Positions 1 to 64,000 of a stretch of DNA of 64,000 bases are shown here, piece after piece. How positions within the stretch are numbered: position 1 is the first letter of the stretch; each line of letters opens with the position of its first letter. The notes under the pieces are model-generated. The model was given only the letters and a program-made list of their open reading frames with translations, was not told the DNA's origin and made no database searches. The translations under genes and the position numbers were made by a program. Origin of the DNA: an uncultured Bacteroidales bacterium (GTDB lineage: Bacteria > Bacteroidota > Bacteroidia > Bacteroidales > Bacteroidaceae); assembly GCA_902774275.1 (NCBI GenBank), contig CACYHN010000007.1:27554-91553 (forward strand), given 5' to 3'.

Positions 1-539
1 TCGGGAGTCTTGACTACAATCTCTGTATTATTCTCTATACGTGTCTCAACTTTCTCGTTGATGACCACCTGAGGGCTGTAACGGAGTGTAAGGCCCACAA
101 TCAGACCTAAAGCCAGCTGTCCGGCCACCTTAACCCAGCCGTTAAGTCCATCCTTGTTCTTACGGAAGGTCTTGATATAGTCATCGGCAAAACCGATGCC
201 ACCTAAAATGACTGTGGTTATGATCATCAGCCACATATAGATATTCTTAAGGTCACCTATCAGGAGGCATGGCACCAGGATTGCCACTATTATTATGACG
301 CCTCCCATGGTAGGAACACCCTTCTTGGCTACTCCAAAGGGATCCAGCTTTACATCACGCTGAGTCTCTGATATGTTTTTCCGTTTCAGCACATCAATGA
401 AGTGACTGCCGAACCAGCACGACACCGCAATTGACAGCACTAAGGCAACAACTGCCCTGAATGTCACATACAGGAACAATCCACCACCCGGAATATCTAT
501 CCCGGCATTTTTTAAGTATTCAAAGAGACTGTATAGCAT
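1..539 (-). CDS. mraY: Phospho-N-acetylmuramoyl-pentapeptide transferase, N-terminal part
   Basis: MraY attaches phospho-MurNAc-pentapeptide to undecaprenyl phosphate in the inner membrane, giving lipid I. Reading the minus strand from the ATG at 537-539 gives about 179 codons starting MLYSLFEYLKNAG, with several hydrophobic segments and the aspartate motif FADDYIK of the MraY/WecA family. The gene runs off the left edge, so the C-terminal half is missing. It starts 31 bases after the murE stop and is the last visible gene of the division and cell wall operon. Confidence 0.93.
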   Translation of the reverse strand, partial: MLYSLFEYLKNAGIDIPGGGLFLYVTFRAVVALVLSIAVSCWFGSHFIDVLKRKNISETQRDVKLDPFGVAKKGVPTMGGVIIIVAILVPCLLIGDLKNIYMWLMIITTVILGGIGFADDYIKTFRKNKDGLNGWVKVAGQLALGLIVGLTLRYSPQVVINEKVETRIENNTEIVVKTP

Positions 540-570
540 TCTTCCAATTGAGAATTTTACGTTTCACTTA

Positions 571-2028
571 TCAAAAACACTCGCGGATTACTTCGTGATC
601 GTCAAAATGGTGCTTGACGCCTTTGACGTCCTGATAATCCTCATGGCCCTTGCCTGCCACAAGTATTACATCACCGGCCTGAGCCATCATACACGCGGTA
701 CGGATAGCCTCACGGCGGTCAACAATCGTTATCACCTTCTGCATATCCTCTTTGGTAAGACCGGCCAGCATATCATTTATGATATCCTGCGGCTCCTCAA
801 AACGGGGATTATCTGATGTAATGATAACCTTGTCACTGTACTTGACACTCTCCTTTGCCATGAGCGGACGCTTGCCCTTGTCACGGTTGCCGCCTGCACC
901 CACCACCGTGATTATCTGTCCTTTCTTGTCCAGCACATCAACAATGGTTGTGAGCACATTGGTAAGTGCATCAGGAGTATGGGCGTAATCTACTATTGCA
1001 GTGAAGCCCTTGGGTGAGCGTATGGCATCAAAACGTCCGTTAACAGGCACCAGCGTACTCATTACGGTAAGCACCTCCATAGGATCGCGGCCCAGGTTCA
1101 CGGCTGTACCGTAAACTGCCAGTAGATTGCTTGCATTGAACTTGCCTATAAACTTTAAGAACACCTCGCGGCCGTTTATCTCAAGCAGCATACCGTCAAA
1201 ACCAGATTCTAAAAGACGGCCCTTGAAGTCACTCATGCTGCGCAATGAGTATGTGGTAACCTTTGCCTTGGTGTTCTGTGCCATTACCAGCCCGTTCTTG
1301 TCATCCAGGTTGGTAACCACAAAAGCCTCCTTGGGCAGATCATCAAAGAACTTCTTCTTGGCTTTGAGGTAGTTCTCAACCGTCTTGTGGTAATCCAGAT
1401 GGTCACGGGTAAGATTTGTGAATATGCCACCTGCATATTTGAGTCCGCCTATGCGTTTCTGCACTATGGCATGTGAACTGCACTCCATGAACACGTACTT
1501 ACAGCCCTCATCGGCCATACGTCCCAACAGACGGTTCAGCGTTACTGCATCGGGAGTGGTATGATCAGCAGGTATCGGCTCTCCGTCTATATAGTTGCAT
1601 ACGGTTGAAACCAATCCGCATTTGTAACCGAACGCCCGGAACATATTATATAACAAGGTTGCAATGGTGGTCTTGCCGTTTGTTCCCGTCACACCCACCA
1701 GTTTGACCTTGTCGGTAGGATTACCAAAGAACCTGGTAGATACGACACCCACAACATCCTCACAATCCGGCACCTGTATGTATGTAACGCCATCTGCAGG
1801 CTGCTCAGGCAATACCTCACAAAGCACCGAGCCAGCTCCCAGTTCTACTGCCTTGGGTATGAACTGATGGCCGTCAACGGTAGTACCGCGCATAGCCACG
1901 AACAGACACCCTTTACCCACCTTGCGTGAATCAAGCTGGATATCAGTAACAGCCATTGCGGTATCACCGACAGTCCTGACTACCTTAAGTCCTGATACAA
2001 GTTCTCCTATTGTCACCATATATCTCAC
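571..2028 (-). CDS. murE: UDP-MurNAc-tripeptide synthetase MurE
   Basis: A cytoplasmic Mur ligase that adds the third stem-peptide residue to UDP-MurNAc-L-Ala-D-Glu. The 485-aa product has the Mur ligase order: N-terminal UDP-binding domain, ATP loop [10 protein letters not shown] near residue 113, central domain with [10 protein letters not shown], and a C-terminal domain with DNPR (SDNPRFEEP). DNPR is typical of meso-diaminopimelate-adding enzymes. The GTG at 2028 overlaps the preceding penicillin-binding protein stop (GTGA), which suggests translational coupling. An ATG three codons further in (2019) is an equally reasonable start. Confidence 0.96.
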
Positions 2029-4214
2029 ATTGATAATGTCAATTGTATTCTGTCACCCCTGCGGTAACGGGTATTTTTCTGCAGGCTCTGGCTCTTTACC
2101 TTGCCCACTCCGCTGATGTTAACCCTCATTCCCATCTTCTCCAACAGATAGAGTGCATCCGATGCTCCCATGCCACGCACATCAGGAACCAGCCCCTCAG
2201 CGTACTCCACATGCTTCATCACATAACGTCCCGAATCCGAGCTTACACTCCCCCATACCGTATCTGCCACGGCACGGTCAATGCGGCTCATCAGATTCTT
2301 CTTGCCAAGCCCCTTGAGCACGGTACCCGCCTTGGCCAGATCACCCGGCAAGACTTTTGGTATGAACTGACGGGTTGAGTCAAAGGCCTCCTTCACATCC
2401 CTGATGTTACGGCTTGCCATTACCTTCTCTGATATCTCATGAAACACCGGAGCCGCCCAGGTGGCACCACCGGCAGCACCGCCATCGGTACGTATGGAGA
2501 CTATGCATGAGTACTGCGGATTATCGGCCGGGAAGTATCCGCAGAACGATACCATATGAGTCTGTCTCCCGCTCTTATAACCCCCTGCGCCCTGTGAGAG
2601 CTGTGCCGTTCCGGTCTTTCCGGCCACAGGAAAATATTTGGAACTTGCATTCTTTCCTGTGCCGTTCTGAACCACGTTTTCAAGCAGGAACCTCACTTTT
2701 TCAAGCGTCTCATCCTTACACATGTGCCGTTTCACTACCTCAACCGGGAATTCCTGTACTACCTCACCTTCACGGGTTACTTCCGTAACCAGACGTGGAG
2801 CCACCATACACCCTCCGTTAGCCACACCATTGTAGAAAGCAAGAGTGTTTATAACAGGCAACTGGGTATTATATCCTATTGACATCCAGGGCAGACGGGT
2901 AGCATCCCAATAACCGTCACGCTTTATCACCGGAGCAGCAGTTCCTGTAAGCTGAAGGTCAAAATGGGTATTGATGCCCGTACGGCATATTCCATCCACA
3001 AAAGCCTGCGGATTATCCTTGTACGCTGCATTTATCAGTTTGGATGTTCCTATGTTACATGAATTCTGGATAATTCCTACCACAGTAAGCCATCCGTAAT
3101 TCTTGCTTGCATCCGTCATCCGGGCGCCTCCAAAGCCAGTATATAAGCCATGCTCACAGTAAACACTGTCTGTAAGTGAAATCTTGCCGTCATCAAGAGC
3201 CACCATCATGGATACGGGCTTGAACGTGGAACCCGGCTCAAACAACTCCTTTACGGCATTGTTCTGTATCTCGCTGAACTGGCCTGATTCCGTCTTGGTA
3301 AGACTGGCAATAGCCTTTATATCACCAGTGGGTACTTCCATAAGCACCACTATGCCCGATGCTGCGTTCCTGAATTCAAGCTGCTTACGCAAAGCCACCT
3401 CAGCAATGTCCTGCATATCCACATTGATGGTTGTGTGTATGTCACAACCGTCTATCTGCGGGATATCGGCAATCATACGGGTTACATTCTGTACCTTCTC
3501 CTGATGACCGCGCCCGGGAACACCACGCAGGAGAGAATCAAATGACAGCTCCAGACCGTTTCTGGCTGAATCCTTGGCCTCAAACATACTCCCGATAGTT
3601 CTTGCTGCAAGAGCTCCAAACGGCTTCTGGCGTGAGATCTTGGACTCGGCACTGAAGAACCATCCCTCATACTTGGGCTTGAGCCATACGGTCTTGGCCA
3701 ATGACTTATACTGATTGTATGTTATGGGATAAGAGTTGCGTGAGCCACCAGGCAAAAGCATCCATGAATGGGATTTGGAGGCATGTCCCTTCTCATAATG
3801 AGTGGCAAATTCCTGCACTGAATACTGCGGGAATATCTCATGCATCTGGTGCGCGAACTCTGCCAGATGTCTTGAGTAGAGTGTATCCTTGCGCTCCTGA
3901 TCCTTCTTGCCACGAACCTCATCCTTCTCGGCAGTACGGAAATCCAGGAACACACGGTACTGTTTCATACTGCTTGCCAGCAGCAACCCCTCATCACTCA
4001 GGATATTACCGCGACGCGGCTCAATCACCCTGTTCACGGGAGTCATGTTCTTGGACACATCGTTCCAGTACTGTCTCTCCCCAAACATGACAAAAGCCAT
4101 CTTCACTATGATGAATATGCCCCACACCAACATGAGCAGGAACAGAGAGAGGTATTTACGTGACACCCTCTTCTTCTCCTGTGAACGAGTCTCCTTATCT
4201 TTCATCTCTCTCAT
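2025..4214 (-). CDS. ftsI: Division penicillin-binding protein (FtsI/PBP3 class) with PASTA domain
   Basis: A septal peptidoglycan transpeptidase. The 729-aa product has a short cytoplasmic N terminus, one membrane anchor (about residues 22-45), a dimerisation domain, and a transpeptidase domain with all three active-site motifs: the serine in [11 protein letters not shown] in NSCNIGTSK, and KTG in [10 protein letters not shown] single PASTA-like domain ends the protein ([15 protein letters not shown] onward). The start ATG overlaps the ftsL-like stop as ATGA, so the two are probably translated together. The PASTA domain separates it from proteobacterial FtsI and fits the Bacteroidetes form. 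Confidence 0.94.
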
Positions 4215-4534
4215 TTGGGCAGACGGTACGGCGGTTCTGTTATAGGTTGCAATCCTGAGCCATTTCTGGCTGCTGCTTTCTCCACATATGAAGGTTTGCT
4301 CTTGGCCGATACATCACTCGTGGTGTTCAGAGTCTGATATTCCATATCCACCAGCTCACGTCTCAACCTCTCAGCATACGCCTGGTCACGCTGATATGCA
4401 TACCTGTTTCCGATGTAAAAGATGATGCAAACCAGCACCTCCAGCAGCAACCAGATATTACGGTTGATGAAATCAGGTACGGACTGCATCAATCCTTTTT
4501 TCCTTACGGTCTTATCAGCGTTATTATCCTCCAT
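4211..4534 (-). CDS. ftsL: FtsL-like small division protein
   Basis: A 107-aa bitopic membrane protein between rsmH and the division PBP, the place of ftsL in dcw clusters. It has a charged cytoplasmic N terminus, one transmembrane segment (IWLLLEVLVCIIFYIGNRYA) and a short heptad-like periplasmic part (QRDQAYAERLRRELVDMEYQ). FtsL sequences are poorly conserved, so the name rests on position, size and topology. I chose the ATG at 4534, one base after the rsmH stop. A longer TTG-initiated form is possible but would overlap rsmH. Confidence 0.75.
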   Translation of the reverse strand: MEDNNADKTVRKKGLMQSVPDFINRNIWLLLEVLVCIIFYIGNRYAYQRDQAYAERLRRELVDMEYQTLNTTSDVSAKSKPSYVEKAAARNGSGLQPITEPPYRLPK

Positions 4535-4535
4535 A

Positions 4536-5444
4536 TCACACCTTCTCGGCAATTCTCAGTTTTGCACTACGGGAGCGAGGATTGGCAGCCTGCTCTGCAG
4601 CATCGGGAACAACAGGTTTCCCGATAACCTTAAACGGCACCTCACGGTTTCCGTAGAAATCAGTCTTTATCTCGCCCTCTATGTTTCCGCTCTTCATCAG
4701 GTTCTTGACCATGCGGTCCTCAATGGAATGATATGTTATCACCACTAAACGGCCACCCTTGTCAAGCAATCCCACAGCACCTGTCAGCATCTCACGCAGG
4801 GCATCAACCTCATGGTTCACCTCCATACGCAGCGCCTGGAACAGTTTTGCGGTATCCTTTTTTTCACGTTCACGACCTATTACGGGACGTATGGCATCCA
4901 GCAACTGGGTCACTGTCTCCAAGCGACCGTTCTTACGTGCCTTGCCTATAGCCTGTGCTATCTGACGTCCGTTCTGCAACTCTCCATACAGCCAGAACAA
5001 CTGCGCCAAACGTTCCTCAGGATATTCATTAAGTATATCCGATGCCTTTACCCCCTCCTTCTGGTTCATGCGCATATCAATAGGCCCATCAAAACGGAAT
5101 GAGAATCCGCGGGTGCTGTCATCAAAATGATGCCATGATACCCCCAGGTCAGCCAGTATGCCATTCACCTTTTCATGCCCATACCAGCGCATGAAATTGC
5201 TCATATAGCGGAAATTGGAATAAACAAACGTAAACCGGTCATCCTTGATTATGTTATTCATGGCATCGGCATCCTGATCAAAACCGTACAGATGACCTTT
5301 GTTACTGAGTAGAGACACTATTTCGCGTGAATGGCCACCACCACCGAAGGTGGCATCCACATAGACCCCGTCAGGGTCCACCACAAGCCCTTCTACGCTT
5401 TGTTTGAGAAGGACCGGCACATGATATGTCCCGATTGTGTCCAC
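4536..5444 (-). CDS. rsmH: 16S rRNA m4C1402 methyltransferase RsmH
   Basis: RsmH (MraW) N4-methylates C1402 of 16S rRNA using S-adenosylmethionine. The 302-aa product matches the usual length. It starts with the family signature YHVPVLLKQSVEGL, then the SAM-binding VDATFGGGGHSREI, NGILADLGVSWHHFDDSTRGFSF, and the C-terminal VVITYHSIEDRMVKN and RSRSAKLRIAEK. The start is GTG at 5444, since no ATG lies before the conserved N terminus. It follows mraZ by 25 bases. Confidence 0.96.
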   Translation of the reverse strand: MDTIGTYHVPVLLKQSVEGLVVDPDGVYVDATFGGGGHSREIVSLLSNKGHLYGFDQDADAMNNIIKDDRFTFVYSNFRYMSNFMRWYGHEKVNGILADLGVSWHHFDDSTRGFSFRFDGPIDMRMNQKEGVKASDILNEYPEERLAQLFWLYGELQNGRQIAQAIGKARKNGRLETVTQLLDAIRPVIGREREKKDTAKLFQALRMEVNHEVDALREMLTGAVGLLDKGGRLVVITYHSIEDRMVKNLMKSGNIEGEIKTDFYGNREVPFKVIGKPVVPDAAEQAANPRSRSAKLRIAEKV

Positions 5445-5469
5445 TTACCTGTTATGTATGTTGCATGTA

Positions 5470-5925
5470 TCACTCAGTCATGAATTTTTTCAGACTATCG
5501 GCAAACTCGCTGTCTGACATGAACGGCTGCCTGCCTGTACCTGCGGCTATATCAGGAGCCCATATCTCTATGGTCTGCTCCATACCCACAAACAGCGCAT
5601 CCTGCTTAATGCCCACCTTGTCAAGCAACGCCTGTGGCAGCAGCATACGGCCATTGCTGTCCAGCTGCACCTCCTGAGCCTCTGACACCAGTTTGCGATA
5701 TACCATCTGCTGGTTTCCGTCAAAACGGTTCAACTTGGCACGCACTCCGGCTATCTCCTCCTGCCACTGCTGTGCAGGATATACCACAAGACAGTTCTCA
5801 AAGTAATCCTTGCGGACCACTAAGGTCTGGACACCGGACTGCTGCAGTATGCGGCGGAATCCGGCCGGCATGAATGCCCTGTTCTTGGCATCCAGACGCA
5901 CTGGGAACTGACCTATGAAACTCAT
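5470..5925 (-). CDS. mraZ: Division/cell wall cluster regulator MraZ
   Basis: First gene of the division operon. MraZ is a ring-forming DNA-binding protein with two AbrB-like halves that represses its own promoter. The 151-aa product starts MSFIGQFPVRLDAKNRAFMP and repeats the SWIM-like pattern in the second half (QLDSNGRMLLPQALLDKVG). I used the ATG at 5925. A longer TTG reading exists, but it runs through the promoter -7 box, so it is unlikely. Three 10-bp-spaced GTGGG-like boxes just upstream fit autoregulation. Confidence 0.95.
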   Translation of the reverse strand: MSFIGQFPVRLDAKNRAFMPAGFRRILQQSGVQTLVVRKDYFENCLVVYPAQQWQEEIAGVRAKLNRFDGNQQMVYRKLVSEAQEVQLDSNGRMLLPQALLDKVGIKQDALFVGMEQTIEIWAPDIAAGTGRQPFMSDSEFADSLKKFMTE

Positions 5926-5952
5926 TCTTTGCTGATAATCGATATTCGGATT

Positions 5953-5996
5953 CAAAGTTATAACTTTTCACTCCACTTTCACCCACATTTCCCCAC
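5953..5996 (-). promoter_or_regulatory. mraZ promoter with MraZ operator boxes
   Basis: On the minus strand a TAACTTTG -7 box lies at 5953-5960. Upstream are three hexamers GTGGAG, GTGGGT and GTGGGG (5971-5976, 5981-5986, 5991-5996) spaced exactly 10 bp apart. Known MraZ sites are direct repeats of a TGGG core with the same spacing. The boxes fall between the -7 and -33 regions, a position suited to repression. Confidence 0.8.
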
Positions 5997-6163
5997 TTTT
6001 TATTTAAAAAAGTTTTTAACTACCTGTTGATAACTCAGCGGACTGATGATTAGAATCTTAGCTGCAGATGGTTAAAGCATTACTTTTGGGAAGTTTATCA
6101 GGATGTTGATAAATTGAAAATTGAAAATTAATACGATTGAACCTGCGTAACACCCGCGACATT

Positions 6164-6197
6164 AAAAAATGACGGTCCATTCGGATCGTCATTTTTT
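6164..6197 (-). terminator. Terminator downstream of the SulP gene
   Basis: A hairpin with an 8-bp GC-containing stem (gacggtcc / ggatcgtc, one G-T pair) is flanked by A6 and T6, so it can work in either direction. It lies between the SulP stop and the mraZ promoter and separates the two transcription units. Confidence 0.8.
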
Positions 6198-6218
6198 ATA
6201 ATTTTCAATTTTCAATTC

Positions 6219-7790
6219 TCAATTCTCAATTATCTCTTGAGCCCGCTTGAGCGCGATATTAATGTGGCTGCAGATATTCTCCTTACCCACAATATCATCC
6301 ATCCCTGCATCCTCAATAACCTTCATAACCTGGGGATTCACGCCAGACAGAACTACCTTGACACCCATCTGAGAGCACATACGGCACATATTGGAGAGGT
6401 TATGCACACCTGTTGAATCAATGAACGGAACCTTACGCATACGGATTATACGCACCTTGGCGCGGCCACCCATATCACCCATCATCTCCTCAAACTTGTT
6501 GCCTATACCAAAGAAATAAGGACCGTTTATCTCATACACCTTAACGCCCTCAGGTATAACCAGATGCTCCAGATTACCCTGCACGTCAGTATCGGCACTG
6601 GGGTCAATCTCATCGCTCAATACTGAAACATTGGTAGTCTCAGCCATACGTTTCATGCAGAGCAGGCAGGCAATCAGGACACCAACTTCAATTGCAATGG
6701 TAAGGTCGAATATCACCGTGAGGAAGAATGTAACCAACAGTACTACGATATCGGACTTGGGGTTCTTGAGTATGGCCTTGAAACTGCGCCATTCACTCAT
6801 GTTATATGATACCACAACCAGAATACCGGCCAGGCAAGCCATGGGGATGAACTTGACAAGCGGCATCAGGAAGAGGTAGATGAGAGCCAAGACAATGGCG
6901 TGCGCGATTCCGGCAATGGGAGTGCGCCCGCCGTTGTTGATGTTGGTCATGGTTCGTGCTATTGCGCCTGTGGCAGGTATTCCGCCTATCAGAGGCGATA
7001 CCATATTGGCAATACCCTGTGCCACAAGTTCCTGGTTACTGTCATGACGGTCGCCAATCACACCATCGGCCACAGCTGCCGAGAGCAATGACTCTATTGC
7101 ACCCAGCATAGCAATCACCATAGCGGGCTGAGCCAGACGCGTAATGTTTTCCCAACTGATTTTGGGTACCTCGGCCTGCGGCAGTTCTGTTGATATTGAG
7201 AAACGGTCACCGATGGTCTCAACGCCCTCCACGCCTAAGCTGCGCAGTATGAGGCACACAACTGTCATAATGATGATTGCCGCAAGAGAACCAGGAAGTT
7301 TTCGACTGATCTTAGGAGTAAAAATGATTATCAGTATGCTGCCCGCACCTATCAGCAGTGACCACCAGCTCACAGTGTCAAAATGCTGGAAATAGACAGC
7401 CCACTTATCAATGAAACCCGCCGGAACACTCTCTATCTGGAGTCCGAACAGATCCTTTATCTGTGTTGCGAATATTGTAAGGGCAATACCGCTTGTAAAA
7501 CCTACCACAATGGGATAAGGAATATACTTGATTATGGTTCCCAAATGCAGGACACCCATCAGGATCAGGAATGCTCCCGCCATAAACGTGGCAATGCAGA
7601 GCCCGCTCATGCCGTACTCCTGTATTATTCCATACACAATCACAATAAACGCTCCGGTAGGACCACCTATCTGGACCTTGCTTCCGCCAAAGAAAGAGAT
7701 GATGAAACCTGCTACGATAGCAGTGAGAATACCCGCCTCAGGAGTGGCTCCCGATGCGATACCGAATGCAATGGCAAGCGGCAGAGCCAC
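6219..7790 (-). CDS. SulP-family anion transporter with STAS domain
   Basis: An inner-membrane SLC26/SulP permease, probably for sulfate, bicarbonate or a similar anion; the substrate cannot be read from the sequence. About ten to eleven hydrophobic segments are followed by a C-terminal STAS domain (VYEINGPYFFG through FIDSTGVHNLSNM to the end). The GTG at 7790 is the first start codon in this frame, but it cuts off conserved residues. The frame continues upstream as DVLKNGYDKQTLVQDLLAG and stays open to 7889 with no ATG, GTG or TTG. An ATG at 7887 lies in another frame, so a one-base indel or a non-standard start is likely. Confidence 0.88.
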   Translation of the reverse strand: MALPLAIAFGIASGATPEAGILTAIVAGFIISFFGGSKVQIGGPTGAFIVIVYGIIQEYGMSGLCIATFMAGAFLILMGVLHLGTIIKYIPYPIVVGFTSGIALTIFATQIKDLFGLQIESVPAGFIDKWAVYFQHFDTVSWWSLLIGAGSILIIIFTPKISRKLPGSLAAIIIMTVVCLILRSLGVEGVETIGDRFSISTELPQAEVPKISWENITRLAQPAMVIAMLGAIESLLSAAVADGVIGDRHDSNQELVAQGIANMVSPLIGGIPATGAIARTMTNINNGGRTPIAGIAHAIVLALIYLFLMPLVKFIPMACLAGILVVVSYNMSEWRSFKAILKNPKSDIVVLLVTFFLTVIFDLTIAIEVGVLIACLLCMKRMAETTNVSVLSDEIDPSADTDVQGNLEHLVIPEGVKVYEINGPYFFGIGNKFEEMMGDMGGRAKVRIIRMRKVPFIDSTGVHNLSNMCRMCSQMGVKVVLSGVNPQVMKVIEDAGMDDIVGKENICSHINIALKRAQEIIEN

Positions 7791-8064
7791 TATACCTACA
7801 ATTACACCTGCAAGCAGGTCCTGAACAAGAGTTTGTTTGTCATAACCGTTCTTGAGAACATCATTTACGCCGACCGTTTGCCGACATTGTTAATTTAACA
7901 CTTTTCGTTTTCGGCCGCGAAATTACACATTTCCAGCCCTCATTGTAACACCTGCCCTACGCGCATTACATATAATTACCACAATTATACAATTTTAACC
8001 TCATTTGCCATATGGAGATTCCAAAAGAGCATCAGGCTAATATTGCATTTTCAGGAAAATGGTG

Positions 8065-8072
8065 TACCTTTG
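8065..8072 (+). promoter_or_regulatory. -7 box of tRNA-Val(GAC)
   Basis: TACCTTTG matches the Bacteroidetes -7 consensus TAnnTTTG and lies 30 bases before the mature tRNA 5' end. Confidence 0.6.
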
Positions 8073-8102
8073 CCATGCTTTCAGTTCAGGAGAGCGGGAT
8101 TT

Positions 8103-8177
8103 GATCCTTTAGCTCAGTTGGTTTAGAGCGCTTGCTTGACAGGCAAGAGGTCAGCAGTTCAAATCTGCTAAGGATCA
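8103..8177 (+). tRNA. tRNA-Val (GAC)
   Basis: A full cloverleaf: acceptor GATCCTT/AAGGATC, D-arm TAGCTCAGTTGG, anticodon stem CTTGC/GCAAG with loop TTGACAG (anticodon GAC), T-arm AGCAG-TTCAAAT-CTGCT, discriminator A. CCA is not encoded. Confidence 0.97.
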
Positions 8178-8211
8178 CAAAAAGGAGCGGTCCATTGACC
8201 GCTCTTTTTGT
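8178..8211 (+). terminator. Terminator of tRNA-Val(GAC)
   Basis: A stem of GAGCGGTC/GACCGCTC with a CATT loop, flanked by A5 and T5, starts directly after the tRNA. Confidence 0.85.
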
Positions 8212-8232
8212 AATCCTTTTCCGACCTCTTTT

Positions 8233-8306
8233 TATTTTGCTTCGCAAAAGCGCTCGCTCCTCTCGCTTGGCGGCCCTCCGGGACCGCGTAACGGCTGTGC
8301 CGTTAC
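8233..8306. repeat. Three consecutive short hairpins
   Basis: The gap between tRNA-Val and the ATPase gene holds three adjoining inverted repeats: TTTTGC..GCAAAA (8233-8248), an imperfect GGCGG..CCGC hairpin (8269-8287) and GTAACGGC-TGT-GCCGTTAC (8288-8306). The middle one is almost identical to sequence at 54218-54236 and 56704-56722, so it belongs to a dispersed family. Confidence 0.6.
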
Positions 8307-8353
8307 CATCACTGCAAAATGTCGAATTTAATTATAGAATTTCTATAATAGAA

Positions 8354-8385
8354 TTTGTATAATTGAAATAACAATACTATCTTTG
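8354..8385 (+). promoter_or_regulatory. Promoter of the AAA ATPase gene
   Basis: TTTG (8354-8357), 20 bases, then TATCTTTG (8378-8385) match the Bacteroidetes -33/-7 consensus with good spacing. A TATAGAA/TTCTATA inverted repeat lies just upstream. Confidence 0.7.
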
Positions 8386-8403
8386 CAATAAAATAAATCA
8401 GGT

Positions 8404-9540
8404 ATGGAGAATCCATTTTATATATCAGGACTAATTCCTGAAGAATTTTTTTGCGATAGAGACTACGAGACTCAGTGGCTTGTACGTACTTTACAAAACA
8501 AAGCAAATGTTCTGCTCACATCCCCGCGCAGGATGGGTAAGACACAATTGATAAAACATACATATGCCCAGCCGTCCATCAAGGATATCTATTACACTTT
8601 TTATGTGGACATATATCCCACTACAAGCATTAATGAATTGGTGCTCTTTTTAAGCAAAGAAATATACAATGTTCTGGTTCCAAAAGGCAAAGCCGTACTT
8701 GACCGTTTCCTGTCCACCATTCACTCTCTATCCGGCAGTTTTGGATACAATCCTATTACCGGATTTCCTTCATTCGATGTAAAGATGGGCGATATACACT
8801 CTCCGCAGCTCACTCTCGAGGAGATATTCAACTATTTGGAACATGCTGATAAGCCATGCATATTTGCCATAGACGAGTTCCAGCAGATTTCACATTATCC
8901 CGAGAAAAACGTAGAGGCTCTATTGCGCTCATATATCCAAGGCATGAACAACTGCCGTTTCATTTACGCAGGCAGCAACCGTCATGTACTTGAAAACATG
9001 TTTAATAGTGCAGCAAAACCTTTCTACAATAGCGCTGAACAATTTTATTTGGATTGCATTCCTAAAGATATTTATACCGGATTTGCAATAGAACAATTCA
9101 GAAACAGCCAAAGAGTATTGACTCCTGATGCCGCAAATCTGGCTTACGATCTGTTTGAAGGACACACCTATTACGTCCACAACCTGTTGCACAATGCATT
9201 TGCATACATTGACTCCAATATAACGGTTGACAAGGATGAGATAAACCGGATACTTGATAACACCCTACAGGAGAAAGAACACAGTTTTTCTTCAACTCTA
9301 AGCCAGCTGAATTATCAGCAGAAAGAAACACTCGTAGCTATTGCCAAAGAAGGAAACGCCACGGGTGTTACATCTGTAGCATTTGTAAAAAAACACTCCC
9401 TCAAATCACCTAGTTCAGTTCAATATGCAATCTCAACTTTACTGGAAAGCCAGTTGTTGACTTACGAGAATCGGGGACGAATCAAAATATATCGTCTTGC
9501 AGACCGTTTCCTGGAGAAATGGATTTGCCGTACTTACTAA
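8404..9540 (+). CDS. AAA-family ATP-binding protein (archaeal-ATPase type)
   Basis: A 378-aa cytoplasmic STAND-like ATPase of unknown target. The P-loop is SPRRMGKTQ (about residues 41-49) and Walker B is CIFAIDEFQQI (about 158-168), followed by the sensor-like FIYAGSNRHV. The C-terminal part looks like a winged helix (TGVTSVAFVKKHSLKSPSSVQYAISTLLESQLL). This type is common in Bacteroidetes as single genes with no operon partner, as here. It ends one base before the stop of the convergent gene at 9542. Full length, no sign of decay. Confidence 0.85.
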   Translation: MENPFYISGLIPEEFFCDRDYETQWLVRTLQNKANVLLTSPRRMGKTQLIKHTYAQPSIKDIYYTFYVDIYPTTSINELVLFLSKEIYNVLVPKGKAVLDRFLSTIHSLSGSFGYNPITGFPSFDVKMGDIHSPQLTLEEIFNYLEHADKPCIFAIDEFQQISHYPEKNVEALLRSYIQGMNNCRFIYAGSNRHVLENMFNSAAKPFYNSAEQFYLDCIPKDIYTGFAIEQFRNSQRVLTPDAANLAYDLFEGHTYYVHNLLHNAFAYIDSNITVDKDEINRILDNTLQEKEHSFSSTLSQLNYQQKETLVAIAKEGNATGVTSVAFVKKHSLKSPSSVQYAISTLLESQLLTYENRGRIKIYRLADRFLEKWICRTY

Positions 9541-9541
9541 G

Positions 9542-12500
9542 TCACCAGTTCTGGTTGAGGATGTAGGGGATTCCGGAGGCGGTGATGCCGGCAGCATTGA
9601 TGGTGAAACGGCGGGTGAAGCTGTTGTTGTAGAACTCTACGCGGGCATGGCCTGCTTCATCGGTAATTACATTTGGATTCCAATAGAGGGTGCGGCGTGC
9701 ATCAACATTTCCTTCTATGGGTCCATCGGGGTACTCGGGTGCATAGAACTGCACGGTACGGGTGAATCCTTTGACGGTGGTACTCCTGCGGCCAAGATTA
9801 CGGATCTCATTGTAAAAAAGCAGCTCGTTGTCATTCTTGATCTGTATATCAATCACATAAAACCTATCCCAGTTAAGGATTATCCAACTAAAAAAGTCAC
9901 TGACCCAAATTTGACGGTCTGGATTATTATGGAATCGGGGTGTTTTCGGCGGTAATGCGCCGGGATGTTTGCGAGCCCATTCAAGAGTCAATGGGATCAG
10001 GTCCGCAAATTCTCTAGGATACATGGGCCTATCATAAAAAATGATGCTCTTGACATCTATCATATCAATCTGCAAGGGAATGTCAAATGGTTTATGTTCC
10101 AACATCTTCTCCTGGTTGTGCACATAAAAGTACGGCCGGACACCTCTCTCAACATATGTTCCACTTTCATTCTCATTTCCTTCTTCAGCCAATCCCCCAT
10201 AATCATCTTCTGAATCTTCTATGAATCTGATTCCTCTATCCAGGAAGTATCCCTCAACATTAGTGGTGTATTCACCCTGATCCAATTCAAACTCAGCATC
10301 CTCCTCAGCCTCAAAAGAAGTGAAGGTGTCATAATCAATGAAACGTATCTTACCGCCCGTCTCTTCTATGTCAACGTCATCAATCATTCTGCCCAGCTTA
10401 CGGCGTTGTTCCGCAGTCAGCCCGCTATTGGTAAAATCAACCTTATACTCTGCCACCTGGGACGTGTTGTGGTCCAGATCCGTCTCCTGCTTAAAGAACG
10501 GTCTGGGCTCAGGACGGTCAGCTCTCTCAAAACGGATACGCTTGTCTGTCTTATACTTGGATTCACCGTTTTTGTTTTTTGCCATCACATGGATGGTAAA
10601 ATCACCTCTTCCGTAAAAGTCTGAAAGGTCAAAACCAAAATAACCTGTAGAATCAGTCTGGTAATCAAAGCTCTCAAACAGAGTCTTGTCATCATTAGGC
10701 ATCAGTGCCGCATAGATGCTTATGTCCGATACAGGCTGACGTCTTCCGTATGAGAGTATCCAGCCGTTCATGGTGAGACCTTCCTCAATGCGATGCTTCT
10801 CCTCAAAATCCTTCTGTCCTGTCATAGTCTGCCACTCGTAGCGCTCCCAGCCTTGAACAAGGGTCAACAGATTTAAAGCCTCCCGATGCTCCTCATCATT
10901 GGATTCAAGGTACCAGGCGGGGTCATGAATGTATCCCTTCAGGTCTGATGATAGCAGCAGGTTGGTCCGTAGGTTATCGGTCCTTCCATTGCCGTAGTCT
11001 GCAGCATCACGTATCGACAGGCAGAAACGGTCACGCAGCGGATTGCCGTCCTGGTCAGTAAGTTTGAACTCGATTACCTCTTTATCGCAAGACTGACGTG
11101 ACAAGCTGTCTGTATTGACCGCTATCGTGGGACTGTTCAAATTCCCACTGCCATGGAATATACTGCGTGATGAAAGAATCCTACCCTCCTTATTGAAAAG
11201 AGTTAATCGGCATATACCAACCGGCCAATCTGAGCAGTCTATGTTTAACTGACTGTTCTCAACATCCTTTATCTCCTCAAAATAAATCACCTCACCACGA
11301 CAGGTTACGGCAAACGCCGTCTGCTCACCTATACGGTCCTGCGTACGCCAGATGTTCACTTGCAAATGTGAGTCAGATAGCATATCGGATATCATGGAGT
11401 ATCCGCTGATTTCTACAAAAGGCAGCACGGTATGGTATTTCTTGTCACTGCCTGATGGAAAGAAATCCGTATTAGTATAGTCTCCTGCGGGAGTTATCAA
11501 GAATGAACCCATACCGTCATGAACGGTACGCACAGAATCCCAAACACCTGCAACCACCAGAGTTCCTTCAATGCCGAACGCATCACTGCCTATGGCCTTG
11601 AATGCCACTCTGCAGGGCAGGCCCTTGACAAAATTGCCTCCCTCAGGATAGAATGACACCATGACGTCTTTACCACGCCATTTTTGTTCTCTTTGTTCTT
11701 TTTGTTCTTTATATTCACCACGTATCTTTGTCACAAGGGGATTATCCTCATTGCTAACCACATGTGAGCGGTCATACTCTCCCACAAACTTGGGCTGTGT
11801 ATAGACGGGAATTACTCGTGAGAAAATAGCCTCGGGACTGAAGTCCAGCATATTCTGGGTATAGGCTCTTATCTCATAGAATCCACTGGGATATGCCACG
11901 ATGCCACGTTTCTCACGTGTCTGCTGAGTGCCGGCATCAAGCAGAGAGATTACGCCATCAGCCTGACCCGCCTCAATCTTTAGTTTCTGCTGAAGGATGA
12001 GCTGGCCGGTAGGTGCCAGTAAATCTACATAAAGAACCCCGCTGGGAGCGCGTTCCAGAGTGGTGGCATGAGTGACAAAAGCCTTGAACCATATGTTTTC
12101 TCCCTGAAAATAGGCGGTGTTGTCAAACTCCAGATATACCTTCTCCTGGGGGAACATGCTGTTGAACCGGTTAATGTTATCGGTAAACTTAATCAGATTA
12201 TCGGCGTAACCCATAGATTGGACCGCATAAGTCCTGCTTGTATCAGCAGGAGGACAGTAATCACCAGGAAGGCTGGCTCCCACTCTCTTCTTTGATATTT
12301 CACCGGTAAACCTTATGTTGTTGTCTATCACTATTCCCTCTTTAAGGAATGTGCAGCCTTCTTCCAGAAAAGTTATCCCGGACTCCGTGTAATGGCGGAT
12401 TCCCTTTACTCTTTCCTTAAAGTTCATAGGAGAACCGTCACCTCTATGGTAGTACCTTATCTTGAGCTCCTTGTCCTTCAGGCCGGAAATCTGAATCGTA

Positions 12501-13432
12501 TTGTCTCCTACACCGGTAGAGTGTTCATTGACATCGACTGGTAAAGACATTGATATCTTTCTCTTACCTTTTTCAACTGTTTCAGGCACGGTCAGTATGT
12601 ATCCGTTCTCGGCCAAACTGTTCTGGGCAAAAGACCTCAGGAAATGCTGGCTTGAACCCCAATATGCTCTTTGACGATTTGAGTCTATGCTTTGAGCCTG
12701 ACGTTTTTTAAGCTTCCCATAAGGCTTGTAGTAAAAGTAGCCCAGCATATCACATGAAGTGACATTGTTTACCTGCTCAACAGTGAATCTTACCAGATCC
12801 ACATAAAGTTCATATCCCAGCAAAGGCATATCAATTATCAGGGGTTCATACGCCCATGCAGTAAATACGCTCGTAACCACTTTTACCGTATCCAGATATT
12901 TTTCATGTTTCTCAACCACATCAACAGAAAGGTAGTCTTTTGCGAATCTGGCCTGGCCTATCTGTCTGGTTTGATATGAATATTGGTATGATCTGTCAAA
13001 CATCAGTACATTTTCATTCTTTATGGTGGCACGCTTGCCCCATTTGTCATCACCCAGGAACATGGTCTTGAAATAGTCCAGATTTACTTTATCAACCCTG
13101 TTGGCCTTGCCCGATACAACAATCTCAGGCAATTCAATATTTGGAGAGAGAGCTATTGTAAGCATTCCCGGATTACGGTCCAGTTCCATTGCCTTGGCTT
13201 GATACCCCACAAAACTGAACACAACCGTAGCGGGAAAGGATACCTCCTTAAGTTCAAAACGTCCATCGGAATCTGTGGTGGTACCCTGAGTTGTGCCATT
13301 AATATAAACCGTAGCAGATGGCAGCGGCTCCTGAGTGAGGCTGTCAAGAACAACGCCTGTAACGGTACTCTGCCCAAACATAAATGCGGGCATAAGGGAT
13401 AAGAAAGCAAACAAAAGGACACTTCGCATCAT
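9542..13432 (-). CDS. Large secreted carboxypeptidase-regulatory/MG2-domain protein
   Basis: A 1296-aa exported protein. A signal peptide (residues 1-21, ending MFGQ) is followed by a CarboxypepD_reg-like domain (VTGVVLDSLTQEPLPSATVY through VVFSFVGYQAK), as at the N terminus of TonB receptors, but no plug or barrel follows. The middle has a macroglobulin MG2-like stretch (NTAYFQGENIWFKAFV, then YEIRAYTQNML). The last part is acidic and ends FTINAAGITASGIPYILNQNW, similar to the end of macroglobulin-like Bacteroidetes surface proteins. It probably sits in the periplasm or outer membrane; the ligand is unknown. Confidence 0.75.
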   Translation of the reverse strand: MMRSVLLFAFLSLMPAFMFGQSTVTGVVLDSLTQEPLPSATVYINGTTQGTTTDSDGRFELKEVSFPATVVFSFVGYQAKAMELDRNPGMLTIALSPNIELPEIVVSGKANRVDKVNLDYFKTMFLGDDKWGKRATIKNENVLMFDRSYQYSYQTRQIGQARFAKDYLSVDVVEKHEKYLDTVKVVTSVFTAWAYEPLIIDMPLLGYELYVDLVRFTVEQVNNVTSCDMLGYFYYKPYGKLKKRQAQSIDSNRQRAYWGSSQHFLRSFAQNSLAENGYILTVPETVEKGKRKISMSLPVDVNEHSTGVGDNTIQISGLKDKELKIRYYHRGDGSPMNFKERVKGIRHYTESGITFLEEGCTFLKEGIVIDNNIRFTGEISKKRVGASLPGDYCPPADTSRTYAVQSMGYADNLIKFTDNINRFNSMFPQEKVYLEFDNTAYFQGENIWFKAFVTHATTLERAPSGVLYVDLLAPTGQLILQQKLKIEAGQADGVISLLDAGTQQTREKRGIVAYPSGFYEIRAYTQNMLDFSPEAIFSRVIPVYTQPKFVGEYDRSHVVSNEDNPLVTKIRGEYKEQKEQREQKWRGKDVMVSFYPEGGNFVKGLPCRVAFKAIGSDAFGIEGTLVVAGVWDSVRTVHDGMGSFLITPAGDYTNTDFFPSGSDKKYHTVLPFVEISGYSMISDMLSDSHLQVNIWRTQDRIGEQTAFAVTCRGEVIYFEEIKDVENSQLNIDCSDWPVGICRLTLFNKEGRILSSRSIFHGSGNLNSPTIAVNTDSLSRQSCDKEVIEFKLTDQDGNPLRDRFCLSIRDAADYGNGRTDNLRTNLLLSSDLKGYIHDPAWYLESNDEEHREALNLLTLVQGWERYEWQTMTGQKDFEEKHRIEEGLTMNGWILSYGRRQPVSDISIYAALMPNDDKTLFESFDYQTDSTGYFGFDLSDFYGRGDFTIHVMAKNKNGESKYKTDKRIRFERADRPEPRPFFKQETDLDHNTSQVAEYKVDFTNSGLTAEQRRKLGRMIDDVDIEETGGKIRFIDYDTFTSFEAEEDAEFELDQGEYTTNVEGYFLDRGIRFIEDSEDDYGGLAEEGNENESGTYVERGVRPYFYVHNQEKMLEHKPFDIPLQIDMIDVKSIIFYDRPMYPREFADLIPLTLEWARKHPGALPPKTPRFHNNPDRQIWVSDFFSWIILNWDRFYVIDIQIKNDNELLFYNEIRNLGRRSTTVKGFTRTVQFYAPEYPDGPIEGNVDARRTLYWNPNVITDEAGHARVEFYNNSFTRRFTINAAGITASGIPYILNQNW

Positions 13433-13540
13433 AAGCAGGGTTATTGGTCTCTATATATAGGTTGCAATAACATGCCAAAAGTAAAACTAATAATGCTAAA
13501 AATGAGACTCAATAGGAATAAATTAGAGGGCAAGGTTTGG

Positions 13541-13687
13541 GGCGGATTCGCTTACGCGCATCCTTGTCCCTTTGGGGCGGATTCGCTTACGCGCATCCGC
13601 AAACCCCTGCGGGGCGAATTCGCTTACGCGCATCCGCAAACCCCTGCGGGGCGGATTCGCTGACGCGCATCCGCAATCCCCTGCGGG
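13541..13687. repeat. Four-copy tandem repeat, 35-37 bp
   Basis: Copies start at 13541, 13576, 13613 and 13650. Each carries a small inverted repeat (GCGGAT..ATCCGC) around TCGCTTACGCGC. Copies two to four are nearly identical and the first differs in its last third. Open frames across it are low-complexity and probably not coding. There are no spacers, so it is not a CRISPR array. Confidence 0.85.
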
Positions 13688-13699
13688 GAGCTAACTGGG

Positions 13700-13826
13700 C
13701 AAAGCAAATTACATCCAGGCTACGCCAGGATGAGTTTTATTTGCAGTCGGCCCCTAATGCAAGCAAGCTTGCCTTGTGGCCGACTACAAATAAAACGACC
13801 ACCCTCACGGGTGGTCATTTGCTTTG
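13700..13826. repeat. Nested inverted repeats beside tRNA-Val(CAC)
   Basis: Outer arms CAAAGCAAAT/ATTTGCTTTG (13700-13709, 13817-13826) enclose an 18-bp pair with one mismatch (13735-13752, 13778-13795) and the hairpin GACCACCC-TCAC-GGGTGGTC (13797-13816). The last one, followed on the minus strand by GTTTTATTT, is the likely tRNA terminator. The reason for the other arms is unclear. Confidence 0.75.
13787..13816 (-). terminator. Terminator of tRNA-Val(CAC)
   Basis: On the minus strand, an 8-bp GC-rich stem with a 4-base loop is followed by GTTTTATTT, 11 bases beyond the tRNA 3' end. Confidence 0.75.
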
Positions 13827-13901
13827 TGTTTCGTGGCGGGTTCGAACCGCCGACCTCTTGCGTGTGAAGCAAGCGCTCTGAACCGGCTGAGCTAACGAAA
13901 C
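13827..13901 (-). tRNA. tRNA-Val (CAC)
   Basis: Minus-strand cloverleaf: acceptor GTTTCGT/ACGAAAC, anticodon stem CTTGC/GCAAG with loop TTCACAC (anticodon CAC), T-arm GGCGG-TTCGAAC-CCGCC, discriminator A, no CCA. It has the same anticodon stem as the tRNA-Val(GAC) 5.7 kb away, so the two may be paralogues. Confidence 0.95.
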
Positions 13902-13917
13902 CGAACGTTAAGCCAAA

Positions 13918-14080
13918 CGAACAAAGGGAACTTGTTCTCTTTGTATTCTTATGAAGCGACGGGAAAAAGGAACTCGTTCATTTTTCACGTTGATTCAGAA
14001 GAATCAAGCGAGCTGGCTCGCTTTGTCGTGGCGGAGTGAGGTCGACGAAGTCAACCCGTTTTCAAGGTCGAGCAAAACTC
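13918..14080. repeat. Tract of short hairpins upstream of tRNA-Val(CAC)
   Basis: At least five small inverted repeats follow one another: ACAAAGGGAAC/GTTCTCTTTGT, GAAAAAGGAAC/GTTCATTTTTC, TTGATTC-AGAA-GAATCAA, GCGAGC-TG-GCTCGC, and AGGTCGAG/CTCAACCT. The first two share the apex GGAACTYGTTC. The tract lies between the tRNA and a candidate promoter at 14101-14108, so it may be transcribed as a leader. Confidence 0.55.
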
Positions 14081-14100
14081 AACCTTTTTTTAACCGGACA

Positions 14101-14108
14101 CAAAGATA
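14101..14108 (-). promoter_or_regulatory. Candidate -7 box upstream of tRNA-Val(CAC)
   Basis: TATCTTTG on the minus strand fits TAnnTTTG. It is about 200 bases from the tRNA 5' end, so the primary transcript would include the hairpin tract. Confidence 0.5.
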
Positions 14109-14165
14109 AGCCTTTTTTACAATATCTATCCTTAGGAATCTTTTTATTCGGTGTAAAAAACACGT

Positions 14166-14921
14166 TTACCAGTATTCTATAACGCGTTCAAGATTCTCAA
14201 CAGGCAGATGGTTACGGTTGGCTGTACGTGCCTTGAGCCAGTTCCCCTTTTCATCGAACTCAGTATACCTTGTATAGATTATCTCTTCTGTCTCATCATC
14301 CGATGTGGTGACATGCTTCTCTATCAGATTGTAATCTTTATCATAAACATTCAATTGATAAGCCTCAAAACCGGTCTGGGGATGAGTCTCCTTAACTTCT
14401 ATTGGATAGCCTTTGCGGTCAGTCTTGATTATGCTTATGGTAACGGTCTTTCCGTCCTCAATGACCACTGTTTTGTGCCTGCGTCCGAATGAGCTCTTCT
14501 TAACCACCATCCTCACTGTATTGCCAAGCACCTCCTTATTATATTCCAATGTTCGTTTATTGTTTGACAACAGATTAAGGCGTGCTATAACCCTGTTTCC
14601 CGATTTTTGGGTACTGCGTATGCACACGCCCTTGTCAAACAGGCTCTCGGCTTCACCAAGCACCCTGCCTACACTGTCCATCTGGGCGGAACAGATCTCA
14701 TTCCCGTTGATATCATATGCCGATGCTTCCATAGACATAACATCGGTATAAGCCCTGTTTCCATGCCACATCTCAGGTTCCTTATGTATTACGGTAACCT
14801 TCTGGACACGCCCTTTCATACCTCCAAACGGTATCTCCTGATAACCGTTGCCGCAGGATGACATTACAGATGCTACAACAGCCAGAACGGCACAATATCT
14901 TACAATAGACCTTGATTTCAT
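14166..14921 (-). CDS. Lipoprotein of unknown function
   Basis: A 251-aa lipoprotein: the signal sequence ends at a lipobox SVMSSC, so the mature N terminus is Cys22. The rest is beta-rich with repeated YD-like pieces (AYDINGNEICSAQMDSVGRV, NVYDKDYNLIEKHVT, YTEFDEKGNWLKART), similar to RHS/YD-type hypothetical proteins in Bacteroidetes. No enzymatic motif is visible. The next gene in its direction is tRNA-Val. Confidence 0.7.
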   Translation of the reverse strand: MKSRSIVRYCAVLAVVASVMSSCGNGYQEIPFGGMKGRVQKVTVIHKEPEMWHGNRAYTDVMSMEASAYDINGNEICSAQMDSVGRVLGEAESLFDKGVCIRSTQKSGNRVIARLNLLSNNKRTLEYNKEVLGNTVRMVVKKSSFGRRHKTVVIEDGKTVTISIIKTDRKGYPIEVKETHPQTGFEAYQLNVYDKDYNLIEKHVTTSDDETEEIIYTRYTEFDEKGNWLKARTANRNHLPVENLERVIEYW

Positions 14922-14944
14922 ATCTTAGAATCCGTTTAAAGTTC

Positions 14945-15526
14945 TTAAATAATGTTCTGTTTCTTCATTTCACTCACCGTCAGCTCCAGTTCATCATACC
15001 ACTCCTGTCCGAAACGGCGGATGAGAGGTTCTTTCAGGCACTTATATACAGGAATATGTTCCCGGTGCCCTTTAATGACCGCTGCCTGGCACACATCCCA
15101 ACGGTTGTAGTTCAATCCCCAATAGGGGCCCAGTTTCCTGACACGGATAGGATACAGATGACATGACACCGGTTTTATGAAACTCACCTTACCTTCACGA
15201 TATGCCTTCTCGATGGCACAGTAGCAGCAGCCGTCCTCATCATAACATGTAAAGACGCAGTCCTTTCCGTTTACTATCTGGGTTACAAGTTCACCCTCGG
15301 GATCAGGGTATGCAACACCCCTCTCCTCTATAGCCTTAATGGCATCGGCCGATAACATGGGGCTGATTACGGGAAGGATACGCTCTATCTCTGCAATCTC
15401 ATCGGGAGTGACCGGCGCACCTGCATCACCCTCCACACAGCATGCGCCGTGACATTTCTTAAGGTCACAGCAGAACTCCTTGGTTATGACATCGAGCGAT
15501 ACTATTGTGTCTTGGATCTGTACCAT
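14945..15526 (-). CDS. DUF3109-family cysteine-rich protein
   Basis: A 193-aa cytoplasmic protein with conserved cysteines FCCDLKKCHGACC near the N terminus and CVFTCYDEDGCCYCAIEKA in the middle, then KPVSCHLYPIRV and NRWDVC. This pattern is that of DUF3109, related to the YkgJ metal-chelating group, and suggests a zinc or iron site. Its biochemical role is not known. It starts 69 bases from the divergent DUF456 gene. Confidence 0.85.
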   Translation of the reverse strand: MVQIQDTIVSLDVITKEFCCDLKKCHGACCVEGDAGAPVTPDEIAEIERILPVISPMLSADAIKAIEERGVAYPDPEGELVTQIVNGKDCVFTCYDEDGCCYCAIEKAYREGKVSFIKPVSCHLYPIRVRKLGPYWGLNYNRWDVCQAAVIKGHREHIPVYKCLKEPLIRRFGQEWYDELELTVSEMKKQNII

Positions 15527-15595
15527 CGGCGGTTTACATTCAGGATGGCAAAAGTAATGATTTTATTGCTATCTTAGCGGCAAATTAGGCAAATC

Positions 15596-16075
15596 ATGTG
15601 GTTAACCGTACTGATAGTGCTGGCCGTTATTCTGGGCGTGGCAGGTATAATAGGCAGCATCGTTCCGGGGCTTCCCGGGCCACCGCTCAGCTGGGTAGGT
15701 GTGCTACTGGCTTTCCTGAGCCATAAGTTAGGTGGGGCCGATATGTCCCTTACTTTTGTGCTTATCTGGCTTGGAGTGACAATTATCGTTACAATTCTTG
15801 ACTACATCGTTCCCGCCAAATTCACCAAGTTGGCCGGCGGAACCAAGGCCGGAAGCCAGGGAGCACTGATAGGAATGATTATAGGAATGTTCCTTACACC
15901 CATAGGTATGATCCCGTGCAGCCTTTTAGGTGCTTTCCTTGCCGAGCTGTTTCAGTCAGAAAAGAGTGTCGGCGGGGCCTTGAAGTCTGCTCTGGGCACT
16001 TTTGCAGGTTTTCTGGTTGGCACAGGCATGAAACTTATTGTCACTGTAACCATGACATATTATATACTTTTCTAA
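15596..16075 (+). CDS. DUF456-family membrane protein
   Basis: A 159-aa inner-membrane protein of four to five hydrophobic helices. The N terminus carries GIIGSIVPGLPGPPLSWVGV, the DUF456 hallmark, and there is a glycine-rich middle (GGTKAGSQGALIGMIIGMF). The function of the family is unknown. The gene is followed by the esterase, 71 bases away, which has its own promoter-like TAACTTTG. Confidence 0.85.
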   Translation: MWLTVLIVLAVILGVAGIIGSIVPGLPGPPLSWVGVLLAFLSHKLGGADMSLTFVLIWLGVTIIVTILDYIVPAKFTKLAGGTKAGSQGALIGMIIGMFLTPIGMIPCSLLGAFLAELFQSEKSVGGALKSALGTFAGFLVGTGMKLIVTVTMTYYILF

Positions 16076-16146
16076 AAAAAAGTTTAACTTTGCCTGTCCT
16101 TTGCAGATATTAAGTACAGATTATTACTTCTTAATTACACAATAAT

Positions 16147-17196
16147 ATGAAAAAACAGATTCTTCTTGCAGCGGCTGTCGTTATGTCGCTCACATGTTTC
16201 GCCCAGTTCCCGGGCGGTGGTGGTTTTCCTGGTGGCGGTATGCCTCCTATGGGTGGCGGTATGCCCCCGATGGGTGGTGGCGGATTCGGCGGTTTTGGCG
16301 GATTCGGTGGTCCTCAGGGTGGTGCACAGGTTGAGTGCTCCGAGAAATTCACAGACATCAACTATGCCGGCGATGACGGTCAGGTTTATCACATGCTTGA
16401 CATCTATCTGCCCAAGGAGGTTAAGGATAAGTATCCCGTGGTTGTACACATTTACGGTAGCGCATGGGGCAGCAACAGCTCAAAGGGTATGGCCGATGTG
16501 AACACTATCGGTCAGGCTCTCCTCAATGCCGGTTATGCAGTGGTTTGCCCTAACCACCGTTCAATTGCCGACGGCAAGTGGCCTGCTCAGGTTAACGATA
16601 TCAAGGCCGTTATCCGCTTTATCCGCGCTAACGCAGCCAAGTACAAATTCGATACCTCATTCATCGCTATATCAGGTTTCTCATCAGGTGGTCACCTGAG
16701 TGCCGTTACCGCTCTGTCAAACGGTGTCAAGATTGGCAAGTACGGCACAGCCGAATATGACATTGAGGGTAACGTAGGCCCCTACACCAAGGAGTCAAGT
16801 TATGTAAACGCATTCTGCGACTGGTCAGGTCCCACAGAGCTTCTGCACATGGACTGCGGCAACGCCATGATATTCGGTGGTCCCGGTAACACTCCCGAGG
16901 AGCAGCTTATCGGCGCTCCCAAGGAGGGCAACGAGGACAAGTTCATGCTTCTGAGCGCAACAGGTTTCCTGGATAAGAATGACGTAGCAGGTTACATGTT
17001 CCACGGTGATGCAGATCCCATTGTAGCATCATGCGTAAGCCAGTATCTCTATGACAAGATGCAGGAGGCTGGTGTAGAGAGTTACATCGTACGCGTACCC
17101 GAGGGCAGCCACGGCGGCGCAGCCATGTACACCGAGGAGAACCTCAAGAAAATGACCGACTTCCTGGACGCCCAGCGCGCCAAGGCCAAGAAATAA
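16147..17196 (+). CDS. Secreted alpha/beta-hydrolase (esterase/lipase type) with glycine-rich linker
   Basis: A 349-aa exported serine hydrolase. The signal peptide ends near CFAQ, then residues 20-60 are almost only Gly, Phe, Pro and Met (repeats like GGGMPPMGGG). The catalytic domain has VVCPNHRSI (oxyanion region), the nucleophile in ISGFSSGGHLSA, an acid in HGDADPIVASC and the histidine in PEGSHGGAAMY. It belongs to the BD-FAE/acetyl-esterase-like group; the substrate is unknown but may be an acylated plant sugar or peptide. It ends in a strong terminator. Confidence 0.85.
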   Translation: MKKQILLAAAVVMSLTCFAQFPGGGGFPGGGMPPMGGGMPPMGGGGFGGFGGFGGPQGGAQVECSEKFTDINYAGDDGQVYHMLDIYLPKEVKDKYPVVVHIYGSAWGSNSSKGMADVNTIGQALLNAGYAVVCPNHRSIADGKWPAQVNDIKAVIRFIRANAAKYKFDTSFIAISGFSSGGHLSAVTALSNGVKIGKYGTAEYDIEGNVGPYTKESSYVNAFCDWSGPTELLHMDCGNAMIFGGPGNTPEEQLIGAPKEGNEDKFMLLSATGFLDKNDVAGYMFHGDADPIVASCVSQYLYDKMQEAGVESYIVRVPEGSHGGAAMYTEENLKKMTDFLDAQRAKAKK

Positions 17197-17206
17197 TCAA
17201 CCAGGC

Positions 17207-17247
17207 AAAAAGAAAGGGTGGCTCAATCGAGTCACCCTTTCTTTTTT
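17207..17247 (+). terminator. Terminator of the esterase gene
   Basis: A long stem (AAAGGGTG..CACCCTTT, continuing as GAAAG/CTTTC) with an AATC loop, flanked by A-rich and T6 runs, 10 bases after the stop. Confidence 0.9.
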
Positions 17248-17250
17248 CAC

Positions 17251-17432
17251 GGAACTTAAGGATATACCCTCCGGAAACCATGGCCGCCCGTGGGCTTGTG
17301 AACGGGAGGGGCCCGTGCCTAAGAAGATGCTCTGGAAGATGGGAACTTGTTCTCGTCTTTCAGAGCGTCTTATTAGGGATGGGAGGGATAGCGCGAAGCG
17401 CGTAGTTTCAGGAGGGTATATCCTTAAGTTCC
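17251..17432. ncRNA. Candidate structured RNA closed by a 22-bp perfect stem
   Basis: Arms 17251-17272 and 17411-17432 are exact reverse complements over 22 bp. Inside are a long hairpin (AAGATGCTCTG..CAGAGCGTCTT with apex GGGAAC-TT-GTTCTC, about 17321-17371), a small GCGC-GAA-GCGC hairpin (about 17389-17399) and a CCCGT/ACGGG stem. The overall plan (long closing stem, large bubble, distal arm; 182 nt) resembles 6S RNA in size and shape, but I recognise no diagnostic sequence. It lies between the esterase terminator and the fprA stop; strand and transcription are not established. A palindromic mobile remnant is the alternative. Confidence 0.4.
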
Positions 17433-17434
17433 CC

Positions 17435-18616
17435 CTAAATAATAGCTGAAGCTAATAATTCGAGAGCAGGAAGGTCCGATGCTTTCATGCGACTCTTGAT
17501 AGTAACCATAGGCTCTACTATCTCGATGTTGCTCATTGTGGAGAGCATCTCCTTCATGACGCGACCGGCCGATGGAGCCCATGAGCCGTTCTCAATGATA
17601 GCTACCTTACGGTTGCAGAAACCTTTTATCTGGAGCCGATGCAGGAACTCATACATAGGAGTGAACACGCCGGCATCATATGATGAGGCTGCCAGCACCA
17701 GAGTGGAGTGACGGAACGCATCCTCAACGTTCTCAGCAAAATCAGAGCGGCACAGATCACTCACCTCAACACGGGGAGCACCCTTGGCACGCAGTATCTC
17801 AGCCAGCTTCTGAGCTGCCACCATTGTGCCGCCGTGAATGGAGGCACAGGCGATGAAGATACCCTCTGTCTCAACAGCATAGCTGCTCCATGTCTTATAA
17901 AGGTCAATGTACTCTGACAGGTTATCCTCAAGGATAGGACCGTGCAGAGGACGGATACTCTTTATAGGAAGCTCAGCCAGCTTACCCAGCAGGGTGCGTA
18001 CAGGAGCACCGTACTTGCCTACAATGTTGAAATAGTAACGGCGGGCTTCACATGCCCAGTCATCATCATCACGACCGTAGAATCCGCACTTGCTCAAGGC
18101 ACCGAACTTACCCACGGCATCAGCGCTGTAGAGCGCACCCTCAGCCTCATCAAAAGAGACCATTACCTCCGGCCAGTGAACCATTGGGGCGCCGATGAAC
18201 TTAAGGCTGTGGCTGCCCAGTTCAAGCACAGAACCCTCCTTGACTGACAGAGTGCGGCCCTCCACGTTAATATCCTCAAAGAACTGGCTCAGCATCTGAA
18301 TGGCCTTGGCGCTGGCTACGAGAGTGACACTGGGATATGCCTCAAGAGCCCATGCTATAAGAGCAGAGTGATCCGGCTCCATGTGATGAACAACAAGATA
18401 ATCAGGCTGGCGGCCTGCAAGAGCCTCCTTCAGATTTGCCTTCCACTCATCGGCCTTACGTGCATCAGCCGTATCAAGTATAGCTACCTTGTCATCAAGT
18501 ATCACGTATGAGTTATACGCCATTCCCTCAGGAACAATATACTGACTCTCAAACAGGTCCAGATCCAGGTCATCAACACCGATGTACCTTACCTTATCGC
18601 TCAGATTCTTTATCAT
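17435..18616 (-). CDS. fprA: Flavodiiron protein (A-type flavoprotein, FprA)
   Basis: Reduces O2 to water and/or NO to N2O in anaerobes. The 393-aa product has the N-terminal metallo-beta-lactamase-like diiron domain with HHMEPDHSALI (the H-x-E-x-D-H ligand motif) and later MVHWPE and RPLHGPI ligands, then a flavodoxin domain binding FMN (FIACASIHGGTMVA). I took the ATG at 18616, which begins MIKNLSDKVRY. The rubredoxin gene diverges from it, and rubredoxin is the classic electron donor. The two genes share a 90-bp control region. Confidence 0.94.
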   Translation of the reverse strand: MIKNLSDKVRYIGVDDLDLDLFESQYIVPEGMAYNSYVILDDKVAILDTADARKADEWKANLKEALAGRQPDYLVVHHMEPDHSALIAWALEAYPSVTLVASAKAIQMLSQFFEDINVEGRTLSVKEGSVLELGSHSLKFIGAPMVHWPEVMVSFDEAEGALYSADAVGKFGALSKCGFYGRDDDDWACEARRYYFNIVGKYGAPVRTLLGKLAELPIKSIRPLHGPILEDNLSEYIDLYKTWSSYAVETEGIFIACASIHGGTMVAAQKLAEILRAKGAPRVEVSDLCRSDFAENVEDAFRHSTLVLAASSYDAGVFTPMYEFLHRLQIKGFCNRKVAIIENGSWAPSAGRVMKEMLSTMSNIEIVEPMVTIKSRMKASDLPALELLASAII

Positions 18617-18637
18617 AATCCAAAAATTTAGCAGACA

Positions 18638-18645
18638 CAAACTTA
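18638..18645 (-). promoter_or_regulatory. -7 box for fprA
   Basis: TAAGTTTG on the minus strand matches TAnnTTTG, 22 bases before the chosen fprA start. The -33 element is weak. Confidence 0.55.
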
Positions 18646-18666
18646 CAAAAATCTGCCGATTTTATG

Positions 18667-18674
18667 TATGTTTG
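18667..18674 (+). promoter_or_regulatory. -7 box for the rubredoxin gene
   Basis: TATGTTTG on the plus strand matches TAnnTTTG and lies 32 bases before the rubredoxin ATG. Its promoter overlaps the -33 region of fprA, so the two are likely co-controlled or compete. Confidence 0.6.
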
Positions 18675-18705
18675 CAAATAAGTATTAACCTAAATCATAA
18701 CGATT

Positions 18706-18864
18706 ATGAGTAAGTATGTATGCGATATGTGCGGTTGGGAGTATGATCCCCAAGAGGGTTATCCGGAAGGCGGAATAGCACCGGGCACCCCCTTTGAAGA
18801 GTTACCCGATGATTTTGTATGCCCTATCTGTGGCGTAGGAAAGGACCAGTTCTCAGCTGAGTGA
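18706..18864 (+). CDS. Rubredoxin
   Basis: A 52-aa iron-only electron carrier. The two Cys pairs are in [13 protein letters not shown] and CPICGVG, with the conserved [14 protein letters not shown] loop between them. The length is normal for rubredoxin. It diverges from fprA and probably delivers electrons from NAD(P)H:rubredoxin reductase to the flavodiiron protein for oxygen or NO removal. Its stop codon directly abuts the stop of the convergent nhaA gene. Confidence 0.96.
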
Positions 18865-20268
18865 TCAGCGTCCGGTTTCAACCTTTGAAACCATCTTTAT
18901 CAGAACTGTACCCAGAATGCCGGCAGCCAGAGAGCCCATTAGAATGGCTATCTTGCCGGCATTTCTCATTTCCTCAACTGCCGATGCATCCTGGAATGAG
19001 AGCGTATCAACGAATATTGACATAGTGAATCCAATACCGCCCAGGCAGGCTACTGCAAAGAACATAGCCCAGCCTGCTTTCTCCGGCATAGCACAAAGCT
19101 TTGTCTTTATTGCGGCAAAACTGAAAAGCGTAATGCCGAGCGGCTTGCCCAAAACAAGACCCAGGAATATTCCGATACCCACGCCGCCTGTTATGCCTGC
19201 AGTGTTGAATATGTTGAAATAAGAGAGGTCAGGTATCTCCACACCTGCATTTGCCAAAGCAAAAATAGGCATTATCACAAAGTTGACCCAAGGTGAGAGG
19301 GCGTGCTCCACACGGTAGCTCATATTGAGTGAGCCATATGCGGTTTGGTGTATTTTACGCAACAGATGGCGCTGCGGCCCGTTGGGGAACATGGTCTCAT
19401 CATCAATCTGGTCAAAAGAGAGCAGTTTCTGTGAGAAGAACTTGATCTTGTGCAGCACGTATGAACGTTCAAAACGTGCCTTGGAAGGTATGATGAATGC
19501 CATTACCACACCAGACATAGTAGCATGAATGCCGGAATAGTAGAACAGCACCCATACGATGGTGGCCAATAGCAGATAGACCCAAACATGTTTCTGTCCG
19601 AAATACTTGAACAACCACGCCACGAATATCACCACAACCGATAACGCCAGCAGAAGCAGATTAATGTGACCGCCGTAGAAGAATGCCACCACAAGAATGG
19701 CAATAAGGTCATCAGCTATGGCAAGGGCTGTAAGGAACACCTTAAGTGAAACTGGAACCCTATCACCTAAAACAGACAGAATGCACACCGCAAATGCAAT
19801 ATCCGTTGCCGTAGGAATACCCCAACCTGACGCTGCTATAGTACCATGGTTCACCAATGTGTAGAGCACTGCCGGCATAATGACGCCACCGAATGCTGCA
19901 ATCACCGGAAGCAGTGCCTTCTTTACAGAGGAAAGTTCACCGTGGGCAACTTCACGTTTTATCTCCAGGCCTACGGTAAAAAAGAAGACAACCATCAACA
20001 CATCATTGATGATCTTCTCTATGGTCATTCCGTGCGGGAACAGCCAGTCAACGCGACCGTCAGGACTCTGGAAATGGATCTGTACGCTGGTCTCCAGGAA
20101 AGAATGGTAATAGAAACGCGTAGCAGGCAGATTAGCAAGCAGCATTGCCACTATAACACAGAGCAGAAGGATTACACCCTGAAACCAGGGCTGACGTGAC
20201 AGACTGTCTCTCTTACGGTTGAACTGGAGCATGCTCCTGTTCCAGGTATATATAGGAATAAGTTTCAT
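18865..20268 (-). CDS. nhaA: Na+/H+ antiporter NhaA
   Basis: An inner-membrane sodium/proton exchanger for pH and Na+ homeostasis. The 467-aa product has about twelve hydrophobic segments and the NhaA signatures GREVAHGEL-like (KREVAHGELSS), the TATDIAF helix-IV motif, and ALAIADDLIAI with the tandem aspartates used in ion binding. An extra charged stretch near residues 260-320 (SKARFERSY to LRKIHQTAYGSLN) is longer than in E. coli NhaA but common in Bacteroidetes. It is expressed separately from gpmI, whose terminator lies upstream. Confidence 0.95.
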   Translation of the reverse strand: MKLIPIYTWNRSMLQFNRKRDSLSRQPWFQGVILLLCVIVAMLLANLPATRFYYHSFLETSVQIHFQSPDGRVDWLFPHGMTIEKIINDVLMVVFFFTVGLEIKREVAHGELSSVKKALLPVIAAFGGVIMPAVLYTLVNHGTIAASGWGIPTATDIAFAVCILSVLGDRVPVSLKVFLTALAIADDLIAILVVAFFYGGHINLLLLALSVVVIFVAWLFKYFGQKHVWVYLLLATIVWVLFYYSGIHATMSGVVMAFIIPSKARFERSYVLHKIKFFSQKLLSFDQIDDETMFPNGPQRHLLRKIHQTAYGSLNMSYRVEHALSPWVNFVIMPIFALANAGVEIPDLSYFNIFNTAGITGGVGIGIFLGLVLGKPLGITLFSFAAIKTKLCAMPEKAGWAMFFAVACLGGIGFTMSIFVDTLSFQDASAVEEMRNAGKIAILMGSLAAGILGTVLIKMVSKVETGR

Positions 20269-20285
20269 CTAAATTCAGAAAAACA

Positions 20286-20322
20286 AAAAACACAACCGAC
20301 GACCCTGTTTCAGGTCGTCGGC
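20286..20322 (-). terminator. Terminator of gpmI
   Basis: On the minus strand the stem CCGACGACC..GGTCGTCGG is followed by TTGTGTTTTTTGTTTTT, 22 bases after the gpmI stop. Confidence 0.85.
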
Positions 20323-20343
20323 CATAGGACTATAATCTGTTCT

Positions 20344-21846
20344 TTACTTTACAAGAACCTTTCCGTTCATCTCTGCCGGTATGGGCAGGCCCATGATGGT
20401 GAGAATTGACGGAGCTACATCGGCCAGGATACCTGACTCAACCTTGGCATCCTTGCGCGGGGTAACATAGATTACCGGAACAGGATTCAGAGAGTGAGCG
20501 GTGTTGGGTGTACCATCGGGGTTCAGGGCATTGTCAGCATTACCGTGGTCAGCAATGATGATAGCCTCGTAGTTATGAGCCTTGGCAGCCTCGATAACAT
20601 CGTGAACGCAGGCATCGACTGCAACTACAGCCTTCTCAATAGCCTCATAAACACCGGTATGACCAACCATATCGCCGTTAGCAAAGTTCACCACGATGAA
20701 GTCATACTTATCAGTGCCGATAGCCTCAACCAGCTTGTCACGAACGATGTAAGCGCTCATCTCAGGCTGCAGGTCATAAGTGGCAACCTTGGGTGAAGGT
20801 ACCAGGATACGGTCCTCACCCTCAAACGGAAGCTCGCGGCCGCCGTTCAGGAAGAATGTAACGTGAGCATACTTCTCAGTCTCAGCTATGTGAAGCTGCT
20901 TGAGACCCTGTGCTGAAAGATACTCACCAAGAGTATTGTTTACGTTTTCCTTATCAAACAGGATGTGTACACCGGTAAATGAAGCATCGTACGGAGTGAG
21001 GCAGTAGTACTGCAGACCGGGGATGGTGTGCATGCCCTCGGCATCCATATCCTTCTGAGTAAGAACGATAGTGAGCTCCTTGGCACGGTCGTTACGGAAG
21101 TTGAAGAAGATGATTGCATCACCCTCCTCTATGCGGCTGTCATAAGCCTCATTTACGATAGGCTTCATGAACTCATCGGTAACGCCCTCAGCATATGACT
21201 CCTCAACAGCCTTTACCATATCAGCAGCCTTACGGCCCTCACCGTTTACAAGCTGGTCATAAGCAATCTTAACGCGCTCCCAACGCTTGTCACGATCCAT
21301 TGCATAGTAACGGCCGATGATGGTGGCAACCTTGTCACCACGCTTAACCAACTGGTCAATGAAACCCTTACCGCTCTTGGGATCTGTATCACGACCATCC
21401 ATGAAGCAATGTACGTATGTCTTGTCTATACCATACTCACGGGCTATGTCGGTAAGGCAGAACAGATGCTCCAGTGAACTGTGAACACCGCCGTCTGATA
21501 CCAAACCCATAAGATGCAGCTTCTTGCCGTTCTCCTTGGCGTATGTGTAAGCTGATACCACCTCCTTGTTCTGACGTATGCTACCATCAGCAATGGCACG
21601 GTTTACCTTGACCAGATCCTGATATACAACACGGCCGGCACCGATATTAAGGTGACCAACCTCTGAGTTACCCATCTGACCGTCAGGAAGACCAACGTTC
21701 TCACCTGATGCCAGTAACTGTGCATTAGGATAATTGGCGTTCAGATAATCCATGTAAGGAGTTGGTGTGTTGTAAATTACATCGGCCTTGGAGCGGTTAC
21801 CAATGCCCCAGCCGTCAAGAATCATAAGGAGTGCTTTCTGTTTCAT
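20344..21846 (-). CDS. gpmI: 2,3-bisphosphoglycerate-independent phosphoglycerate mutase
   Basis: Interconverts 3- and 2-phosphoglycerate in glycolysis with two Mn2+ ions. The 500-aa product is of normal size. It starts [15 protein letters not shown], has the serine nucleophile in [14 protein letters not shown], the [14 protein letters not shown] and [12 protein letters not shown] segments, and the metal site [12 protein letters not shown] with [12 protein letters not shown] near the C terminus. The -7 box TACCTTCG-like lies at 21884-21891 on the minus strand. Confidence 0.97.
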
Positions 21847-21935
21847 ATATGTAGTGTTTTTATACCCTCATTTTTTCCGGGTGCGAAGGTACACATTTTT
21901 AACACTCAAAGAATTATGAATCTGTTTAAAATGTG

Positions 21936-21970
21936 CAAAAAACAAAACAACCGCCCAAAACAGACGGTTG
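21936..21970 (-). terminator. Terminator of the 22010-23635 lipoprotein gene
   Basis: CAACCG..CGGTTG stem on the minus strand followed by GTTTTGTTTTTTG, 40 bases after the stop codon. Confidence 0.75.
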
Positions 21971-22009
21971 CTTTGATTTTATCCTTATAAATAATAGCTA
22001 TCGTTAGTC

Positions 22010-23635
22010 TTAAAATTCATCAGGATTTGAAATAACCTGATCAATCTTTTTTTCAACACTACCGAACATATGGTCCACGAGCTCGGATATCGCTGGACCA
22101 AAGGCAAGCTCAAACTTCTGCTTTATCTGATTAACAAATGTATTTACATCTATCCCGCCGAAATAATCCTTGAAAGAGAAGAGAGTCTTATAACCTTCAT
22201 CATCATAGGTTTCAATACCTATCTTCAATCCAAGTTTATCAAAGTTAGCGACAACATTATCCTTTATTGTACTGATTATTGAACTAAAATCAGAACCCTT
22301 TGTGGGCGGTTCATAAGCAAGTTTAACTATTGCCTGAGGCTGGTCATAGCCCTTGAAATACAACTCAGCTTTGAGAATTTTGTTGACATCATTCACCAAC
22401 CTGGCCATAGTGGTATCAGCCACTGCCATTGGTTCAAATTGTGACAAGAAAGCAAACAACTGCATAAAGGCACCATTAACTAAAGGATTGTCAATATTTA
22501 CCTTCATCCTTATCTGGTCTTTAAAGACATTGACATTGCAGTCAACACCTTTGAAATACTCCGGATTTCCCGCCCATACTAAGATGTTATCGGTTTCTGC
22601 CCAGTTACAACTGTTGTCAACTTTACCTCTGATATTAATGTTACCCGAAACAGCTTCTTCATTTGAAATATTAGCCGCAAAATCAACATTCAAACCTTTA
22701 TCATCGTCATAGCTTGCTTTTGCCTTGACTGAATAGATGTCAAGTGACACACCTGCATTTAAAGAGAGATCACTGCCGTCAAACGTCAAATATGACAACT
22801 TGAAATCATCATCTTCATTCGTTTTTGTTCCTTTTACCTCAACCTTGAAATCAGTGGTATAATCGGCATTCACACTGATAAGCTTTTCTTCATTCAGGCT
22901 TAAACTGAAATCCAGAATACTGGGTAGAGCAACAGGACAGGAATTATCATTAACTGTAACACTCAACCTGCTCTCCGTATCATTCTGTCCTTTGAGATAA
23001 AGTGTGATGTAATTACCGTCACCTGTATTGACCTTTATTTTCAACTGGTCTGTACCATTCTGGAAATCCAGAATAACAGGAATCATTAACGAATCAATTT
23101 TTTTGTTCAATTCTTCCCTCTGATATGCCTCCAATGTATTAAGATCAACTCCGTTGTAGTGACTTGATATATAACGGAAATAACGGGTCGAATCTACGGT
23201 ATCCCTGAATGCAATCTCAGCTTCAAAATACAGTTTCTCAAAATCAACATATATTGAATCCCGTTTGAGGACTTTCTTATATAGTGAATCCCTATCCAGG
23301 ATATTCTTTAAAGCGTCAAGTTTTGCCTCAAGAACAGGATTCTGTGCGCGCAAAGAATCCATGGCCGTTTCCCACTTAAGATGATATCCTCTATCTGTGA
23401 GGACAGTAGTCACAGCTTGTGCAATATTAGTAAACTCAAGCCTATTACCCAAGCCTGATAACGTCTGTGAAAAAACAGCCTGCTGCTGGGATATAGTGAG
23501 AACTGAAGCAGGATCGACTTTTTCTCTACCGCCCTTACCGCTATCCTTTAAATCGTCCTTCTCCTTATCCGTACATGAAGTAAAAGTACATACACCGATA
23601 GACAATGCAATCAAACAAATAAATAGCCTTCTCAT
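22010..23635 (-). CDS. Large lipoprotein of unknown function
   Basis: A 541-aa exported lipoprotein: signal peptide followed by the lipobox TFTSC (Cys about 21), then a charged linker. Residues 45-160 look helical, with RDSLYKKVLKRDSIY, and the rest is beta-rich with repeated KVNTGDGNY and VKVNIDNPL-like strands. I recognise no domain. It has its own -7 box (TACCTTTG, 23664-23671 minus) and terminator, so it is monocistronic. A surface or periplasmic binding role is possible but not shown. Confidence 0.7.
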   Translation of the reverse strand: MRRLFICLIALSIGVCTFTSCTDKEKDDLKDSGKGGREKVDPASVLTISQQQAVFSQTLSGLGNRLEFTNIAQAVTTVLTDRGYHLKWETAMDSLRAQNPVLEAKLDALKNILDRDSLYKKVLKRDSIYVDFEKLYFEAEIAFRDTVDSTRYFRYISSHYNGVDLNTLEAYQREELNKKIDSLMIPVILDFQNGTDQLKIKVNTGDGNYITLYLKGQNDTESRLSVTVNDNSCPVALPSILDFSLSLNEEKLISVNADYTTDFKVEVKGTKTNEDDDFKLSYLTFDGSDLSLNAGVSLDIYSVKAKASYDDDKGLNVDFAANISNEEAVSGNINIRGKVDNSCNWAETDNILVWAGNPEYFKGVDCNVNVFKDQIRMKVNIDNPLVNGAFMQLFAFLSQFEPMAVADTTMARLVNDVNKILKAELYFKGYDQPQAIVKLAYEPPTKGSDFSSIISTIKDNVVANFDKLGLKIGIETYDDEGYKTLFSFKDYFGGIDVNTFVNQIKQKFELAFGPAISELVDHMFGSVEKKIDQVISNPDEF

Positions 23636-23724
23636 AAAATTCGAGTTTTAAAGTTGATTAGAGCAAAGGTAGTATAATTTTTCTAAAGAAACAAAAAACA
23701 GAAGTTTAATGCTTTGATTACGAA

Positions 23725-24939
23725 TTAAAACATCTGTTTAACACGCTCTATTCCGGCGGTCAAGGCATCAATTTCTGCCTTTGTATTGTAGAAAGAGAAT
23801 GATGCACGAACAGTGCCCGGGATACCCAGACGGTCCATAAGCGGCTCAGCGCAGTGATGTCCGGTGCGCACGGCTATACCCAGACGGTCCAGCAGCGTAC
23901 CCATATCAGACGGATAGATATTGCCCACAAGAAATGAAACTACCGCACTACGATGTTCAGCATTTCCGATAATCCGCATATCAGGAATTCCATTCAGCCT
24001 TTCAATGGCATAATTGCAAAGTTCCGATTCATAAGCGGCGATGTTGTCCATCCCGATACCCTGAACATAATCCAAAGCCTTGGCTAGTGCAATGGAACCC
24101 ACATAATCAGGTGTACCTGCCTCAAACTTGTACGGCAGTTCATTATATGTGGTCTTTTCAAAGGTGACGCGCTTTATCATCTCACCACCTCCCTGATACG
24201 GAGGCATCTTTTCAAGCAGCTCCTTGCGGCCGTAGAGAACGCCTATTCCTGTTGGGCCGTAAATCTTATGTCCGCTGAATGCGTAGAAATCTGCTCCAAG
24301 TTCCTGAACGTTCACCTTGATATGAGGTACAGACTGCGCACCGTCAACTGCCACCGGAATGCCATGTGAATGGGCCAGGCTGATTATCTCAGAGACAGGA
24401 TTCACGGTACCCAACACATTTGAAACGTGCGTGATGCTTACCAGACGGGTCTTGTCTGAAACAAGAGCCTTGAAAGCCTCCAGATCAAGTTCTCCATTGT
24501 CAAGAACAGGAATAACCTTTATCCTGAAACCGTATCTCTCAGACTGGATTTGCCAAGGAACAATATTGCTGTGATGCTCCATTCCGGAGATAATCACCTC
24601 ATCACCCTCTTTCAGGAATGCACTTGAAAATGAACTGGCAAGCAGATTGATACTCTCAGTAGTGCCACGGGTAAAGATAATCTCCTCCGTGCTGCCGGCG
24701 CCGATGAACTGACGCACCTTGTCACGTGCAGACTCCATCAAGTCTGTAGCATGCTGCGACAGGAAATGGATTCCACGATGAACATTGGCGTTCTCATTGC
24801 AGTATGCCTCACTTATGGCATCAATGACACACTGGGGCTTCTGGGTTGTGGCGGCATTGTCAAAATAGACAAGCGGCTTGCCATATACCTCACGCCCTAA
24901 TATAGGGAAATCCCTACGTATTTTCTCTACATCAATCAT
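23725..24939 (-). CDS. sufS: Cysteine desulfurase SufS
   Basis: A PLP enzyme that removes sulfur from cysteine as a persulfide for Fe-S cluster assembly. The 404-aa form begins MIDVEKIRRDFPILGREVYG, just after the sufD stop. Key features are the PLP lysine in FSGHKIYGPTGIG, THVSNVLGTVNP, and the mobile-loop cysteine in RTGHHCAEPLMDRLG. Reading further upstream to 25020 would overlap sufD by 80 bases, so the shorter start is better. No sufE is adjacent. Confidence 0.95.
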   Translation of the reverse strand: MIDVEKIRRDFPILGREVYGKPLVYFDNAATTQKPQCVIDAISEAYCNENANVHRGIHFLSQHATDLMESARDKVRQFIGAGSTEEIIFTRGTTESINLLASSFSSAFLKEGDEVIISGMEHHSNIVPWQIQSERYGFRIKVIPVLDNGELDLEAFKALVSDKTRLVSITHVSNVLGTVNPVSEIISLAHSHGIPVAVDGAQSVPHIKVNVQELGADFYAFSGHKIYGPTGIGVLYGRKELLEKMPPYQGGGEMIKRVTFEKTTYNELPYKFEAGTPDYVGSIALAKALDYVQGIGMDNIAAYESELCNYAIERLNGIPDMRIIGNAEHRSAVVSFLVGNIYPSDMGTLLDRLGIAVRTGHHCAEPLMDRLGIPGTVRASFSFYNTKAEIDALTAGIERVKQMF

Positions 24940-24940
24940 A

Positions 24941-26287
24941 TTATCTGCAGGCACGGCATCCCTCACACTGGGTGAGTTCTCCACGGAAACGTTTCTCAAC
25001 AAGACGGTACAGGCGGTCACGGAGAGGCTCCAACTCCACCTTACCTATAACCTCACCCACAAAGGCGAGCATAAGCATCATTCGGGCCTCCTGCTGCGGA
25101 ATTCCACGCTGACGCATATAGAACAATGCCTTATCGTCAAGCTGGCCCACGGTAGCTCCGTGGCTGCATTTAACGTCATCGGCATATATCTCCAACTGAG
25201 GCTGGGTAAACATACGGGCCTCACGGGTAAGACAAATATTACGGTTGGTCTGCTGTGATGATGTATGCTGTGCACCCTCACGCACCAGCACTTTGCCGGC
25301 AAACGCACCTGTAGAACTCTCATCAAGCACATACTTGAACAGTTCACTGCTTGTGCAATCCGGCACGCGGTGGTCAACAAAGGTCATATTGTCCACATGC
25401 TGGCTCTTATCAGTAATGGCTACTCCGTTTAGAGAGAGTTCCGCACCCTGACCGTCAAAAGTTACGCATACCGTGTTGCGTGTCTGGCCGTTATGAAGTG
25501 TAAGGTTATCAACCGATACCTTACTGCCTGCATCCTGACTTATGTATAGTTCTGATGCACGCAGATTGGCGGTATGGGTCTCCTCCAGGTCATAAAGTTC
25601 AAATGTGGAATCCTGCCCTGCAAAAACCTCAATCACCTGAGTGGTAAGATAGTTGTTCGCAGCCAGCGCATGGTCACAGAGCAACAGTTTTGCCTGTGAT
25701 GCCCGCCCAAGCACAACCAGGATCCTGCGATTAACCATAAGGTCAACCTTGGAACTGAGCAGGGTTATAAGCTGCAGAGGTTTCTCTATAGTAACGCCAT
25801 CGGGCACATAGAGGATGTAACCGTCCTGTGCAAACAACGTGTTGATGGCTGCGATACCAGGCTTGTCCATATCGGCCAACCTGCCGTAGAACTTCTCAAC
25901 AAGATCGGGACGATTCTGAGCGGCCTCTTTAAGGCTGCCTGCAAACACCCCCTCAGGAAGACCTGCCTTAGATGCCCTATCTGAGCTTGCAAAGGCATCA
26001 TTGGCCAGGAAATAGAGTTGGGTACTCAAATTGGGAACACTGCACTTGAAAGCCTGTGCAAAATCAACAGGCATATCCAACCTTGCAAGGTTCATGCCCC
26101 AGTCTGGCTCAAACCACTTTGAGACATCAGTATGCAGATACTCTTCCAGTCGGTTATGGGGCAGACCATACCGGGCAAGACTGCTTAGAGCAGCATCACG
26201 CAAGGTATTCATTACACCGGCGGAGCCACGCTCCACCAGAGCTCTGTTTTCCTTGAAAAGCTCTATGTAATTCTGCGCCGGTTTCAT
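24941..26287 (-). CDS. sufD: Fe-S cluster assembly protein SufD
   Basis: Subunit of the SufBC2D scaffold, in which SufD pairs with SufB and supports iron entry. The 448-aa product is somewhat short at its N terminus but has the SufB/D beta-helix core: LYVPDGVTIEKPLQL, the VDNMTFVDHRVPDCTSS stretch and the CSHGATVGQLDDKALFYMRQRG signature. Its ATG overlaps the sufC stop (ATGA), which implies coupled translation. Confidence 0.92.
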   Translation of the reverse strand: MKPAQNYIELFKENRALVERGSAGVMNTLRDAALSSLARYGLPHNRLEEYLHTDVSKWFEPDWGMNLARLDMPVDFAQAFKCSVPNLSTQLYFLANDAFASSDRASKAGLPEGVFAGSLKEAAQNRPDLVEKFYGRLADMDKPGIAAINTLFAQDGYILYVPDGVTIEKPLQLITLLSSKVDLMVNRRILVVLGRASQAKLLLCDHALAANNYLTTQVIEVFAGQDSTFELYDLEETHTANLRASELYISQDAGSKVSVDNLTLHNGQTRNTVCVTFDGQGAELSLNGVAITDKSQHVDNMTFVDHRVPDCTSSELFKYVLDESSTGAFAGKVLVREGAQHTSSQQTNRNICLTREARMFTQPQLEIYADDVKCSHGATVGQLDDKALFYMRQRGIPQQEARMMLMLAFVGEVIGKVELEPLRDRLYRLVEKRFRGELTQCEGCRACR

Positions 26288-27051
26288 TTCAGGGAATCCT
26301 CATACTCCTTAATAACCCAATCATATCCGCGCTCCTCCAGTTCAAGAGCCAGTTCAGGACCGGCAGTCTTGATTATGCGGCCCTGATAAAGCACATGGAC
26401 AATATCGGGCTTGATGTAGTCAAGCAGACGCTGGTAATGGGTAATGACTATTACAGATGTTTCAGGGCTCTTAAGGCGGTTAACGCCATCGGCAACAATG
26501 CGCAGGGCATCGATGTCAAGACCTGAATCAGTCTCGTCAAGTATGCTCAGTGACGGCTCAAGCATGGCCATCTGGAATATCTCGTTACGTTTCTTCTCAC
26601 CGCCGCTGAAGCCTTCATTCACGGAACGGTTCATGAACTTGGCGTCAAGCTTGACCATGTCACGCTTCTCCTTGATGAACTTAAGGAACTCCGTAGGGGC
26701 CATAGGCGGCAGACCCTGATACTTGCGTTTCTCATTGATGGCGGTGCGCATAAAATTGGTCATGCTCACGCCCGGAATCTCAACCGGATACTGGAATGAC
26801 ATGAACAGTCCCTCATGGCTGCGCTCCTCAGCACTCATCTCAAGCAGGTTCTTGCCCTTGAATGTAGCTGTTCCGCCTGTCACCTCATATGCAGGATGGC
26901 CCACAAGCACATTACTCATGGTACTCTTGCCTGAGCCGTTGGGACCCATTATGGCATGTACCTCACCGGCATTCACCTCAAGGTTAATGCCCTTCAATAT
27001 CTGTTTGCCGTTTATTGCGGCCTCAAGATTCTCTATCTTTAACATACTCAT
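26284..27051 (-). CDS. sufC: Fe-S cluster assembly ATPase SufC
   Basis: ABC-type ATPase of the SufBC2D complex. The 255-aa product has Walker A (GPNGSGKST), the signature NEGFSGGEKKRNEI, and Walker B (SLSILDETDSGLD, with the Suf-typical ETDSGLDID). It is in the sufB-sufC-sufD-sufS order and lies two bases after sufB. Confidence 0.96.
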   Translation of the reverse strand: MSMLKIENLEAAINGKQILKGINLEVNAGEVHAIMGPNGSGKSTMSNVLVGHPAYEVTGGTATFKGKNLLEMSAEERSHEGLFMSFQYPVEIPGVSMTNFMRTAINEKRKYQGLPPMAPTEFLKFIKEKRDMVKLDAKFMNRSVNEGFSGGEKKRNEIFQMAMLEPSLSILDETDSGLDIDALRIVADGVNRLKSPETSVIVITHYQRLLDYIKPDIVHVLYQGRIIKTAGPELALELEERGYDWVIKEYEDSLK

Positions 27052-27052
27052 T

Positions 27053-28528
27053 TTAACCTACTGTATTTTCAAGTGACACCGAGAGCAGACGCTGAGCCTC
27101 AACCGCAAACTCCATAGGCAGTTTGTTGAGCACCTCCTTGGCGTAACCGTTAACAATAAGGCCGATGGCCTGTTCCATAGGTATGCCACGCTGGTTGCAG
27201 TAGAACAACTGATCCTCTGATATCTTTGAGGTAGTTGCCTCATGCTCCACAATGGCAGTCTCATTCTTTACATCCATATAAGGGAAGGTATGCGCTCCGC
27301 ACTTATCACCCAACAGCAGTGAATCACACTGGCTGTAGTTACGCGCACCATCAGCATGCTCACCCACCTTTATCAAACCCCTATATGAGTTCTGGCTGTG
27401 TCCGGCCGATATTCCCTTGCTTATGACCGTACTCTTGGTATTACGGCCTATGTGTATCATCTTGGTACCCGTATCAGCCTGCTGCCAGTTGTTGGTAAGG
27501 GCCACAGAGTAGAACTCGCCCTGTGAGCCGTCACCCTGCAGCACACAGCTGGGGTATTTCCATGTGATGGCTGATCCTGTCTCCACCTGAGTCCAGGAGA
27601 GTTTGCTGTCAACACCCTTAAGCAGACCGCGCTTGGTAACAAAGTTATACACGCCACCACGGCCGTTCTCATCACCCGGATACCAGTTCTGAACAGTACT
27701 GTACTTGACCTCAGCGCGGTCCAGAACCACAATCTCAACAATTGCGGCATGCAGCTGATTCTCATCACGCATCGGTGCGGTGCAACCCTCTAAATAGGAT
27801 ACGTAGCTGTCATCATCGGCCACAATGAGCGTGCGCTCAAACTGACCTGTGCCGGCTGCGTTTATACGGAAATATGTGGAGAGCTCCATGGGGCAACGTA
27901 CGCCCTTGGGTATATAGACGAATGATCCGTCACTGAACACTGCACTGTTCAGGGCGGCAAAGAAATTGTCACGGTAATTCACTACGCTGCCCAGATACTG
28001 ACGTATCAGGTCGGGGTGGTTCTTTACCGCCTCACCCATGGAGCAGAAAATGATTCCCTTCTCTGCCAGGGTCTTCTTGAAAGTGGTCTTGACCGATACG
28101 GAGTCCATGACCGCATCAACGGCCACGCCACCGCTCAGAGCAAGACGCTCCTCAAGCGGAATGCCCAGTTTGTCAAAGGTCTTCATCACCTGCGGGTCAA
28201 TCTCCTCCAGACTCTTGGGACCCTCTTTCTTAACAGTAGGGTCAGCGTAATATGATATGTTCTGATAGTCTATCTCAGGGATATCCAAGTGAGCCCAATG
28301 CGGCATCTCCATGGTAAGCCAGTGACGGTATGCCTTGAGCCTGAACTCAAGCAGCCACTCGGGCTCACCCTTACGCTCTGAAATGAGACGGACCGTGTCC
28401 TCTGTAAGGCCACGGTCTATTATCTCCGTATGGACATCGGTAGTAAAGCCGTAGCGATACTTCTCGGCACTTATCTCCCTTATCAGACTATTGTCCTGTG
28501 TTTCAGAATTCACTTTTGTTTCAAACAC
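27053..28528 (-). CDS. sufB: Fe-S cluster assembly protein SufB
   Basis: Main scaffold of the Suf system; assembles the cluster with SufC and SufD. The 491-aa product has the conserved [13 protein letters not shown]-type N-terminal half, [28 protein letters not shown], and the C-terminal [21 protein letters not shown] signature shared with SufD. The start is GTG at 28528 and overlaps the cvpA stop by eight bases. The gene is downstream of cvpA and infB, linking Fe-S assembly to translation genes in one operon. Confidence 0.96.
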
Positions 28529-29090
28529 TTTTAGGGTTGGATGAACCAGTGTTGCTGTTTCCTTTCTTGTTTTTCAATTCAGGAACAAGCTCCTCAGCGC
28601 TATCCTGTATCTTATCCCATGTCCATTGCAGGCAGAAACTTGTAACGTTTCTTACATACACATACATCTTGGACTGCCTCCTCTCAGAACGGTTGATATA
28701 CTTTTCTGATAAACCGGTCATATCCAGAAGCATGATTACCAGGCCCATTATAAGCAGATACTTGAGCAGTCCAAAAGCCGCCCCCAGGATTCTGTCAATG
28801 AAACCCAGACTGGCCACATGTATCAGTTTTGAAAGAAGATTTCCCAACACGCCGCATATCAAGGGCACAACCAGAAGAATAATGAAGAATGCCATGATAC
28901 TGGCAGGCCTGTCAGGCATGTTCATTGTCTCTCTCAGAAAATCAGCAAAGGGTTTGTAGAACAATGTTCCCAGAATTATTCCAAGGATTATTCCTAAAAC
29001 GGCAAAAGCCTGTTTTGTCAACCCCTTGATGAATCCCATAACCATACCGGTTATAAGGAGACACAGGATAATGCAATCCAATACAGTCAT
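28521..29090 (-). CDS. cvpA: CvpA-family membrane protein
   Basis: A 189-aa inner-membrane protein with four hydrophobic segments and the CvpA-type start [27 protein letters not shown]. The family is linked to colicin V export and envelope stress, but its biochemical role is unclear. It starts nine bases after the infB stop and overlaps sufB. Confidence 0.85.
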
Positions 29091-29099
29091 AACCTGAAC

Positions 29100-32033
29100 T
29101 TAAAGAGTCTGTTTTACCTCAATCTGAGTGAATGTCTCTATGATATCACCCTCCTTGATGTCATTGTATGATACTAAGCTCATACCGCACTCCATACCGG
29201 CCTGAACCTCCTTAACATCATCCTTGAAGCGTTTCAGAGCCTGTATGTCGCCTGTATGTATAACAATGCCGTCACGGATAACGCGGGCCTTGTCACTACG
29301 TGACACCTTACCCTCACGTACACGGCAACCGGCTACCATACCCACCTTTGATATATGGAACACCTCCATAACCTCAACGGTTGATGTAACCTCCTCCTTG
29401 ACCTTGGGTGCAAGCAGACCCTCCATAGCGGCCTTGACCTCATCAATGGCATCATAGATGATTGAGTAGATGCGTATGTCAACATCATTCTGCTCAGCCA
29501 GACGCTTGGCGGGACCTGAAGGACGTACATCAAAGCCTATGATAATGGCATTTGATGCCGATGCCAGGCTGACATCACTCTCAGAGATGGCACCTACGGC
29601 CTTGTGTATTACGTTGACCTGGATATTGGGGGTAGAGAGCTTTATGAGTGAATCGCTCAGGGCCTCTACGGATCCGTCCACATCGGCCTTTACAATCAGG
29701 TTGAGCTCGTGGAAATCGCCCATCTTGATACGACGGCCCAGCTCATCCAGAGTAAGTGTCTGTGCGGTACGTACACCCTGCTCACGCTGCAGCTGCTCAC
29801 GCTTGCTTGTGATCTCACGAGCCTCACGCTCGCTGTCAACAACATGGAAACTTACACCGGCCTGCGGAGCACCGTTCAGACCAAGAATCAGCACAGGCTC
29901 TGCTGGAGCGGCTGATTTCATCTTCTGATTACGCTCGTTGAACATGGCCTTTACCTTACCCCATGATGTTCCGGCAATCACGATGTCACCCATCTTAAGG
30001 GTACCGTTTGATACCAGCACGGTAGCCACGTAACCACGGCCCTTATCCAATGATGACTCGATGATGGTACCTGTAGCCTTACGGTTGGGGTTAGCCTTGA
30101 GGTCAAGCATCTCAGCCTCAAGCAACACCTTCTCCATAAGTTCAGGAACACCTATACCCTTCTTGGCCGATATATCCTGGCTCTGGTACTTACCTCCCCA
30201 GTCCTCAACCAGGAAGTTCATCTGTGCCAGCTCCTGCTTGATACGCTCAGGATCAGCAGCAGGCTTATCAACCTTATTGATGGCAAATACTATAGGTACA
30301 CCGGCTGCAGTGGCATGTGCGATAGCCTCCTTGGTCTGGGGCATCACGTTGTCATCGGCAGCAACGATGATGATCGCTATATCTGTAACCTGGGCACCAC
30401 GGGCACGCATGGCGGTAAAAGCCTCATGACCCGGAGTATCCAGGAATGTGATATGACGGCCGTCATCAAGCTTCACGTTGTAAGCACCTATGTGCTGTGT
30501 GATACCACCGGCCTCACCGGCAATGACGTTTGACTTGCGGATGTAGTCCAGCAGAGAGGTCTTACCATGGTCAACGTGACCCATAACGGTTACGATAGGT
30601 GCACGCGGTACCAGATCCTCCTCCTTATCAGCCTCCTCACTGATCTGCTGTGCAACCTCAGCGCTCACAAAGTCTGTTGTGAAACCGTATTCATCGGCCA
30701 CGATATTGATAGTCTCGGCATCCAGACGCTGGTTGATTGACACCATCATACCCACGTTCATACAGGTTGCAATGACCTGGGTCACGGGTATGTTCATCAT
30801 GGTGGCCAGCTCATTGGCAGTCACGAACTCGGTCAGTTTAAGCACCTTGCTATCTGCCATCTCCTGCTCCAGAGCCTCCATCTGACGCTGCTGAACCTGC
30901 TCACGCTTGTCCTTACGGTACTTTGAAGACTTGGTCTTACCTTTCTGGAATGAAGAGAATGTATCTCTGATCTGACGGTTTACGTCCTCATTTGAGAACT
31001 CGTTCTTATCAATCTTGTTATGGCGATGGTCCTTGCCGTTGCGGCCTCCACCTTTCTGTGAATCCTTGCCACGGTTCTCACCGCCTCCGGGCTGGCTGTA
31101 ATTCTCAGCCTTGGTAATATCCACCTTCTCACCGCCTATACGAACACGGTTCTTCTTGCGTGGAGCATCACCGCCCTGTGTCTTCTCACCCGGCTTGATC
31201 TCCTTGATGAGAGACTCCTTGAACTGCTGACGCTGTTGCTGGCGCTGGAGTTCCTTAGCCTCACGCTCCTTTTTCTTCTCCTCCTTTGATTTCTTCTTGG
31301 GACGGGTTGACTGATTGATGGCTGTCAGGTCAATCTTTCCCACGGTCTTGAGTTTAAGACCTCCATCCTCAGGAGCGGCAATCTTGAATACCTCTTCCTC
31401 AACAGGTTCCTCAGATTCAGAAGCAGCTGTAGCCACAGGTTCAACCTTTACAGGCTCCTCCTTAGGCTCCTGCTTAACCGGCTCCGGTTCTGGTGCCGGA
31501 GTTGGCTCAGGCTCAATCTTGACAGGTTCAGCCTTTGGAGCAGGAGCAGGCTTGACAGGTTTGGCAGGCTCTGCCTTGACCGGCTTCTCAACCTTAGCGG
31601 GAGCAGGCTTCTCCTTGACAGGCTCTGCAGCTGCAGGCTGTGCCTTGGGAGACGGCTTTTCCTGTACAGGAGCCTCTGCCTTGGATTTGTCAAGATTGAT
31701 CTTGCCCACAGTCTTGAATTTGATGACAGGTTCCTCCGGGATGACAGTCTCTATCATCTCAGGCTCCGTAGCTTTCTTGACAGGTTTCTCCTCCTTGACG
31801 GGTTCCTCTGGGGCTACTTTACGGCTCTGGCGGTCCTGCAGGAAACGGTTAGCCTCCTCACGGATGGACTTGTCCTGACTGAACTCTGCAACAAGCAGAT
31901 TGTACTGCTCATCTGAAAGTTTCTGATTCAGGTCTTCAGTCACATCGCCAAAACCCTTCTTATGCAGGAACTCAACCAATGTTGAAGCTCCCACATTCAA
32001 CTCTCTCGTTACTTTACTTATTCTTATCGCCAT
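29100..32033 (-). CDS. infB: Translation initiation factor IF-2
   Basis: A GTPase that brings initiator tRNA to the ribosome. The 977-aa product has the N-terminal IF2_N helix ([23 protein letters not shown]), a long low-complexity linker rich in Pro, Glu, Val and Lys (about residues 75-270), and a complete GTPase core: [29 protein letters not shown] and FAINKVDKP. The C domains follow to the end. Normal length for Bacteroidetes. Confidence 0.98.
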
Positions 32034-32083
32034 CTATAAAAATATCTTGTTGTTTGAGGTCTCAGCCCCTATTTTATCTTTAT

Positions 32084-33370
32084 TTACTCCTTAATGAACT
32101 TCTGGAACTCCTCCTCATCAGAGAACTCACGTGCCAGAATATCAAGAATTTCATCAACCTGTTCCTCTTCCAGGTCAACTGACTCAGTCAGTATCTCACG
32201 GTCAGCACGCAGTACAGCCTTTGCGGTCTCAAAGCCAGCATCATGCAGTGCATCTACAACCCAATCCTCTATATCGCCACGGAAATCATCCAGATAGATA
32301 TCCTCCTCAGCTACCTCTGACTCAAGTTCACGATATACATCAATGGTATATTCAGTAAGCATACTGGCCAGTTTGATATTAAGGCCGCTCTTACCTATAG
32401 CCAATGATACCTGATCCTGCTTGAGATATACCTCAGCACGACGGGCCTCAGTATCCAGCTTAAGCTCAGAAACCTTAGCAGGGCTCAAGGCACGCTTGAT
32501 AAACAGTTCAATATTTGAAGTGTAGTTGATAACGTCAATGTTCTCATTGCGCAACTCACGTACAATACCGTGTATGCGTGAACCCTTAACACCTACGCAG
32601 GCGCCTACGGGATCGATACGGTCATCATATGACTCAACGGCTATCTTGGCACGCTCACCCGGTATGCGGACAATCTTCTTGATTGTGATAAGACCATCGG
32701 CAATCTCAGGAACCTCCTGCTCAAGCAGACGCTGCAGGAACAGAGGTGATGTGCGGCTCAGCATAATCTTGGGGTTGTTCACGTTGTCAACGCGATCCAC
32801 CACTGCACGTACGCTCTCACCCTTGCGGAAGAAATCGCTGGGAATCTGATCTGTCTTGCTCAGAAGCAGTTCATTACCCTCTTCATCCAGAAGCAGGATC
32901 TCCTTTTTCCATATCTGATAAACCTCACCGGTCACGATGGTGCCTATCTTCTCAACATACTTGTTGTAGAGGCTGTCTTTCTCAAGCTCCAGAATCTTTG
33001 AAGCAAGAGTCTGACGCAGGTTCAGGATAGCCCTACGGCCGAACTTTGAAAAATCAACCGGTTCAGAAACCTCTTCACCCACCTCAAAGTCCTCATCAAT
33101 CTGACGGGCCTCAGTAAGTGAGATCTGAGTGTTTGAATCCTCCAGATCCTTGTCATCAACAACTATACGGGAACGCTGTATCTCACAGTCGCCCTTATCG
33201 GGGTTGACAATGACAGAGTAATTCTCATCAGTTCCGAACATCTTTGAGATAACACTGCGGAAACTCTCCTCAAGGACTGAGACCAGCGTCATGCGGTCAA
33301 TGTTCTTCAGTTCCTTGAACTCCTGAAAGGTATCGATCAATGAGATCGTCTCTTCTTTCTTAGTAGCCAT
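32084..33370 (-). CDS. nusA: Transcription termination/antitermination factor NusA
   Basis: Binds RNA polymerase and nascent RNA to control pausing, termination and antitermination. The 428-aa product has the NusA N-domain, S1 (GEVYQIWKKEILLLDEEGNELLL), and two KH domains with RIPGERAKIAV and IDPVGACVGVKGSRIHGIVREL. An acidic C-terminal tail replaces the proteobacterial AR repeats. It is one base from rimP and 50 bases before infB. Confidence 0.97.
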   Translation of the reverse strand: MATKKEETISLIDTFQEFKELKNIDRMTLVSVLEESFRSVISKMFGTDENYSVIVNPDKGDCEIQRSRIVVDDKDLEDSNTQISLTEARQIDEDFEVGEEVSEPVDFSKFGRRAILNLRQTLASKILELEKDSLYNKYVEKIGTIVTGEVYQIWKKEILLLDEEGNELLLSKTDQIPSDFFRKGESVRAVVDRVDNVNNPKIMLSRTSPLFLQRLLEQEVPEIADGLITIKKIVRIPGERAKIAVESYDDRIDPVGACVGVKGSRIHGIVRELRNENIDVINYTSNIELFIKRALSPAKVSELKLDTEARRAEVYLKQDQVSLAIGKSGLNIKLASMLTEYTIDVYRELESEVAEEDIYLDDFRGDIEDWVVDALHDAGFETAKAVLRADREILTESVDLEEEQVDEILDILAREFSDEEEFQKFIKE

Positions 33371-33371
33371 T

Positions 33372-33842
33372 TTACTTTAAACTTATTACGTATTTTACAT
33401 ATTTCACTTCATCATAGCCGAATGGAATCTCCACATCGACTGTCTTGGGACGCTTTGAGCCCTCAACCTTCTGCTTCTGCTGAGTCTTGACGGCAAATCC
33501 CTTTTCATCGGCAGACACAAGTATTCCCTTGAGCTTGGCTCCGCTCTTGGGGAGTACCTCAACCTCCTGGCCTATGTGGTTTATGTACTGCTGGAGCACC
33601 TTGAACGGCTGGCCTATTCCGGCGGAGCCCACCTCCAACTCATAATCCTCAACATCACGGTCAAGAGATGATTCAATAAAACGGCTCAAATCCACGCAAT
33701 CGTCAATCCAAACACCCTCCGCCTGGTCTATCTCAACCACGATACGGTTATCAGGAGTAACGTCAACGTCAACAAGAAAATAACCTTCCTTGCTGTCAAG
33801 CCACTGTTTTGCAATGTCGATAACTTTTTGTCTGTCAATCAT
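33372..33842 (-). CDS. rimP: Ribosome maturation factor RimP
   Basis: Needed for 30S subunit maturation. The 156-aa product carries RimP pieces: VDVTPDNRIVVEIDQ, WIDDCVDLSRFIESSLDRDVEDYELEVGSAGIGQPF, and a C-terminal Sm-like part with GAKLKGILVSADEKGFAVKT. I chose the ATG at 33842; a TTG two codons upstream is less likely. It is the first gene of the rimP-nusA-infB-cvpA-suf operon. Confidence 0.92.
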   Translation of the reverse strand: MIDRQKVIDIAKQWLDSKEGYFLVDVDVTPDNRIVVEIDQAEGVWIDDCVDLSRFIESSLDRDVEDYELEVGSAGIGQPFKVLQQYINHIGQEVEVLPKSGAKLKGILVSADEKGFAVKTQQKQKVEGSKRPKTVDVEIPFGYDEVKYVKYVISLK

Positions 33843-33884
33843 ATACAATTAAATACTTGTTTGATATAAGCGCTGTATGGCAAC

Positions 33885-33907
33885 AAAAAAGAGGCCCTCG
33901 GCCTCTC
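33885..33907 (-). terminator. Candidate attenuator in the rimP leader
   Basis: On the minus strand AGAGGCC-GAG-GGCCTCT is followed at once by TTTTT, so it has the form of an intrinsic terminator. It lies about 45 bases before the rimP start and downstream of the best promoter. Full termination here would silence the whole operon, so regulated readthrough is likely. Confidence 0.6.
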
Positions 33908-33928
33908 CACACATCATCTTATCGGGTG

Positions 33929-33960
33929 CAAAGATAGTGTCATTTCTCTTTTTAACCAAA
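33929..33960 (-). promoter_or_regulatory. Promoter of the rimP-nusA-infB-cvpA-suf operon
   Basis: On the minus strand TTTG (33957-33960), 20 bases, then TATCTTTG (33929-33936). This is a near-perfect Bacteroidetes promoter. The expected transcript start is about 33922, leaving an 80-base leader. Confidence 0.75.
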
Positions 33961-33974
33961 CTTTTCGTAGAAAA

Positions 33975-34140
33975 AAGCCATCCGGCAGACGACTCGCGCT
34001 CCGCGTCTCGAGTTTTTTTCGCTTAACGGCCTAAAAGGCCTTAAGCGTCAGGATAGAAACCTTCTGCGTATTAGATACAACCTTTTTTTAGTTTTCTTCT
34101 GAAAACACGCTTCGTTCCACTCCGCTCTGCCGGCCTTCCA
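33975..34140. repeat. Intergenic hairpin tract
   Basis: Three short inverted repeats are strung together: an imperfect ACTCGCG/CGCG..CGAGT pair near 33990, CGCTTAACGGCC-TAAAA-GGCCTTAAGCG near 34020-34047, and CCGGCC-TTCCA-GGCCGG near 34128-34144. No gene is visible. The tract resembles those beside the tRNA genes of this window. Confidence 0.5.
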
Positions 34141-34149
34141 GGCCGGGTA

Positions 34150-34192
34150 AAACGAAACCCTGACAACGCTTTGCTGTCAGGGTTCCGTTTTA
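34150..34192 (-). terminator. Terminator of the SGNH esterase gene
   Basis: On the minus strand a stem of GGAACCCTGACA with its imperfect partner TGTCAGGGTTTC, flanked by A4 and T4 runs, 47 bases after the stop. Confidence 0.8.
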
Positions 34193-34238
34193 CTTGGTGC
34201 AACTGGAAACCTTGTTGGTTTGTGCAGTTGGAAACTTA

Positions 34239-35069
34239 TTAGTAGCCCAGGTAGCCCAGCATACGGGCGGCATAGCGCCTACCGAACTCACGCAGACCCT
34301 TTGCGTTGAAGTGCAGATGGTCACGACCGGCCTCACATCCGTATGCCGGAACAACCATTGCCTGCGGCAGGGTCTCTGGCAGGGTAGCCATCACCTTATT
34401 GTGGTCAGCACATGCGCCACGCTGGTCGGCAGGAACAACCTCACCAGACAGCAGAGGAATTGAACCGGCCTCAAGACCCAGGTCAGCCAGGATGTCATCA
34501 TAGACCTTCTTCACGTTAGCAGGCCACTGAGGGTCATTGGTATTTGTCTCACCCTGATGCAGCAGGATGCCCTTGATTACACCATCCTTCTGAGCCTTCT
34601 TGCAGAGCTCGATGAGGCGGTTGTATGGGTTACCACCGTATTCCTTGCAGATATTCTGCATCCAGCCAGCCTGCTTGGGAATGTACTCCTCACACTTGTC
34701 CTTGTCAAATAGGTCAATTGAGCAACCTGCCACAGCAACCATGACAACACCTATCTTTACGTTCTCAGGCATATTCTGGACCATGGTACGGCCAAAATAA
34801 TCGGCAGGCGTAAGACCAGTGCTGGGACGTGCCAATGGCGGAACGGCTGTACGCCACTCACCCATCTTGCTGTCGGGGAAATCAACAGCGTTCATAGTCA
34901 CAAAACGTGGGCTGACATTCTCCTTGTCTATCTGCTCAGGACGGGGATTACCCTCCATATTTGACTGACCTATGCAAATGTAAATGTGAAAATTAGGATC
35001 CGGCTGAGCCAGAGCCTTAAACGGAGCCAGCATCAAAGCTGCCAGCAAAATAATTCCAGATTTCTTCAT
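34239..35069 (-). CDS. Secreted SGNH/CE6-like acetylesterase
   Basis: A 276-aa exported esterase. The signal peptide ends near KALA; the catalytic domain starts at YICIGQSNMEGN with block I (GQSN, serine nucleophile), has LLHQGETNTN as block III, and GRDHLHFNAKGL carries the Asp and His of block V. This matches the sialate O-acetylesterase/acetyl xylan esterase (DUF303, CE6) group; the sugar substrate cannot be told. Full length and followed by a strong terminator. Confidence 0.85.
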   Translation of the reverse strand: MKKSGIILLAALMLAPFKALAQPDPNFHIYICIGQSNMEGNPRPEQIDKENVSPRFVTMNAVDFPDSKMGEWRTAVPPLARPSTGLTPADYFGRTMVQNMPENVKIGVVMVAVAGCSIDLFDKDKCEEYIPKQAGWMQNICKEYGGNPYNRLIELCKKAQKDGVIKGILLHQGETNTNDPQWPANVKKVYDDILADLGLEAGSIPLLSGEVVPADQRGACADHNKVMATLPETLPQAMVVPAYGCEAGRDHLHFNAKGLREFGRRYAARMLGYLGY

Positions 35070-35164
35070 AATAATGTTCAGTTAATTTGATTAGTGGTGC
35101 AATTTTCGGAATATTTGATGATTCTTACAAGAAAAACGGATAGTTTTGTGCCAAAATTCCGTTT

Positions 35165-35557
35165 ATGAAAAGAAAATCGACAAGAGCGAACAATGCATTT
35201 CTGCTTGGATCGATACTGATGATAGTTCTGGTACTTGTTGTTGTGGTGCTATTCCTGTTCATGTCATTCAAACTATATGACAAGAAGAACACCTACAAAA
35301 GTGACCGATATGAGATAATACTTGGCAGTTCCACCCTGGGCAGTCCACTCACAGTCTATATGAATGACAGCCTGCTGTTTAACGGAACTCCACAATCCAC
35401 ACTCACACTTTCAGTGGGTAGGTTTGAAGAAGAAAGCAGCCTACTCGTTGTGGATGGAGAAACAGATAAGGTTACAACGATAGAACTGTCAAAGCATTCT
35501 GAAACAGTGCAGATAGGCAAAAACAAAGACGGTTTTTACAGGGAGCAGCAACAATAA
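35165..35557 (+). CDS. Small membrane-anchored protein of unknown function
   Basis: A 130-aa protein with a basic N terminus, one very hydrophobic anchor (about residues 16-36: SILMIVLVLVVVVLFLFM) and a beta-rich outer part (SSTLGSPLTVYMNDSLLFNG). No family recognised. It is the only plus-strand gene between two minus-strand ones, and its stop lies one base from the stop of the convergent protease. Confidence 0.6.
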   Translation: MKRKSTRANNAFLLGSILMIVLVLVVVVLFLFMSFKLYDKKNTYKSDRYEIILGSSTLGSPLTVYMNDSLLFNGTPQSTLTLSVGRFEEESSLLVVDGETDKVTTIELSKHSETVQIGKNKDGFYREQQQ

Positions 35558-35558
35558 C

Positions 35559-37223
35559 CTATTTTGCTGGCGCGGATAAGATAGAAGCGTAACGCTTACT
35601 GTCATCAAGCAGACTGACAGCCTCAACAAGGAACTTATCGGTTTTCATATTCTGGGCCACAGCACCACGCTGATAATAGTAACGCAATACTATCTCCATG
35701 GAGATGAGACGTTCCAGATCAGAGCGGAACACATCCAGGTCATTCCTGAAGTCATACTGTAGCTTCTCCTCAAGAGCATCAAACTCAGCCTGTGCCTTTT
35801 CAGCCAAGCCCTCCTTTTTGGCAATCTTGACAAGTGAAGCCAATGCCTTGCCGCTGTTGCTCTCAAACTTGAAATCAGAGTTGCAGACAAAATCCTTAAA
35901 TGCGTTGTAGTCTTCATCTGACAGTTTAAACTCACCCATGGGAGCTATCGAGGGATGCTTGGCACACCAGTCATTCACAAAATCAAACAGCACCACATTC
36001 TGTGAAATATAATATAGGATATCAGGCATGGTATCCTGCTTGCATTCCACATCAGGACGGATTCCGCCGCCGTCACGTACCGGCCGGCCTGCTGCAGTAT
36101 AAAACACCTTGGTCAGACTATCAGGAATATGCTGTGCCTGTCCTTTGTCATTACGCTTGGAATAGTCAATCTCCTGTATGCAACGACCGCTGGGAATGTA
36201 ATACTTTGCAGTGGTGACCTTGAGGGTACCATTGAATGACAGCATACGCGTGGTTTGTACCAGCCCCTTGCCGAATGTACGTGCGCCCACTATAACAGCA
36301 CGGTCCAGATCCTGCAGGCTTCCGGACACAATCTCAGATGCTGAGGCTGATTGGTCATCGGTCAAAACCACCAGAGGTATTTTCTCATCAATGGGGTTAC
36401 GTTGTGTTACATATGTTGATGCCGCCTGAGGAATCTTGCCGCGGGTCTCCACCAGTTTTGTCCCCTTGGGAACAAACAAGCCCACTATATCGACAGCCTC
36501 CTGCAACAGGCCTCCGCCATTGCCACGTAAATCAAGGATTATTCCCTTGGCTCCCTTATCTTTAAGTTCAACCAGAGCCTCCATTACACTGCGGGAACAG
36601 TTCTCAGTAAATGATTCCAGAAGAATATATCCGTAGCCATGCCACATACAATAATATGGAACAGCAGGCAGGGCAATAACACTACGTACCACATCCACAT
36701 CTATTGAATCCTCAACTCCGGGTCTGCGTACGGTCACCGTAAGTTTGGAACCAGCTTCTCCACGCAAATGGTCACTCACATAAGATGAAGCCTTGCCTTT
36801 CATGCTCTCACCGTTTATCCTGAGAATCTCATCACCTGCCTTGAGACCAGACTTGGCGGCAGGCATATTCTCATAAGGCTCATCTATATATATGTAATCT
36901 CGATTGGCATACTGACGGATAATGGCGCCAATGCCGGCATACTTGCCGGTAGTCATCATCTTAAGGTCATTCATATCCTTCTCCGGATAGTATTCAGTAT
37001 ATGGATCTATACCGCGAAGCATAGCCTGGATGCCGCTCTCAATAGTCTTGGAAGGGTTTATGGTATCCACATAAAAGAGGTCTAACTCACTTACAATCTC
37101 ATGGAATATCTCCAGATTCTTGGACAGCTCAAAGTTGTGGTCTTCTGCCTTTTGAGCCACAGCTGCCAATGGCGCAAATGACAATATCGTGATAAGGGCA
37201 ATACCCTTTAAAAATCTCTTCAT
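35559..37223 (-). CDS. Carboxy-terminal processing protease (S41, CtpA type)
   Basis: A secreted serine protease that cleaves C termini of periplasmic proteins. The 554-aa form starts at the ATG at 37223 and begins MKRFLKGIALITIL, a signal peptide. A PDZ domain (AAKSGLKAGDEILRINGESM) is followed by the S41 core: GIILDLRGNGGGLLQEAV, the Ser in DDQSASASEIVSGSL and the Lys in GARTFGKGLVQ. The longer reading to 37370 adds 49 residues with no signal and is rejected. Confidence 0.92.
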   Translation of the reverse strand: MKRFLKGIALITILSFAPLAAVAQKAEDHNFELSKNLEIFHEIVSELDLFYVDTINPSKTIESGIQAMLRGIDPYTEYYPEKDMNDLKMMTTGKYAGIGAIIRQYANRDYIYIDEPYENMPAAKSGLKAGDEILRINGESMKGKASSYVSDHLRGEAGSKLTVTVRRPGVEDSIDVDVVRSVIALPAVPYYCMWHGYGYILLESFTENCSRSVMEALVELKDKGAKGIILDLRGNGGGLLQEAVDIVGLFVPKGTKLVETRGKIPQAASTYVTQRNPIDEKIPLVVLTDDQSASASEIVSGSLQDLDRAVIVGARTFGKGLVQTTRMLSFNGTLKVTTAKYYIPSGRCIQEIDYSKRNDKGQAQHIPDSLTKVFYTAAGRPVRDGGGIRPDVECKQDTMPDILYYISQNVVLFDFVNDWCAKHPSIAPMGEFKLSDEDYNAFKDFVCNSDFKFESNSGKALASLVKIAKKEGLAEKAQAEFDALEEKLQYDFRNDLDVFRSDLERLISMEIVLRYYYQRGAVAQNMKTDKFLVEAVSLLDDSKRYASILSAPAK

Positions 37224-37324
37224 AGCAATTGAAATCTCCGTTAGTGTTCTGCGAAGATATATATTTTTTGATTCCCAACCCGATTTTTTTTGCCCTTTGG
37301 TGTTGGATATTTCAAAAAAGGCGG

Positions 37325-37332
37325 TAAATTTG
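37325..37332 (+). promoter_or_regulatory. -7 box of tRNA-Asn
   Basis: TAAATTTG matches TAnnTTTG and is 41 bases before the tRNA; a TTGG 18 bases upstream could be the -33 part. Confidence 0.5.
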
Positions 37333-37373
37333 CACCGCGTTTGAGAGCAGTAATGCTCCGAATGTGGCAAAAA

Positions 37374-37447
37374 GCTTCTTTAGCTCAGTTGGTTAGAGCA
37401 TCTGACTGTTAATCAGGGGGTCCTAGGTTCAAGTCCTAGAAGGAGCG
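37374..37447 (+). tRNA. tRNA-Asn (GTT)
   Basis: Complete cloverleaf: acceptor GCTTCTT/AAGGAGC, anticodon stem TCTGA/TCAGG with loop CTGTTAA (anticodon GTT), T-arm CTAGG-TTCAAGT-CCTAG, discriminator G, no CCA. Its 3' end is the attachment site of the island: from the T-loop to the end it repeats at 45295-45315. Confidence 0.96.
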
Positions 37448-37448
37448 C
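37428..37448 (+). repeat. Island attachment site, left copy
   Basis: 21 bp from the T-loop of tRNA-Asn to one base past its 3' end. The copy at 45295-45315 is identical. The tRNA stays complete because the element brings its own 3' end. The integrase gene starts 118 bp further on. Confidence 0.85.
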
Positions 37449-37450
37449 TG

Positions 37451-37485
37451 AAATCCCGTTAGAGTAATTCTAACGGGGTTTTGTG
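37451..37485 (+). terminator. Hairpin after tRNA-Asn
   Basis: CCCGTTAGA..TCTAACGGG stem flanked by A and T runs. It lies in the island side of the junction and probably replaces the original tRNA terminator, now at 45316. Confidence 0.7.
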
Positions 37486-37499
37486 TATATATAGCCTTC

Positions 37500-37530
37500 T
37501 TGGAAATGTCAAAAAAAAGAAGTATATTTG
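37500..37530 (+). promoter_or_regulatory. Integrase promoter
   Basis: TTGG (37500-37503), 19 bases, TATATTTG (37523-37530). Two TGTAGATACA-like copies follow at 37530-37562, in the leader of the integrase. Confidence 0.6.
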
Positions 37531-37565
37531 TAGATACAGGGACAAAAAAACTGTAGATACATATA

Positions 37566-38771
37566 ATGAGAGAAACTTTTTGCGTTAATTTTTATTGCCG
37601 ACCAGCGGCTAAAAGAAAAAATGGTAAGGCGCCTGTTGAGGTTAGCCTTATTGTTTCAGGGCAGAGGGAATTATGGCAAACTCCAATGAAATGCCGCCCT
37701 GAAGATTTTAAGAAAGATACCATTATTCAGGCTTATTGCACTTCCATTGAAAACAGGTTGAATGAAATTTACCTCAACCTTACAATGAAGAAGGAAGCTA
37801 TAACCGCATACAAGATTAAGGATATCTTCAAACACGGAAATGCAGACAATAGTTATACACTTGCGACTTTATTTGATGATGGGCTGAAAATCAAAGCTGG
37901 TGAAAGCATCACATTGGGAACTTATAAGAAATACGAGTTGATCCGCGACAAATTCTTCAAATGGACCGGTTTGAATGAAAAACAGGAAGCCAACAAATGC
38001 ACCGCCACCGACATTATACAATTTAGGATTGAGGCTGAAAAACAACACGCGCCACAAACCGTTTCAAAGGAGTTGAAAAATCTCAAATACTTTTTCAACC
38101 TAGCCTTCAATAGTGGCAAGATAAAAAGCAATCCTTTCGCCTCAATCAAAATCTCTGCAGCCGAGGAAGATCAATGTTATTTGGAATACTCCGAGTTAAA
38201 GCAGATAAGGAATTGTATCATCACAAATGACAGGTTGGACAAAACACGTGACATTTTCCTGTTCCTCTGCTTCACGGGACTTGAGTGGGCTGATTTGATA
38301 CACCTTAATACGAAGGATGTTCAAAAGTACAAAGACGGGCAATACTACATCAGCAAGCCCAGAGTCAAAACCGGCATAAAATACATCTCAATCCTGTACG
38401 AAGACGCCATTGATCTTTGGGAAATGTATGACGGGCAACTTCCGTTAATCTCACCTCAGAAGTTTAATATGAACTTAAAGGAGTTGGCAAGAATTGCAGG
38501 TATAGAGAAGAAAATAACCTCTCTCACGGCGCGACACACATATGCCTGCTATTTGCTCAACTATAGACAACTACCTATTGAGACAGTGGCTAATATGCTT
38601 GGACACAAGACAACCAACCAAACCAGGCACTATGCAAAAATGTTCGGAGCTACGGTATTTGAACAGAACAAAATGGCACAAACGCCAAGACAACCACATC
38701 GGACGACATACATGGAGTATCTTGAAGAAAAAGAGGCTTGGGATTGCTTCTTCCAGTCATTAGGGACATAA
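37566..38771 (+). CDS. Tyrosine recombinase/integrase
   Basis: Integrates and excises the element at tRNA-Asn. The 401-aa product has an Arm-like N domain, a SAM-like core-binding domain, and a catalytic domain with LTARHTYACYLL, MLGHKTTNQT and the tyrosine in RHYAKMFG. The usual first arginine (TGLR) is Glu here (FTGLEWADLI); IntDOT-type Bacteroides integrases are also known to lack this Arg. It is next to the left attachment site and reads away from the tRNA, which fits its role. Confidence 0.93.
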   Translation: MRETFCVNFYCRPAAKRKNGKAPVEVSLIVSGQRELWQTPMKCRPEDFKKDTIIQAYCTSIENRLNEIYLNLTMKKEAITAYKIKDIFKHGNADNSYTLATLFDDGLKIKAGESITLGTYKKYELIRDKFFKWTGLNEKQEANKCTATDIIQFRIEAEKQHAPQTVSKELKNLKYFFNLAFNSGKIKSNPFASIKISAAEEDQCYLEYSELKQIRNCIITNDRLDKTRDIFLFLCFTGLEWADLIHLNTKDVQKYKDGQYYISKPRVKTGIKYISILYEDAIDLWEMYDGQLPLISPQKFNMNLKELARIAGIEKKITSLTARHTYACYLLNYRQLPIETVANMLGHKTTNQTRHYAKMFGATVFEQNKMAQTPRQPHRTTYMEYLEEKEAWDCFFQSLGT

Positions 38772-39095
38772 ACATCGTAATTGCAACCATATGTGGACCT
38801 TCTTTTGATAGAGAAATAAAACTGGTAATAACCAATTCCTATTTTTTAGAAATGTGCGTTACAGCATATTAATCCCACACTTTTGTCGACTTCTTCTCTC
38901 CTTACACCTGCTATTCGATTAAGGAGGTAGTGGGTTCGATTTAGGCACACCACTATGGCGTCTCTCAATTTCTGGGGAAAAACACAAAAAAACATCATTA
39001 ACTACACCAAATGTGTTTACTTTTCCTTTTTTACCGGTATTTATTAATAGAAACTACGGTTATTACCGTATTAATAATAACTAAAATTAATACTC
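38772..39095. other. Gene-free stretch with a nested palindrome, possible replication origin
   Basis: No gene is visible. Close to the next gene, TTATTAATA (39041-39049) pairs with TATTAATAA (39069-39077), and the inner TACGGT-TATT-ACCGTA lies at 39055-39070. Such nested AT-rich palindromes upstream of a rep gene are typical of rolling-circle origins, but no nick site was identified. Confidence 0.4.
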
Positions 39096-39314
39096 ATGAT
39101 TATGAAACAACCTATGAAAAGGATGTACAGAAATGATATGAGCGATCAGCAAAAACGAGCCATATCGATGAAACTGCAAGGCAGAACTTTAACACAAAGC
39201 ACAAAAGACAAGATTTCAAAGTCCATGCAGGACTATTGGGCCAGTTTGCCACTCAAGCCGGCGACGGAAAACCCGTATGAAAATAATACCACTGAACAAA
39301 GCACAAACGTATGA
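39096..39314 (+). CDS. Small protein with NUMOD3-like DNA-binding motif
   Basis: A 72-aa basic protein. The central SDQQKRAISMKLQGRTLTQSTKDKISKSMQDYW fits the NUMOD3 repeat pattern found in homing endonucleases and phage proteins. No nuclease domain is attached. Its TGA overlaps the ATG of the next gene (ATGA), so it may help the Rep-like protein or control its copy number. Confidence 0.6.
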   Translation: MIMKQPMKRMYRNDMSDQQKRAISMKLQGRTLTQSTKDKISKSMQDYWASLPLKPATENPYENNTTEQSTNV

Positions 39315-40219
39315 AAGCACTTAGAGTAGAAACCAATCTGGACAAACTTAAGATATGTTATACTCAGCCTGCAGGATTATTTCAAAACTTACGGGATACG
39401 TTCCTTCAATCTGGAGATACCTTGGCTTTTGTCGAGTATAATCTTCATCTAGACCGTACCGTTTTGAATTCGGATCAGGAGGTTATAGGAATGGAGGTGT
39501 CCGTACATTATGAACTGGATGGTATTAACCATCGTTTGGGCTTTTATGAATTCTCTATCTCCGGGAAATATCGGAACTATTGTTTTTTCACCTTCGACAA
39601 TAGCGCGTTTTATACGCTATATCAGATATATTATGGGGAAAAGCAAAGTGTAGTAGGTTTTATTGAGTATATATCCGAACAAATAGGATTGGAATTCAAT
39701 AACATTACGTTAGCGGAAATCTGTCTGGACACCAATCGCAACTTGATTGCATCCTTACGCAAGTTTATCAAAGACTACGAAGGCTATGAAATGTTCCTGA
39801 ATGGGAACTTGGTGCATGATGAGGATAGAAAACTTGACAATTACGGCGAGTATTACTCACGGAGCCGTCGAAAACTGAACCGACAACCTACCATATACCT
39901 TTGCCAGAAAAAACGAGGCGGACTTAGTTTGCGATTATATAACAAGACATCAGAACTCAAAGAGGCGTCTCCTGAAAAGGAATACATTTCAAGTTGGTTA
40001 GATTTCGGTAAGCAAACAATCTACAGAGCAGAATTAACGATACATAATACTGACTTGCAGGACTTCTGCGATATGATAGGATATGACAAGTATGCTCTTA
40101 TTCAACTATTGATAACACCCGAGTGGCGGAACAAGTTGTGGGCTTATTCTGTTAAACGTATTCTATACTTTCGCTCACGTATCGATGGAACAGAGATTGA
40201 ACTCGCCGATATGCTTTGA
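39311..40219 (+). CDS. Replication initiation factor-like protein (Rep_trans type)
   Basis: A 302-aa protein that most resembles rolling-circle Rep proteins of plasmids, filamentous phage and small integrative elements. Visible pieces are the start RVETNLDKLKICYTQP, the FEISGKYRNYCFFTF region, TIYLCQKKRGGLSLRLYNKTSE and the C-terminal IYRAELTIHNTDLQDF followed by a helical tail. The tyrosine used for nicking was not pinned down. A relaxase role in transfer is also possible. A hairpin with GAAAAGTA/TACTTTTC arms follows the stop. Confidence 0.65.
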   Translation: MKALRVETNLDKLKICYTQPAGLFQNLRDTFLQSGDTLAFVEYNLHLDRTVLNSDQEVIGMEVSVHYELDGINHRLGFYEFSISGKYRNYCFFTFDNSAFYTLYQIYYGEKQSVVGFIEYISEQIGLEFNNITLAEICLDTNRNLIASLRKFIKDYEGYEMFLNGNLVHDEDRKLDNYGEYYSRSRRKLNRQPTIYLCQKKRGGLSLRLYNKTSELKEASPEKEYISSWLDFGKQTIYRAELTIHNTDLQDFCDMIGYDKYALIQLLITPEWRNKLWAYSVKRILYFRSRIDGTEIELADML

Positions 40220-40322
40220 TGAAAAGTATATAACCATATTACTTTTCATTATAGTATTATATACTCTACACACCATTCTACTCTTGATTTTCAAGGAAAA
40301 AATTGTATGTTTATAAAAAAGT

Positions 40323-40898
40323 ATGTTTGTAGGGATAAATGATTTATGTTACCAGAAGAAAGATGTGATATTATTCAATTCACATGCAAAGTCTAAATCT
40401 GTTGTACTCAGTAATTTTTACCCCTGTAAGTTGTCCTATGGGGGTATTGACTATAATAGTGTTGAACAGTTATTTTTCATTATGAGACTTACGGGGCACA
40501 GGGCGCACCAGGATAGCATCCTCAACATGGAGGAGGCTAAGGATGCAAAGAAATACGGCGAGAAATATGTTGGTTGGCTTGAGATTAACGATGGACCGGA
40601 GCGACTTATACCAATGCTCCGGTTTTGTATAAGGCTGAAGTATAACCAATGTCAGGAGTTCCAGCAGTTTCTGATTGATAACCCACAAAAGAAACTTGTT
40701 GAATACGCCCCTTGGGGGGATTGCACTTGGGGCATGATAGATGAGCATGAAGAATTTGAATGGAATTGGTACAAAGGTAAGGTTTGGGGACAAAACATCT
40801 GTGGAAGGATCATTCAACAGATACGGCGAGAAGGACAAGAGGGCGATGTCGTCGCCGAACTGCCAGAATGGGTAATATTACCAAAAGCCTACAGTTGA
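40323..40898 (+). CDS. NADAR-domain protein
   Basis: A 191-aa protein of the NADAR (YbiA-like) superfamily, whose members are predicted or shown to cleave N-glycosidic bonds of NAD-related or ADP-ribosylated substrates. The pattern LSNFYPCKLSYGGIDYNSVEQLFFIMRL and later LLVEYAPWGDCTWGMIDEHEEFEWNW-like WG residues match. It stands alone in the element with no ADP-ribosyltransferase beside it. A role in reversing ADP-ribosylation or in phage conflict is an inference. Confidence 0.8.
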   Translation: MFVGINDLCYQKKDVILFNSHAKSKSVVLSNFYPCKLSYGGIDYNSVEQLFFIMRLTGHRAHQDSILNMEEAKDAKKYGEKYVGWLEINDGPERLIPMLRFCIRLKYNQCQEFQQFLIDNPQKKLVEYAPWGDCTWGMIDEHEEFEWNWYKGKVWGQNICGRIIQQIRREGQEGDVVAELPEWVILPKAYS

Positions 40899-40907
40899 CA
40901 CAAGAGC

Positions 40908-40962
40908 GTAAACTAAACCGTGTCAAACAATAATATTTTTTGTAACACACAGTTTAGTTTAC
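40908..40962. terminator. Bidirectional hairpin between NADAR and lipoprotein genes
   Basis: GTAAACTAAAC (40908-40918) pairs with GTTTAGTTTAC (40952-40962), with a CGTGT/ACACA extension. It lies between convergent genes and can end both transcripts. Confidence 0.65.
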
Positions 40963-41015
40963 TCTCTCCAAGAATCTAAATGATATAATATTGTATTTAC
41001 TCTGTTTCTTCCATA

Positions 41016-41417
41016 TCAAAGTCTTTTTTTTCGACAATCTTTCCATTTGCTTTCATCTTCCACATTTCTTTTCGCCTCCTCCTCACTTCCAAAATATACA
41101 AGGCCAGAACCAGGAGCAATTACACATGTTTTTTCACCATACCATACTATGTAGTATGTTGGATATTCCATTATTTCTCCATTCATTCTTATCCAATTAG
41201 TGTCAATCCATGAACCACTCTTACCATCAACTGATGCAGTCTTTGGATTGTTATATAAAACTATTTCCTTAGTGCCATCGTAGATATAAACAGCATAAGG
41301 CGTTTTTTCACTTTGGGATGAAGAATGCTTTGATGATTTTTTTCCACATCCAATAGTGAGAAAGAAAAGAAATATCAATATTATAACAATATTGAAGCAA
41401 GTGTTTTTGTTTCTCAT
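41016..41417 (-). CDS. Small lipoprotein of the island
   Basis: A 133-aa lipoprotein; the start at 41417 is one base after the preceding stop. The signal ends at the lipobox LTIGC, then a Ser/Lys-rich linker and a beta-rich domain (YAVYIYDGTKEIVLYNN). No family recognised. It is the last gene of a likely four-gene set (42979 to 41016) that also has a FISUMP protein. Confidence 0.6.
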   Translation of the reverse strand: MRNKNTCFNIVIILIFLFFLTIGCGKKSSKHSSSQSEKTPYAVYIYDGTKEIVLYNNPKTASVDGKSGSWIDTNWIRMNGEIMEYPTYYIVWYGEKTCVIAPGSGLVYFGSEEEAKRNVEDESKWKDCRKKRL

Positions 41418-41418
41418 A

Positions 41419-41934
41419 TTATTGTTCAGTATCAATACGTTTTAAAACTCCTAATTCTCCTCTCCTGTATGTGTTATACTCTTGATATGTTTTGCAATCA
41501 CCGCCACTGAATTCCAAACTTGGCGAAATATTGTTTTCGAAAGCCCAAACCTTACCTGAACCATCCGGTTCCGTCTTTGCTATTATACCATACCATACTT
41601 TTCTTTCACCATCATATATTTCTTCATGCTTTTTTAAATAGCCAGATGCAACATTTGTTGTTGTAGTACGCTTTCCCCATAAAATAGTTTCTTTTGTCTT
41701 ATAATCAACAAATTTATCTTCATATATAGTAAATGTAATCTCAGTACGATTAGTACCGCCTGCACTTGGATGTGTATATGTGATAGTATAAGTACCGGGC
41801 TTTACTTCTCCCTCCCAGAAATCTGTCTTAGATTGGGAGGAAGATTTACCACGACAGGTAATGAATAAAGTAGAAAACACTATTATCACCATCCAATAAC
41901 AATAGTTGGCTACTATTTTTTTCTCACGATTCAT
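41419..41934 (-). CDS. Lipoprotein with GxYxITY motif
   Basis: A 171-aa lipoprotein, lipobox LFITC. The beta-rich domain begins VKPGTYTITYTHPSAGG and continues TEITFTIYEDKFVDYK. The secreted protein at 58526-59047 has the same layout (GSYRITY, then VTFLFDKYKF). Both lie close to FISUMP genes, so they are likely relatives with a shared role. Function unknown. Confidence 0.6.
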   Translation of the reverse strand: MNREKKIVANYCYWMVIIVFSTLFITCRGKSSSQSKTDFWEGEVKPGTYTITYTHPSAGGTNRTEITFTIYEDKFVDYKTKETILWGKRTTTTNVASGYLKKHEEIYDGERKVWYGIIAKTEPDGSGKVWAFENNISPSLEFSGGDCKTYQEYNTYRRGELGVLKRIDTEQ

Positions 41935-41972
41935 TTTTAATACTCTTTTAATAGCCTACTCTTTCGTTGGGT

Positions 41973-41999
41973 TTTCGGCATCCCCCTAGAAAACCCTTA
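41973..41999 (-). terminator. Hairpin after the island FISUMP gene
   Basis: GGGTTTTC/GAAAACCC arms on the minus strand directly after the FISUMP stop. The right part also belongs to the repeat shared with 42993-43020. Confidence 0.5.
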
Positions 42000-42000
42000 A

Positions 42001-42777
42001 TTACGGGCACACAGGCCGAACGGATAGACCCCTTGTACGTAAAATACTTGAGCATTCGTAGGGCCCAAACCAGTTCTCCGAGTCCTCCGAGTCGTCCGAA
42101 TCGTCCGCTTCGAACACGAGGTTTATCGCAAAGTTTGGGTCGTTCTCGTTCGTGTAAAGCGAACTGGACCAGTAATAGCCATCGGTTCCTGTGTCATACA
42201 GATCCGTCCAATCGAAATATCCGGCAGTTGGCAGAAATATAGAACGACCTTCATAACCAGGCTTTTTACTTGTTACATTATAGCCATTGATTCCATTTTG
42301 CGTTGTCCAGATCCAACTGCAATTGTCTTCATCCATTAACTCCTTAAACTCCTCCAATGTTGGCATGCGCCAACTTCCACCCCATATCACATGAGCGACA
42401 TCATCTTCAGGTTCAAGTGTTGTTTTATTATCTCTAAAATCCGCCCTGTAACCATAATCTTCATTGTTACAATATTTAACAAGTAGATAACATCCATATT
42501 CATCATCATACACAGAATATTTGTATGATGAATCTTCATATCCTTCTGTTTTACCATCCTTCCATTGTGGTTCATCAGATTGTGCAAATCCGTTTTTATA
42601 ATAGGTGTCTGTTTCACCCCATGCAAAATAGTCACCGAAATCTTCACTATTCTCTGCACCCACATTACAAGTAGCCCACTTAACAGATAAGCCCAAATCA
42701 ACCCATTCATGCCTATCCTTTGATTTGCAACTTAAACACAGGCATACACACATCATAATACAAAAAAATTTTTTCAT
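42001..42777 (-). CDS. FISUMP (Fib_succ_major) lipoprotein of the island
   Basis: A 258-aa exported lipoprotein; the signal ends at CLCLSC. The FISUMP domain has WVDLGLSVKWATCNVGAENSEDFGDYFAWGE, the VIWGGSWRMPTLEEFKELM core, GRSIFLPTAGYFDWT, YYWSSSLY and RGLSVRPVCP at the end. A 9-bp repeat encodes the acidic loop DDSDDSEDSE. I chose the ATG at 42777 because it opens a clean signal peptide. FISUMP proteins are thought to be secreted and may bind surfaces; no function is proven. Confidence 0.85.
   Translation of the reverse strand: MKKFFCIMMCVCLCLSCKSKDRHEWVDLGLSVKWATCNVGAENSEDFGDYFAWGETDTYYKNGFAQSDEPQWKDGKTEGYEDSSYKYSVYDDEYGCYLLVKYCNNEDYGYRADFRDNKTTLEPEDDVAHVIWGGSWRMPTLEEFKELMDEDNCSWIWTTQNGINGYNVTSKKPGYEGRSIFLPTAGYFDWTDLYDTGTDGYYWSSSLYTNENDPNFAINLVFEADDSDDSEDSENWFGPYECSSILRTRGLSVRPVCP
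42077..42112. repeat. 9-bp tandem repeat inside the FISUMP gene
   Basis: Four imperfect copies of TCCGAGTCG-like units. In the protein they form a run of Asp, Ser and Glu in the exposed C-terminal part. The repeat stays in frame when copies are gained or lost. Confidence 0.75.
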
Positions 42778-42784
42778 ATTCTTA

Positions 42785-42979
42785 TCAATGATGATAGTTA
42801 ACCAATTCTTCAAATCTCTTTAACACCTGTTCATGTTCATCTTTAGAAACGTTCTCATTATTTCTCAATTTTCTATAAACATCCATAACATTACTTTCTG
42901 TTAAGATGTAATATTTCTCACCTGAATTACTTTCTATAAAGTCGATAAAATATCTAATCTCTTTTAATATATTGTCCAT
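42785..42979 (-). CDS. Small helical protein of the island
   Basis: A 64-aa charged, helical protein of unknown function (IESNSGEKYYILTESNVMDV, then KDEHEQVLKRFEELV). It precedes the FISUMP gene by seven bases and has no signal peptide. It could be a regulator or a small accessory factor; nothing in the sequence decides this. Confidence 0.5.
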   Translation of the reverse strand: MDNILKEIRYFIDFIESNSGEKYYILTESNVMDVYRKLRNNENVSKDEHEQVLKRFEELVNYHH

Positions 42980-42992
42980 AACAATATTATTA

Positions 42993-43020
42993 ACGCCTAC
43001 TCTATCTATGGGTTTTCAGC
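42993..43020. repeat. Direct repeat shared with 41956-41983
   Basis: GCCTACTCT, then TGGGTTTTC and GCAT, occurs at 41956-41983 and again here. Both copies lie about 15-50 bases upstream of a start codon on the minus strand. They may be duplicated leaders, or the scar of a cassette insertion. Confidence 0.55.
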
Positions 43021-43065
43021 ATTATCCCTTAGTAATTATTTGCACCGTTTTTTGAGAGGGCACAT

Positions 43066-43348
43066 AAAAAAAGTGTGGTGCTTGCCTTTTCTCTATGGAT
43101 CCTTGAGGATTTGCTGCACTACCCAAACATACCATATCAATCCGAACAAGCCCACACCAACGGCGTGGGCATCTTGGCTTGTTCTTGGTATGTTTGTAAT
43201 TCTCAAATAAGTGTGCAGCTTTTCAAGAATCCAAGTTTAAGTCAAAATACCTTTCTTTATGTCTTTGCCTTTATCTTAGCCCATAGGCATAGTCCTTTTA
43301 TTACGTTTATAAAATTGTTTTGTTCCAATTCTTATAAACGCAAATATA
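43066..43348 (-). ncRNA. Candidate non-coding RNA with long nested hairpin
   Basis: On the minus strand a TATATTTG -7 box (43341-43348) is followed by a CGTTTATAA/TTATAAACG hairpin (43304-43340) and then a long imperfect palindrome at 43096-43233. Its paired segments are 43124-43134 with 43186-43196 (11 bp), 43144-43152 with 43176-43184 (9 bp), and an outer TGGAT..GCTGCAC pair. T7 lies at 43066-43072. No ORF of note is present. A replication or recombination structure is the alternative. Confidence 0.45.
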
Positions 43349-43500
43349 GCTATTATTTTTAAAATCTAAAGAATTGTTAAGTTTTTTGAGATAGCTTTTG
43401 GAATGAGTATTACCACTTGTTCAATCAGCGTTATTCACTCAGGCATTTCAATCCGTATGCGTTTAATCATCAGTTCACTTCTTTTCTATAAAGATAGAAA

Positions 43501-44121
43501 CTACAAAGAGAATGTTTTTTTTACTCGTTGCACAGTAGATATGCCCACGTTACATATTTTCGCTGTATCGCGAACGCTGCATTTCTTCTTTAAACACTTA
43601 ATTACATTTTTGTGCTTATTTGCAATCTGTTCACGCGTTTCTACGGACCCTTGTTTCCTACCCATTCTCACACCCTTAGATTTTGCAAGTTCTCTCCCCT
43701 GTGATAAGCGATAGTAAATGTTTTCCCGTTCCTTTTCAGCGCAAAATGATAGGCAACTTATGTAGATGGCCATAACGCTATTAACCCTTCCATCCTTAAA
43801 CAATCTCAACCCTTCTTTCTGAAAGTACAAATCTATATTGTTGTCAATGCAGTACTTTATGCACGCCAGAACCTCCCAAATTGCTCTGCCGCACCTCGAC
43901 AACTCACTAAAGAGGATAATATCGGTTTTATTGATCATTGCGTCTGACAAACACTTGGATAGTATCTTCTTATCCCTTGATGCACCGGATATATGTTCTT
44001 CGTATATGCCGGTAATATTGTAGCCGTTCGACTTGGCGTAATCAGACAACGCTACAACCTGACGCTCCGTACTTTGCCGGTCGCCCAGTGAGGACACTCT
44101 CGCGTAGATATAACAGTTCAT
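43501..44121 (-). CDS. Serine recombinase (resolvase/invertase)
   Basis: A 206-aa site-specific recombinase, about the size of Hin/Mpi. The nucleophile is in YARVSSLGDRQS; also SELSRCGRAIWE, and AEKERENIYYRLSQGRELAKSKG as the E-helix. The C-terminal helix-turn-helix is CSVRDTAKICNVGISTVQRVKKTF. I used the ATG at 44121. No pair of invertible repeats was found nearby, so resolution of element multimers or inversion of a remote promoter are both possible. Confidence 0.9.
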   Translation of the reverse strand: MNCYIYARVSSLGDRQSTERQVVALSDYAKSNGYNITGIYEEHISGASRDKKILSKCLSDAMINKTDIILFSELSRCGRAIWEVLACIKYCIDNNIDLYFQKEGLRLFKDGRVNSVMAIYISCLSFCAEKERENIYYRLSQGRELAKSKGVRMGRKQGSVETREQIANKHKNVIKCLKKKCSVRDTAKICNVGISTVQRVKKTFSL

Positions 44122-44229
44122 TTTAATCTTTGAATTTTTTGACAACGGATAACTGCATTCACATGCGTGCATTCAGGATTTATTTGAATACACGCAATTA
44201 TTGAACACAGCACCAACACACAGAACATC

Positions 44230-44556
44230 TCAACACACCTTTATCAACGATTGAATTTGGCATGAACGCCAATCATTACGCTCGCAATCCCAATATGTGA
44301 TCACAGAGACAGATGAACCTCCGTGTAGAATGTGGGCTTTTGCGAGGGCCGGCATTGTAGTTCCAAATGCACGTCTCACCTCTCCATTCTTTTTATGATA
44401 GAAGAACTCTACCACACCCTGCTGCATACGCTTTCTTAACTCGTTACCAAGAGCCAACAAATAACCGGCTATAAAGTTATCTCCAATGCGGCCAGCAATG
44501 ATGTTTGCCTTCACAATGTCTTTTCTCTCCAAGACTACTAAACCCATTTTCTCCAT
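44230..44556 (-). CDS. DUF2693-like SH3-fold protein
   Basis: A 108-aa protein of the kind often found in Bacteroidetes mobile elements. The motif VEFFYHKKNGEVRRAFGTTMPALAK fits the F-x-Y-x-K-x-x-G-x-x-R-x-A-x-G-T pattern of DUF2693. Members are thought to have an Sm/SH3-like fold; the role is unknown. It diverges from the HTH gene across a very AT-rich control region. Confidence 0.7.
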   Translation of the reverse strand: MEKMGLVVLERKDIVKANIIAGRIGDNFIAGYLLALGNELRKRMQQGVVEFFYHKKNGEVRRAFGTTMPALAKAHILHGGSSVSVITYWDCERNDWRSCQIQSLIKVC

Positions 44557-44574
44557 ACTGCTCTAATTATTATC

Positions 44575-44766
44575 TTTTTGTATAGCTAATATAGTAATAA
44601 TTTATAATATCCCCAAATAAACCATCTGAAAATATTATCATTTTATATAATATTATCTATAACACTATATAATATGAGCGATTATCGTTTCATATAATAG
44701 ATTATATAAGTTTGGATAATAAGACTATTATTTGTTATATTTGCCGGCAAACTAAAATGTGTAATT
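44575..44766. promoter_or_regulatory. AT-rich divergent control region of the island
   Basis: Three copies of a TATATAAT-type palindrome (about 44643-44657, 44665-44680, 44691-44710) precede a promoter for the HTH gene: TTTG (44711-44714), 21 bases, TATATTTG (44736-44743). The repeats are probable operators, perhaps for the HTH-like protein itself. Confidence 0.5.
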
Positions 44767-45189
44767 ATGACGGAAGAAGAACAAGAAGAAGCTTGCAGAC
44801 AATTAGATGCATTATTATTTGGTGATTCAGACGATGACACTCAAAAGCCGGGTGAGAAAACCTTTTTTGAATTACATGCAGACGAACTGATTAAGCATTG
44901 TGGCCTAACAAAGACCCAGTTCTGTAAACTTATGGGGATAGAGCTATCCAACTTACCCAAACTCAAAAAAACCAAGAATATCTTTCTATTAAAGAAGGTT
45001 GCTGATGTCTTAGGTTTTCCGATGGATCTTATAGTCTCAGGACAAGAATGGGCATACTACGAGAAACTATTGATAATGGGAATTGTAAGAGTTGAAAATG
45101 AGCTATTTCCAATTAACACCAAAGATGACCTGAAAAAAGTGTTAAAAGTCATCACCAAAAAGGAGAAAGACGCACAAAAGAACAACTAA
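44767..45189 (+). CDS. HTH-like regulator of the island
   Basis: A 140-aa protein with an acidic N terminus (EEEQEEACRQLDAL), then a segment resembling a Cro/XRE helix-turn-helix, LIKHCGLTKTQFCKLMGIELSNLPKLKKT, and a basic C terminus. It is probably a DNA-binding regulator of the element. The turn is not perfectly canonical, so confidence is moderate. Confidence 0.55.
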   Translation: MTEEEQEEACRQLDALLFGDSDDDTQKPGEKTFFELHADELIKHCGLTKTQFCKLMGIELSNLPKLKKTKNIFLLKKVADVLGFPMDLIVSGQEWAYYEKLLIMGIVRVENELFPINTKDDLKKVLKVITKKEKDAQKNN

Positions 45190-45294
45190 CTAATACTCAA
45201 TGTGTTACACTCATTTCGTGTGTTTTATAGTACAAGGCTGCCTGTAGTGGAAACTGTAGATAGAAAAACCTATATGTTTAATAATCAATGATTA

Positions 45295-45315
45295 TTCAAG
45301 TCCTAGAAGGAGCGC
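45295..45315 (+). repeat. Island attachment site, right copy
   Basis: Identical over 21 bp to 37428-37448. Only the last part of tRNA-Asn is here, with no other arm. It marks the right border of the element; the original tRNA terminator follows. Confidence 0.85.
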
Positions 45316-45343
45316 AATCAGTTCCAAGAAATTGGAACTGATT
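45316..45343 (+). terminator. Original tRNA-Asn terminator, now at the right border
   Basis: A perfect 12-bp stem AATCAGTTCCAA/TTGGAACTGATT with a GAAA loop and TTTTGTTTTT. Directly after the attachment repeat, it was probably the chromosomal terminator of tRNA-Asn. Confidence 0.8.
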
Positions 45344-45392
45344 TTGTTTTTATAGACTTGACCTGGTCCCAATGATCCCAGGCTTCCGGCCT

Positions 45393-45433
45393 AAAACAAA
45401 CCACTCGCTACCGTTGCTGACGATAGCGAGTGG
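45393..45433 (-). terminator. Terminator of the gene at 45459
   Basis: CCACTCGCTA (45401-45410) pairs with TAGCGAGTGG (45424-45433); the minus strand continues with TTTGTTTT. Confidence 0.75.
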
Positions 45434-45458
45434 CATAAAAATCCTTGTTTCAGAGCAA

Positions 45459-45746
45459 TTATTTCAATAAGCTCTTTAGAATGGCATATGAATAGCAATC
45501 CTTACCTTTATTCCAGTAAACAAGGGCGTGATTATCGGATTTGACATCAATAAATGCATCCACATAACCTTGGCTTTGTAATTCACGCTGCATCATAGAA
45601 CATCTGGCAGTCATACAAGCCTGTGCAGAGTCAAAATCTCTATAAGCATAAGTGTGAATGTAATAGTTATTCTTGATTTCAGTCACAACGTGAATCTGCT
45701 TTACTTTACTAATCAGATTCAATCTCTCTTTTAAACGTTCAAACAT
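45459..45746 (-). CDS. Small protein of unknown function
   Basis: A 95-aa protein with charged ends (MFERLKERLNLISKVK) and no signal peptide. It lies just outside the island border and has its own terminator. I recognise no family; conserved-looking aromatic pieces are YYIHTYAYRDF and ALVYWNKGKDCYSYAI. Confidence 0.45.
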   Translation of the reverse strand: MFERLKERLNLISKVKQIHVVTEIKNNYYIHTYAYRDFDSAQACMTARCSMMQRELQSQGYVDAFIDVKSDNHALVYWNKGKDCYSYAILKSLLK

Positions 45747-45953
45747 AGTTTACAATTATTGGTTATAGGTTAATAGTTAGTTTCAATTATTGCGGTAGGA
45801 CAGACGCCTCTGTTGCAAAGATATAAAAGGAAAATACATTTTCAGCAATACCAAGGAGGGTTTTTTTAATAACACTTATCAGAATTATGAATATATATAC
45901 GCTATCAGAAAGCATTTAGCAAGGAAAGAGCTATTAAATCTCCATCCTTTTTT

Positions 45954-46775
45954 TTACTTAAATTTGTGAATTAATTTCCGGAACAGACGGATAGGTTTGG
46001 TGATTGCATGTCCTATTTTCAGATCCAGTTTCTCTGTATGATTGTATCTGATTGGTGAAATGATAGCCATTTTATTGAAAATATACTCACGGTACATTTC
46101 TGAGTGATTATCAATTATTTGATTTGTAACAGCAGACTGATTCTTATGGGTTACATCAGTTGTCATGGAATTGTGTTTAACCCTATAATAGAATAAGACT
46201 TTGGGAATCTGATAAACTACAGAATCCTTATCCAGAAGATTAAGCAGAAAATCCCAGTCTTCAAATCCATGCTTCATATCCTCATTATATCCCCCCACTT
46301 TATCATAATCTGAACGTCTGTAAACACAGGAACAAAAAATAGCGTTATTGAAGATAAAATCATCCCATTTGTATTTGGGGAGGTCCCAATATCTGTTTTC
46401 CAAGCCAAACAACCTGGCTTCACAATAAACAAGTTTTGTATCAGGATACTCAGCAAACCTTTTCATTGCCAGCTCTGCATACCTCGGCATTATCAGGTCA
46501 TCACTATCCAATGGGAGTATATATGTACCTGAAGAAGCCTTGACACCTGCATTTCTGGCAGCACTCAACCCTTTATTTTTCTGTTCAAGCAGTTTAAAGC
46601 GGGAGTCAAGCTCTACATATTTCTGAGCTACTTCCGATGTATTGTCAGGCGACCCGTCATTGACAATAATGCATTCCCACTCCTGATAAGTCTGCTTTAG
46701 GACTGAATCAAGCGTATGCGGAAGAGTTTCCGATTGATTATAGCATGGAACAATTATAGACAGAACAGGTTTCAT
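45954..46775 (-). CDS. Glycosyltransferase family 2
   Basis: A 273-aa GT-A enzyme: start LSIIVPCYNQSETL, donor site VNDGSPDNTSEV, DXD-like PLDSDDLIMPRY, and ED in HGFEDWDFLL. It adds a sugar to a surface glycan; donor and acceptor are unknown. Last gene of the glycan set read from 51380. Confidence 0.9.
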   Translation of the reverse strand: MKPVLSIIVPCYNQSETLPHTLDSVLKQTYQEWECIIVNDGSPDNTSEVAQKYVELDSRFKLLEQKNKGLSAARNAGVKASSGTYILPLDSDDLIMPRYAELAMKRFAEYPDTKLVYCEARLFGLENRYWDLPKYKWDDFIFNNAIFCSCVYRRSDYDKVGGYNEDMKHGFEDWDFLLNLLDKDSVVYQIPKVLFYYRVKHNSMTTDVTHKNQSAVTNQIIDNHSEMYREYIFNKMAIISPIRYNHTEKLDLKIGHAITKPIRLFRKLIHKFK

Positions 46776-46801
46776 AATAATTACAAGGAATCTTATTTAT
46801 A

Positions 46802-47773
46802 TCAGCTATTTGAAAATAATTTCTCAATAAATCTCCATGGAGCAAGCAGAAAACGCCCCACACGGTATTCAGGAGTTTTTCTCATCCTCCTCAACATCTC
46901 CTGATAAATTGAAGCCTGTCTTTCTGTAAAAGAGTTTATGGCTGATCCTTTATCCGTTTGACATTCATGATCAAACAAATAAATGAGATCAAGCTTCAAC
47001 AAGCTTTTATAGAAATTGACTCCAAAAACGCTTTTGCCTGCCGAAAGGCCATTACCTCCAATTCTGTAACCAACTGTTTCCTTATCAAGGAAATCCAGTT
47101 TAACTCCTTTTTCAGTAAGCATTATCCACATTGGCCAATCTTCCATGAAAGGAATCCTTTCATCAAACCTTATTCCCATATCACGCACGCTCTGTATACG
47201 GAAAAAGCATGTCGGAGCAGGTGGATTACTGTTTTTTTCAAGCAGTCTTTTATGTTGTTCTTCAACCGGCAAACTGAATATTGAATAATCCAGAACAGGT
47301 TTGTGACGCCTGACATAACGTCTCTTTCCAATAAAAGACATTTTACTGAAAACCACTGTCGATGATGGATTGTTCTCCATGAAGACAACATTGTTCCCGA
47401 TACAATCCGGCAACAGGCAATCGTCTGCGGCAATTATTTTGAAGAATTCCGTTTTACATGCATCCCACGCCCTGTTACAATTACCGGTCACGCCAGTGTT
47501 TGTACTTGAATTTATAATCTCTGCCGATATAAAACGATCAGCATTCTTCTTAATCCATCGATTACAGATATTGACTGTATCATCAGTTGAACAGTCATCG
47601 CTTACAATCAACCTGATCCGGTCATAAGTCTGTGCTTTAATACTCTCCAGAGTTTGTATTACAGTCTTGGAAGAATTGTAAGCTATTACTGCAACAGTTA
47701 CTTCCGGCTTATTCTGTTTTTCCATTTGACGGATTTGTTTTTTCAGAGACAAGAAATCTAAATCAAAAACCAT
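46802..47773 (-). CDS. Glycosyltransferase family 2
   Basis: A 323-aa GT-A enzyme with [46 protein letters not shown] and PFMEDWPMW. The start is uncertain: the ATG at 47773 overlaps the transaminase stop by 11 bases, and 47725 gives a start closer to the conserved core. Its partner GT2 is the next gene. Confidence 0.9.
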
Positions 47774-48866
47774 TGAGTAATGAAACCACCTTTTCAACTT
47801 CACTCATTTTTATTGCAGGACCTATGGGAAGACTTAGTTCATGATCCGCAATATACTCAGTCCGGGGCAGGCTCATGCTATTCCACTCTTTATAACATTC
47901 CTGCTTATGTGGAGGGATAGGATAATGAATTACGGTACCTACACCGTTTGCCTCCAGATAATCATGCAGCTCATCACGTCTTTCACAGAAAACAGGAAAC
48001 AGATGATAAACATTCTGGTCATCCGGAATCAAATCCGGCAGTTTTATTGTGGGGTTAGAGATATGCTCATAGTAAAAATGCGCCACCTCCTTACGATGAG
48101 CGTTATCCTCAACAAGATACCTTAGCTTCACATCAAGCACTGCAGCCTGTATCTCATCCAAACGGCTGTTGCGGCCTGTGTATTTAAAAACGTATTTCTT
48201 CTGAGATCCATAGTTTGCAAGTGCACGTACAGCGCCAGCCAGTTCAGGATCATTTGTTGTCACTGCGCCACCATCACCAAGGGCACCAAGATTCTTCCCG
48301 GGATAGAAACTATGTCCGGCAGCATCACCTATTGAACCTGTAACGCGGCCATCTTTATGTTTGCACCCATGAGCCTGGGCATTGTCCTCTATAAGTTTCA
48401 GATTATACTTCTGACAGAGCGCACCTATCTTCTCCGTATAGGCATTGCGACCATATAGATGGACTATAGCAATAGCTTTTGTTTTTGGAGTGATAGCAGC
48501 CTCAATAAGGTCATCATCTATCTCCAACGTATTGAGTTTAGGCTCCACAAGGATGGGCTTCAATCCATTCTCGGTGATAGCAAGGATGGTGGCAATGTAA
48601 GTGTTTGCCGGAACAATCACCTCATCACCAGGCTGCATCACACCCAACTCGATATATGCACGGAAAATCCAGATGAGCGCATCCAGGCCATTGGCACAAC
48701 CTATGCAATACTTTGTTCCTATAAACTTGGCAAAGTCTGCCTCAAATCTCTCATTCTCCTTACCCTGCAGATACCATCCGCTATTCACAACACGACTGAC
48801 AGCCTCATTGATTTCCACCCCATGCAGGTCAGTGACATCCTTCAGTGACAAAAACGGTACATTCAT
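47763..48866 (-). CDS. DegT/DnrJ/EryC1 aminotransferase (FdtB/QdtB-like)
   Basis: A PLP transaminase, 367 aa. It starts at 48866 ([16 protein letters not shown]) and has [15 protein letters not shown], the GANGLDAL-like substrate loop and the PLP lysine in [17 protein letters not shown]. Next to two FdtA-like isomerases and an acetyltransferase it probably makes a dTDP-3-amino-3,6-dideoxyhexose; whether galacto or gluco is not clear. Confidence 0.88.
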
Positions 48867-48869
48867 CAA

Positions 48870-50060
48870 TCACTTATTTAAAACTTTCCTAAAAATCCCG
48901 GCATCAATAACAAAACCCGACTGGACATTGTTGGGATTATCTGTTTTTCCGCACAGATACTCCATATCCAGATTCAAATGGCCCGCAATATTTGAAAAAA
49001 CAGTCAGATTCCAGTGGCTGGATGTAAGTACCAGGATCTTACAACCTGGTTTGCAGCACACGATATTTGACAAAGCCGCGCCGGATGCCGCAATAATGCT
49101 GTCCACCTGTGAAAACAATGCAAACTGTTCTCTTATAGAGTACTGCTCAGGATAAACTACAGTATATCCATACTGACATGCTATCTTTATCAGTTCATCC
49201 TCATTATAACTCCGATTCTGCGTAACCTTACGCGAAATAAAAATCTTGTTTGCAGTTTGTGTGGATAAAGGTGATTCCACACCTTTTGCATAATCTAAAA
49301 ATCTGGAACGCAAATATCTTAATCCATTGCCGTCAAAATAACAGTCTTCATCTGCTATTTTGTTCATATCCCAGAAGTTGGGTGGAATTTGATGAACAAA
49401 TGAAGGATAATACAGGGTTTCCACCCTGCACGATTCCAGCTCTTCCAGAAAATAGGCCTTCCTGTTGCCTTTCAGCAAATCAAATATTTCATTCAACTGA
49501 GGAACTTTTTTTACGACAGCATCCACCAGCAAAGGAATGTCCTCAGGAATTCTTGCTGCATCTATGAGATAAAACTTCTGAGCTATCTCGTAAATAAAAT
49601 GATAAAAATTCCAGGAATAGTTACCGAACAAGGAAACAGCCTTATCAAAAGAAGTGCCAAAGTCATAATAGGCTGCAAAATACAGCATTCCAAGTCTTCT
49701 GGGAGCCCGCATCTCTGCATGATGGCATTTTCGCAAAATCAAGCCTGGATCAGTAATTCTGAATCTGCCACCCTTAAGCAAATCATAAATAATCCTTTTG
49801 TTTGCTATGATTACATTGGAAGACGCAATGATTCTTGCTTTTGATACAGAAGCAATATATTGTTCATGAGTCTTGCAGACGCCAGGCTTGCTACTTTGCT
49901 CATCAATAAATGAGACAGGATAAACCGCAGTCTCTTGCTGTCTAAACAGAATATTTAACGAGGAACTTTTATTCCGACTGCAGAAATGCTTGAAATCTGT
50001 AACTGCAAGACATCTGACTCTGCGTTGGGGTCTATCCGTTTTCTTCCTGAAAAAAAACAT
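48870..50060 (-). CDS. GT61-type glycosyltransferase
   Basis: A 396-aa cytoplasmic or membrane-associated enzyme of the DUF563/GT61 type. Visible: LFGNYSWNFYHFIYEIAQKFYLI, PEDIPLLVDAVVKKVP, TQNRSYNEDELIKIA and the C-terminal VDSIIAASGAALSNIVCCKPG. The start is the ATG at 50060. Part of the surface glycan operon. Confidence 0.8.
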   Translation of the reverse strand: MFFFRKKTDRPQRRVRCLAVTDFKHFCSRNKSSSLNILFRQQETAVYPVSFIDEQSSKPGVCKTHEQYIASVSKARIIASSNVIIANKRIIYDLLKGGRFRITDPGLILRKCHHAEMRAPRRLGMLYFAAYYDFGTSFDKAVSLFGNYSWNFYHFIYEIAQKFYLIDAARIPEDIPLLVDAVVKKVPQLNEIFDLLKGNRKAYFLEELESCRVETLYYPSFVHQIPPNFWDMNKIADEDCYFDGNGLRYLRSRFLDYAKGVESPLSTQTANKIFISRKVTQNRSYNEDELIKIACQYGYTVVYPEQYSIREQFALFSQVDSIIAASGAALSNIVCCKPGCKILVLTSSHWNLTVFSNIAGHLNLDMEYLCGKTDNPNNVQSGFVIDAGIFRKVLNK

Positions 50061-50089
50061 CAGCAAAAGCGATAATGAATGAGTCTATC

Positions 50090-50548
50090 TTAAAAATCAA
50101 CTTTCCTTATAAACCGCGCTGGATTTCCCATCCACAATTCTCCCGCCGGAATATCTTTTGTCACAACACTTCCTGCTGCTACAAATGCTCTCTCCCCAAT
50201 GGTCAATCCGGGCAGAATCACAGAACCTGCTCCAATGGTGGCACCTTTACACACCCTGGTTTTAAGGATTTCCCAGTTCTTGTTTTTGGAACGTGGGAAC
50301 TTATCATTTGTGAATGTGACATTAGAGCCAATCATTACATTATCCTCCAAAGTAATGCCATCCCACACTTGAACGCCACATTTTATTGTAACATCGTTTC
50401 CTATTTCCACTTTGTTTTCTATCAGGACATTTGCACAAATATTACAATTCTCCCCAATTTTACAATTTGGAAATATAACGCAAAACTGCCAGATATTGGT
50501 ACTTTCCGGCACATTCACATTCATACAATCTGCTAGCCTATGTATCAT
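50090..50548 (-). CDS. Hexapeptide-repeat acetyltransferase (FdtC/QdtC-like)
   Basis: A 152-aa left-handed beta-helix acyltransferase with [27 protein letters not shown] repeats and the tail [12 protein letters not shown]. It probably N-acetylates the 3-amino sugar made by the neighbouring transaminase. The next gene upstream is an FdtA-like isomerase, 9 bp away. Confidence 0.85.
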
Positions 50549-50557
50549 CTGTCCGTT

Positions 50558-50977
50558 TTATTTTGATCTGAAATCCAGAAATTCCTGATAATCCCGGATA
50601 TAGTCATCGGCATCATACAAATCTGATGCCAGAACCATACAGACAGCTCCCGATGAGAAATCATCCAGATCACGCCACATTCCAGGCATTACGCAAAGAC
50701 CCTGATAAGGTCTGTTGAGAATAAAGGAACGCTTGGTGGTACCGTCATCCAGTGTTACCCTGAAACTGCCGCTTGCCGCCACTATCAACTGCTTCAATGA
50801 CCTGTGGGCATGTGATCCGCGGCTTTCACCTCCAGGAACATCATATATATAATATACCCTTTTTACATCAAACGGTAGAGTCTTATTGTTTTCAACAACA
50901 GTAAGATTGCCCTTACGGTCACTGTGATGTTTGTCCAGTTCTATTACAGTACAATCAGATACACTATAATATGCCAT
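50558..50977 (-). CDS. FdtA/QdtA-like dTDP-4-keto-6-deoxyglucose isomerase, copy 1
   Basis: A 139-aa cupin 3,4-ketoisomerase. The motif RVYYIYDVPGGESRGSHAHRSLKQ keeps the two histidines of the active site (HAH). It converts the 4-keto to the 3-keto sugar before transamination. Partner of the next gene, which overlaps it. Confidence 0.88.
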   Translation of the reverse strand: MAYYSVSDCTVIELDKHHSDRKGNLTVVENNKTLPFDVKRVYYIYDVPGGESRGSHAHRSLKQLIVAASGSFRVTLDDGTTKRSFILNRPYQGLCVMPGMWRDLDDFSSGAVCMVLASDLYDADDYIRDYQEFLDFRSK

Positions 50978-51380
50978 CCTTTTTCATTTTTATGAATTCA
51001 CGATAATCACGGATGTAATCCCCCTGATCATATTTGACAGAACCAAACTCAAGTGCAACAGAGTTGGTTGAAAAATTATCCATAGAGCGCCACAATCCTT
51101 TAGGGATATACAATCCGAAATATGACCTGTTCAATGTAACTGTTTTCCTGTTTTTGCCATCGTCCACAATCACATCAAAAGCACCTGAGAGTGATACTAT
51201 AACCTCTTCATTCTCACGGAAGGCATGTCCTCCCCTCTCTTCTCCTCCGGGAACGTCATATATCCAATACACCCTCTGTATTTCAAAAGGTATCTGGCTG
51301 AACTGTTCGGCAAATGAAAGGTTTCCGCGTACATCCAGAAACTTAGGCAGCTCAATGATCTTTACGTCATCAATTGTCAT
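50964..51380 (-). CDS. FdtA/QdtA-like isomerase, copy 2, with HAF motif
   Basis: A 138-aa paralogue overlapping copy 1 by 14 bases. The fold pattern is intact (RVYWIYDVPGGEERGGHAFREN), but the second active-site His is Phe (HAF). It may be inactive, changed in specificity or part of a mixed complex. First gene of the glycan set. Confidence 0.85.
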   Translation of the reverse strand: MTIDDVKIIELPKFLDVRGNLSFAEQFSQIPFEIQRVYWIYDVPGGEERGGHAFRENEEVIVSLSGAFDVIVDDGKNRKTVTLNRSYFGLYIPKGLWRSMDNFSTNSVALEFGSVKYDQGDYIRDYREFIKMKKDGIL

Positions 51381-51424
51381 TGCACTTTATATAACTGATT
51401 CCAAATATAGTACATTTTTTATTG

Positions 51425-52717
51425 TCACTCAACTTTAACTCCGCGCTGGCCGATAAAAATTGAGAGAAGCATGCATATTCCTACGGCAAAAGGATAATAG
51501 AGATAGGGTATTATCTCCGTGGCGGCCAGACCGGTAAGGCCGGCTGCCATCAGAAGCTGGGCTCCGTACGGAATCAGGCCCTGTACAAAGCAGCCGGATA
51601 TATCCATCAGGCTGGCTGCGCGACGTTTGGGTATGCTGAACTTTTCTGCAATGTCATTTGCAATGCCGCCCACCGTAATTATGGCGATGGTGTTGTTGGC
51701 GGTACACAGATTGGCCAATGCGGTAAGCAGGCCTATGCTCAACTCCGCACCGCGTTTGCCATGTGCCCTCTTGACCACGGCACGCATTAAATATTCCAGG
51801 CCTCCGTTATGTTTTATTATTCCCAACATGCCGCCAGCCAGTAGAGTGACGATTATCAGATCCCCCATGCCTGCAATACCCTGCCCCATTGAACTGAGCC
51901 AGCCAATCCAGTCCAATGAACCGGTAACAAAGCCCACCACAGCGTTAAGCAGCAATCCCAGCACAAGCACCAGCATCACATCCATACCAACAAGAGCCAA
52001 GACTATGACTGAAATATACGGCAACAGTTTGAGCCACTCTATGGGATGCGTATCGGACTCTGCATTCAGGCTCATGCCCTTAAAGACATAAATACCCGTA
52101 ATGACAAGCACGGCAGGCAGCACAATCATGAAATTGGCGCGGAACTTGTCACGCATGGCGCACCCTACGGCACGTGTAGCGGCTATGGTGGTATCAGATA
52201 TGAACGATAGGTTATCACCAAAGAATGAACCTCCCACTATCAAGGCGGCCATCAAAGCCTGACTAAGCCCTGCCTGCTGAGCTATCCCGTTAGCTATAGG
52301 AACCAATGCCACGATAGTGCCCACGCTTGTTCCTATGGCCATTGACACGAAACATGCAGTAAGAAACATTCCTGCAAGCAGAAAGCGCACCGGAATGATA
52401 CTCATGGTAAAGTTTACAGTGGCGTCGATGGAACCTATCTCCTTAGCGGAACCGGCAAACGCGCCTGCCAACATGAAGATCCACACCATAAGCATAATGT
52501 TCCAATGCCCTGCGCTCTCAGAGAACACGCTTATGCGGTTACTTATCTTGCCGGGAGTAACGGCAATGGCATAAACTGAAGCTACAAGGAAAGCCGATGA
52601 TACCGGTACCTTGTAGAAATCACCTGCTATCAGGGATGATACCAGATAAACCAGCAGAAAAACCATGATGGGACTCAACGCCAGGAGTCCGGGCATCTTA
52701 TTCTTTTCTCCAACCAT
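51425..52717 (-). CDS. NhaC-family Na+/H+ antiporter
   Basis: A 430-aa inner-membrane antiporter with about ten to twelve helices. Motifs: IGTSVGTIVALVPIANGIA, GGSFFGDNLSFISDTTIAATRAVG and LCTANNTIAIITVGGI. I chose the ATG at 52717, as the preceding codons begin with TTG and touch the manC terminator. Its role in the glycan locus is unclear. Confidence 0.9.
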   Translation of the reverse strand: MVGEKNKMPGLLALSPIMVFLLVYLVSSLIAGDFYKVPVSSAFLVASVYAIAVTPGKISNRISVFSESAGHWNIMLMVWIFMLAGAFAGSAKEIGSIDATVNFTMSIIPVRFLLAGMFLTACFVSMAIGTSVGTIVALVPIANGIAQQAGLSQALMAALIVGGSFFGDNLSFISDTTIAATRAVGCAMRDKFRANFMIVLPAVLVITGIYVFKGMSLNAESDTHPIEWLKLLPYISVIVLALVGMDVMLVLVLGLLLNAVVGFVTGSLDWIGWLSSMGQGIAGMGDLIIVTLLAGGMLGIIKHNGGLEYLMRAVVKRAHGKRGAELSIGLLTALANLCTANNTIAIITVGGIANDIAEKFSIPKRRAASLMDISGCFVQGLIPYGAQLLMAAGLTGLAATEIIPYLYYPFAVGICMLLSIFIGQRGVKVE

Positions 52718-52730
52718 TGTATTCAAAAAA

Positions 52731-52752
52731 GGACCGCCATACTTAGCGGTCC
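52731..52752 (-). terminator. Terminator of manC
   Basis: GGACCGC/GCGGTCC stem with T6 on the minus strand, between manC and the NhaC gene. It separates the two and leaves the NhaC gene needing its own or a readthrough promoter. Confidence 0.8.
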
Positions 52753-52759
52753 TGCAAAG

Positions 52760-53848
52760 TTATGAGTATTTTTCGCCATATTTAATCATGGCGTCATTTA
52801 TATATCGCTTAAAGTCTGTCTCATTATTGCGCCGGCATATTACCAGCACATCATCAGTATCCACCACAAGGAAATCACTCAGGTCATCAATAACCACCAA
52901 TTTCTTCTCCTTGTTACACAGGAACATACTGTTCTTACAGTTATAGACCTGATAGTTATACATACCCAGGACATTGCCTTCATCATCCTTGGCACAATAA
53001 TCATAAAGCAGGTCCCAGCTTTCAATATCGTTGAAGCAGAAATCACCTATGGCCATACAAACCTTATCAGTTTTCTCAAGTATGCCGTAGTCCATTGATA
53101 TGCGCGGGAAAGCCTCATAGACTGAATATAAGATGCTGCGACGTTCATCGCGACTGTGTTTATTATCATAGATACGGTTGAACTGCGCAACCATCTCAGG
53201 CAGGCAAGCCTTGGCTATATCTATAAAAGCACTTGCATTCCACATCAGGATACCTGAGTTCCAATAGAACTCACCGCTATCCACAAACACCTTGGCAAAT
53301 GATTCCTCCGGTTTTTCCGTAAATGTACGCACACTGTATATGCCATCAGCCTTCTGCTCATCAATCTGGATATAGCCAAAACGTGTTTCAGGTCTGGTAG
53401 GCCTGATACCTACAGTAAGAATAAAATTGTTATCCCTGACAAAAGACATGCCACGTTCTATCACATTTACATACGGTTTTTCATCAATGATAACCAGATC
53501 TGACGGCACAAACAGAATGTTTGCATTAGGGTTAATATCGTGAATATGGTATGAAGCAAGCAGGATACTTGGCGCCGTACCTTTCATGACAGGTTCTCTG
53601 AGCACCTGAAGCGGATTCAGGTCAGGCAACTGCCTGCACACATCCTCATAAAAATCAAGATTTGTGGAAACTATGATATTCTCTTCAGGGAATATGCGTC
53701 TCATCCTCTCTACAGTTTCCTTGAGCAACGTATGACCGTTGTTGTTGAAATCAAGGAACTGTTTTGGCATACCCTTACGGCTCAAAGGCCAAAGTCTGGT
53801 GCCGAAACCTCCTGCCAGTACAACGCAGTAATTATCTGATCCTAACAT
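52760..53848 (-). CDS. manC: Mannose-1-phosphate guanylyltransferase
   Basis: Makes GDP-mannose from GTP and mannose-1-phosphate. The 362-aa product has VVLAGGFGTRLWPLSRKGMPKQF, LFVPSDLVI, FTEKPEESFAKVF, YWNSGILMW and SMDYGILEKTD. It lacks the phosphomannose isomerase domain of the fused form. -7 box TATCTTCG at 53908-53915 (minus). Confidence 0.93.
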   Translation of the reverse strand: MLGSDNYCVVLAGGFGTRLWPLSRKGMPKQFLDFNNNGHTLLKETVERMRRIFPEENIIVSTNLDFYEDVCRQLPDLNPLQVLREPVMKGTAPSILLASYHIHDINPNANILFVPSDLVIIDEKPYVNVIERGMSFVRDNNFILTVGIRPTRPETRFGYIQIDEQKADGIYSVRTFTEKPEESFAKVFVDSGEFYWNSGILMWNASAFIDIAKACLPEMVAQFNRIYDNKHSRDERRSILYSVYEAFPRISMDYGILEKTDKVCMAIGDFCFNDIESWDLLYDYCAKDDEGNVLGMYNYQVYNCKNSMFLCNKEKKLVVIDDLSDFLVVDTDDVLVICRRNNETDFKRYINDAMIKYGEKYS

Positions 53849-54033
53849 AATATCTTTTAAATCGTGTCGGTAATGATTCTCTATCCTATCAATGAATAGT
53901 CTGTTACGAAGATAATGCTTATTTGGATATCGGCAAGCAATTGGCTGTTAAAAACGCTCCAAAGCAAAAAAAACCTGCAGGTTCCATAATGTTTCACCAA
54001 ATTGTTGTACCTTCGCGGCGGTTTTGATACCAA

Positions 54034-54115
54034 GCCCAGATGGCGGAATCGGTAGACGCGCTGGTCTCAAACACCAGTGGGGCGACCCGTGCCGGTTCGA
54101 CCCCGGCTCTGGGTA
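54034..54115 (+). tRNA. tRNA-Leu (CAA)
   Basis: 82 bases: acceptor GCCCAGA/TCTGGGT (first pair G-T), D-arm TGGCGGAATCGGTAGACGC, anticodon stem CTGGT/ACCAG with loop CTCAAAC (anticodon CAA), long variable arm, T-arm CCGG-TTCGACC-CCGG, discriminator A. The -7 box TACCTTCG lies at 54008-54015. Confidence 0.95.
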
Positions 54116-54116
54116 C

Positions 54117-54163
54117 AAGGAGAGGTTTTGACCCCTCCTTTTTCTGTACCCAGAGCCCGGGCC
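54117..54163 (+). terminator. Terminator and inverted flank of tRNA-Leu
   Basis: A GGAGAGG..CCTCC stem with T5 lies at about 54119-54145, and GTACCCAGAGCC right after it (54150-54161) is the inverse of the tRNA-Leu 3' end. The larger pairing could compete with the tRNA acceptor stem. Confidence 0.6.
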
Positions 54164-54177
54164 GAACCCGTTCCTTT

Positions 54178-54435
54178 TTTTAGTTCGCCACAGCGAACGC
54201 GCTCCCTATGGTCGCTTGGCGGCCCTCCGGGACCGCGGTCTCGCTCCAGGCATTCGCTCGCACCAATACGTTTGAACCTGCGGAATGACTTCGCCAAAGT
54301 GTCCCACACTCACCCCCGCGAGAGTTCCTTCTGACGCAGGTGCGTGTGTTACATACCCCCTTCCAAGGGGGTGTGTAACACACCAACCCCACTCACAAAC
54401 CCCACAGGGCCGATGAGCGTGGGACACTTTGGCGG
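54178..54435. repeat. Dispersed and nested inverted repeats after tRNA-Leu
   Basis: GTTCGC-CACA-GCGAAC (54183-54198) and a GGCGG..CCGC hairpin (54218-54236) recur almost identically at 56686-56722. Further right, a 21-bp arm (54292-54312) pairs with 54414-54434 (20 of 21), and inside it a 17-bp pair (54344-54360, 54367-54383) forms a second hairpin. No gene is visible. Confidence 0.7.
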
Positions 54436-54436
54436 A

Positions 54437-55161
54437 TTACGGGCAGACGGGGCGAACGGATTGTCCGTGGGCGCGAAAGGTTATTTTCACAGCCGCGTAA
54501 CCGGAACCGATCGCAAGAACGCCTGCGTTATAGCTTGATTGATCCTTATTCACTCAGTTTGACCAGTAGTGTCCCCAGGTACCGGCACTTTTATTGGAGG
54601 TCTCAAGCCGTAGAGAGCACCTACCAGAAGTCTATCTGGAGCCGATAGTACAAAATGATACAAAAGGGGTCTGTCCCCTTTTGTACGATTTCCGGCGGTA
54701 GGCAAGAAAATGGAACGTTCCGTATAACCAGGCTTATTACTACTGATCACATAACCTTTTACATTGTTTCGGGTAGTAAAAAGGTCAAGTGTTGTCTTGT
54801 TATCCACAAAGCCATTGTAACCATATTCACTCCTGTTGCAATATTTGGTCAATGTTGTAGTGGAGCCCTTACAATACTTGTATGTTGACATATCATACCC
54901 TGCAGCCTTATTGTCTTTCCAATGCGTCTGCGGGTTATCCTGTGCGAGCCCGGCATCATAGTATGGTTCTATCTCACCCCATGCAAAAAAGTCTCCATAG
55001 CCCTCGGGGGCAATAGCCCCGACATTACAGGTGGCCCAGTTAACACTCAGCCCCAGGTCAACGTACTCGTGGCCGTTCTCCACGTTGTTGCGTTGCTGAG
55101 CACTAACTGAAACATAGAGGAACAGCAACAATACAAGGAATATGAATTTTGACGCTTTCAT
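54437..55161 (-). pseudogene. Broken FISUMP gene
   Basis: The start is intact (signal peptide MKASKFIFLVLLLFLYVS, then EYVDLGLSVNWATCNVGA). The middle WGGxWRMPT part is missing: KTTLD is joined to FTTRNNVKGYV. After RSIFLPTAGN a 27-bp palindrome (54659-54685) is inserted and the frame is lost. The original C terminus can still be read in another frame (GHYWSN, a TGA, VNKDQSSYNAG, then HGQSVRPVCP and TAA at 54437). Deletion, insertion, frameshift and stop together show a decayed gene, though the 203-residue open part may still be made. Confidence 0.8.
54659..54685. repeat. 27-bp palindrome inside the FISUMP pseudogene
   Basis: Perfect 11-bp arms TACAAAAGGGG/CCCCTTTTGTA around TCTGT. One of four related palindromes in the window; here it interrupts a coding frame. 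Confidence 0.8.
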
Positions 55162-55166
55162 AATTG

Positions 55167-56447
55167 TTATTTAGGGCAGACCGGACGGATAGGATAACCG
55201 TTGAATTGAGCACTGGCTCCCAAACTAAAACCGCCCGAGGCAAAGCTGATAACATACGGACAATTAGGAGAGTTAGGACTGGACGGCCTGAGAGAACTGG
55301 ACCAGTAAAGTCCGTGATCATCCTGTCTATTGTTGAAGTTTGCGTTACCCCAACCGACAGCAGGCAGAAATATTGACCGATCCGTATAACCATGCATATT
55401 GCTTGTTACCTTGTATCCGTTAACCCCATTAATTGTAGTCCAAGTCCATGTACAGCTGTCCATAAGTTCCCGGAACTCATCTACTGTAGGCATACGCCAG
55501 TTCCCGCCCCACCTGACGTGAGCAGCATCATCAATCATTTCAAGTGTGGTTAAACTGTCTACAACCCCAGTGATAATATCCGTGTTATACTTAGAGAGCT
55601 TGATATTTTTAAAGAAATCGTCACCACTGATGCGGAACCGGTAGTTTTCCCATGTATATTCTGATTTGGGTTCCGTCTCACCCCAGGCATAATAATCACC
55701 GTAACCCTCTGGCTTATCGGCCCCTACGTTACATGTGGCCCATTTGACGTTCAGGCCCAGGTCAACGTACTCGTGGCCATTCTCCATGTTTTTGGATTGC
55801 TGAGCGCCTGCCGGAACAAGATAGAACCATGTTGTATCCATTTCTATTATCTGTCCACCCTGACGTAAGAATTCCTCCATTTCCTCATCACTAATGGGCT
55901 TTGGTGCCCAGCGGGGCCTTACAGGAGTATGATTGAACTTAAGGTACTGCTCTAACCAAAGGCTGTCCGGAATCTGGTCAATTGTTCTGTCTGCCGCCAT
56001 CTTTTTTGTAAATACGGTTACATTAGGACTTCCCATCTCAGACCAGGGGATTGTAGTATTTTTAACTGCTCTTTTAAGGGTCTTCTTGACCGATGCATGC
56101 AGACGGTTAGCCAGTTTGGAATCAATACGGATTGTATCGGACTGTACCTGATCATCATCACAATAGTATTTAAGCACCATCATGTAACCGTCATTATCAC
56201 GCATAAGATAAATACCGTAAGGATAAAAATCCCATATTCCGTTAACCGTGTAGCCACAGATATAATCATCGACAAGAATATTATATATGGGTGGAATGAT
56301 TTCGCCCTCTTTAGGAGTCTCAGGCTTGCCCCACTTTTCTCTTAAACAGAAATACTCCCTACCGTCATAGTCTTGTGCAAACACGCAAGTAACAACTGTC
56401 TGCAGGAACAGCAGCAATGCTAGGAATATGAGTTTTGACGCTTTCAT
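55167..56447 (-). CDS. FISUMP secreted protein with extra N-terminal domain
   Basis: A 426-aa exported protein. The signal peptide ends at VFAQ; residues 25-210 form a domain of unknown type (YMMVLKYYCDDDQVQ, then LANRLHASVKKTLKRAV), slightly like the 59247 protein. The FISUMP domain follows (EYVDLGLNVKWATCNVG, VRWGGNWRMPTVDEF, LPAVGWGNANFN, YPIRPVCPK). I chose the ATG at 56447, which opens the signal. It has the TTGCAA promoter element. Confidence 0.85.
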   Translation of the reverse strand: MKASKLIFLALLLFLQTVVTCVFAQDYDGREYFCLREKWGKPETPKEGEIIPPIYNILVDDYICGYTVNGIWDFYPYGIYLMRDNDGYMMVLKYYCDDDQVQSDTIRIDSKLANRLHASVKKTLKRAVKNTTIPWSEMGSPNVTVFTKKMAADRTIDQIPDSLWLEQYLKFNHTPVRPRWAPKPISDEEMEEFLRQGGQIIEMDTTWFYLVPAGAQQSKNMENGHEYVDLGLNVKWATCNVGADKPEGYGDYYAWGETEPKSEYTWENYRFRISGDDFFKNIKLSKYNTDIITGVVDSLTTLEMIDDAAHVRWGGNWRMPTVDEFRELMDSCTWTWTTINGVNGYKVTSNMHGYTDRSIFLPAVGWGNANFNNRQDDHGLYWSSSLRPSSPNSPNCPYVISFASGGFSLGASAQFNGYPIRPVCPK

Positions 56448-56464
56448 CAGAATTGAATTTGTGA

Positions 56465-56522
56465 CAAAAGTATCACTCAAATAAGCAAAGGCCAAGAATT
56501 AGGCGTTGCAAAACTGTTGCAA
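56465..56522 (-). promoter_or_regulatory. FISUMP promoter with TTGCAA-N5-TTGCAA element
   Basis: Minus strand: -7 box TACTTTTG (56465-56472), TTGG (56492-56495) 19 bases upstream, and a double TTGCAA (56506-56511, 56517-56522) with 11-bp period just beyond. The element starts 30 bases upstream of the -7 box. Confidence 0.7.
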
Positions 56523-56613
56523 TCAATTTACACCCTTATACTTCGCCGCCAGTCTGCACAGTACATCTAACTCCTCTATGAGTCTGGTTCGAAAACAGGG
56601 ATCCTTCTGGGTA
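56502..56613. repeat. 111-bp direct repeat, copy 1
   Basis: Nearly identical (about 8 differences) to 63279-63390. It begins with the TTGCAA element and on the minus strand carries a short frame ending RLIEELDVLCRLAAKYKGVN before a stop. Its far end (GGTTCGAA..TTCTGGGTAC) resembles the T-arm and 3' end of tRNA-Leu. Confidence 0.75.
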
Positions 56614-56619
56614 CTAGGA

Positions 56620-56652
56620 AAAATGGAGGTTTTTTGACCTCCATTTTTTCGT
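56620..56652 (-). terminator. Terminator of the 57888-56767 FISUMP gene
   Basis: AAAAATGGAGGT/ACCTCCATTTTT hairpin, active in either direction. Confidence 0.8.
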
Positions 56653-56685
56653 CCCCAGAACCGGGGCCGAATAGACCTTTTTTTA

Positions 56686-56722
56686 GTTCGCCACAGCGAA
56701 CAGGGCGGCCCTCCGGGACCGC
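56686..56722. repeat. Copy of the dispersed hairpin pair
   Basis: GTTCGC-CACA-GCGAAC followed by the GGCGG..CCGC hairpin; matches 54183-54236 except for a 20-base difference between the two hairpins. Confidence 0.7.
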
Positions 56723-56766
56723 TCTCGCTCGCATACTTGCTTCGCCCCAATACGTTTTCTCGCGTA

Positions 56767-57888
56767 TTACGGGCAGACTGGACGGACGGATTTGGGCAGA
56801 TGGCGAGAAGTAACAGATTTCTTGTACTCAAAACGGTCTATAAAGAAACCAGATGCCGGTCTGTAATAATTTTCAGTAGAGCGTGAACTTGACCAATAAT
56901 CTCCTCTGTTTCCAAATAAATCAAACTCATTTTCCATTCTAAGATAGCTGCCTGAAGCGGGCAGGAATATGGAGCGGTCTTGATAACCGGGTTTCATACC
57001 GCTTATTCTATAACCTCCCATCCCGTTTTCTTCTACCCATTCCCAAATACAGTCTTCCATTAGTTCATCCCATTCCTCAGCTGTAGGCATACGCCATTTT
57101 CCACCCCATTTTACATGAGTCACATCATCTTCGGGGTCAAGAATCATTTTATCATCGGTAAAACCATCAAAACTATTACTATTGTATTTGTTGATATGAT
57201 GGTAATCATCACTTTCATAGAACTTATAATTTTCTACAATGTAATTATCCTTCTCTTCAAGTTCACCCCACGCATAGTGACAACCAGCCTCTTCAGGCTT
57301 ATCGGCCCCTACATTACATGTTGCCCACTTTACACTCAGGCCCAGGTCAACATACTCTGAGCTACCACCAACCAAATCAAAGGAGACATTCTGATAATAC
57401 TCTATTATTATATATGCGCCTTTCTTACCTTTATTTATTTGCACATAAACAGTTCCACTGTTCAGTTTAGTATCTTCTGAATACCATTGACCGCTGATAT
57501 CAGTTATCAAATGTCCTATTTTCAGTTTAGTATCATTTTTATAATAACGATGACGGGAATCAGCAGGTAATACAAATTGTGAATTGAACTTAATAGAGTT
57601 TACAATCTCTTTCCCTTCTATTGTGATTAACTTGCCAGATCTGTTTGTTGTTATGCTAGGCAGGCTGAATATCAGTTCTTTAACAGTTATCCCCTCTGGG
57701 ATTTTATTGGTGTCTTGGGGATAATCTTCTTTGCCTTGGGGTCTGGCCTTTGCCTCTTCCTGTATATCTCCAATCTCAATGAAATACTGGGCCAAAACTG
57801 ATTTACTCTGTTGCTTCCGGGCACAGGCTGGAATGCAGATTGACATCATCATGGATGCCAATACAAACAGAATGACCCTCTTACTCAT
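56767..57888 (-). CDS. FISUMP lipoprotein-like secreted protein
   Basis: A 373-aa exported protein; IPACARK near residue 22 looks like a lipobox. Residues 25-175 are of unknown type, then the FISUMP domain (YVDLGLSVKWATCNVGADKPEEAGCHYAWGE, VKWGGKWRMPTAEEW, DRSIFLPASGSYL, YWSSSRS, KSVRPVCP). It follows the small lipoprotein at 57908 by 19 bases, so the two are probably cotranscribed. Confidence 0.85.
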   Translation of the reverse strand: MSKRVILFVLASMMMSICIPACARKQQSKSVLAQYFIEIGDIQEEAKARPQGKEDYPQDTNKIPEGITVKELIFSLPSITTNRSGKLITIEGKEIVNSIKFNSQFVLPADSRHRYYKNDTKLKIGHLITDISGQWYSEDTKLNSGTVYVQINKGKKGAYIIIEYYQNVSFDLVGGSSEYVDLGLSVKWATCNVGADKPEEAGCHYAWGELEEKDNYIVENYKFYESDDYHHINKYNSNSFDGFTDDKMILDPEDDVTHVKWGGKWRMPTAEEWDELMEDCIWEWVEENGMGGYRISGMKPGYQDRSIFLPASGSYLRMENEFDLFGNRGDYWSSSRSTENYYRPASGFFIDRFEYKKSVTSRHLPKSVRPVCP

Positions 57889-57907
57889 ATTGCAATAAAA
57901 TTAAGAT

Positions 57908-58273
57908 TTATTTTTCGGCTCTTCTTGCCTTGCGGCGTTCTTTTTTATTTTGCTTTTCCAATTTCCTCACCATTTTTTTATTTTGCTTTCCCACTTTCCT
58001 GACCAATTCCGGTGGCCCATATGCCGTCTGTCTATAAAGATCGCTCTCTTTGGGATACGCACGAACTTTATCTATCATATCGGCTGTGAGCTGAGTCAGA
58101 GCAACTGTATCTCTTTTTACAGATACAGCATCCTTGGTGTTTACTTGAGAACGGTTAACGGCCGAAGTAGTCTTACAGGAGTTACAAAACAGTGGCAGCA
58201 GCAAAAGCGTTACACCTGAAACCACGTGACTCCACCTGCGGGAGAGCCATATTTTGATTCTACGGATCTTCAT
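57908..58273 (-). CDS. Small lysine-rich lipoprotein
   Basis: A 121-aa lipoprotein with lipobox FCNSC, a short Val/Ser/Thr part and a very basic end (RKLEKQNKKERRKARRAEK). It could anchor or bind nucleic acid or phospholipid; no family recognised. Begins an operon with the following FISUMP gene. Confidence 0.6.
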   Translation of the reverse strand: MKIRRIKIWLSRRWSHVVSGVTLLLLPLFCNSCKTTSAVNRSQVNTKDAVSVKRDTVALTQLTADMIDKVRAYPKESDLYRQTAYGPPELVRKVGKQNKKMVRKLEKQNKKERRKARRAEK

Positions 58274-58276
58274 AGA

Positions 58277-58331
58277 ACTTTCTTTGGTTGTTTGCTATCT
58301 AAACTGATTTATACGGAAAATGCGTCTTGTG
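58277..58331. repeat. Leader shared with 60506-60555
   Basis: GGTTGTTTGCTATCTAAACTGA and the following GAAAATGCGTCTT are matched upstream of the 60501 gene. Both copies precede a minus-strand start by a few bases, so they are probably duplicated leaders or promoters. Confidence 0.6.
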
Positions 58332-58482
58332 TTAAAGGCACATTTTATAATAAAACATAAATGTGACACAGGGAAACGATACTTTTGTGCTATATAAGAT
58401 GCCTTGAGTTCCTGCGAAAGGAATGAACTCTGGATTTCTTTTTCAAACTTATGAAGAAGATCCACCTACTTTTTCTTAGTCC

Positions 58483-58503
58483 GGGGACAGTCCCCAATTG
58501 TAC
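58483..58503. repeat. Incomplete 27-bp palindrome
   Basis: GGGGACAGTCCCC followed by AATTGTA, with the left arm replaced by unrelated sequence. Degenerate member of the palindrome family. Confidence 0.6.
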
Positions 58504-58525
58504 TGCTTTCACGTGCACGGGATAG

Positions 58526-59047
58526 TTATCTATAGATTTCCTGAAATAGGGAAATCATGTTTTCCGCAGTAATGTGCGTTTCATTCATCGTAACCCCATA
58601 ATGCCCTTCATAATAGGACAAATCAGGCTTTTTCACATCATTCTTAATGAAATAAGTTATGCGCTGGTTTTTATCAAGAAGATCTGTTTTGGTATATATC
58701 CAATCCGCAACATCCAGGAATATCTCACCGTATTTGTCCAAATACAATTGCTTGTATTTCTTTTTGTATCTTATATAATTGTGCTTCTTCCTTTCCTTAA
58801 ATTTATATTTATCAAACAGGAAGGTTACCTGCATATTAACTTGCCCGGAATCGGTTTTAGCGTGATAAGTTATTCGATATGAGCCATTTGACACCCAGAC
58901 TCCTGTATGAATGTAGGCTACATGCTCCGACACGCCTGAATTATTACCTTCAGAATTGTTTTCCTGAGCAGACACATAGACAGCAGCTGCTTGCAAAAGC
59001 AGCATTGTAAACAGGAGGATTATATTCTTTCTCCTACGGATTTTCAT
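58526..59047 (-). CDS. Secreted protein with GxYxITY motif
   Basis: A 173-aa exported protein with a signal peptide ending VSAQ. A beta-rich part (VSNGSYRITYHAKTDSG, VTFLFDKYKFKERKKH) is followed by a helical C-terminal half. It resembles the island lipoprotein at 41419. It is the third gene with the TTGCAA promoter element and is transcribed alone. Confidence 0.6.
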   Translation of the reverse strand: MKIRRRKNIILLFTMLLLQAAAVYVSAQENNSEGNNSGVSEHVAYIHTGVWVSNGSYRITYHAKTDSGQVNMQVTFLFDKYKFKERKKHNYIRYKKKYKQLYLDKYGEIFLDVADWIYTKTDLLDKNQRITYFIKNDVKKPDLSYYEGHYGVTMNETHITAENMISLFQEIYR

Positions 59048-59107
59048 AACTGCACATTATAGGCCAATGATACTACAGCAAAGATTTTCTTCATATCTGA
59101 TTTGCTG

Positions 59108-59165
59108 CAAAACTATATGTATACGTGATGAGATACAAGGATTTGGCGTTGCAAAACCGTTGCAA
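59108..59165 (-). promoter_or_regulatory. Promoter with TTGCAA element, 59047 gene
   Basis: Minus strand: TAGTTTTG (59108-59115), and double TTGCAA (59149-59154, 59160-59165). The element begins 30 bases upstream of the -7 box. Confidence 0.7.
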
Positions 59166-59175
59166 CATGCACACA

Positions 59176-59215
59176 AGTAAAAAGGAAACGGGCCCACACG
59201 GGTCCGTTTCTTTTT
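59176..59215 (-). terminator. Terminator of the 60501-59247 unit
   Basis: GAAACGG-CCC/GGG-CCGTTTC stem with A and T runs on both sides. Confidence 0.85.
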
Positions 59216-59246
59216 TTAAATGACACAGGGAAACGACCCTTCTGTG

Positions 59247-60002
59247 TCAAAAATCAAACACCCAATTGGCTGGTTTCTTGTCAATACGCAGCAGATAATA
59301 CTCACGGTACGGTTCCTGGAGCAATGAGGCGTATTTCCTGGTAAGGCTTTTGATGTCATCAAGCTTGGTTTTTATCCTTTCTGTGTCTTTGTAACCGATG
59401 GCATTATATATTGCTTTCACTACTGATACGAGCGCGGCATTGTTGCCACCTTTTGGCGACCAGCATTTGGCACCGTATTGCCTGTTGAAGAATTTATAGA
59501 ATGTGCCGTCAAGACCTACAACCGATGCCATTACTCCATCACCTGACTTAAAGCTATCCAACTTCTGCTGCATCCATTTCTTATCTGGAAGATTGCTGGC
59601 GGAATACACAGCCGCATCAATCAGCGTCTGCATCCTGTATGCCAAATCCTCATCTATCTCCAGGACATGGGGTTTCTGCTGATTCTGCACCATCAGCTCA
59701 ACCCGGAACTTCTCCGATTGCCGGTTGAAATAACACTTTATCTCATAGCTCTCCTCAAAAGAAGGCTCCTCTCTTATGCTCCAGCACTCGGTGTCATACG
59801 TTCTTGGGTTATTCCTTATAGCCTTCATCTGGTTTTCAAAGCCTTCAGGATCTTCAAGTATGTTTCCTACATATACCGCCTCATATTTAGGGAGAGTAAT
59901 GTCGCAAGGTTGTAAATACTCATTCGTTCCCTGTGACATAACAGGCATAGCAAGTGTCAGCATCAGGCCGGATACAGCCAGTTTAAATACTCTTTTATTC
60001 AT
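59247..60002 (-). CDS. Secreted protein of unknown function
   Basis: A 251-aa exported protein with a signal peptide ending PVMSQG. The rest is mixed alpha/beta (YEIKCYFNRQSEKFRVEL, LEIDEDLAYRMQTLIDAA, VVGLDGTFYKFFNRQYG). It has slight similarity to the extra domain of the 55167 protein. It follows the 60010 gene by seven bases. Confidence 0.6.
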   Translation of the reverse strand: MNKRVFKLAVSGLMLTLAMPVMSQGTNEYLQPCDITLPKYEAVYVGNILEDPEGFENQMKAIRNNPRTYDTECWSIREEPSFEESYEIKCYFNRQSEKFRVELMVQNQQKPHVLEIDEDLAYRMQTLIDAAVYSASNLPDKKWMQQKLDSFKSGDGVMASVVGLDGTFYKFFNRQYGAKCWSPKGGNNAALVSVVKAIYNAIGYKDTERIKTKLDDIKSLTRKYASLLQEPYREYYLLRIDKKPANWVFDF

Positions 60003-60009
60003 AGTTCCA

Positions 60010-60501
60010 TCATTTATTATTATCGGATAAAGGTTTCAGTCTCACCTCATAAGTGCTGCGGTCAATCGGATATCTCTGAGTCTCATACCCTTCGGCCTCA
60101 AAAGTCAGACAGTCCTCCAGGTTTCTTATTCCAAACAGGTTAAAGAAACCGTCATCATAGTCTGCATAGTAAATGTTAACCGCACGGTCCACAATATCGC
60201 GCTCACACACTCTTACCTTGCCTTTGATAACCTTACCTTCTACATCCAGGATATGCCCGTTAATCCTGCCGCCCAATATTGGAGCAGAAGCTATTGGCTT
60301 GTGCACCTCTTCAATATTCTTACGGCGCAAAGAATCTAACTGCTCACTAGTCATCTGGCTAAATTGGTTAATAAGCTCAAGTGTCTCATTCAGTCTGACC
60401 TGCAAATCCGCACTGTCTTTTGCTGCATCCGTCTGCTGGGCACTTACGGTAATTGAGACTGACATAAGTATGAATGTCAACATCAGGATAATCTTTCTCA
60501 T
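60010..60501 (-). CDS. Secreted protein with carboxypeptidase-regulatory-like domain
   Basis: A 163-aa exported protein. After the signal (VSAQ), a helical part (LNETLELINQFSQM) and a beta-sandwich-like domain (GGRINGHILDVEGKVIKGKVRV to PIDRSTYEVRLKPL). The start of the 60610 FISUMP protein has the same layout (ISGIVSDDVAPMWKVKVAE to PIDKTYFDIKIK), so the two are probably related. Confidence 0.65.
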   Translation of the reverse strand: MRKIILMLTFILMSVSITVSAQQTDAAKDSADLQVRLNETLELINQFSQMTSEQLDSLRRKNIEEVHKPIASAPILGGRINGHILDVEGKVIKGKVRVCERDIVDRAVNIYYADYDDGFFNLFGIRNLEDCLTFEAEGYETQRYPIDRSTYEVRLKPLSDNNK

Positions 60502-60505
60502 AATG

Positions 60506-60555
60506 CTATTTTTGGTTGTTTACTATCTAAACTGAAATAAATGAAAAATACGTCT
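60506..60555. repeat. Leader shared with 58277-58331
   Basis: Second copy of the GGTTGTTT-CTATCTAAACTGA leader, directly upstream of the 60501 start. Confidence 0.6.
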
Positions 60556-60573
60556 TCACATTCACACAAAAAA

Positions 60574-60600
60574 TACAATTGGGGACTGTCCCCAATTGTA
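60574..60600. repeat. 27-bp palindrome
   Basis: Perfect 11-bp arms TACAATTGGGG/CCCCAATTGTA around ACTGT. Confidence 0.85.
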
Positions 60601-60609
60601 CTCTTTGTA

Positions 60610-63222
60610 CTATTTTGTTACAGCGCGGATAAAGGCACCGCTGAACCGGAGGTATGGTGCAATGTGTATTTTTGCCCATCTTATCCCTTCAAGCAGCCCT
60701 CCGTGGTCTGCCCACCCTATGCCAAGATTCACCTCATCATCGGAGGTGCCGGTCTCATACTGGCTGAAACGCAATGTCACACAAGAATTAACACGTCTGG
60801 AACTTAAGTCCGATGTCATATATATGGCACTTGAACTATCTGTATACGGAAGGAATATTGAGTTCGATGTATATCCCGGAACCTTGCTGGTTATGAGATA
60901 CCCTTTTACGCCGTTCCGGGTGGTTTCTGTCCACTCACATTTCTCAAACAACTCAGCATACTCCTCCTTGGTGGGCATACGCCAACTGCCGCCCCAGTTC
61001 ACATGGGCAGCGTCATCCTCAGGTTCCAGCCTGGTCTTGCCGTCCATGAATGAAGCACCGTCCCATTGGTCAATCTTGTCAGCATACTTTGAGTACCACC
61101 ATCTGTTTTCTGACGGATAAGCTTTCATATGCTTATAGTTTATACGCGAATAATAGGTCTTGACTGTTGTCTCACCCCACGCAATACGGGCGCCTATATC
61201 CTCAGGGGCATCGGCCCCCACATTACAGTCTGCCCAGCGCACGCTCAGCCCCAGATCTACCGCAGCCGAATGGGTCAAACGCTTTATGGGGTCCGGTTTT
61301 ATCTCCTTGCGTTTGCCCGCTGATGCCGGCAGGTCTATTACAGGTCTGATTGTATAACCAAAACACCTGCTGTTACCACCCAAAGACTCACCCAAGGTCG
61401 ATGTCCAGTAATTAGCGCCTCCACCTGTAACGGTGTTCATGGAACGCTCCAGATTGTATGAATCCTTATAACCTGCTGCGGGCAGGAATATGCTGCGTCC
61501 TTCAAATCCCGGCACCTTGCTGGTAATAATGTAACCGCAGCTGTCAATCCTGTCTATATATTTCCATTCACACCGGTTCTGGAGTTCCCACAGCTCATCG
61601 GCAGTAGGCATACGCCAACCTCCTCCCAGCATCACCGTTGCAGCATCATCCTCAGGCTCAAGAGTACTCTTGTAATCAAGCGGGTAATAGGGATGACCCA
61701 CCAGCCCGAAATTATACTTTCTGTACTCATTTGATGATTTTCCAAATTTGTATCTCTCAATAGTATACAGACCATCCTTGGGGCTTGTCTCACCCCACGC
61801 CAGATAGGCGCCCGCTTCATGCGGCTGTGATGCTCCCAGATTGGCCGATGCCCACTTGACGCTCAGCCCCAGATCAACAGCCTCAGGACTGGGTACGGTA
61901 ACTGTCACTTTCATCTGTGCCTTTTGGCCGTCATACTCTGCCATGATATAACATGAACCCAAGCCGGTAGCCGTTACAGTACCGTTCTCACTCACTACTG
62001 CCACCCCGGGATCTGATGAGCTCCATGTAAACAAAGTGCTCTCCATCGGCCGATGCGACTCTTTATCCAGAGCCTTTACCTTCTTGATCTCACCGTATTT
62101 GAGCGCCTCATCACGCTTAGAGAGCTCAAATGAACCGGTAGAGCCGGAAACATTCTCCCTGACCGCACGTATGTTCAATCCCTTATATCGGCATTGGCCA
62201 TAAAACAAAGGAGTAGTACCGATAGAATCAGTAATAGCCTCACCTCTTAAACGGGCAAGGTCATTATTCATTGACCTGCTTGTGCTCACGGCATCGGCAA
62301 AACCCTCATCTTGGGGTGCCGATGTCCACATCCAACAGCTCAACCCCAATTCCTTATGCTCACTACCTTCTATATATCCGCCGTAAGGGATTAAGATACT
62401 GCGGTCCTCATAACCTGCAATCTTACTTGTATATCTGATACAGATAACATCGTTCACCGTTACGGTATCATAATGGCAGTTCAAATACAGTTCATTATAT
62501 TCAGCCGATGTGGGGATACGCCAATCACTGCCCCAGAGAGTTGTCGCGGCATCATCAATGGGCTCAAAACGCTTGGTGTTCCTGTCAGGAGATATATACT
62601 CCTTTTCCTTATAGGTTCTATCATAACGCTGATAAGTAACCTCTCCTATATGATATTTACTTACTGAATCCTCAGTTGAAGGGTCAAAGTAACGGTAGTT
62701 CTCCCAAGTGTAGCTTTCCTTGGGTTCCAACTCACCCCAGGCATAATAGTCGCCGTAGTCCTCAGGCTTATCGGCCCCCACATTACAGGTAGCCCATTTT
62801 ACGCTAAGGCCCAGGTCAACATATTCAAGATTTACTCTACCCATACCCTCAAAGCCGGAATAAGGACCGTCTATGTATTGTGAGGGATAGAGCACTTCAT
62901 CCTGGATTTTGATCTTAATATCAAAATAGGTTTTGTCAATAGGGAGGTTAACGGTATCATACATTTCATACGTAACCTGAATCCTGTCTTCCGGATTGAC
63001 AAGACGGAATGAGAATTCACCGTTCTTATTGGTTACCTTTTTTCTTACGGTTTTGCCCGATGAATCCTTCTCTGCAACCTTGACCTTCCACATGGGCGCC
63101 ACGTCATCTGATACTATCCCGGATATCTTATCACCAGCCTTAGGCTTACTCTGCGCAAACATAGAAACTACAGATGCTTGTATAAGCAACACTGCAGAAA
63201 AGAGAAGTAATTGTTTCTTCAT
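60610..63222 (-). CDS. Three-domain FISUMP secreted protein with Big_2-like domain
   Basis: An 870-aa exported protein. I chose the ATG at 63222, which opens the signal peptide (MKKQLLLFSAVLLIQ). Residues 30-115 resemble a carboxypeptidase regulatory domain, then FISUMP domain 1 (about 130-365), a Big_2-like domain (about 380-445: FTWSSSDPGVAVVSENGTVTAT), FISUMP domain 2 (about 446-635) and FISUMP domain 3 (about 655-870). Each has VDLGLSVxWAxxNxGA and WRMPT/WRIPT. Three copies may allow multivalent binding. It has the TTGCAA promoter element. Confidence 0.88.
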   Translation of the reverse strand: MKKQLLLFSAVLLIQASVVSMFAQSKPKAGDKISGIVSDDVAPMWKVKVAEKDSSGKTVRKKVTNKNGEFSFRLVNPEDRIQVTYEMYDTVNLPIDKTYFDIKIKIQDEVLYPSQYIDGPYSGFEGMGRVNLEYVDLGLSVKWATCNVGADKPEDYGDYYAWGELEPKESYTWENYRYFDPSTEDSVSKYHIGEVTYQRYDRTYKEKEYISPDRNTKRFEPIDDAATTLWGSDWRIPTSAEYNELYLNCHYDTVTVNDVICIRYTSKIAGYEDRSILIPYGGYIEGSEHKELGLSCWMWTSAPQDEGFADAVSTSRSMNNDLARLRGEAITDSIGTTPLFYGQCRYKGLNIRAVRENVSGSTGSFELSKRDEALKYGEIKKVKALDKESHRPMESTLFTWSSSDPGVAVVSENGTVTATGLGSCYIMAEYDGQKAQMKVTVTVPSPEAVDLGLSVKWASANLGASQPHEAGAYLAWGETSPKDGLYTIERYKFGKSSNEYRKYNFGLVGHPYYPLDYKSTLEPEDDAATVMLGGGWRMPTADELWELQNRCEWKYIDRIDSCGYIITSKVPGFEGRSIFLPAAGYKDSYNLERSMNTVTGGGANYWTSTLGESLGGNSRCFGYTIRPVIDLPASAGKRKEIKPDPIKRLTHSAAVDLGLSVRWADCNVGADAPEDIGARIAWGETTVKTYYSRINYKHMKAYPSENRWWYSKYADKIDQWDGASFMDGKTRLEPEDDAAHVNWGGSWRMPTKEEYAELFEKCEWTETTRNGVKGYLITSKVPGYTSNSIFLPYTDSSSAIYMTSDLSSRRVNSCVTLRFSQYETGTSDDEVNLGIGWADHGGLLEGIRWAKIHIAPYLRFSGAFIRAVTK

Positions 63223-63240
63223 ATCTTTTGTTTTTTGCAG

Positions 63241-63299
63241 CAAATGTAAACAATGACAGTATTTCAATACAACAAACAGGCGTTGCAAAACTGTTGCAA
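63241..63299 (-). promoter_or_regulatory. Promoter with TTGCAA element, 63222 gene
   Basis: Minus strand: TACATTTG (63241-63248) and double TTGCAA (63283-63288, 63294-63299). The element begins 31 bases upstream of the -7 box. Confidence 0.7.
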
Positions 63300-63390
63300 T
63301 CACTTTACGGCCTTATACTTCGCCGCCAGTCTGCACAGTACATCTAACTCCTCTATGAGTTTGGTTCGAAAACTGGTATCCTTCAGGGTA
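63279..63390. repeat. 111-bp direct repeat, copy 2
   Basis: Partner of 56502-56613. On the minus strand the short frame ends KLIEELDVLCRLAAKYKAVK. Confidence 0.75.
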
Positions 63391-63399
63391 CAAAAAAGG

Positions 63400-63426
63400 T
63401 ACCATTGGGGACAGACCCCAATGGTA
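63400..63426. repeat. 27-bp palindrome
   Basis: Perfect 11-bp arms TACCATTGGGG/CCCCAATGGTA around ACAGA. Confidence 0.85.
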
Positions 63427-63493
63427 CTCTTTTTATTTGCCACTCAGATTTGGTCACCTCTTGGTTACTTTTTTCAATTGGCCGATGCTGCTG

Positions 63494-63931
63494 TCAGGCA
63501 TTGTTTGTTGTTTCAATTAGCATTTTGCATTGTTGGCTACCTCGTAAAATGGATTCGCAGATTGTTACCCGAAATGCCTTGTCTTTCCATAATGAATGCA
63601 ATACGTAAAGAATGCTTTGCTTGGAGCACTCACAAAGTAGGGGTATGGAAACATATCCTTGCCGGTGAAGCATGCAGGTACACTCCATAAAGTGCAGATG
63701 ATACGCAGAACCTTTTTTAATGATTTCGCTTTTAACGCCAGGCAGTTTGTTTGCTTCTGAAAAGAAGGTGTCCAAATCATCATTTGCTTTTTCATATAGT
63801 TCCTGATAGATTTGTAGTGTTCCACATTTCACACAATTTTTCCCGAATTCCGAAAAGAAACAGGCGAGCTGTTCCTCGTTCAGACAGCTTATCCCTTTTT
63901 CGAATCCTTGGAACCAATCTGATAAAGTCAT
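63494..63931 (-). CDS. Cysteine-containing protein of unknown function
   Basis: A 145-aa cytoplasmic protein with no signal peptide. Cysteine pairs GKNCVKCGT, FMECTCMLHRQG and LLCECSK suggest a metal site. I recognise no family. It is upstream of the FISUMP cluster in the same direction and may be unrelated to it. Confidence 0.55.
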   Translation of the reverse strand: MTLSDWFQGFEKGISCLNEEQLACFFSEFGKNCVKCGTLQIYQELYEKANDDLDTFFSEANKLPGVKSEIIKKGSAYHLHFMECTCMLHRQGYVSIPLLCECSKQSILYVLHSLWKDKAFRVTICESILRGSQQCKMLIETTNNA

Positions 63932-64000
63932 ACTATTTCTTTTTTAGATTTCAAAATTTACAATTTAACAAGGTGAGTTATCCAGTCTGCCATTGGATTG

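Follow-up and report, generated by a model that had tools for sequence, protein, structure and literature searches.

A Pho-box-like promoter element at secreted-protein genes of gut Bacteroidales and a transporter-PhoU-DNA-binding fusion as its candidate reader

We describe a promoter element in an uncultured gut Bacteroidales bacterium and its relatives that is quite probably a derived Pho box, with a fusion of a Na+/Pi cotransporter, PhoU and a DNA-binding domain as its likely reader, driving genes for secreted and surface proteins. The site recurs at a fixed distance from the promoter boxes, differs by one base in each half from boxes found at phosphate genes of the same family, and co-occurs with the fusion across the genus.

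The element, its promoters and the genes downstream

The window, meaning the whole stretch of 64,000 nt that was analysed, contains just three exact copies of TTGCAA-N5-TTGCAA, at positions 56506, 59149 and 63283. Dinucleotide-preserving shuffles of the window (n = 300) contained a mean of 0.003 exact sites, with a maximum of 1, against the three real ones. The TTGCAA pairs that the initial annotation had pointed out at three promoters (starts 56447, 59047 and 63222) are therefore real. Tolerating three mismatches brought the window to chance level (50 sites compared with 48.8 expected), so that only the exact sites are meaningful.

All three elements serve minus-strand genes, and at each the full unit is an 18-nt head-to-tail repeat, TTGCAAC-N4-TTGCAAC. 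Element 1 (TTGCAAC-AGTT-TTGCAAC, 56505..56522, minus strand) is followed by a TTG corresponding to the -33 element at 56493..56495, read from the sequence and its offset, and by the -7 box TACTTTTG at 56465..56472. For element 2 (TTGCAAC-GGTT-TTGCAAC, 59148..59165, minus strand) the sequence places the TTG at 59136..59138 and the -7 box TAGTTTTG at 59108..59115, and for element 3 (TTGCAAC-AGTT-TTGCAAC, 63282..63299, minus strand) the TTG at 63270..63272 and the -7 box TACATTTG at 63241..63248. The TTG begins 9 nt past the unit at 3/3 promoters, and the gap from the end of the unit to TAnnTTTG is 32, 32 and 33 nt, or 33, 33 and 34 nt when measured from the last TTGCAA. The spacings of 30, 30 and 31 given earlier thus had the correct pattern, with the third longer by one, and incorrect values. 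The proposal that the promoters share one site of the activator type, always in the same position, is supported.

Element 1 precedes a gene for a FISUMP-like secreted protein of 426 aa (55167..56447, minus strand; Lcl_C at 6.4e-6 and 26.9 bits, cut-off 34.9). Under element 2, the ORF and profile search gave a 173-aa protein without a family and with a signal-like start (58526..59047, minus strand); farther downstream lies the gene for a FISUMP-like protein of 373 aa (56767..57888, minus strand; TIGR02145 at 19.7 bits, cut-off 41.65), which may be cotranscribed with it. Element 3 precedes a gene for an 870-aa FISUMP-like protein (60610..63222, minus strand) with a Big_2 domain and sub-cut-off matches to CarboxypepD_reg and Lcl_C. 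The FISUMP label holds only weakly for these proteins: two reached 20.8 and 19.7 bits with TIGR02145, short of the curated cut-off, the third gave no match to this model, and PF09603 had no match in the genome from which the window comes. FISUMP-like genes form only one part of the element carriers; of the roughly 23 FISUMP-like genes counted in this genome, 4 carry the element directly upstream.

The idea of a secreted-protein regulon is supported more broadly. A signal-like N-terminus, scored by a simple home-made hydropathy rule, was present in 98 of 100 readable ORFs downstream of elements, compared with 15 of 35 window ORFs of at least 200 aa.

The element is not random in this genome, which contains seven exact sites and nine sites with the full architecture, defined as TTGYAAC-N4-TTGYARC followed after 32-33 nt by TAnnTTTG (controls, 0 in each case). 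The full architecture was present in 27 of 37 genomes of the genus, with no match in the reversed control. Taken with the shuffles of the window (0.003) and both zero controls, we reject a chance origin. A TAnnTTTG box lay 33 or 34 nt past the last TTGCAA in 26 of 35 sites, a count that leaves out the four of 39 (L012-L015) retrieved with a pattern that fixed the spacing. Two further exact sites of this genome, L002 and L006, have another architecture, TTGCAACC[C/G]GGTTGCAAG, situated about 11 nt upstream of the -7 box, and were set aside.

Elements 1 and 3 lie within the two copies (56493..56614 and 63270..63391; repeat family D5) of a 122-nt block of 92% identity, and a small number of repeat families recur upstream of many elements. 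In addition, 81 of 100 target proteins join one paralogous group by single linkage. The three copies could on these grounds be a by-product of recent promoter-block duplication that involves no regulator, but we regard this as very unlikely. Element 2 has only about 30 nt in common with the other two, and among the 105 distinct sites collected the box and its spacing are constant while the flanks vary; the remaining 19 targets fall into 10 other protein groups. Duplication alone was therefore rejected as an explanation. A related view, in which the element chiefly marks a recombination boundary (for instance of a promoter-carrying mobile repeat) and has a regulatory role only secondarily, draws on its junctions with repeats: at the loci examined, repeat block A adjoins it in 11 of 12 contexts and block B in 15 of 19. 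Among the matches listed, seven in three genomes sit 142-144 nt from a contig start, and at element 2 the remnant of a leader peptide suggests that a promoter was captured. A mere junction, however, is not expected to keep a fixed distance to the promoter box, and many sites have other sequence upstream; we hold this view to be very unlikely.

A head-to-tail repeat with kinship to the Pho box

The element is a direct repeat, arranged head-to-tail, rather than a dyad. TTGCAA is self-complementary, so that the bare core can be read as a dyad, and the consensus of the Nur box of Streptomyces has the same letters as TTGCAA-N5-TTGCAA. If a Fur-family regulator bound the element as a dyad, however, the C that follows the right half should be mirrored by a G preceding the left half. 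The 105-site set includes loci fetched with a pattern that fixed both halves, the TTG and the -7 box, and only unfixed positions are therefore informative; at one of these, base -1, a G was seen in just 6 of 105 sites. The extended site thus has no two-fold symmetry. Further, promoter L037 contains three halves, all co-directional at 11-nt steps. We rejected a Fur/Nur-type dyad, and consider such a reader highly improbable.

A version with TGTAAC halves and identical geometry was found in 66 of 399 genomes of the family, in a scan that fixed the 32-33-nt spacing in advance and whose control gave no match. Thirty of these loci were sampled, and 29 had a downstream ORF. The encoded proteins were phosphate-related in 25 of the 29 cases, many of them orthologues: PiT transporters (PHO4, 12), Na/Pi transporters (Na_Pi_cotrans, 5), PhoB-like response regulators with Trans_reg_C (5) and OprP-type porins (Porin_O_P, 3). 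Mixed boxes, with one T half and one C half, occur at promoters that are otherwise alike between genomes (G034:C152 and G026:C7).

According to a review (PMC4415409), a Pho box consists of a 7-nt sequence repeated directly after a gap of 4 nt and read head-to-tail. The element has this repeat structure and this orientation, and its distance of 32-33 nt to TAnnTTTG is the same as that of the phosphate-gene boxes of the family. It resembles the Pho box of E. coli (half-site CTGTCAT) in its 7-nt halves, 4-nt gap, 11-nt period, head-to-tail arrangement and place upstream of the promoter, and differs in its half-site, TTGCAAC, usually followed by GC. The targets also differ from those of the Pho box of PhoB: a profile scan of 69 representative TTGCAAC targets found secreted and surface proteins and no phosphate-uptake or phosphate-release family, whereas the TTGTAAC form stands at the phosphate genes counted above. 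The kinship with the Pho box is strong, and in our reading the element derives from such a box by a change of T to C in each half (TTGTAAC to TTGCAAC). The single regulator postulated earlier is consistent with the shared site, but need not be called unknown, as the findings favour a domain of the PhoB type that would bind the element. If this is true, TTGTAAC-N4-TTGTAAC-N32/33-TAnnTTTG can in turn be offered as a Pho-box consensus for the family.

The transporter-PhoU-DNA-binding fusion and its distribution

The fusion gene of the genome under study lies at G000:C65:3336-5270 on the minus strand, with the codons for the first few residues missing at the contig end. Profile search of a copy that is 93% identical (G025) identified Na_Pi_cotrans, PhoU and Trans_reg_C domains, with PF00486 at 3.3e-22 (9.4e-23 in the own copy), and no receiver domain (PF00072). 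The best PDB sequence matches to the DNA-binding domain of the G025 copy were chains of E. coli PhoB (3t72, 1qqi and 1gxp). The fusion therefore has in common with the response regulator PhoB the OmpR/PhoB-type DNA-binding domain PF00486, but carries it behind a Na+/Pi cotransporter and PhoU, and without a receiver. CadC, ToxR and similar membrane-bound one-component regulators likewise join a winged helix of the OmpR type to an integral membrane protein; the fusion differs from them in having a transporter with PhoU as its membrane part and in carrying the DNA-binding domain, of about 95 aa, at its C-terminus. A transporter that doubles as a receptor is known from yeast transceptors as well, but those, according to the abstracts listed, signal to protein kinase A, and these abstracts mention no DNA-binding domain of their own. 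B. fragilis, a related gut bacterium, has a classical two-component system, PhoRB (PMC3547664); the paper mentions PhoB together with a Pho box of the pst operon, and a search of its text by term found no Pho-box sequence.

The fusion is present in 21 of 37 genomes of the genus, all 21 of which have at least one full site, compared with 6 of the 16 genomes without it (Fisher's exact test, 2.3e-5, uncorrected for phylogeny). This co-occurrence is confounded by phylogeny and reflects very few evolutionary events; the tree took in 32 genomes and left out G002, G005, G028, G032 and G013, the last having no usable row. In the same 21 genomes the fused domain is the sole PhoB-type DNA-binding domain found, and each has at most one other PF00486 match, either an RprY-like regulator or partial. 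The correspondence is not complete. Neither the fusion nor a PhoB-like regulator was found in G003 (10 full sites), G010 or G011 (one each), no PhoB-type domain was found in G001 (two element sites), and only an unfused PhoB-like regulator in G020 (5 sites), G005 and G015 (one each); in all, two genomes have at least five sites without the fusion. In G008 and G013 a PhoB-like regulator is present and sites are absent. The genome under study is 78% complete, and another regulator could therefore be missing from it.

These exceptions bear on the possibility that the element is read by an OmpR-family response regulator of the genus, which we take to be RprY-like, its likeness to the Pho box reflecting a DNA-binding mode common to the family. 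The RprY-like pair was read in 32 of 33 genus genomes examined, including G001, G003, G010 and G011, which have sites and in which no PhoB-type domain was found. Yet among the 16 genomes that lack the fusion, 10 are also without a full site, and nine of these 10 have the pair; moreover, the half-site, one base off, and the exact spacing fit the boxes at phosphate genes. The RprY papers searched for a consensus yielded no passage for comparison. We consider an RprY-like reader unlikely.

Six other genera also have the fusion, and TTGCAAC boxes are rare in them. Of 16 readable fusion genes from these genera, 15 have a Pho-type box 32-33 nt upstream of the TAnnTTTG of their own promoter, compared with 0 of 8 unfused homologues, in counts that use script-picked start codons of which at least one is wrong. 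In the genus itself, no TTGCAAC box was found near the fusion genes at 20 loci; their own box is of the TTGTAAC type and in the opposite orientation (15/16). A search for a change in the DNA-binding domain that would explain the T to C exchange found none. PiT transporters are present in only 4 of the 37 genomes, none of which has the fusion, and so cannot be used to ask which type of box they carry in the genus.

Proposed regulation and its meaning

We infer that the fusion reads the element, that it binds and activates there, and that phosphate is the signal. The half-site would have drifted from the TTGTAAC of the family's phosphate genes to TTGCAAC, and a PhoB-type winged-helix domain would bind the tandem head-to-tail site, which lies just upstream of -33 in a Bacteroidetes promoter of the form TTG-N20/21-TAnnTTTG, a position suited to an activator. 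The transporter and PhoU part may sense phosphate or the state of transport, and the fusion would bind its boxes from the membrane, with no phosphorelay, and switch on secreted and surface proteins. In a wider scenario, to which we give about even chances, one clade of gut Bacteroidales exchanged PhoR-PhoB for the fusion, which took over a secreted and surface regulon by way of the TTGCAAC box, so that transport state would be conveyed to promoters without phosphorylation.

Literature searches for a Pho box of Bacteroides or Bacteroidetes and for an Na/Pi-PhoU-DNA-binding fusion returned nothing alike among the matches listed (PMC3547664, PMC8115612 and PMC4415409 being among these), although the print record may differ in both cases. 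Searches that combined TTGCAA with Bacteroidetes promoters gave nothing of use, and FISUMP with promoter gave nothing.

If the proposal is true, both a regulator and phosphate as its signal would be assigned to a large paralogous set of secreted proteins of unclear role in uncultured gut Bacteroidales. How phosphate status is relayed by proteins of the PhoU type is, to our knowledge, an open question, and a system contained in a single chain could make PhoU signalling testable. The fusion would then represent a concrete case of a transporter signalling directly to DNA.

A repeated promoter element in the window and the genus

We searched the whole window for exact TTGCAA-N5-TTGCAA and found it at 56506, 59149 and 63283, read on the minus strand like the genes, with no further exact copy. 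Dinucleotide shuffles (n = 300) gave a mean of 0.003 exact sites and a maximum of 1, and the sharing of this sequence by three promoters, proposed in the initial annotation, is thus real. With three mismatches permitted, the window was at chance level (50 observed, 48.8 expected). On the minus strand all three sites read TTGCAAC-N4-TTGCAAC, GCC, 6 nt, TTG, 20-21 nt and TAnnTTTG (the -7 box). Between the 18-nt unit and TAnnTTTG we counted 32, 32 and 33 nt, in place of the earlier figures of 30, 30 and 31.

The geometry was seen directly in a larger set. The last TTGCAA lay 33 nt from TAnnTTTG in 22/39 unique elements and 34 nt in 8/39, and TTG stood at +10 in 27/39; leaving out the four elements fetched with the spacing fixed, 33 or 34 nt was found in 26/35. 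Base -1, fixed by no search pattern, was A in 64, T in 30, G in 6 and C in 5 of 105 sites. A two-fold dyad needs G here, so the 6/105 rule out a dyad reading and the element is a direct repeat. C followed the left half at 105/105 sites, most loci having been fetched with that base fixed; a genus scan with it free gave C in all but two of the matches listed. Locus L037 had three co-directional halves in 11-nt steps, and L019 and L040 had an extra pair upstream in the opposite orientation, which in L019 belongs to a separate, divergent promoter.

The window's own genome (G000; 2.1 Mb, 107 contigs, 78% complete) held seven exact sites and the reversed control none, showing that occurrence is not random. 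Five of the seven had the extended form, the others (L002 and L006) showing another architecture. We then used a full-architecture pattern allowing T/C at base 4 of each half and A/G near the end of the second half, with 32-33 nt to TAnnTTTG. It matched nine promoters in G000 and at least one in 27/37 genus genomes (control 0). A stricter form, scanned over one genome per species (84,980 species, our own record possibly absent), gave 94 stretches; among the 80 listed, all titles were Bacteroidales, Bacteroidaceae or Prevotellaceae, and the source, where given, was ruminant or horse. Within the family, TTGCAAC-N4-TTGCAAC occurred in 58/399 genomes, 25/33 of the genus and 33/366 others (one or two copies each; seven of the 33 in genus g30). 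Since its reverse matched 7/366 non-genus genomes, the repeat is rare outside the genus, slightly above control. Of two g30 sites read, L255 had the full architecture and L254 lacked the TA of the -7 box. The element is a real, conserved, activator-type promoter element.

Several other features were also observed. L002 (G000:C5:52179) and L006 (G000:C28:23164) share a second exact palindrome, TTGCAACC[C/G]GGTTGCAAG, which precedes the -7 box by ~11 nt; one of the two genes encodes a His-rich protein. The palindrome probably belongs to another regulator. A 16-codon ORF, MKKIFAVVSLAYNVQL-stop, sits at 59094-59044 on the minus strand, following the -7 box and preceding the gene at 59047. It begins in the same way as the signal peptide of an L071 lipoprotein whose promoter is similar; this looks like a promoter captured with its old leader by another gene. 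A 59-nt block (80%) common to 58270-58328 and 60498-60556 precedes the genes at 58273 and 60501 and is possibly another common promoter. Intergenic palindromes of the GGGGACAGTCCCC type lie at 54652-54691, 58483-58504, 60564-60609 and 63390-63435, three of the four with a terminator-like score. A few repeat blocks recur upstream of elements in many loci, including L114, L064 and L097: block A ends in reading frame LIEELDVLCRLAAKYK, and block B, GAGTCAACCTTTTTTAGG, forms ~32-nt tandem units. They end at the element or a few bases from it in 11/12 (A) and 15/19 (B) contexts. In G007, G009 and G014, seven of the matches listed have a contig start 142-144 nt away.

Genes downstream of the element

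An ORF of at least 60 aa started within 200 nt of 100/105 sites, the median distance from the -7 box being 23 nt. A simple hydropathy rule scored a signal-like N-terminus in 98/100 of these ORFs, compared to 15/35 window ORFs of at least 200 aa, in agreement with the suggested secreted-protein regulon. Single linkage placed 81 of the 100 proteins in one paralogous group and 19 in 10 others. Pfam matches among 69 representatives included CarboxypepD_reg (23), CarbopepD_reg_2 (18), Lcl_C (11), DUF4419 (10), LRR_5 (6), Big_2 (5) and TonB_C (2).

One FISUMP-like window protein had 35 matches in G000, of which 30 were fetched, giving 26 ORF starts that were merged by hand to ~23 genes. The element lay directly upstream of four, three by script and the fourth (C1, L012) by hand because the start codon chosen by the script preceded the element. 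For nine sites this overlap has a hypergeometric probability of 1.6e-6 (2000 genes) to 5e-6 (1500), over an assumed range of gene number and ignoring shared descent. The anticipated enrichment at FISUMP genes is therefore above chance, but most FISUMP-like genes lack the element.

Kinship to the Pho box

A review describes the Pho box as a pair of 7-nt direct repeats with 4 nt between them and head-to-tail binding (PMC4415409). We fetched, among the matches listed, 17 full-length genes from six other genera encoding a fusion of a Na+/Pi cotransporter-PhoU protein with a C-terminal PhoB-type DNA-binding domain, and read 16 (G209 left out). In 15/16 the 7-4-7 box that scored best upstream matched 10-14 of 14 letters and stood exactly 32 or 33 nt ahead of TAnnTTTG, an arrangement found in 0/8 unfused homologues, 5/8 of which had 11-13-letter boxes elsewhere.

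The pattern TGTAAC-N5-TGTAAC-N32/33-TAnnTTTG matched 66/399 family genomes in 17 genera (control 0). A downstream ORF was obtained for 29/30 fetched loci: PHO4 (12), Na_Pi_cotrans (5), response regulator with Trans_reg_C (5), Porin_O_P (3), PepSY-like (2), flavodoxin (1) and one in the wrong frame (L296, the G144 fusion locus). Phosphate genes thus make up 25/29, many mutually orthologous. The kinship is directly visible: the window element and these boxes are alike in repeat, orientation and spacing, and differ by one base per half. Mixed boxes, with one T half and one C half, occur in the genus in promoters that elsewhere hardly differ from those with TTGC-TTGC (G034:C152 and G019:C34; G026:C7 and G027:C22). 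The element is best read, from sequence, as a derived Pho box. Among the matches listed, the only TTGTAAC-TTGTAAC box with 32/33-nt spacing in the genus was at G033:C20:88145 (L287), ~4.6 kb away from the G033 fusion gene and in front of a flavodoxin-like ORF.

The candidate binding protein

A search of 37 genus genomes with PF00486 (OmpR/PhoB DNA-binding domain) gave a ~238-aa regulator, which we take to be RprY-like, a few PhoB-like regulators, and the fusion in 21. The fusion is ~655-673 aa long with PF00486 at its end, and is a single open frame in 20/21 genomes (some, including our own copy, without the first residues; split in G002). The G025 fusion, 93% identical to our own copy, contains two Na_Pi_cotrans stretches along with PhoU and, at its C-terminus, Trans_reg_C, and the best sequence match of its DNA-binding domain among solved structures was E. 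coli PhoB (E ~4e-15). In a domain tree of 21 fusion and 7 PhoB sequences, which leaves out four fusions, the G020 regulator and all six RprY-like sequences, the fusions grouped together, apart from PhoB regulators (88/82).

Co-occurrence was observed directly, with at least one full-architecture site in 21/21 genomes with the fusion compared to 6/16 without (10 in G003, five in G020, and one each in G005, G010, G011 and G015; Fisher 2.3e-5, Mann-Whitney 8e-6, phylogeny ignored). Counting any PhoB-type domain, fused or unfused, sites occurred in 24/26 genomes with and 3/11 without it (Fisher 1.6e-4, phylogeny ignored). In G020 a PhoB-like regulator gene is divergent from an unfused Na/Pi-PhoU gene, with a TTGTAAC-N4-TCTTAAC box 32 nt before the regulator's TAACTTTG (counted by hand). 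A PhoB-like regulator was present in G008 and G013 with no site.

The PF00486 search found no PhoB-type domain in G003, G010 and G011, which have full sites, or in G001, with two element sites lacking the TA of the -7 box. Less probably, the element is bound by the RprY-like regulator rather than by the fusion. A sensor-regulator tree covering 32 genomes placed G003 as sister to G000 and G010 beside G014; from these positions and completeness of 83% and 62%, the missing fusion in G003 and G010 may reflect incomplete genomes. Also counting against the fusion, Pfam found no phosphate-uptake family among the 69 representative TTGCAAC targets scanned, and the fusion occurs more widely than the TTGCAAC expansion. 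Its own promoter carried an [A/G]TTAAGA-N4-GTTACAA-like box, TTGTAAC-type on the other strand, in 15/16 aligned genus promoters (G030 differs), 36 nt from the -7 box (two promoters, hand count).

Taken together, the transporter-PhoU-PhoB-domain fusion is the likeliest binding protein of the element. The 21 genomes of the genus (g1) that carry the fusion yielded no separate PhoB-like regulator and no PiT transporter; the fusion appears to have taken the place of PhoR-PhoB there. It would bind its boxes from the membrane and activate the promoters, with phosphate or transport state as the proposed signal.
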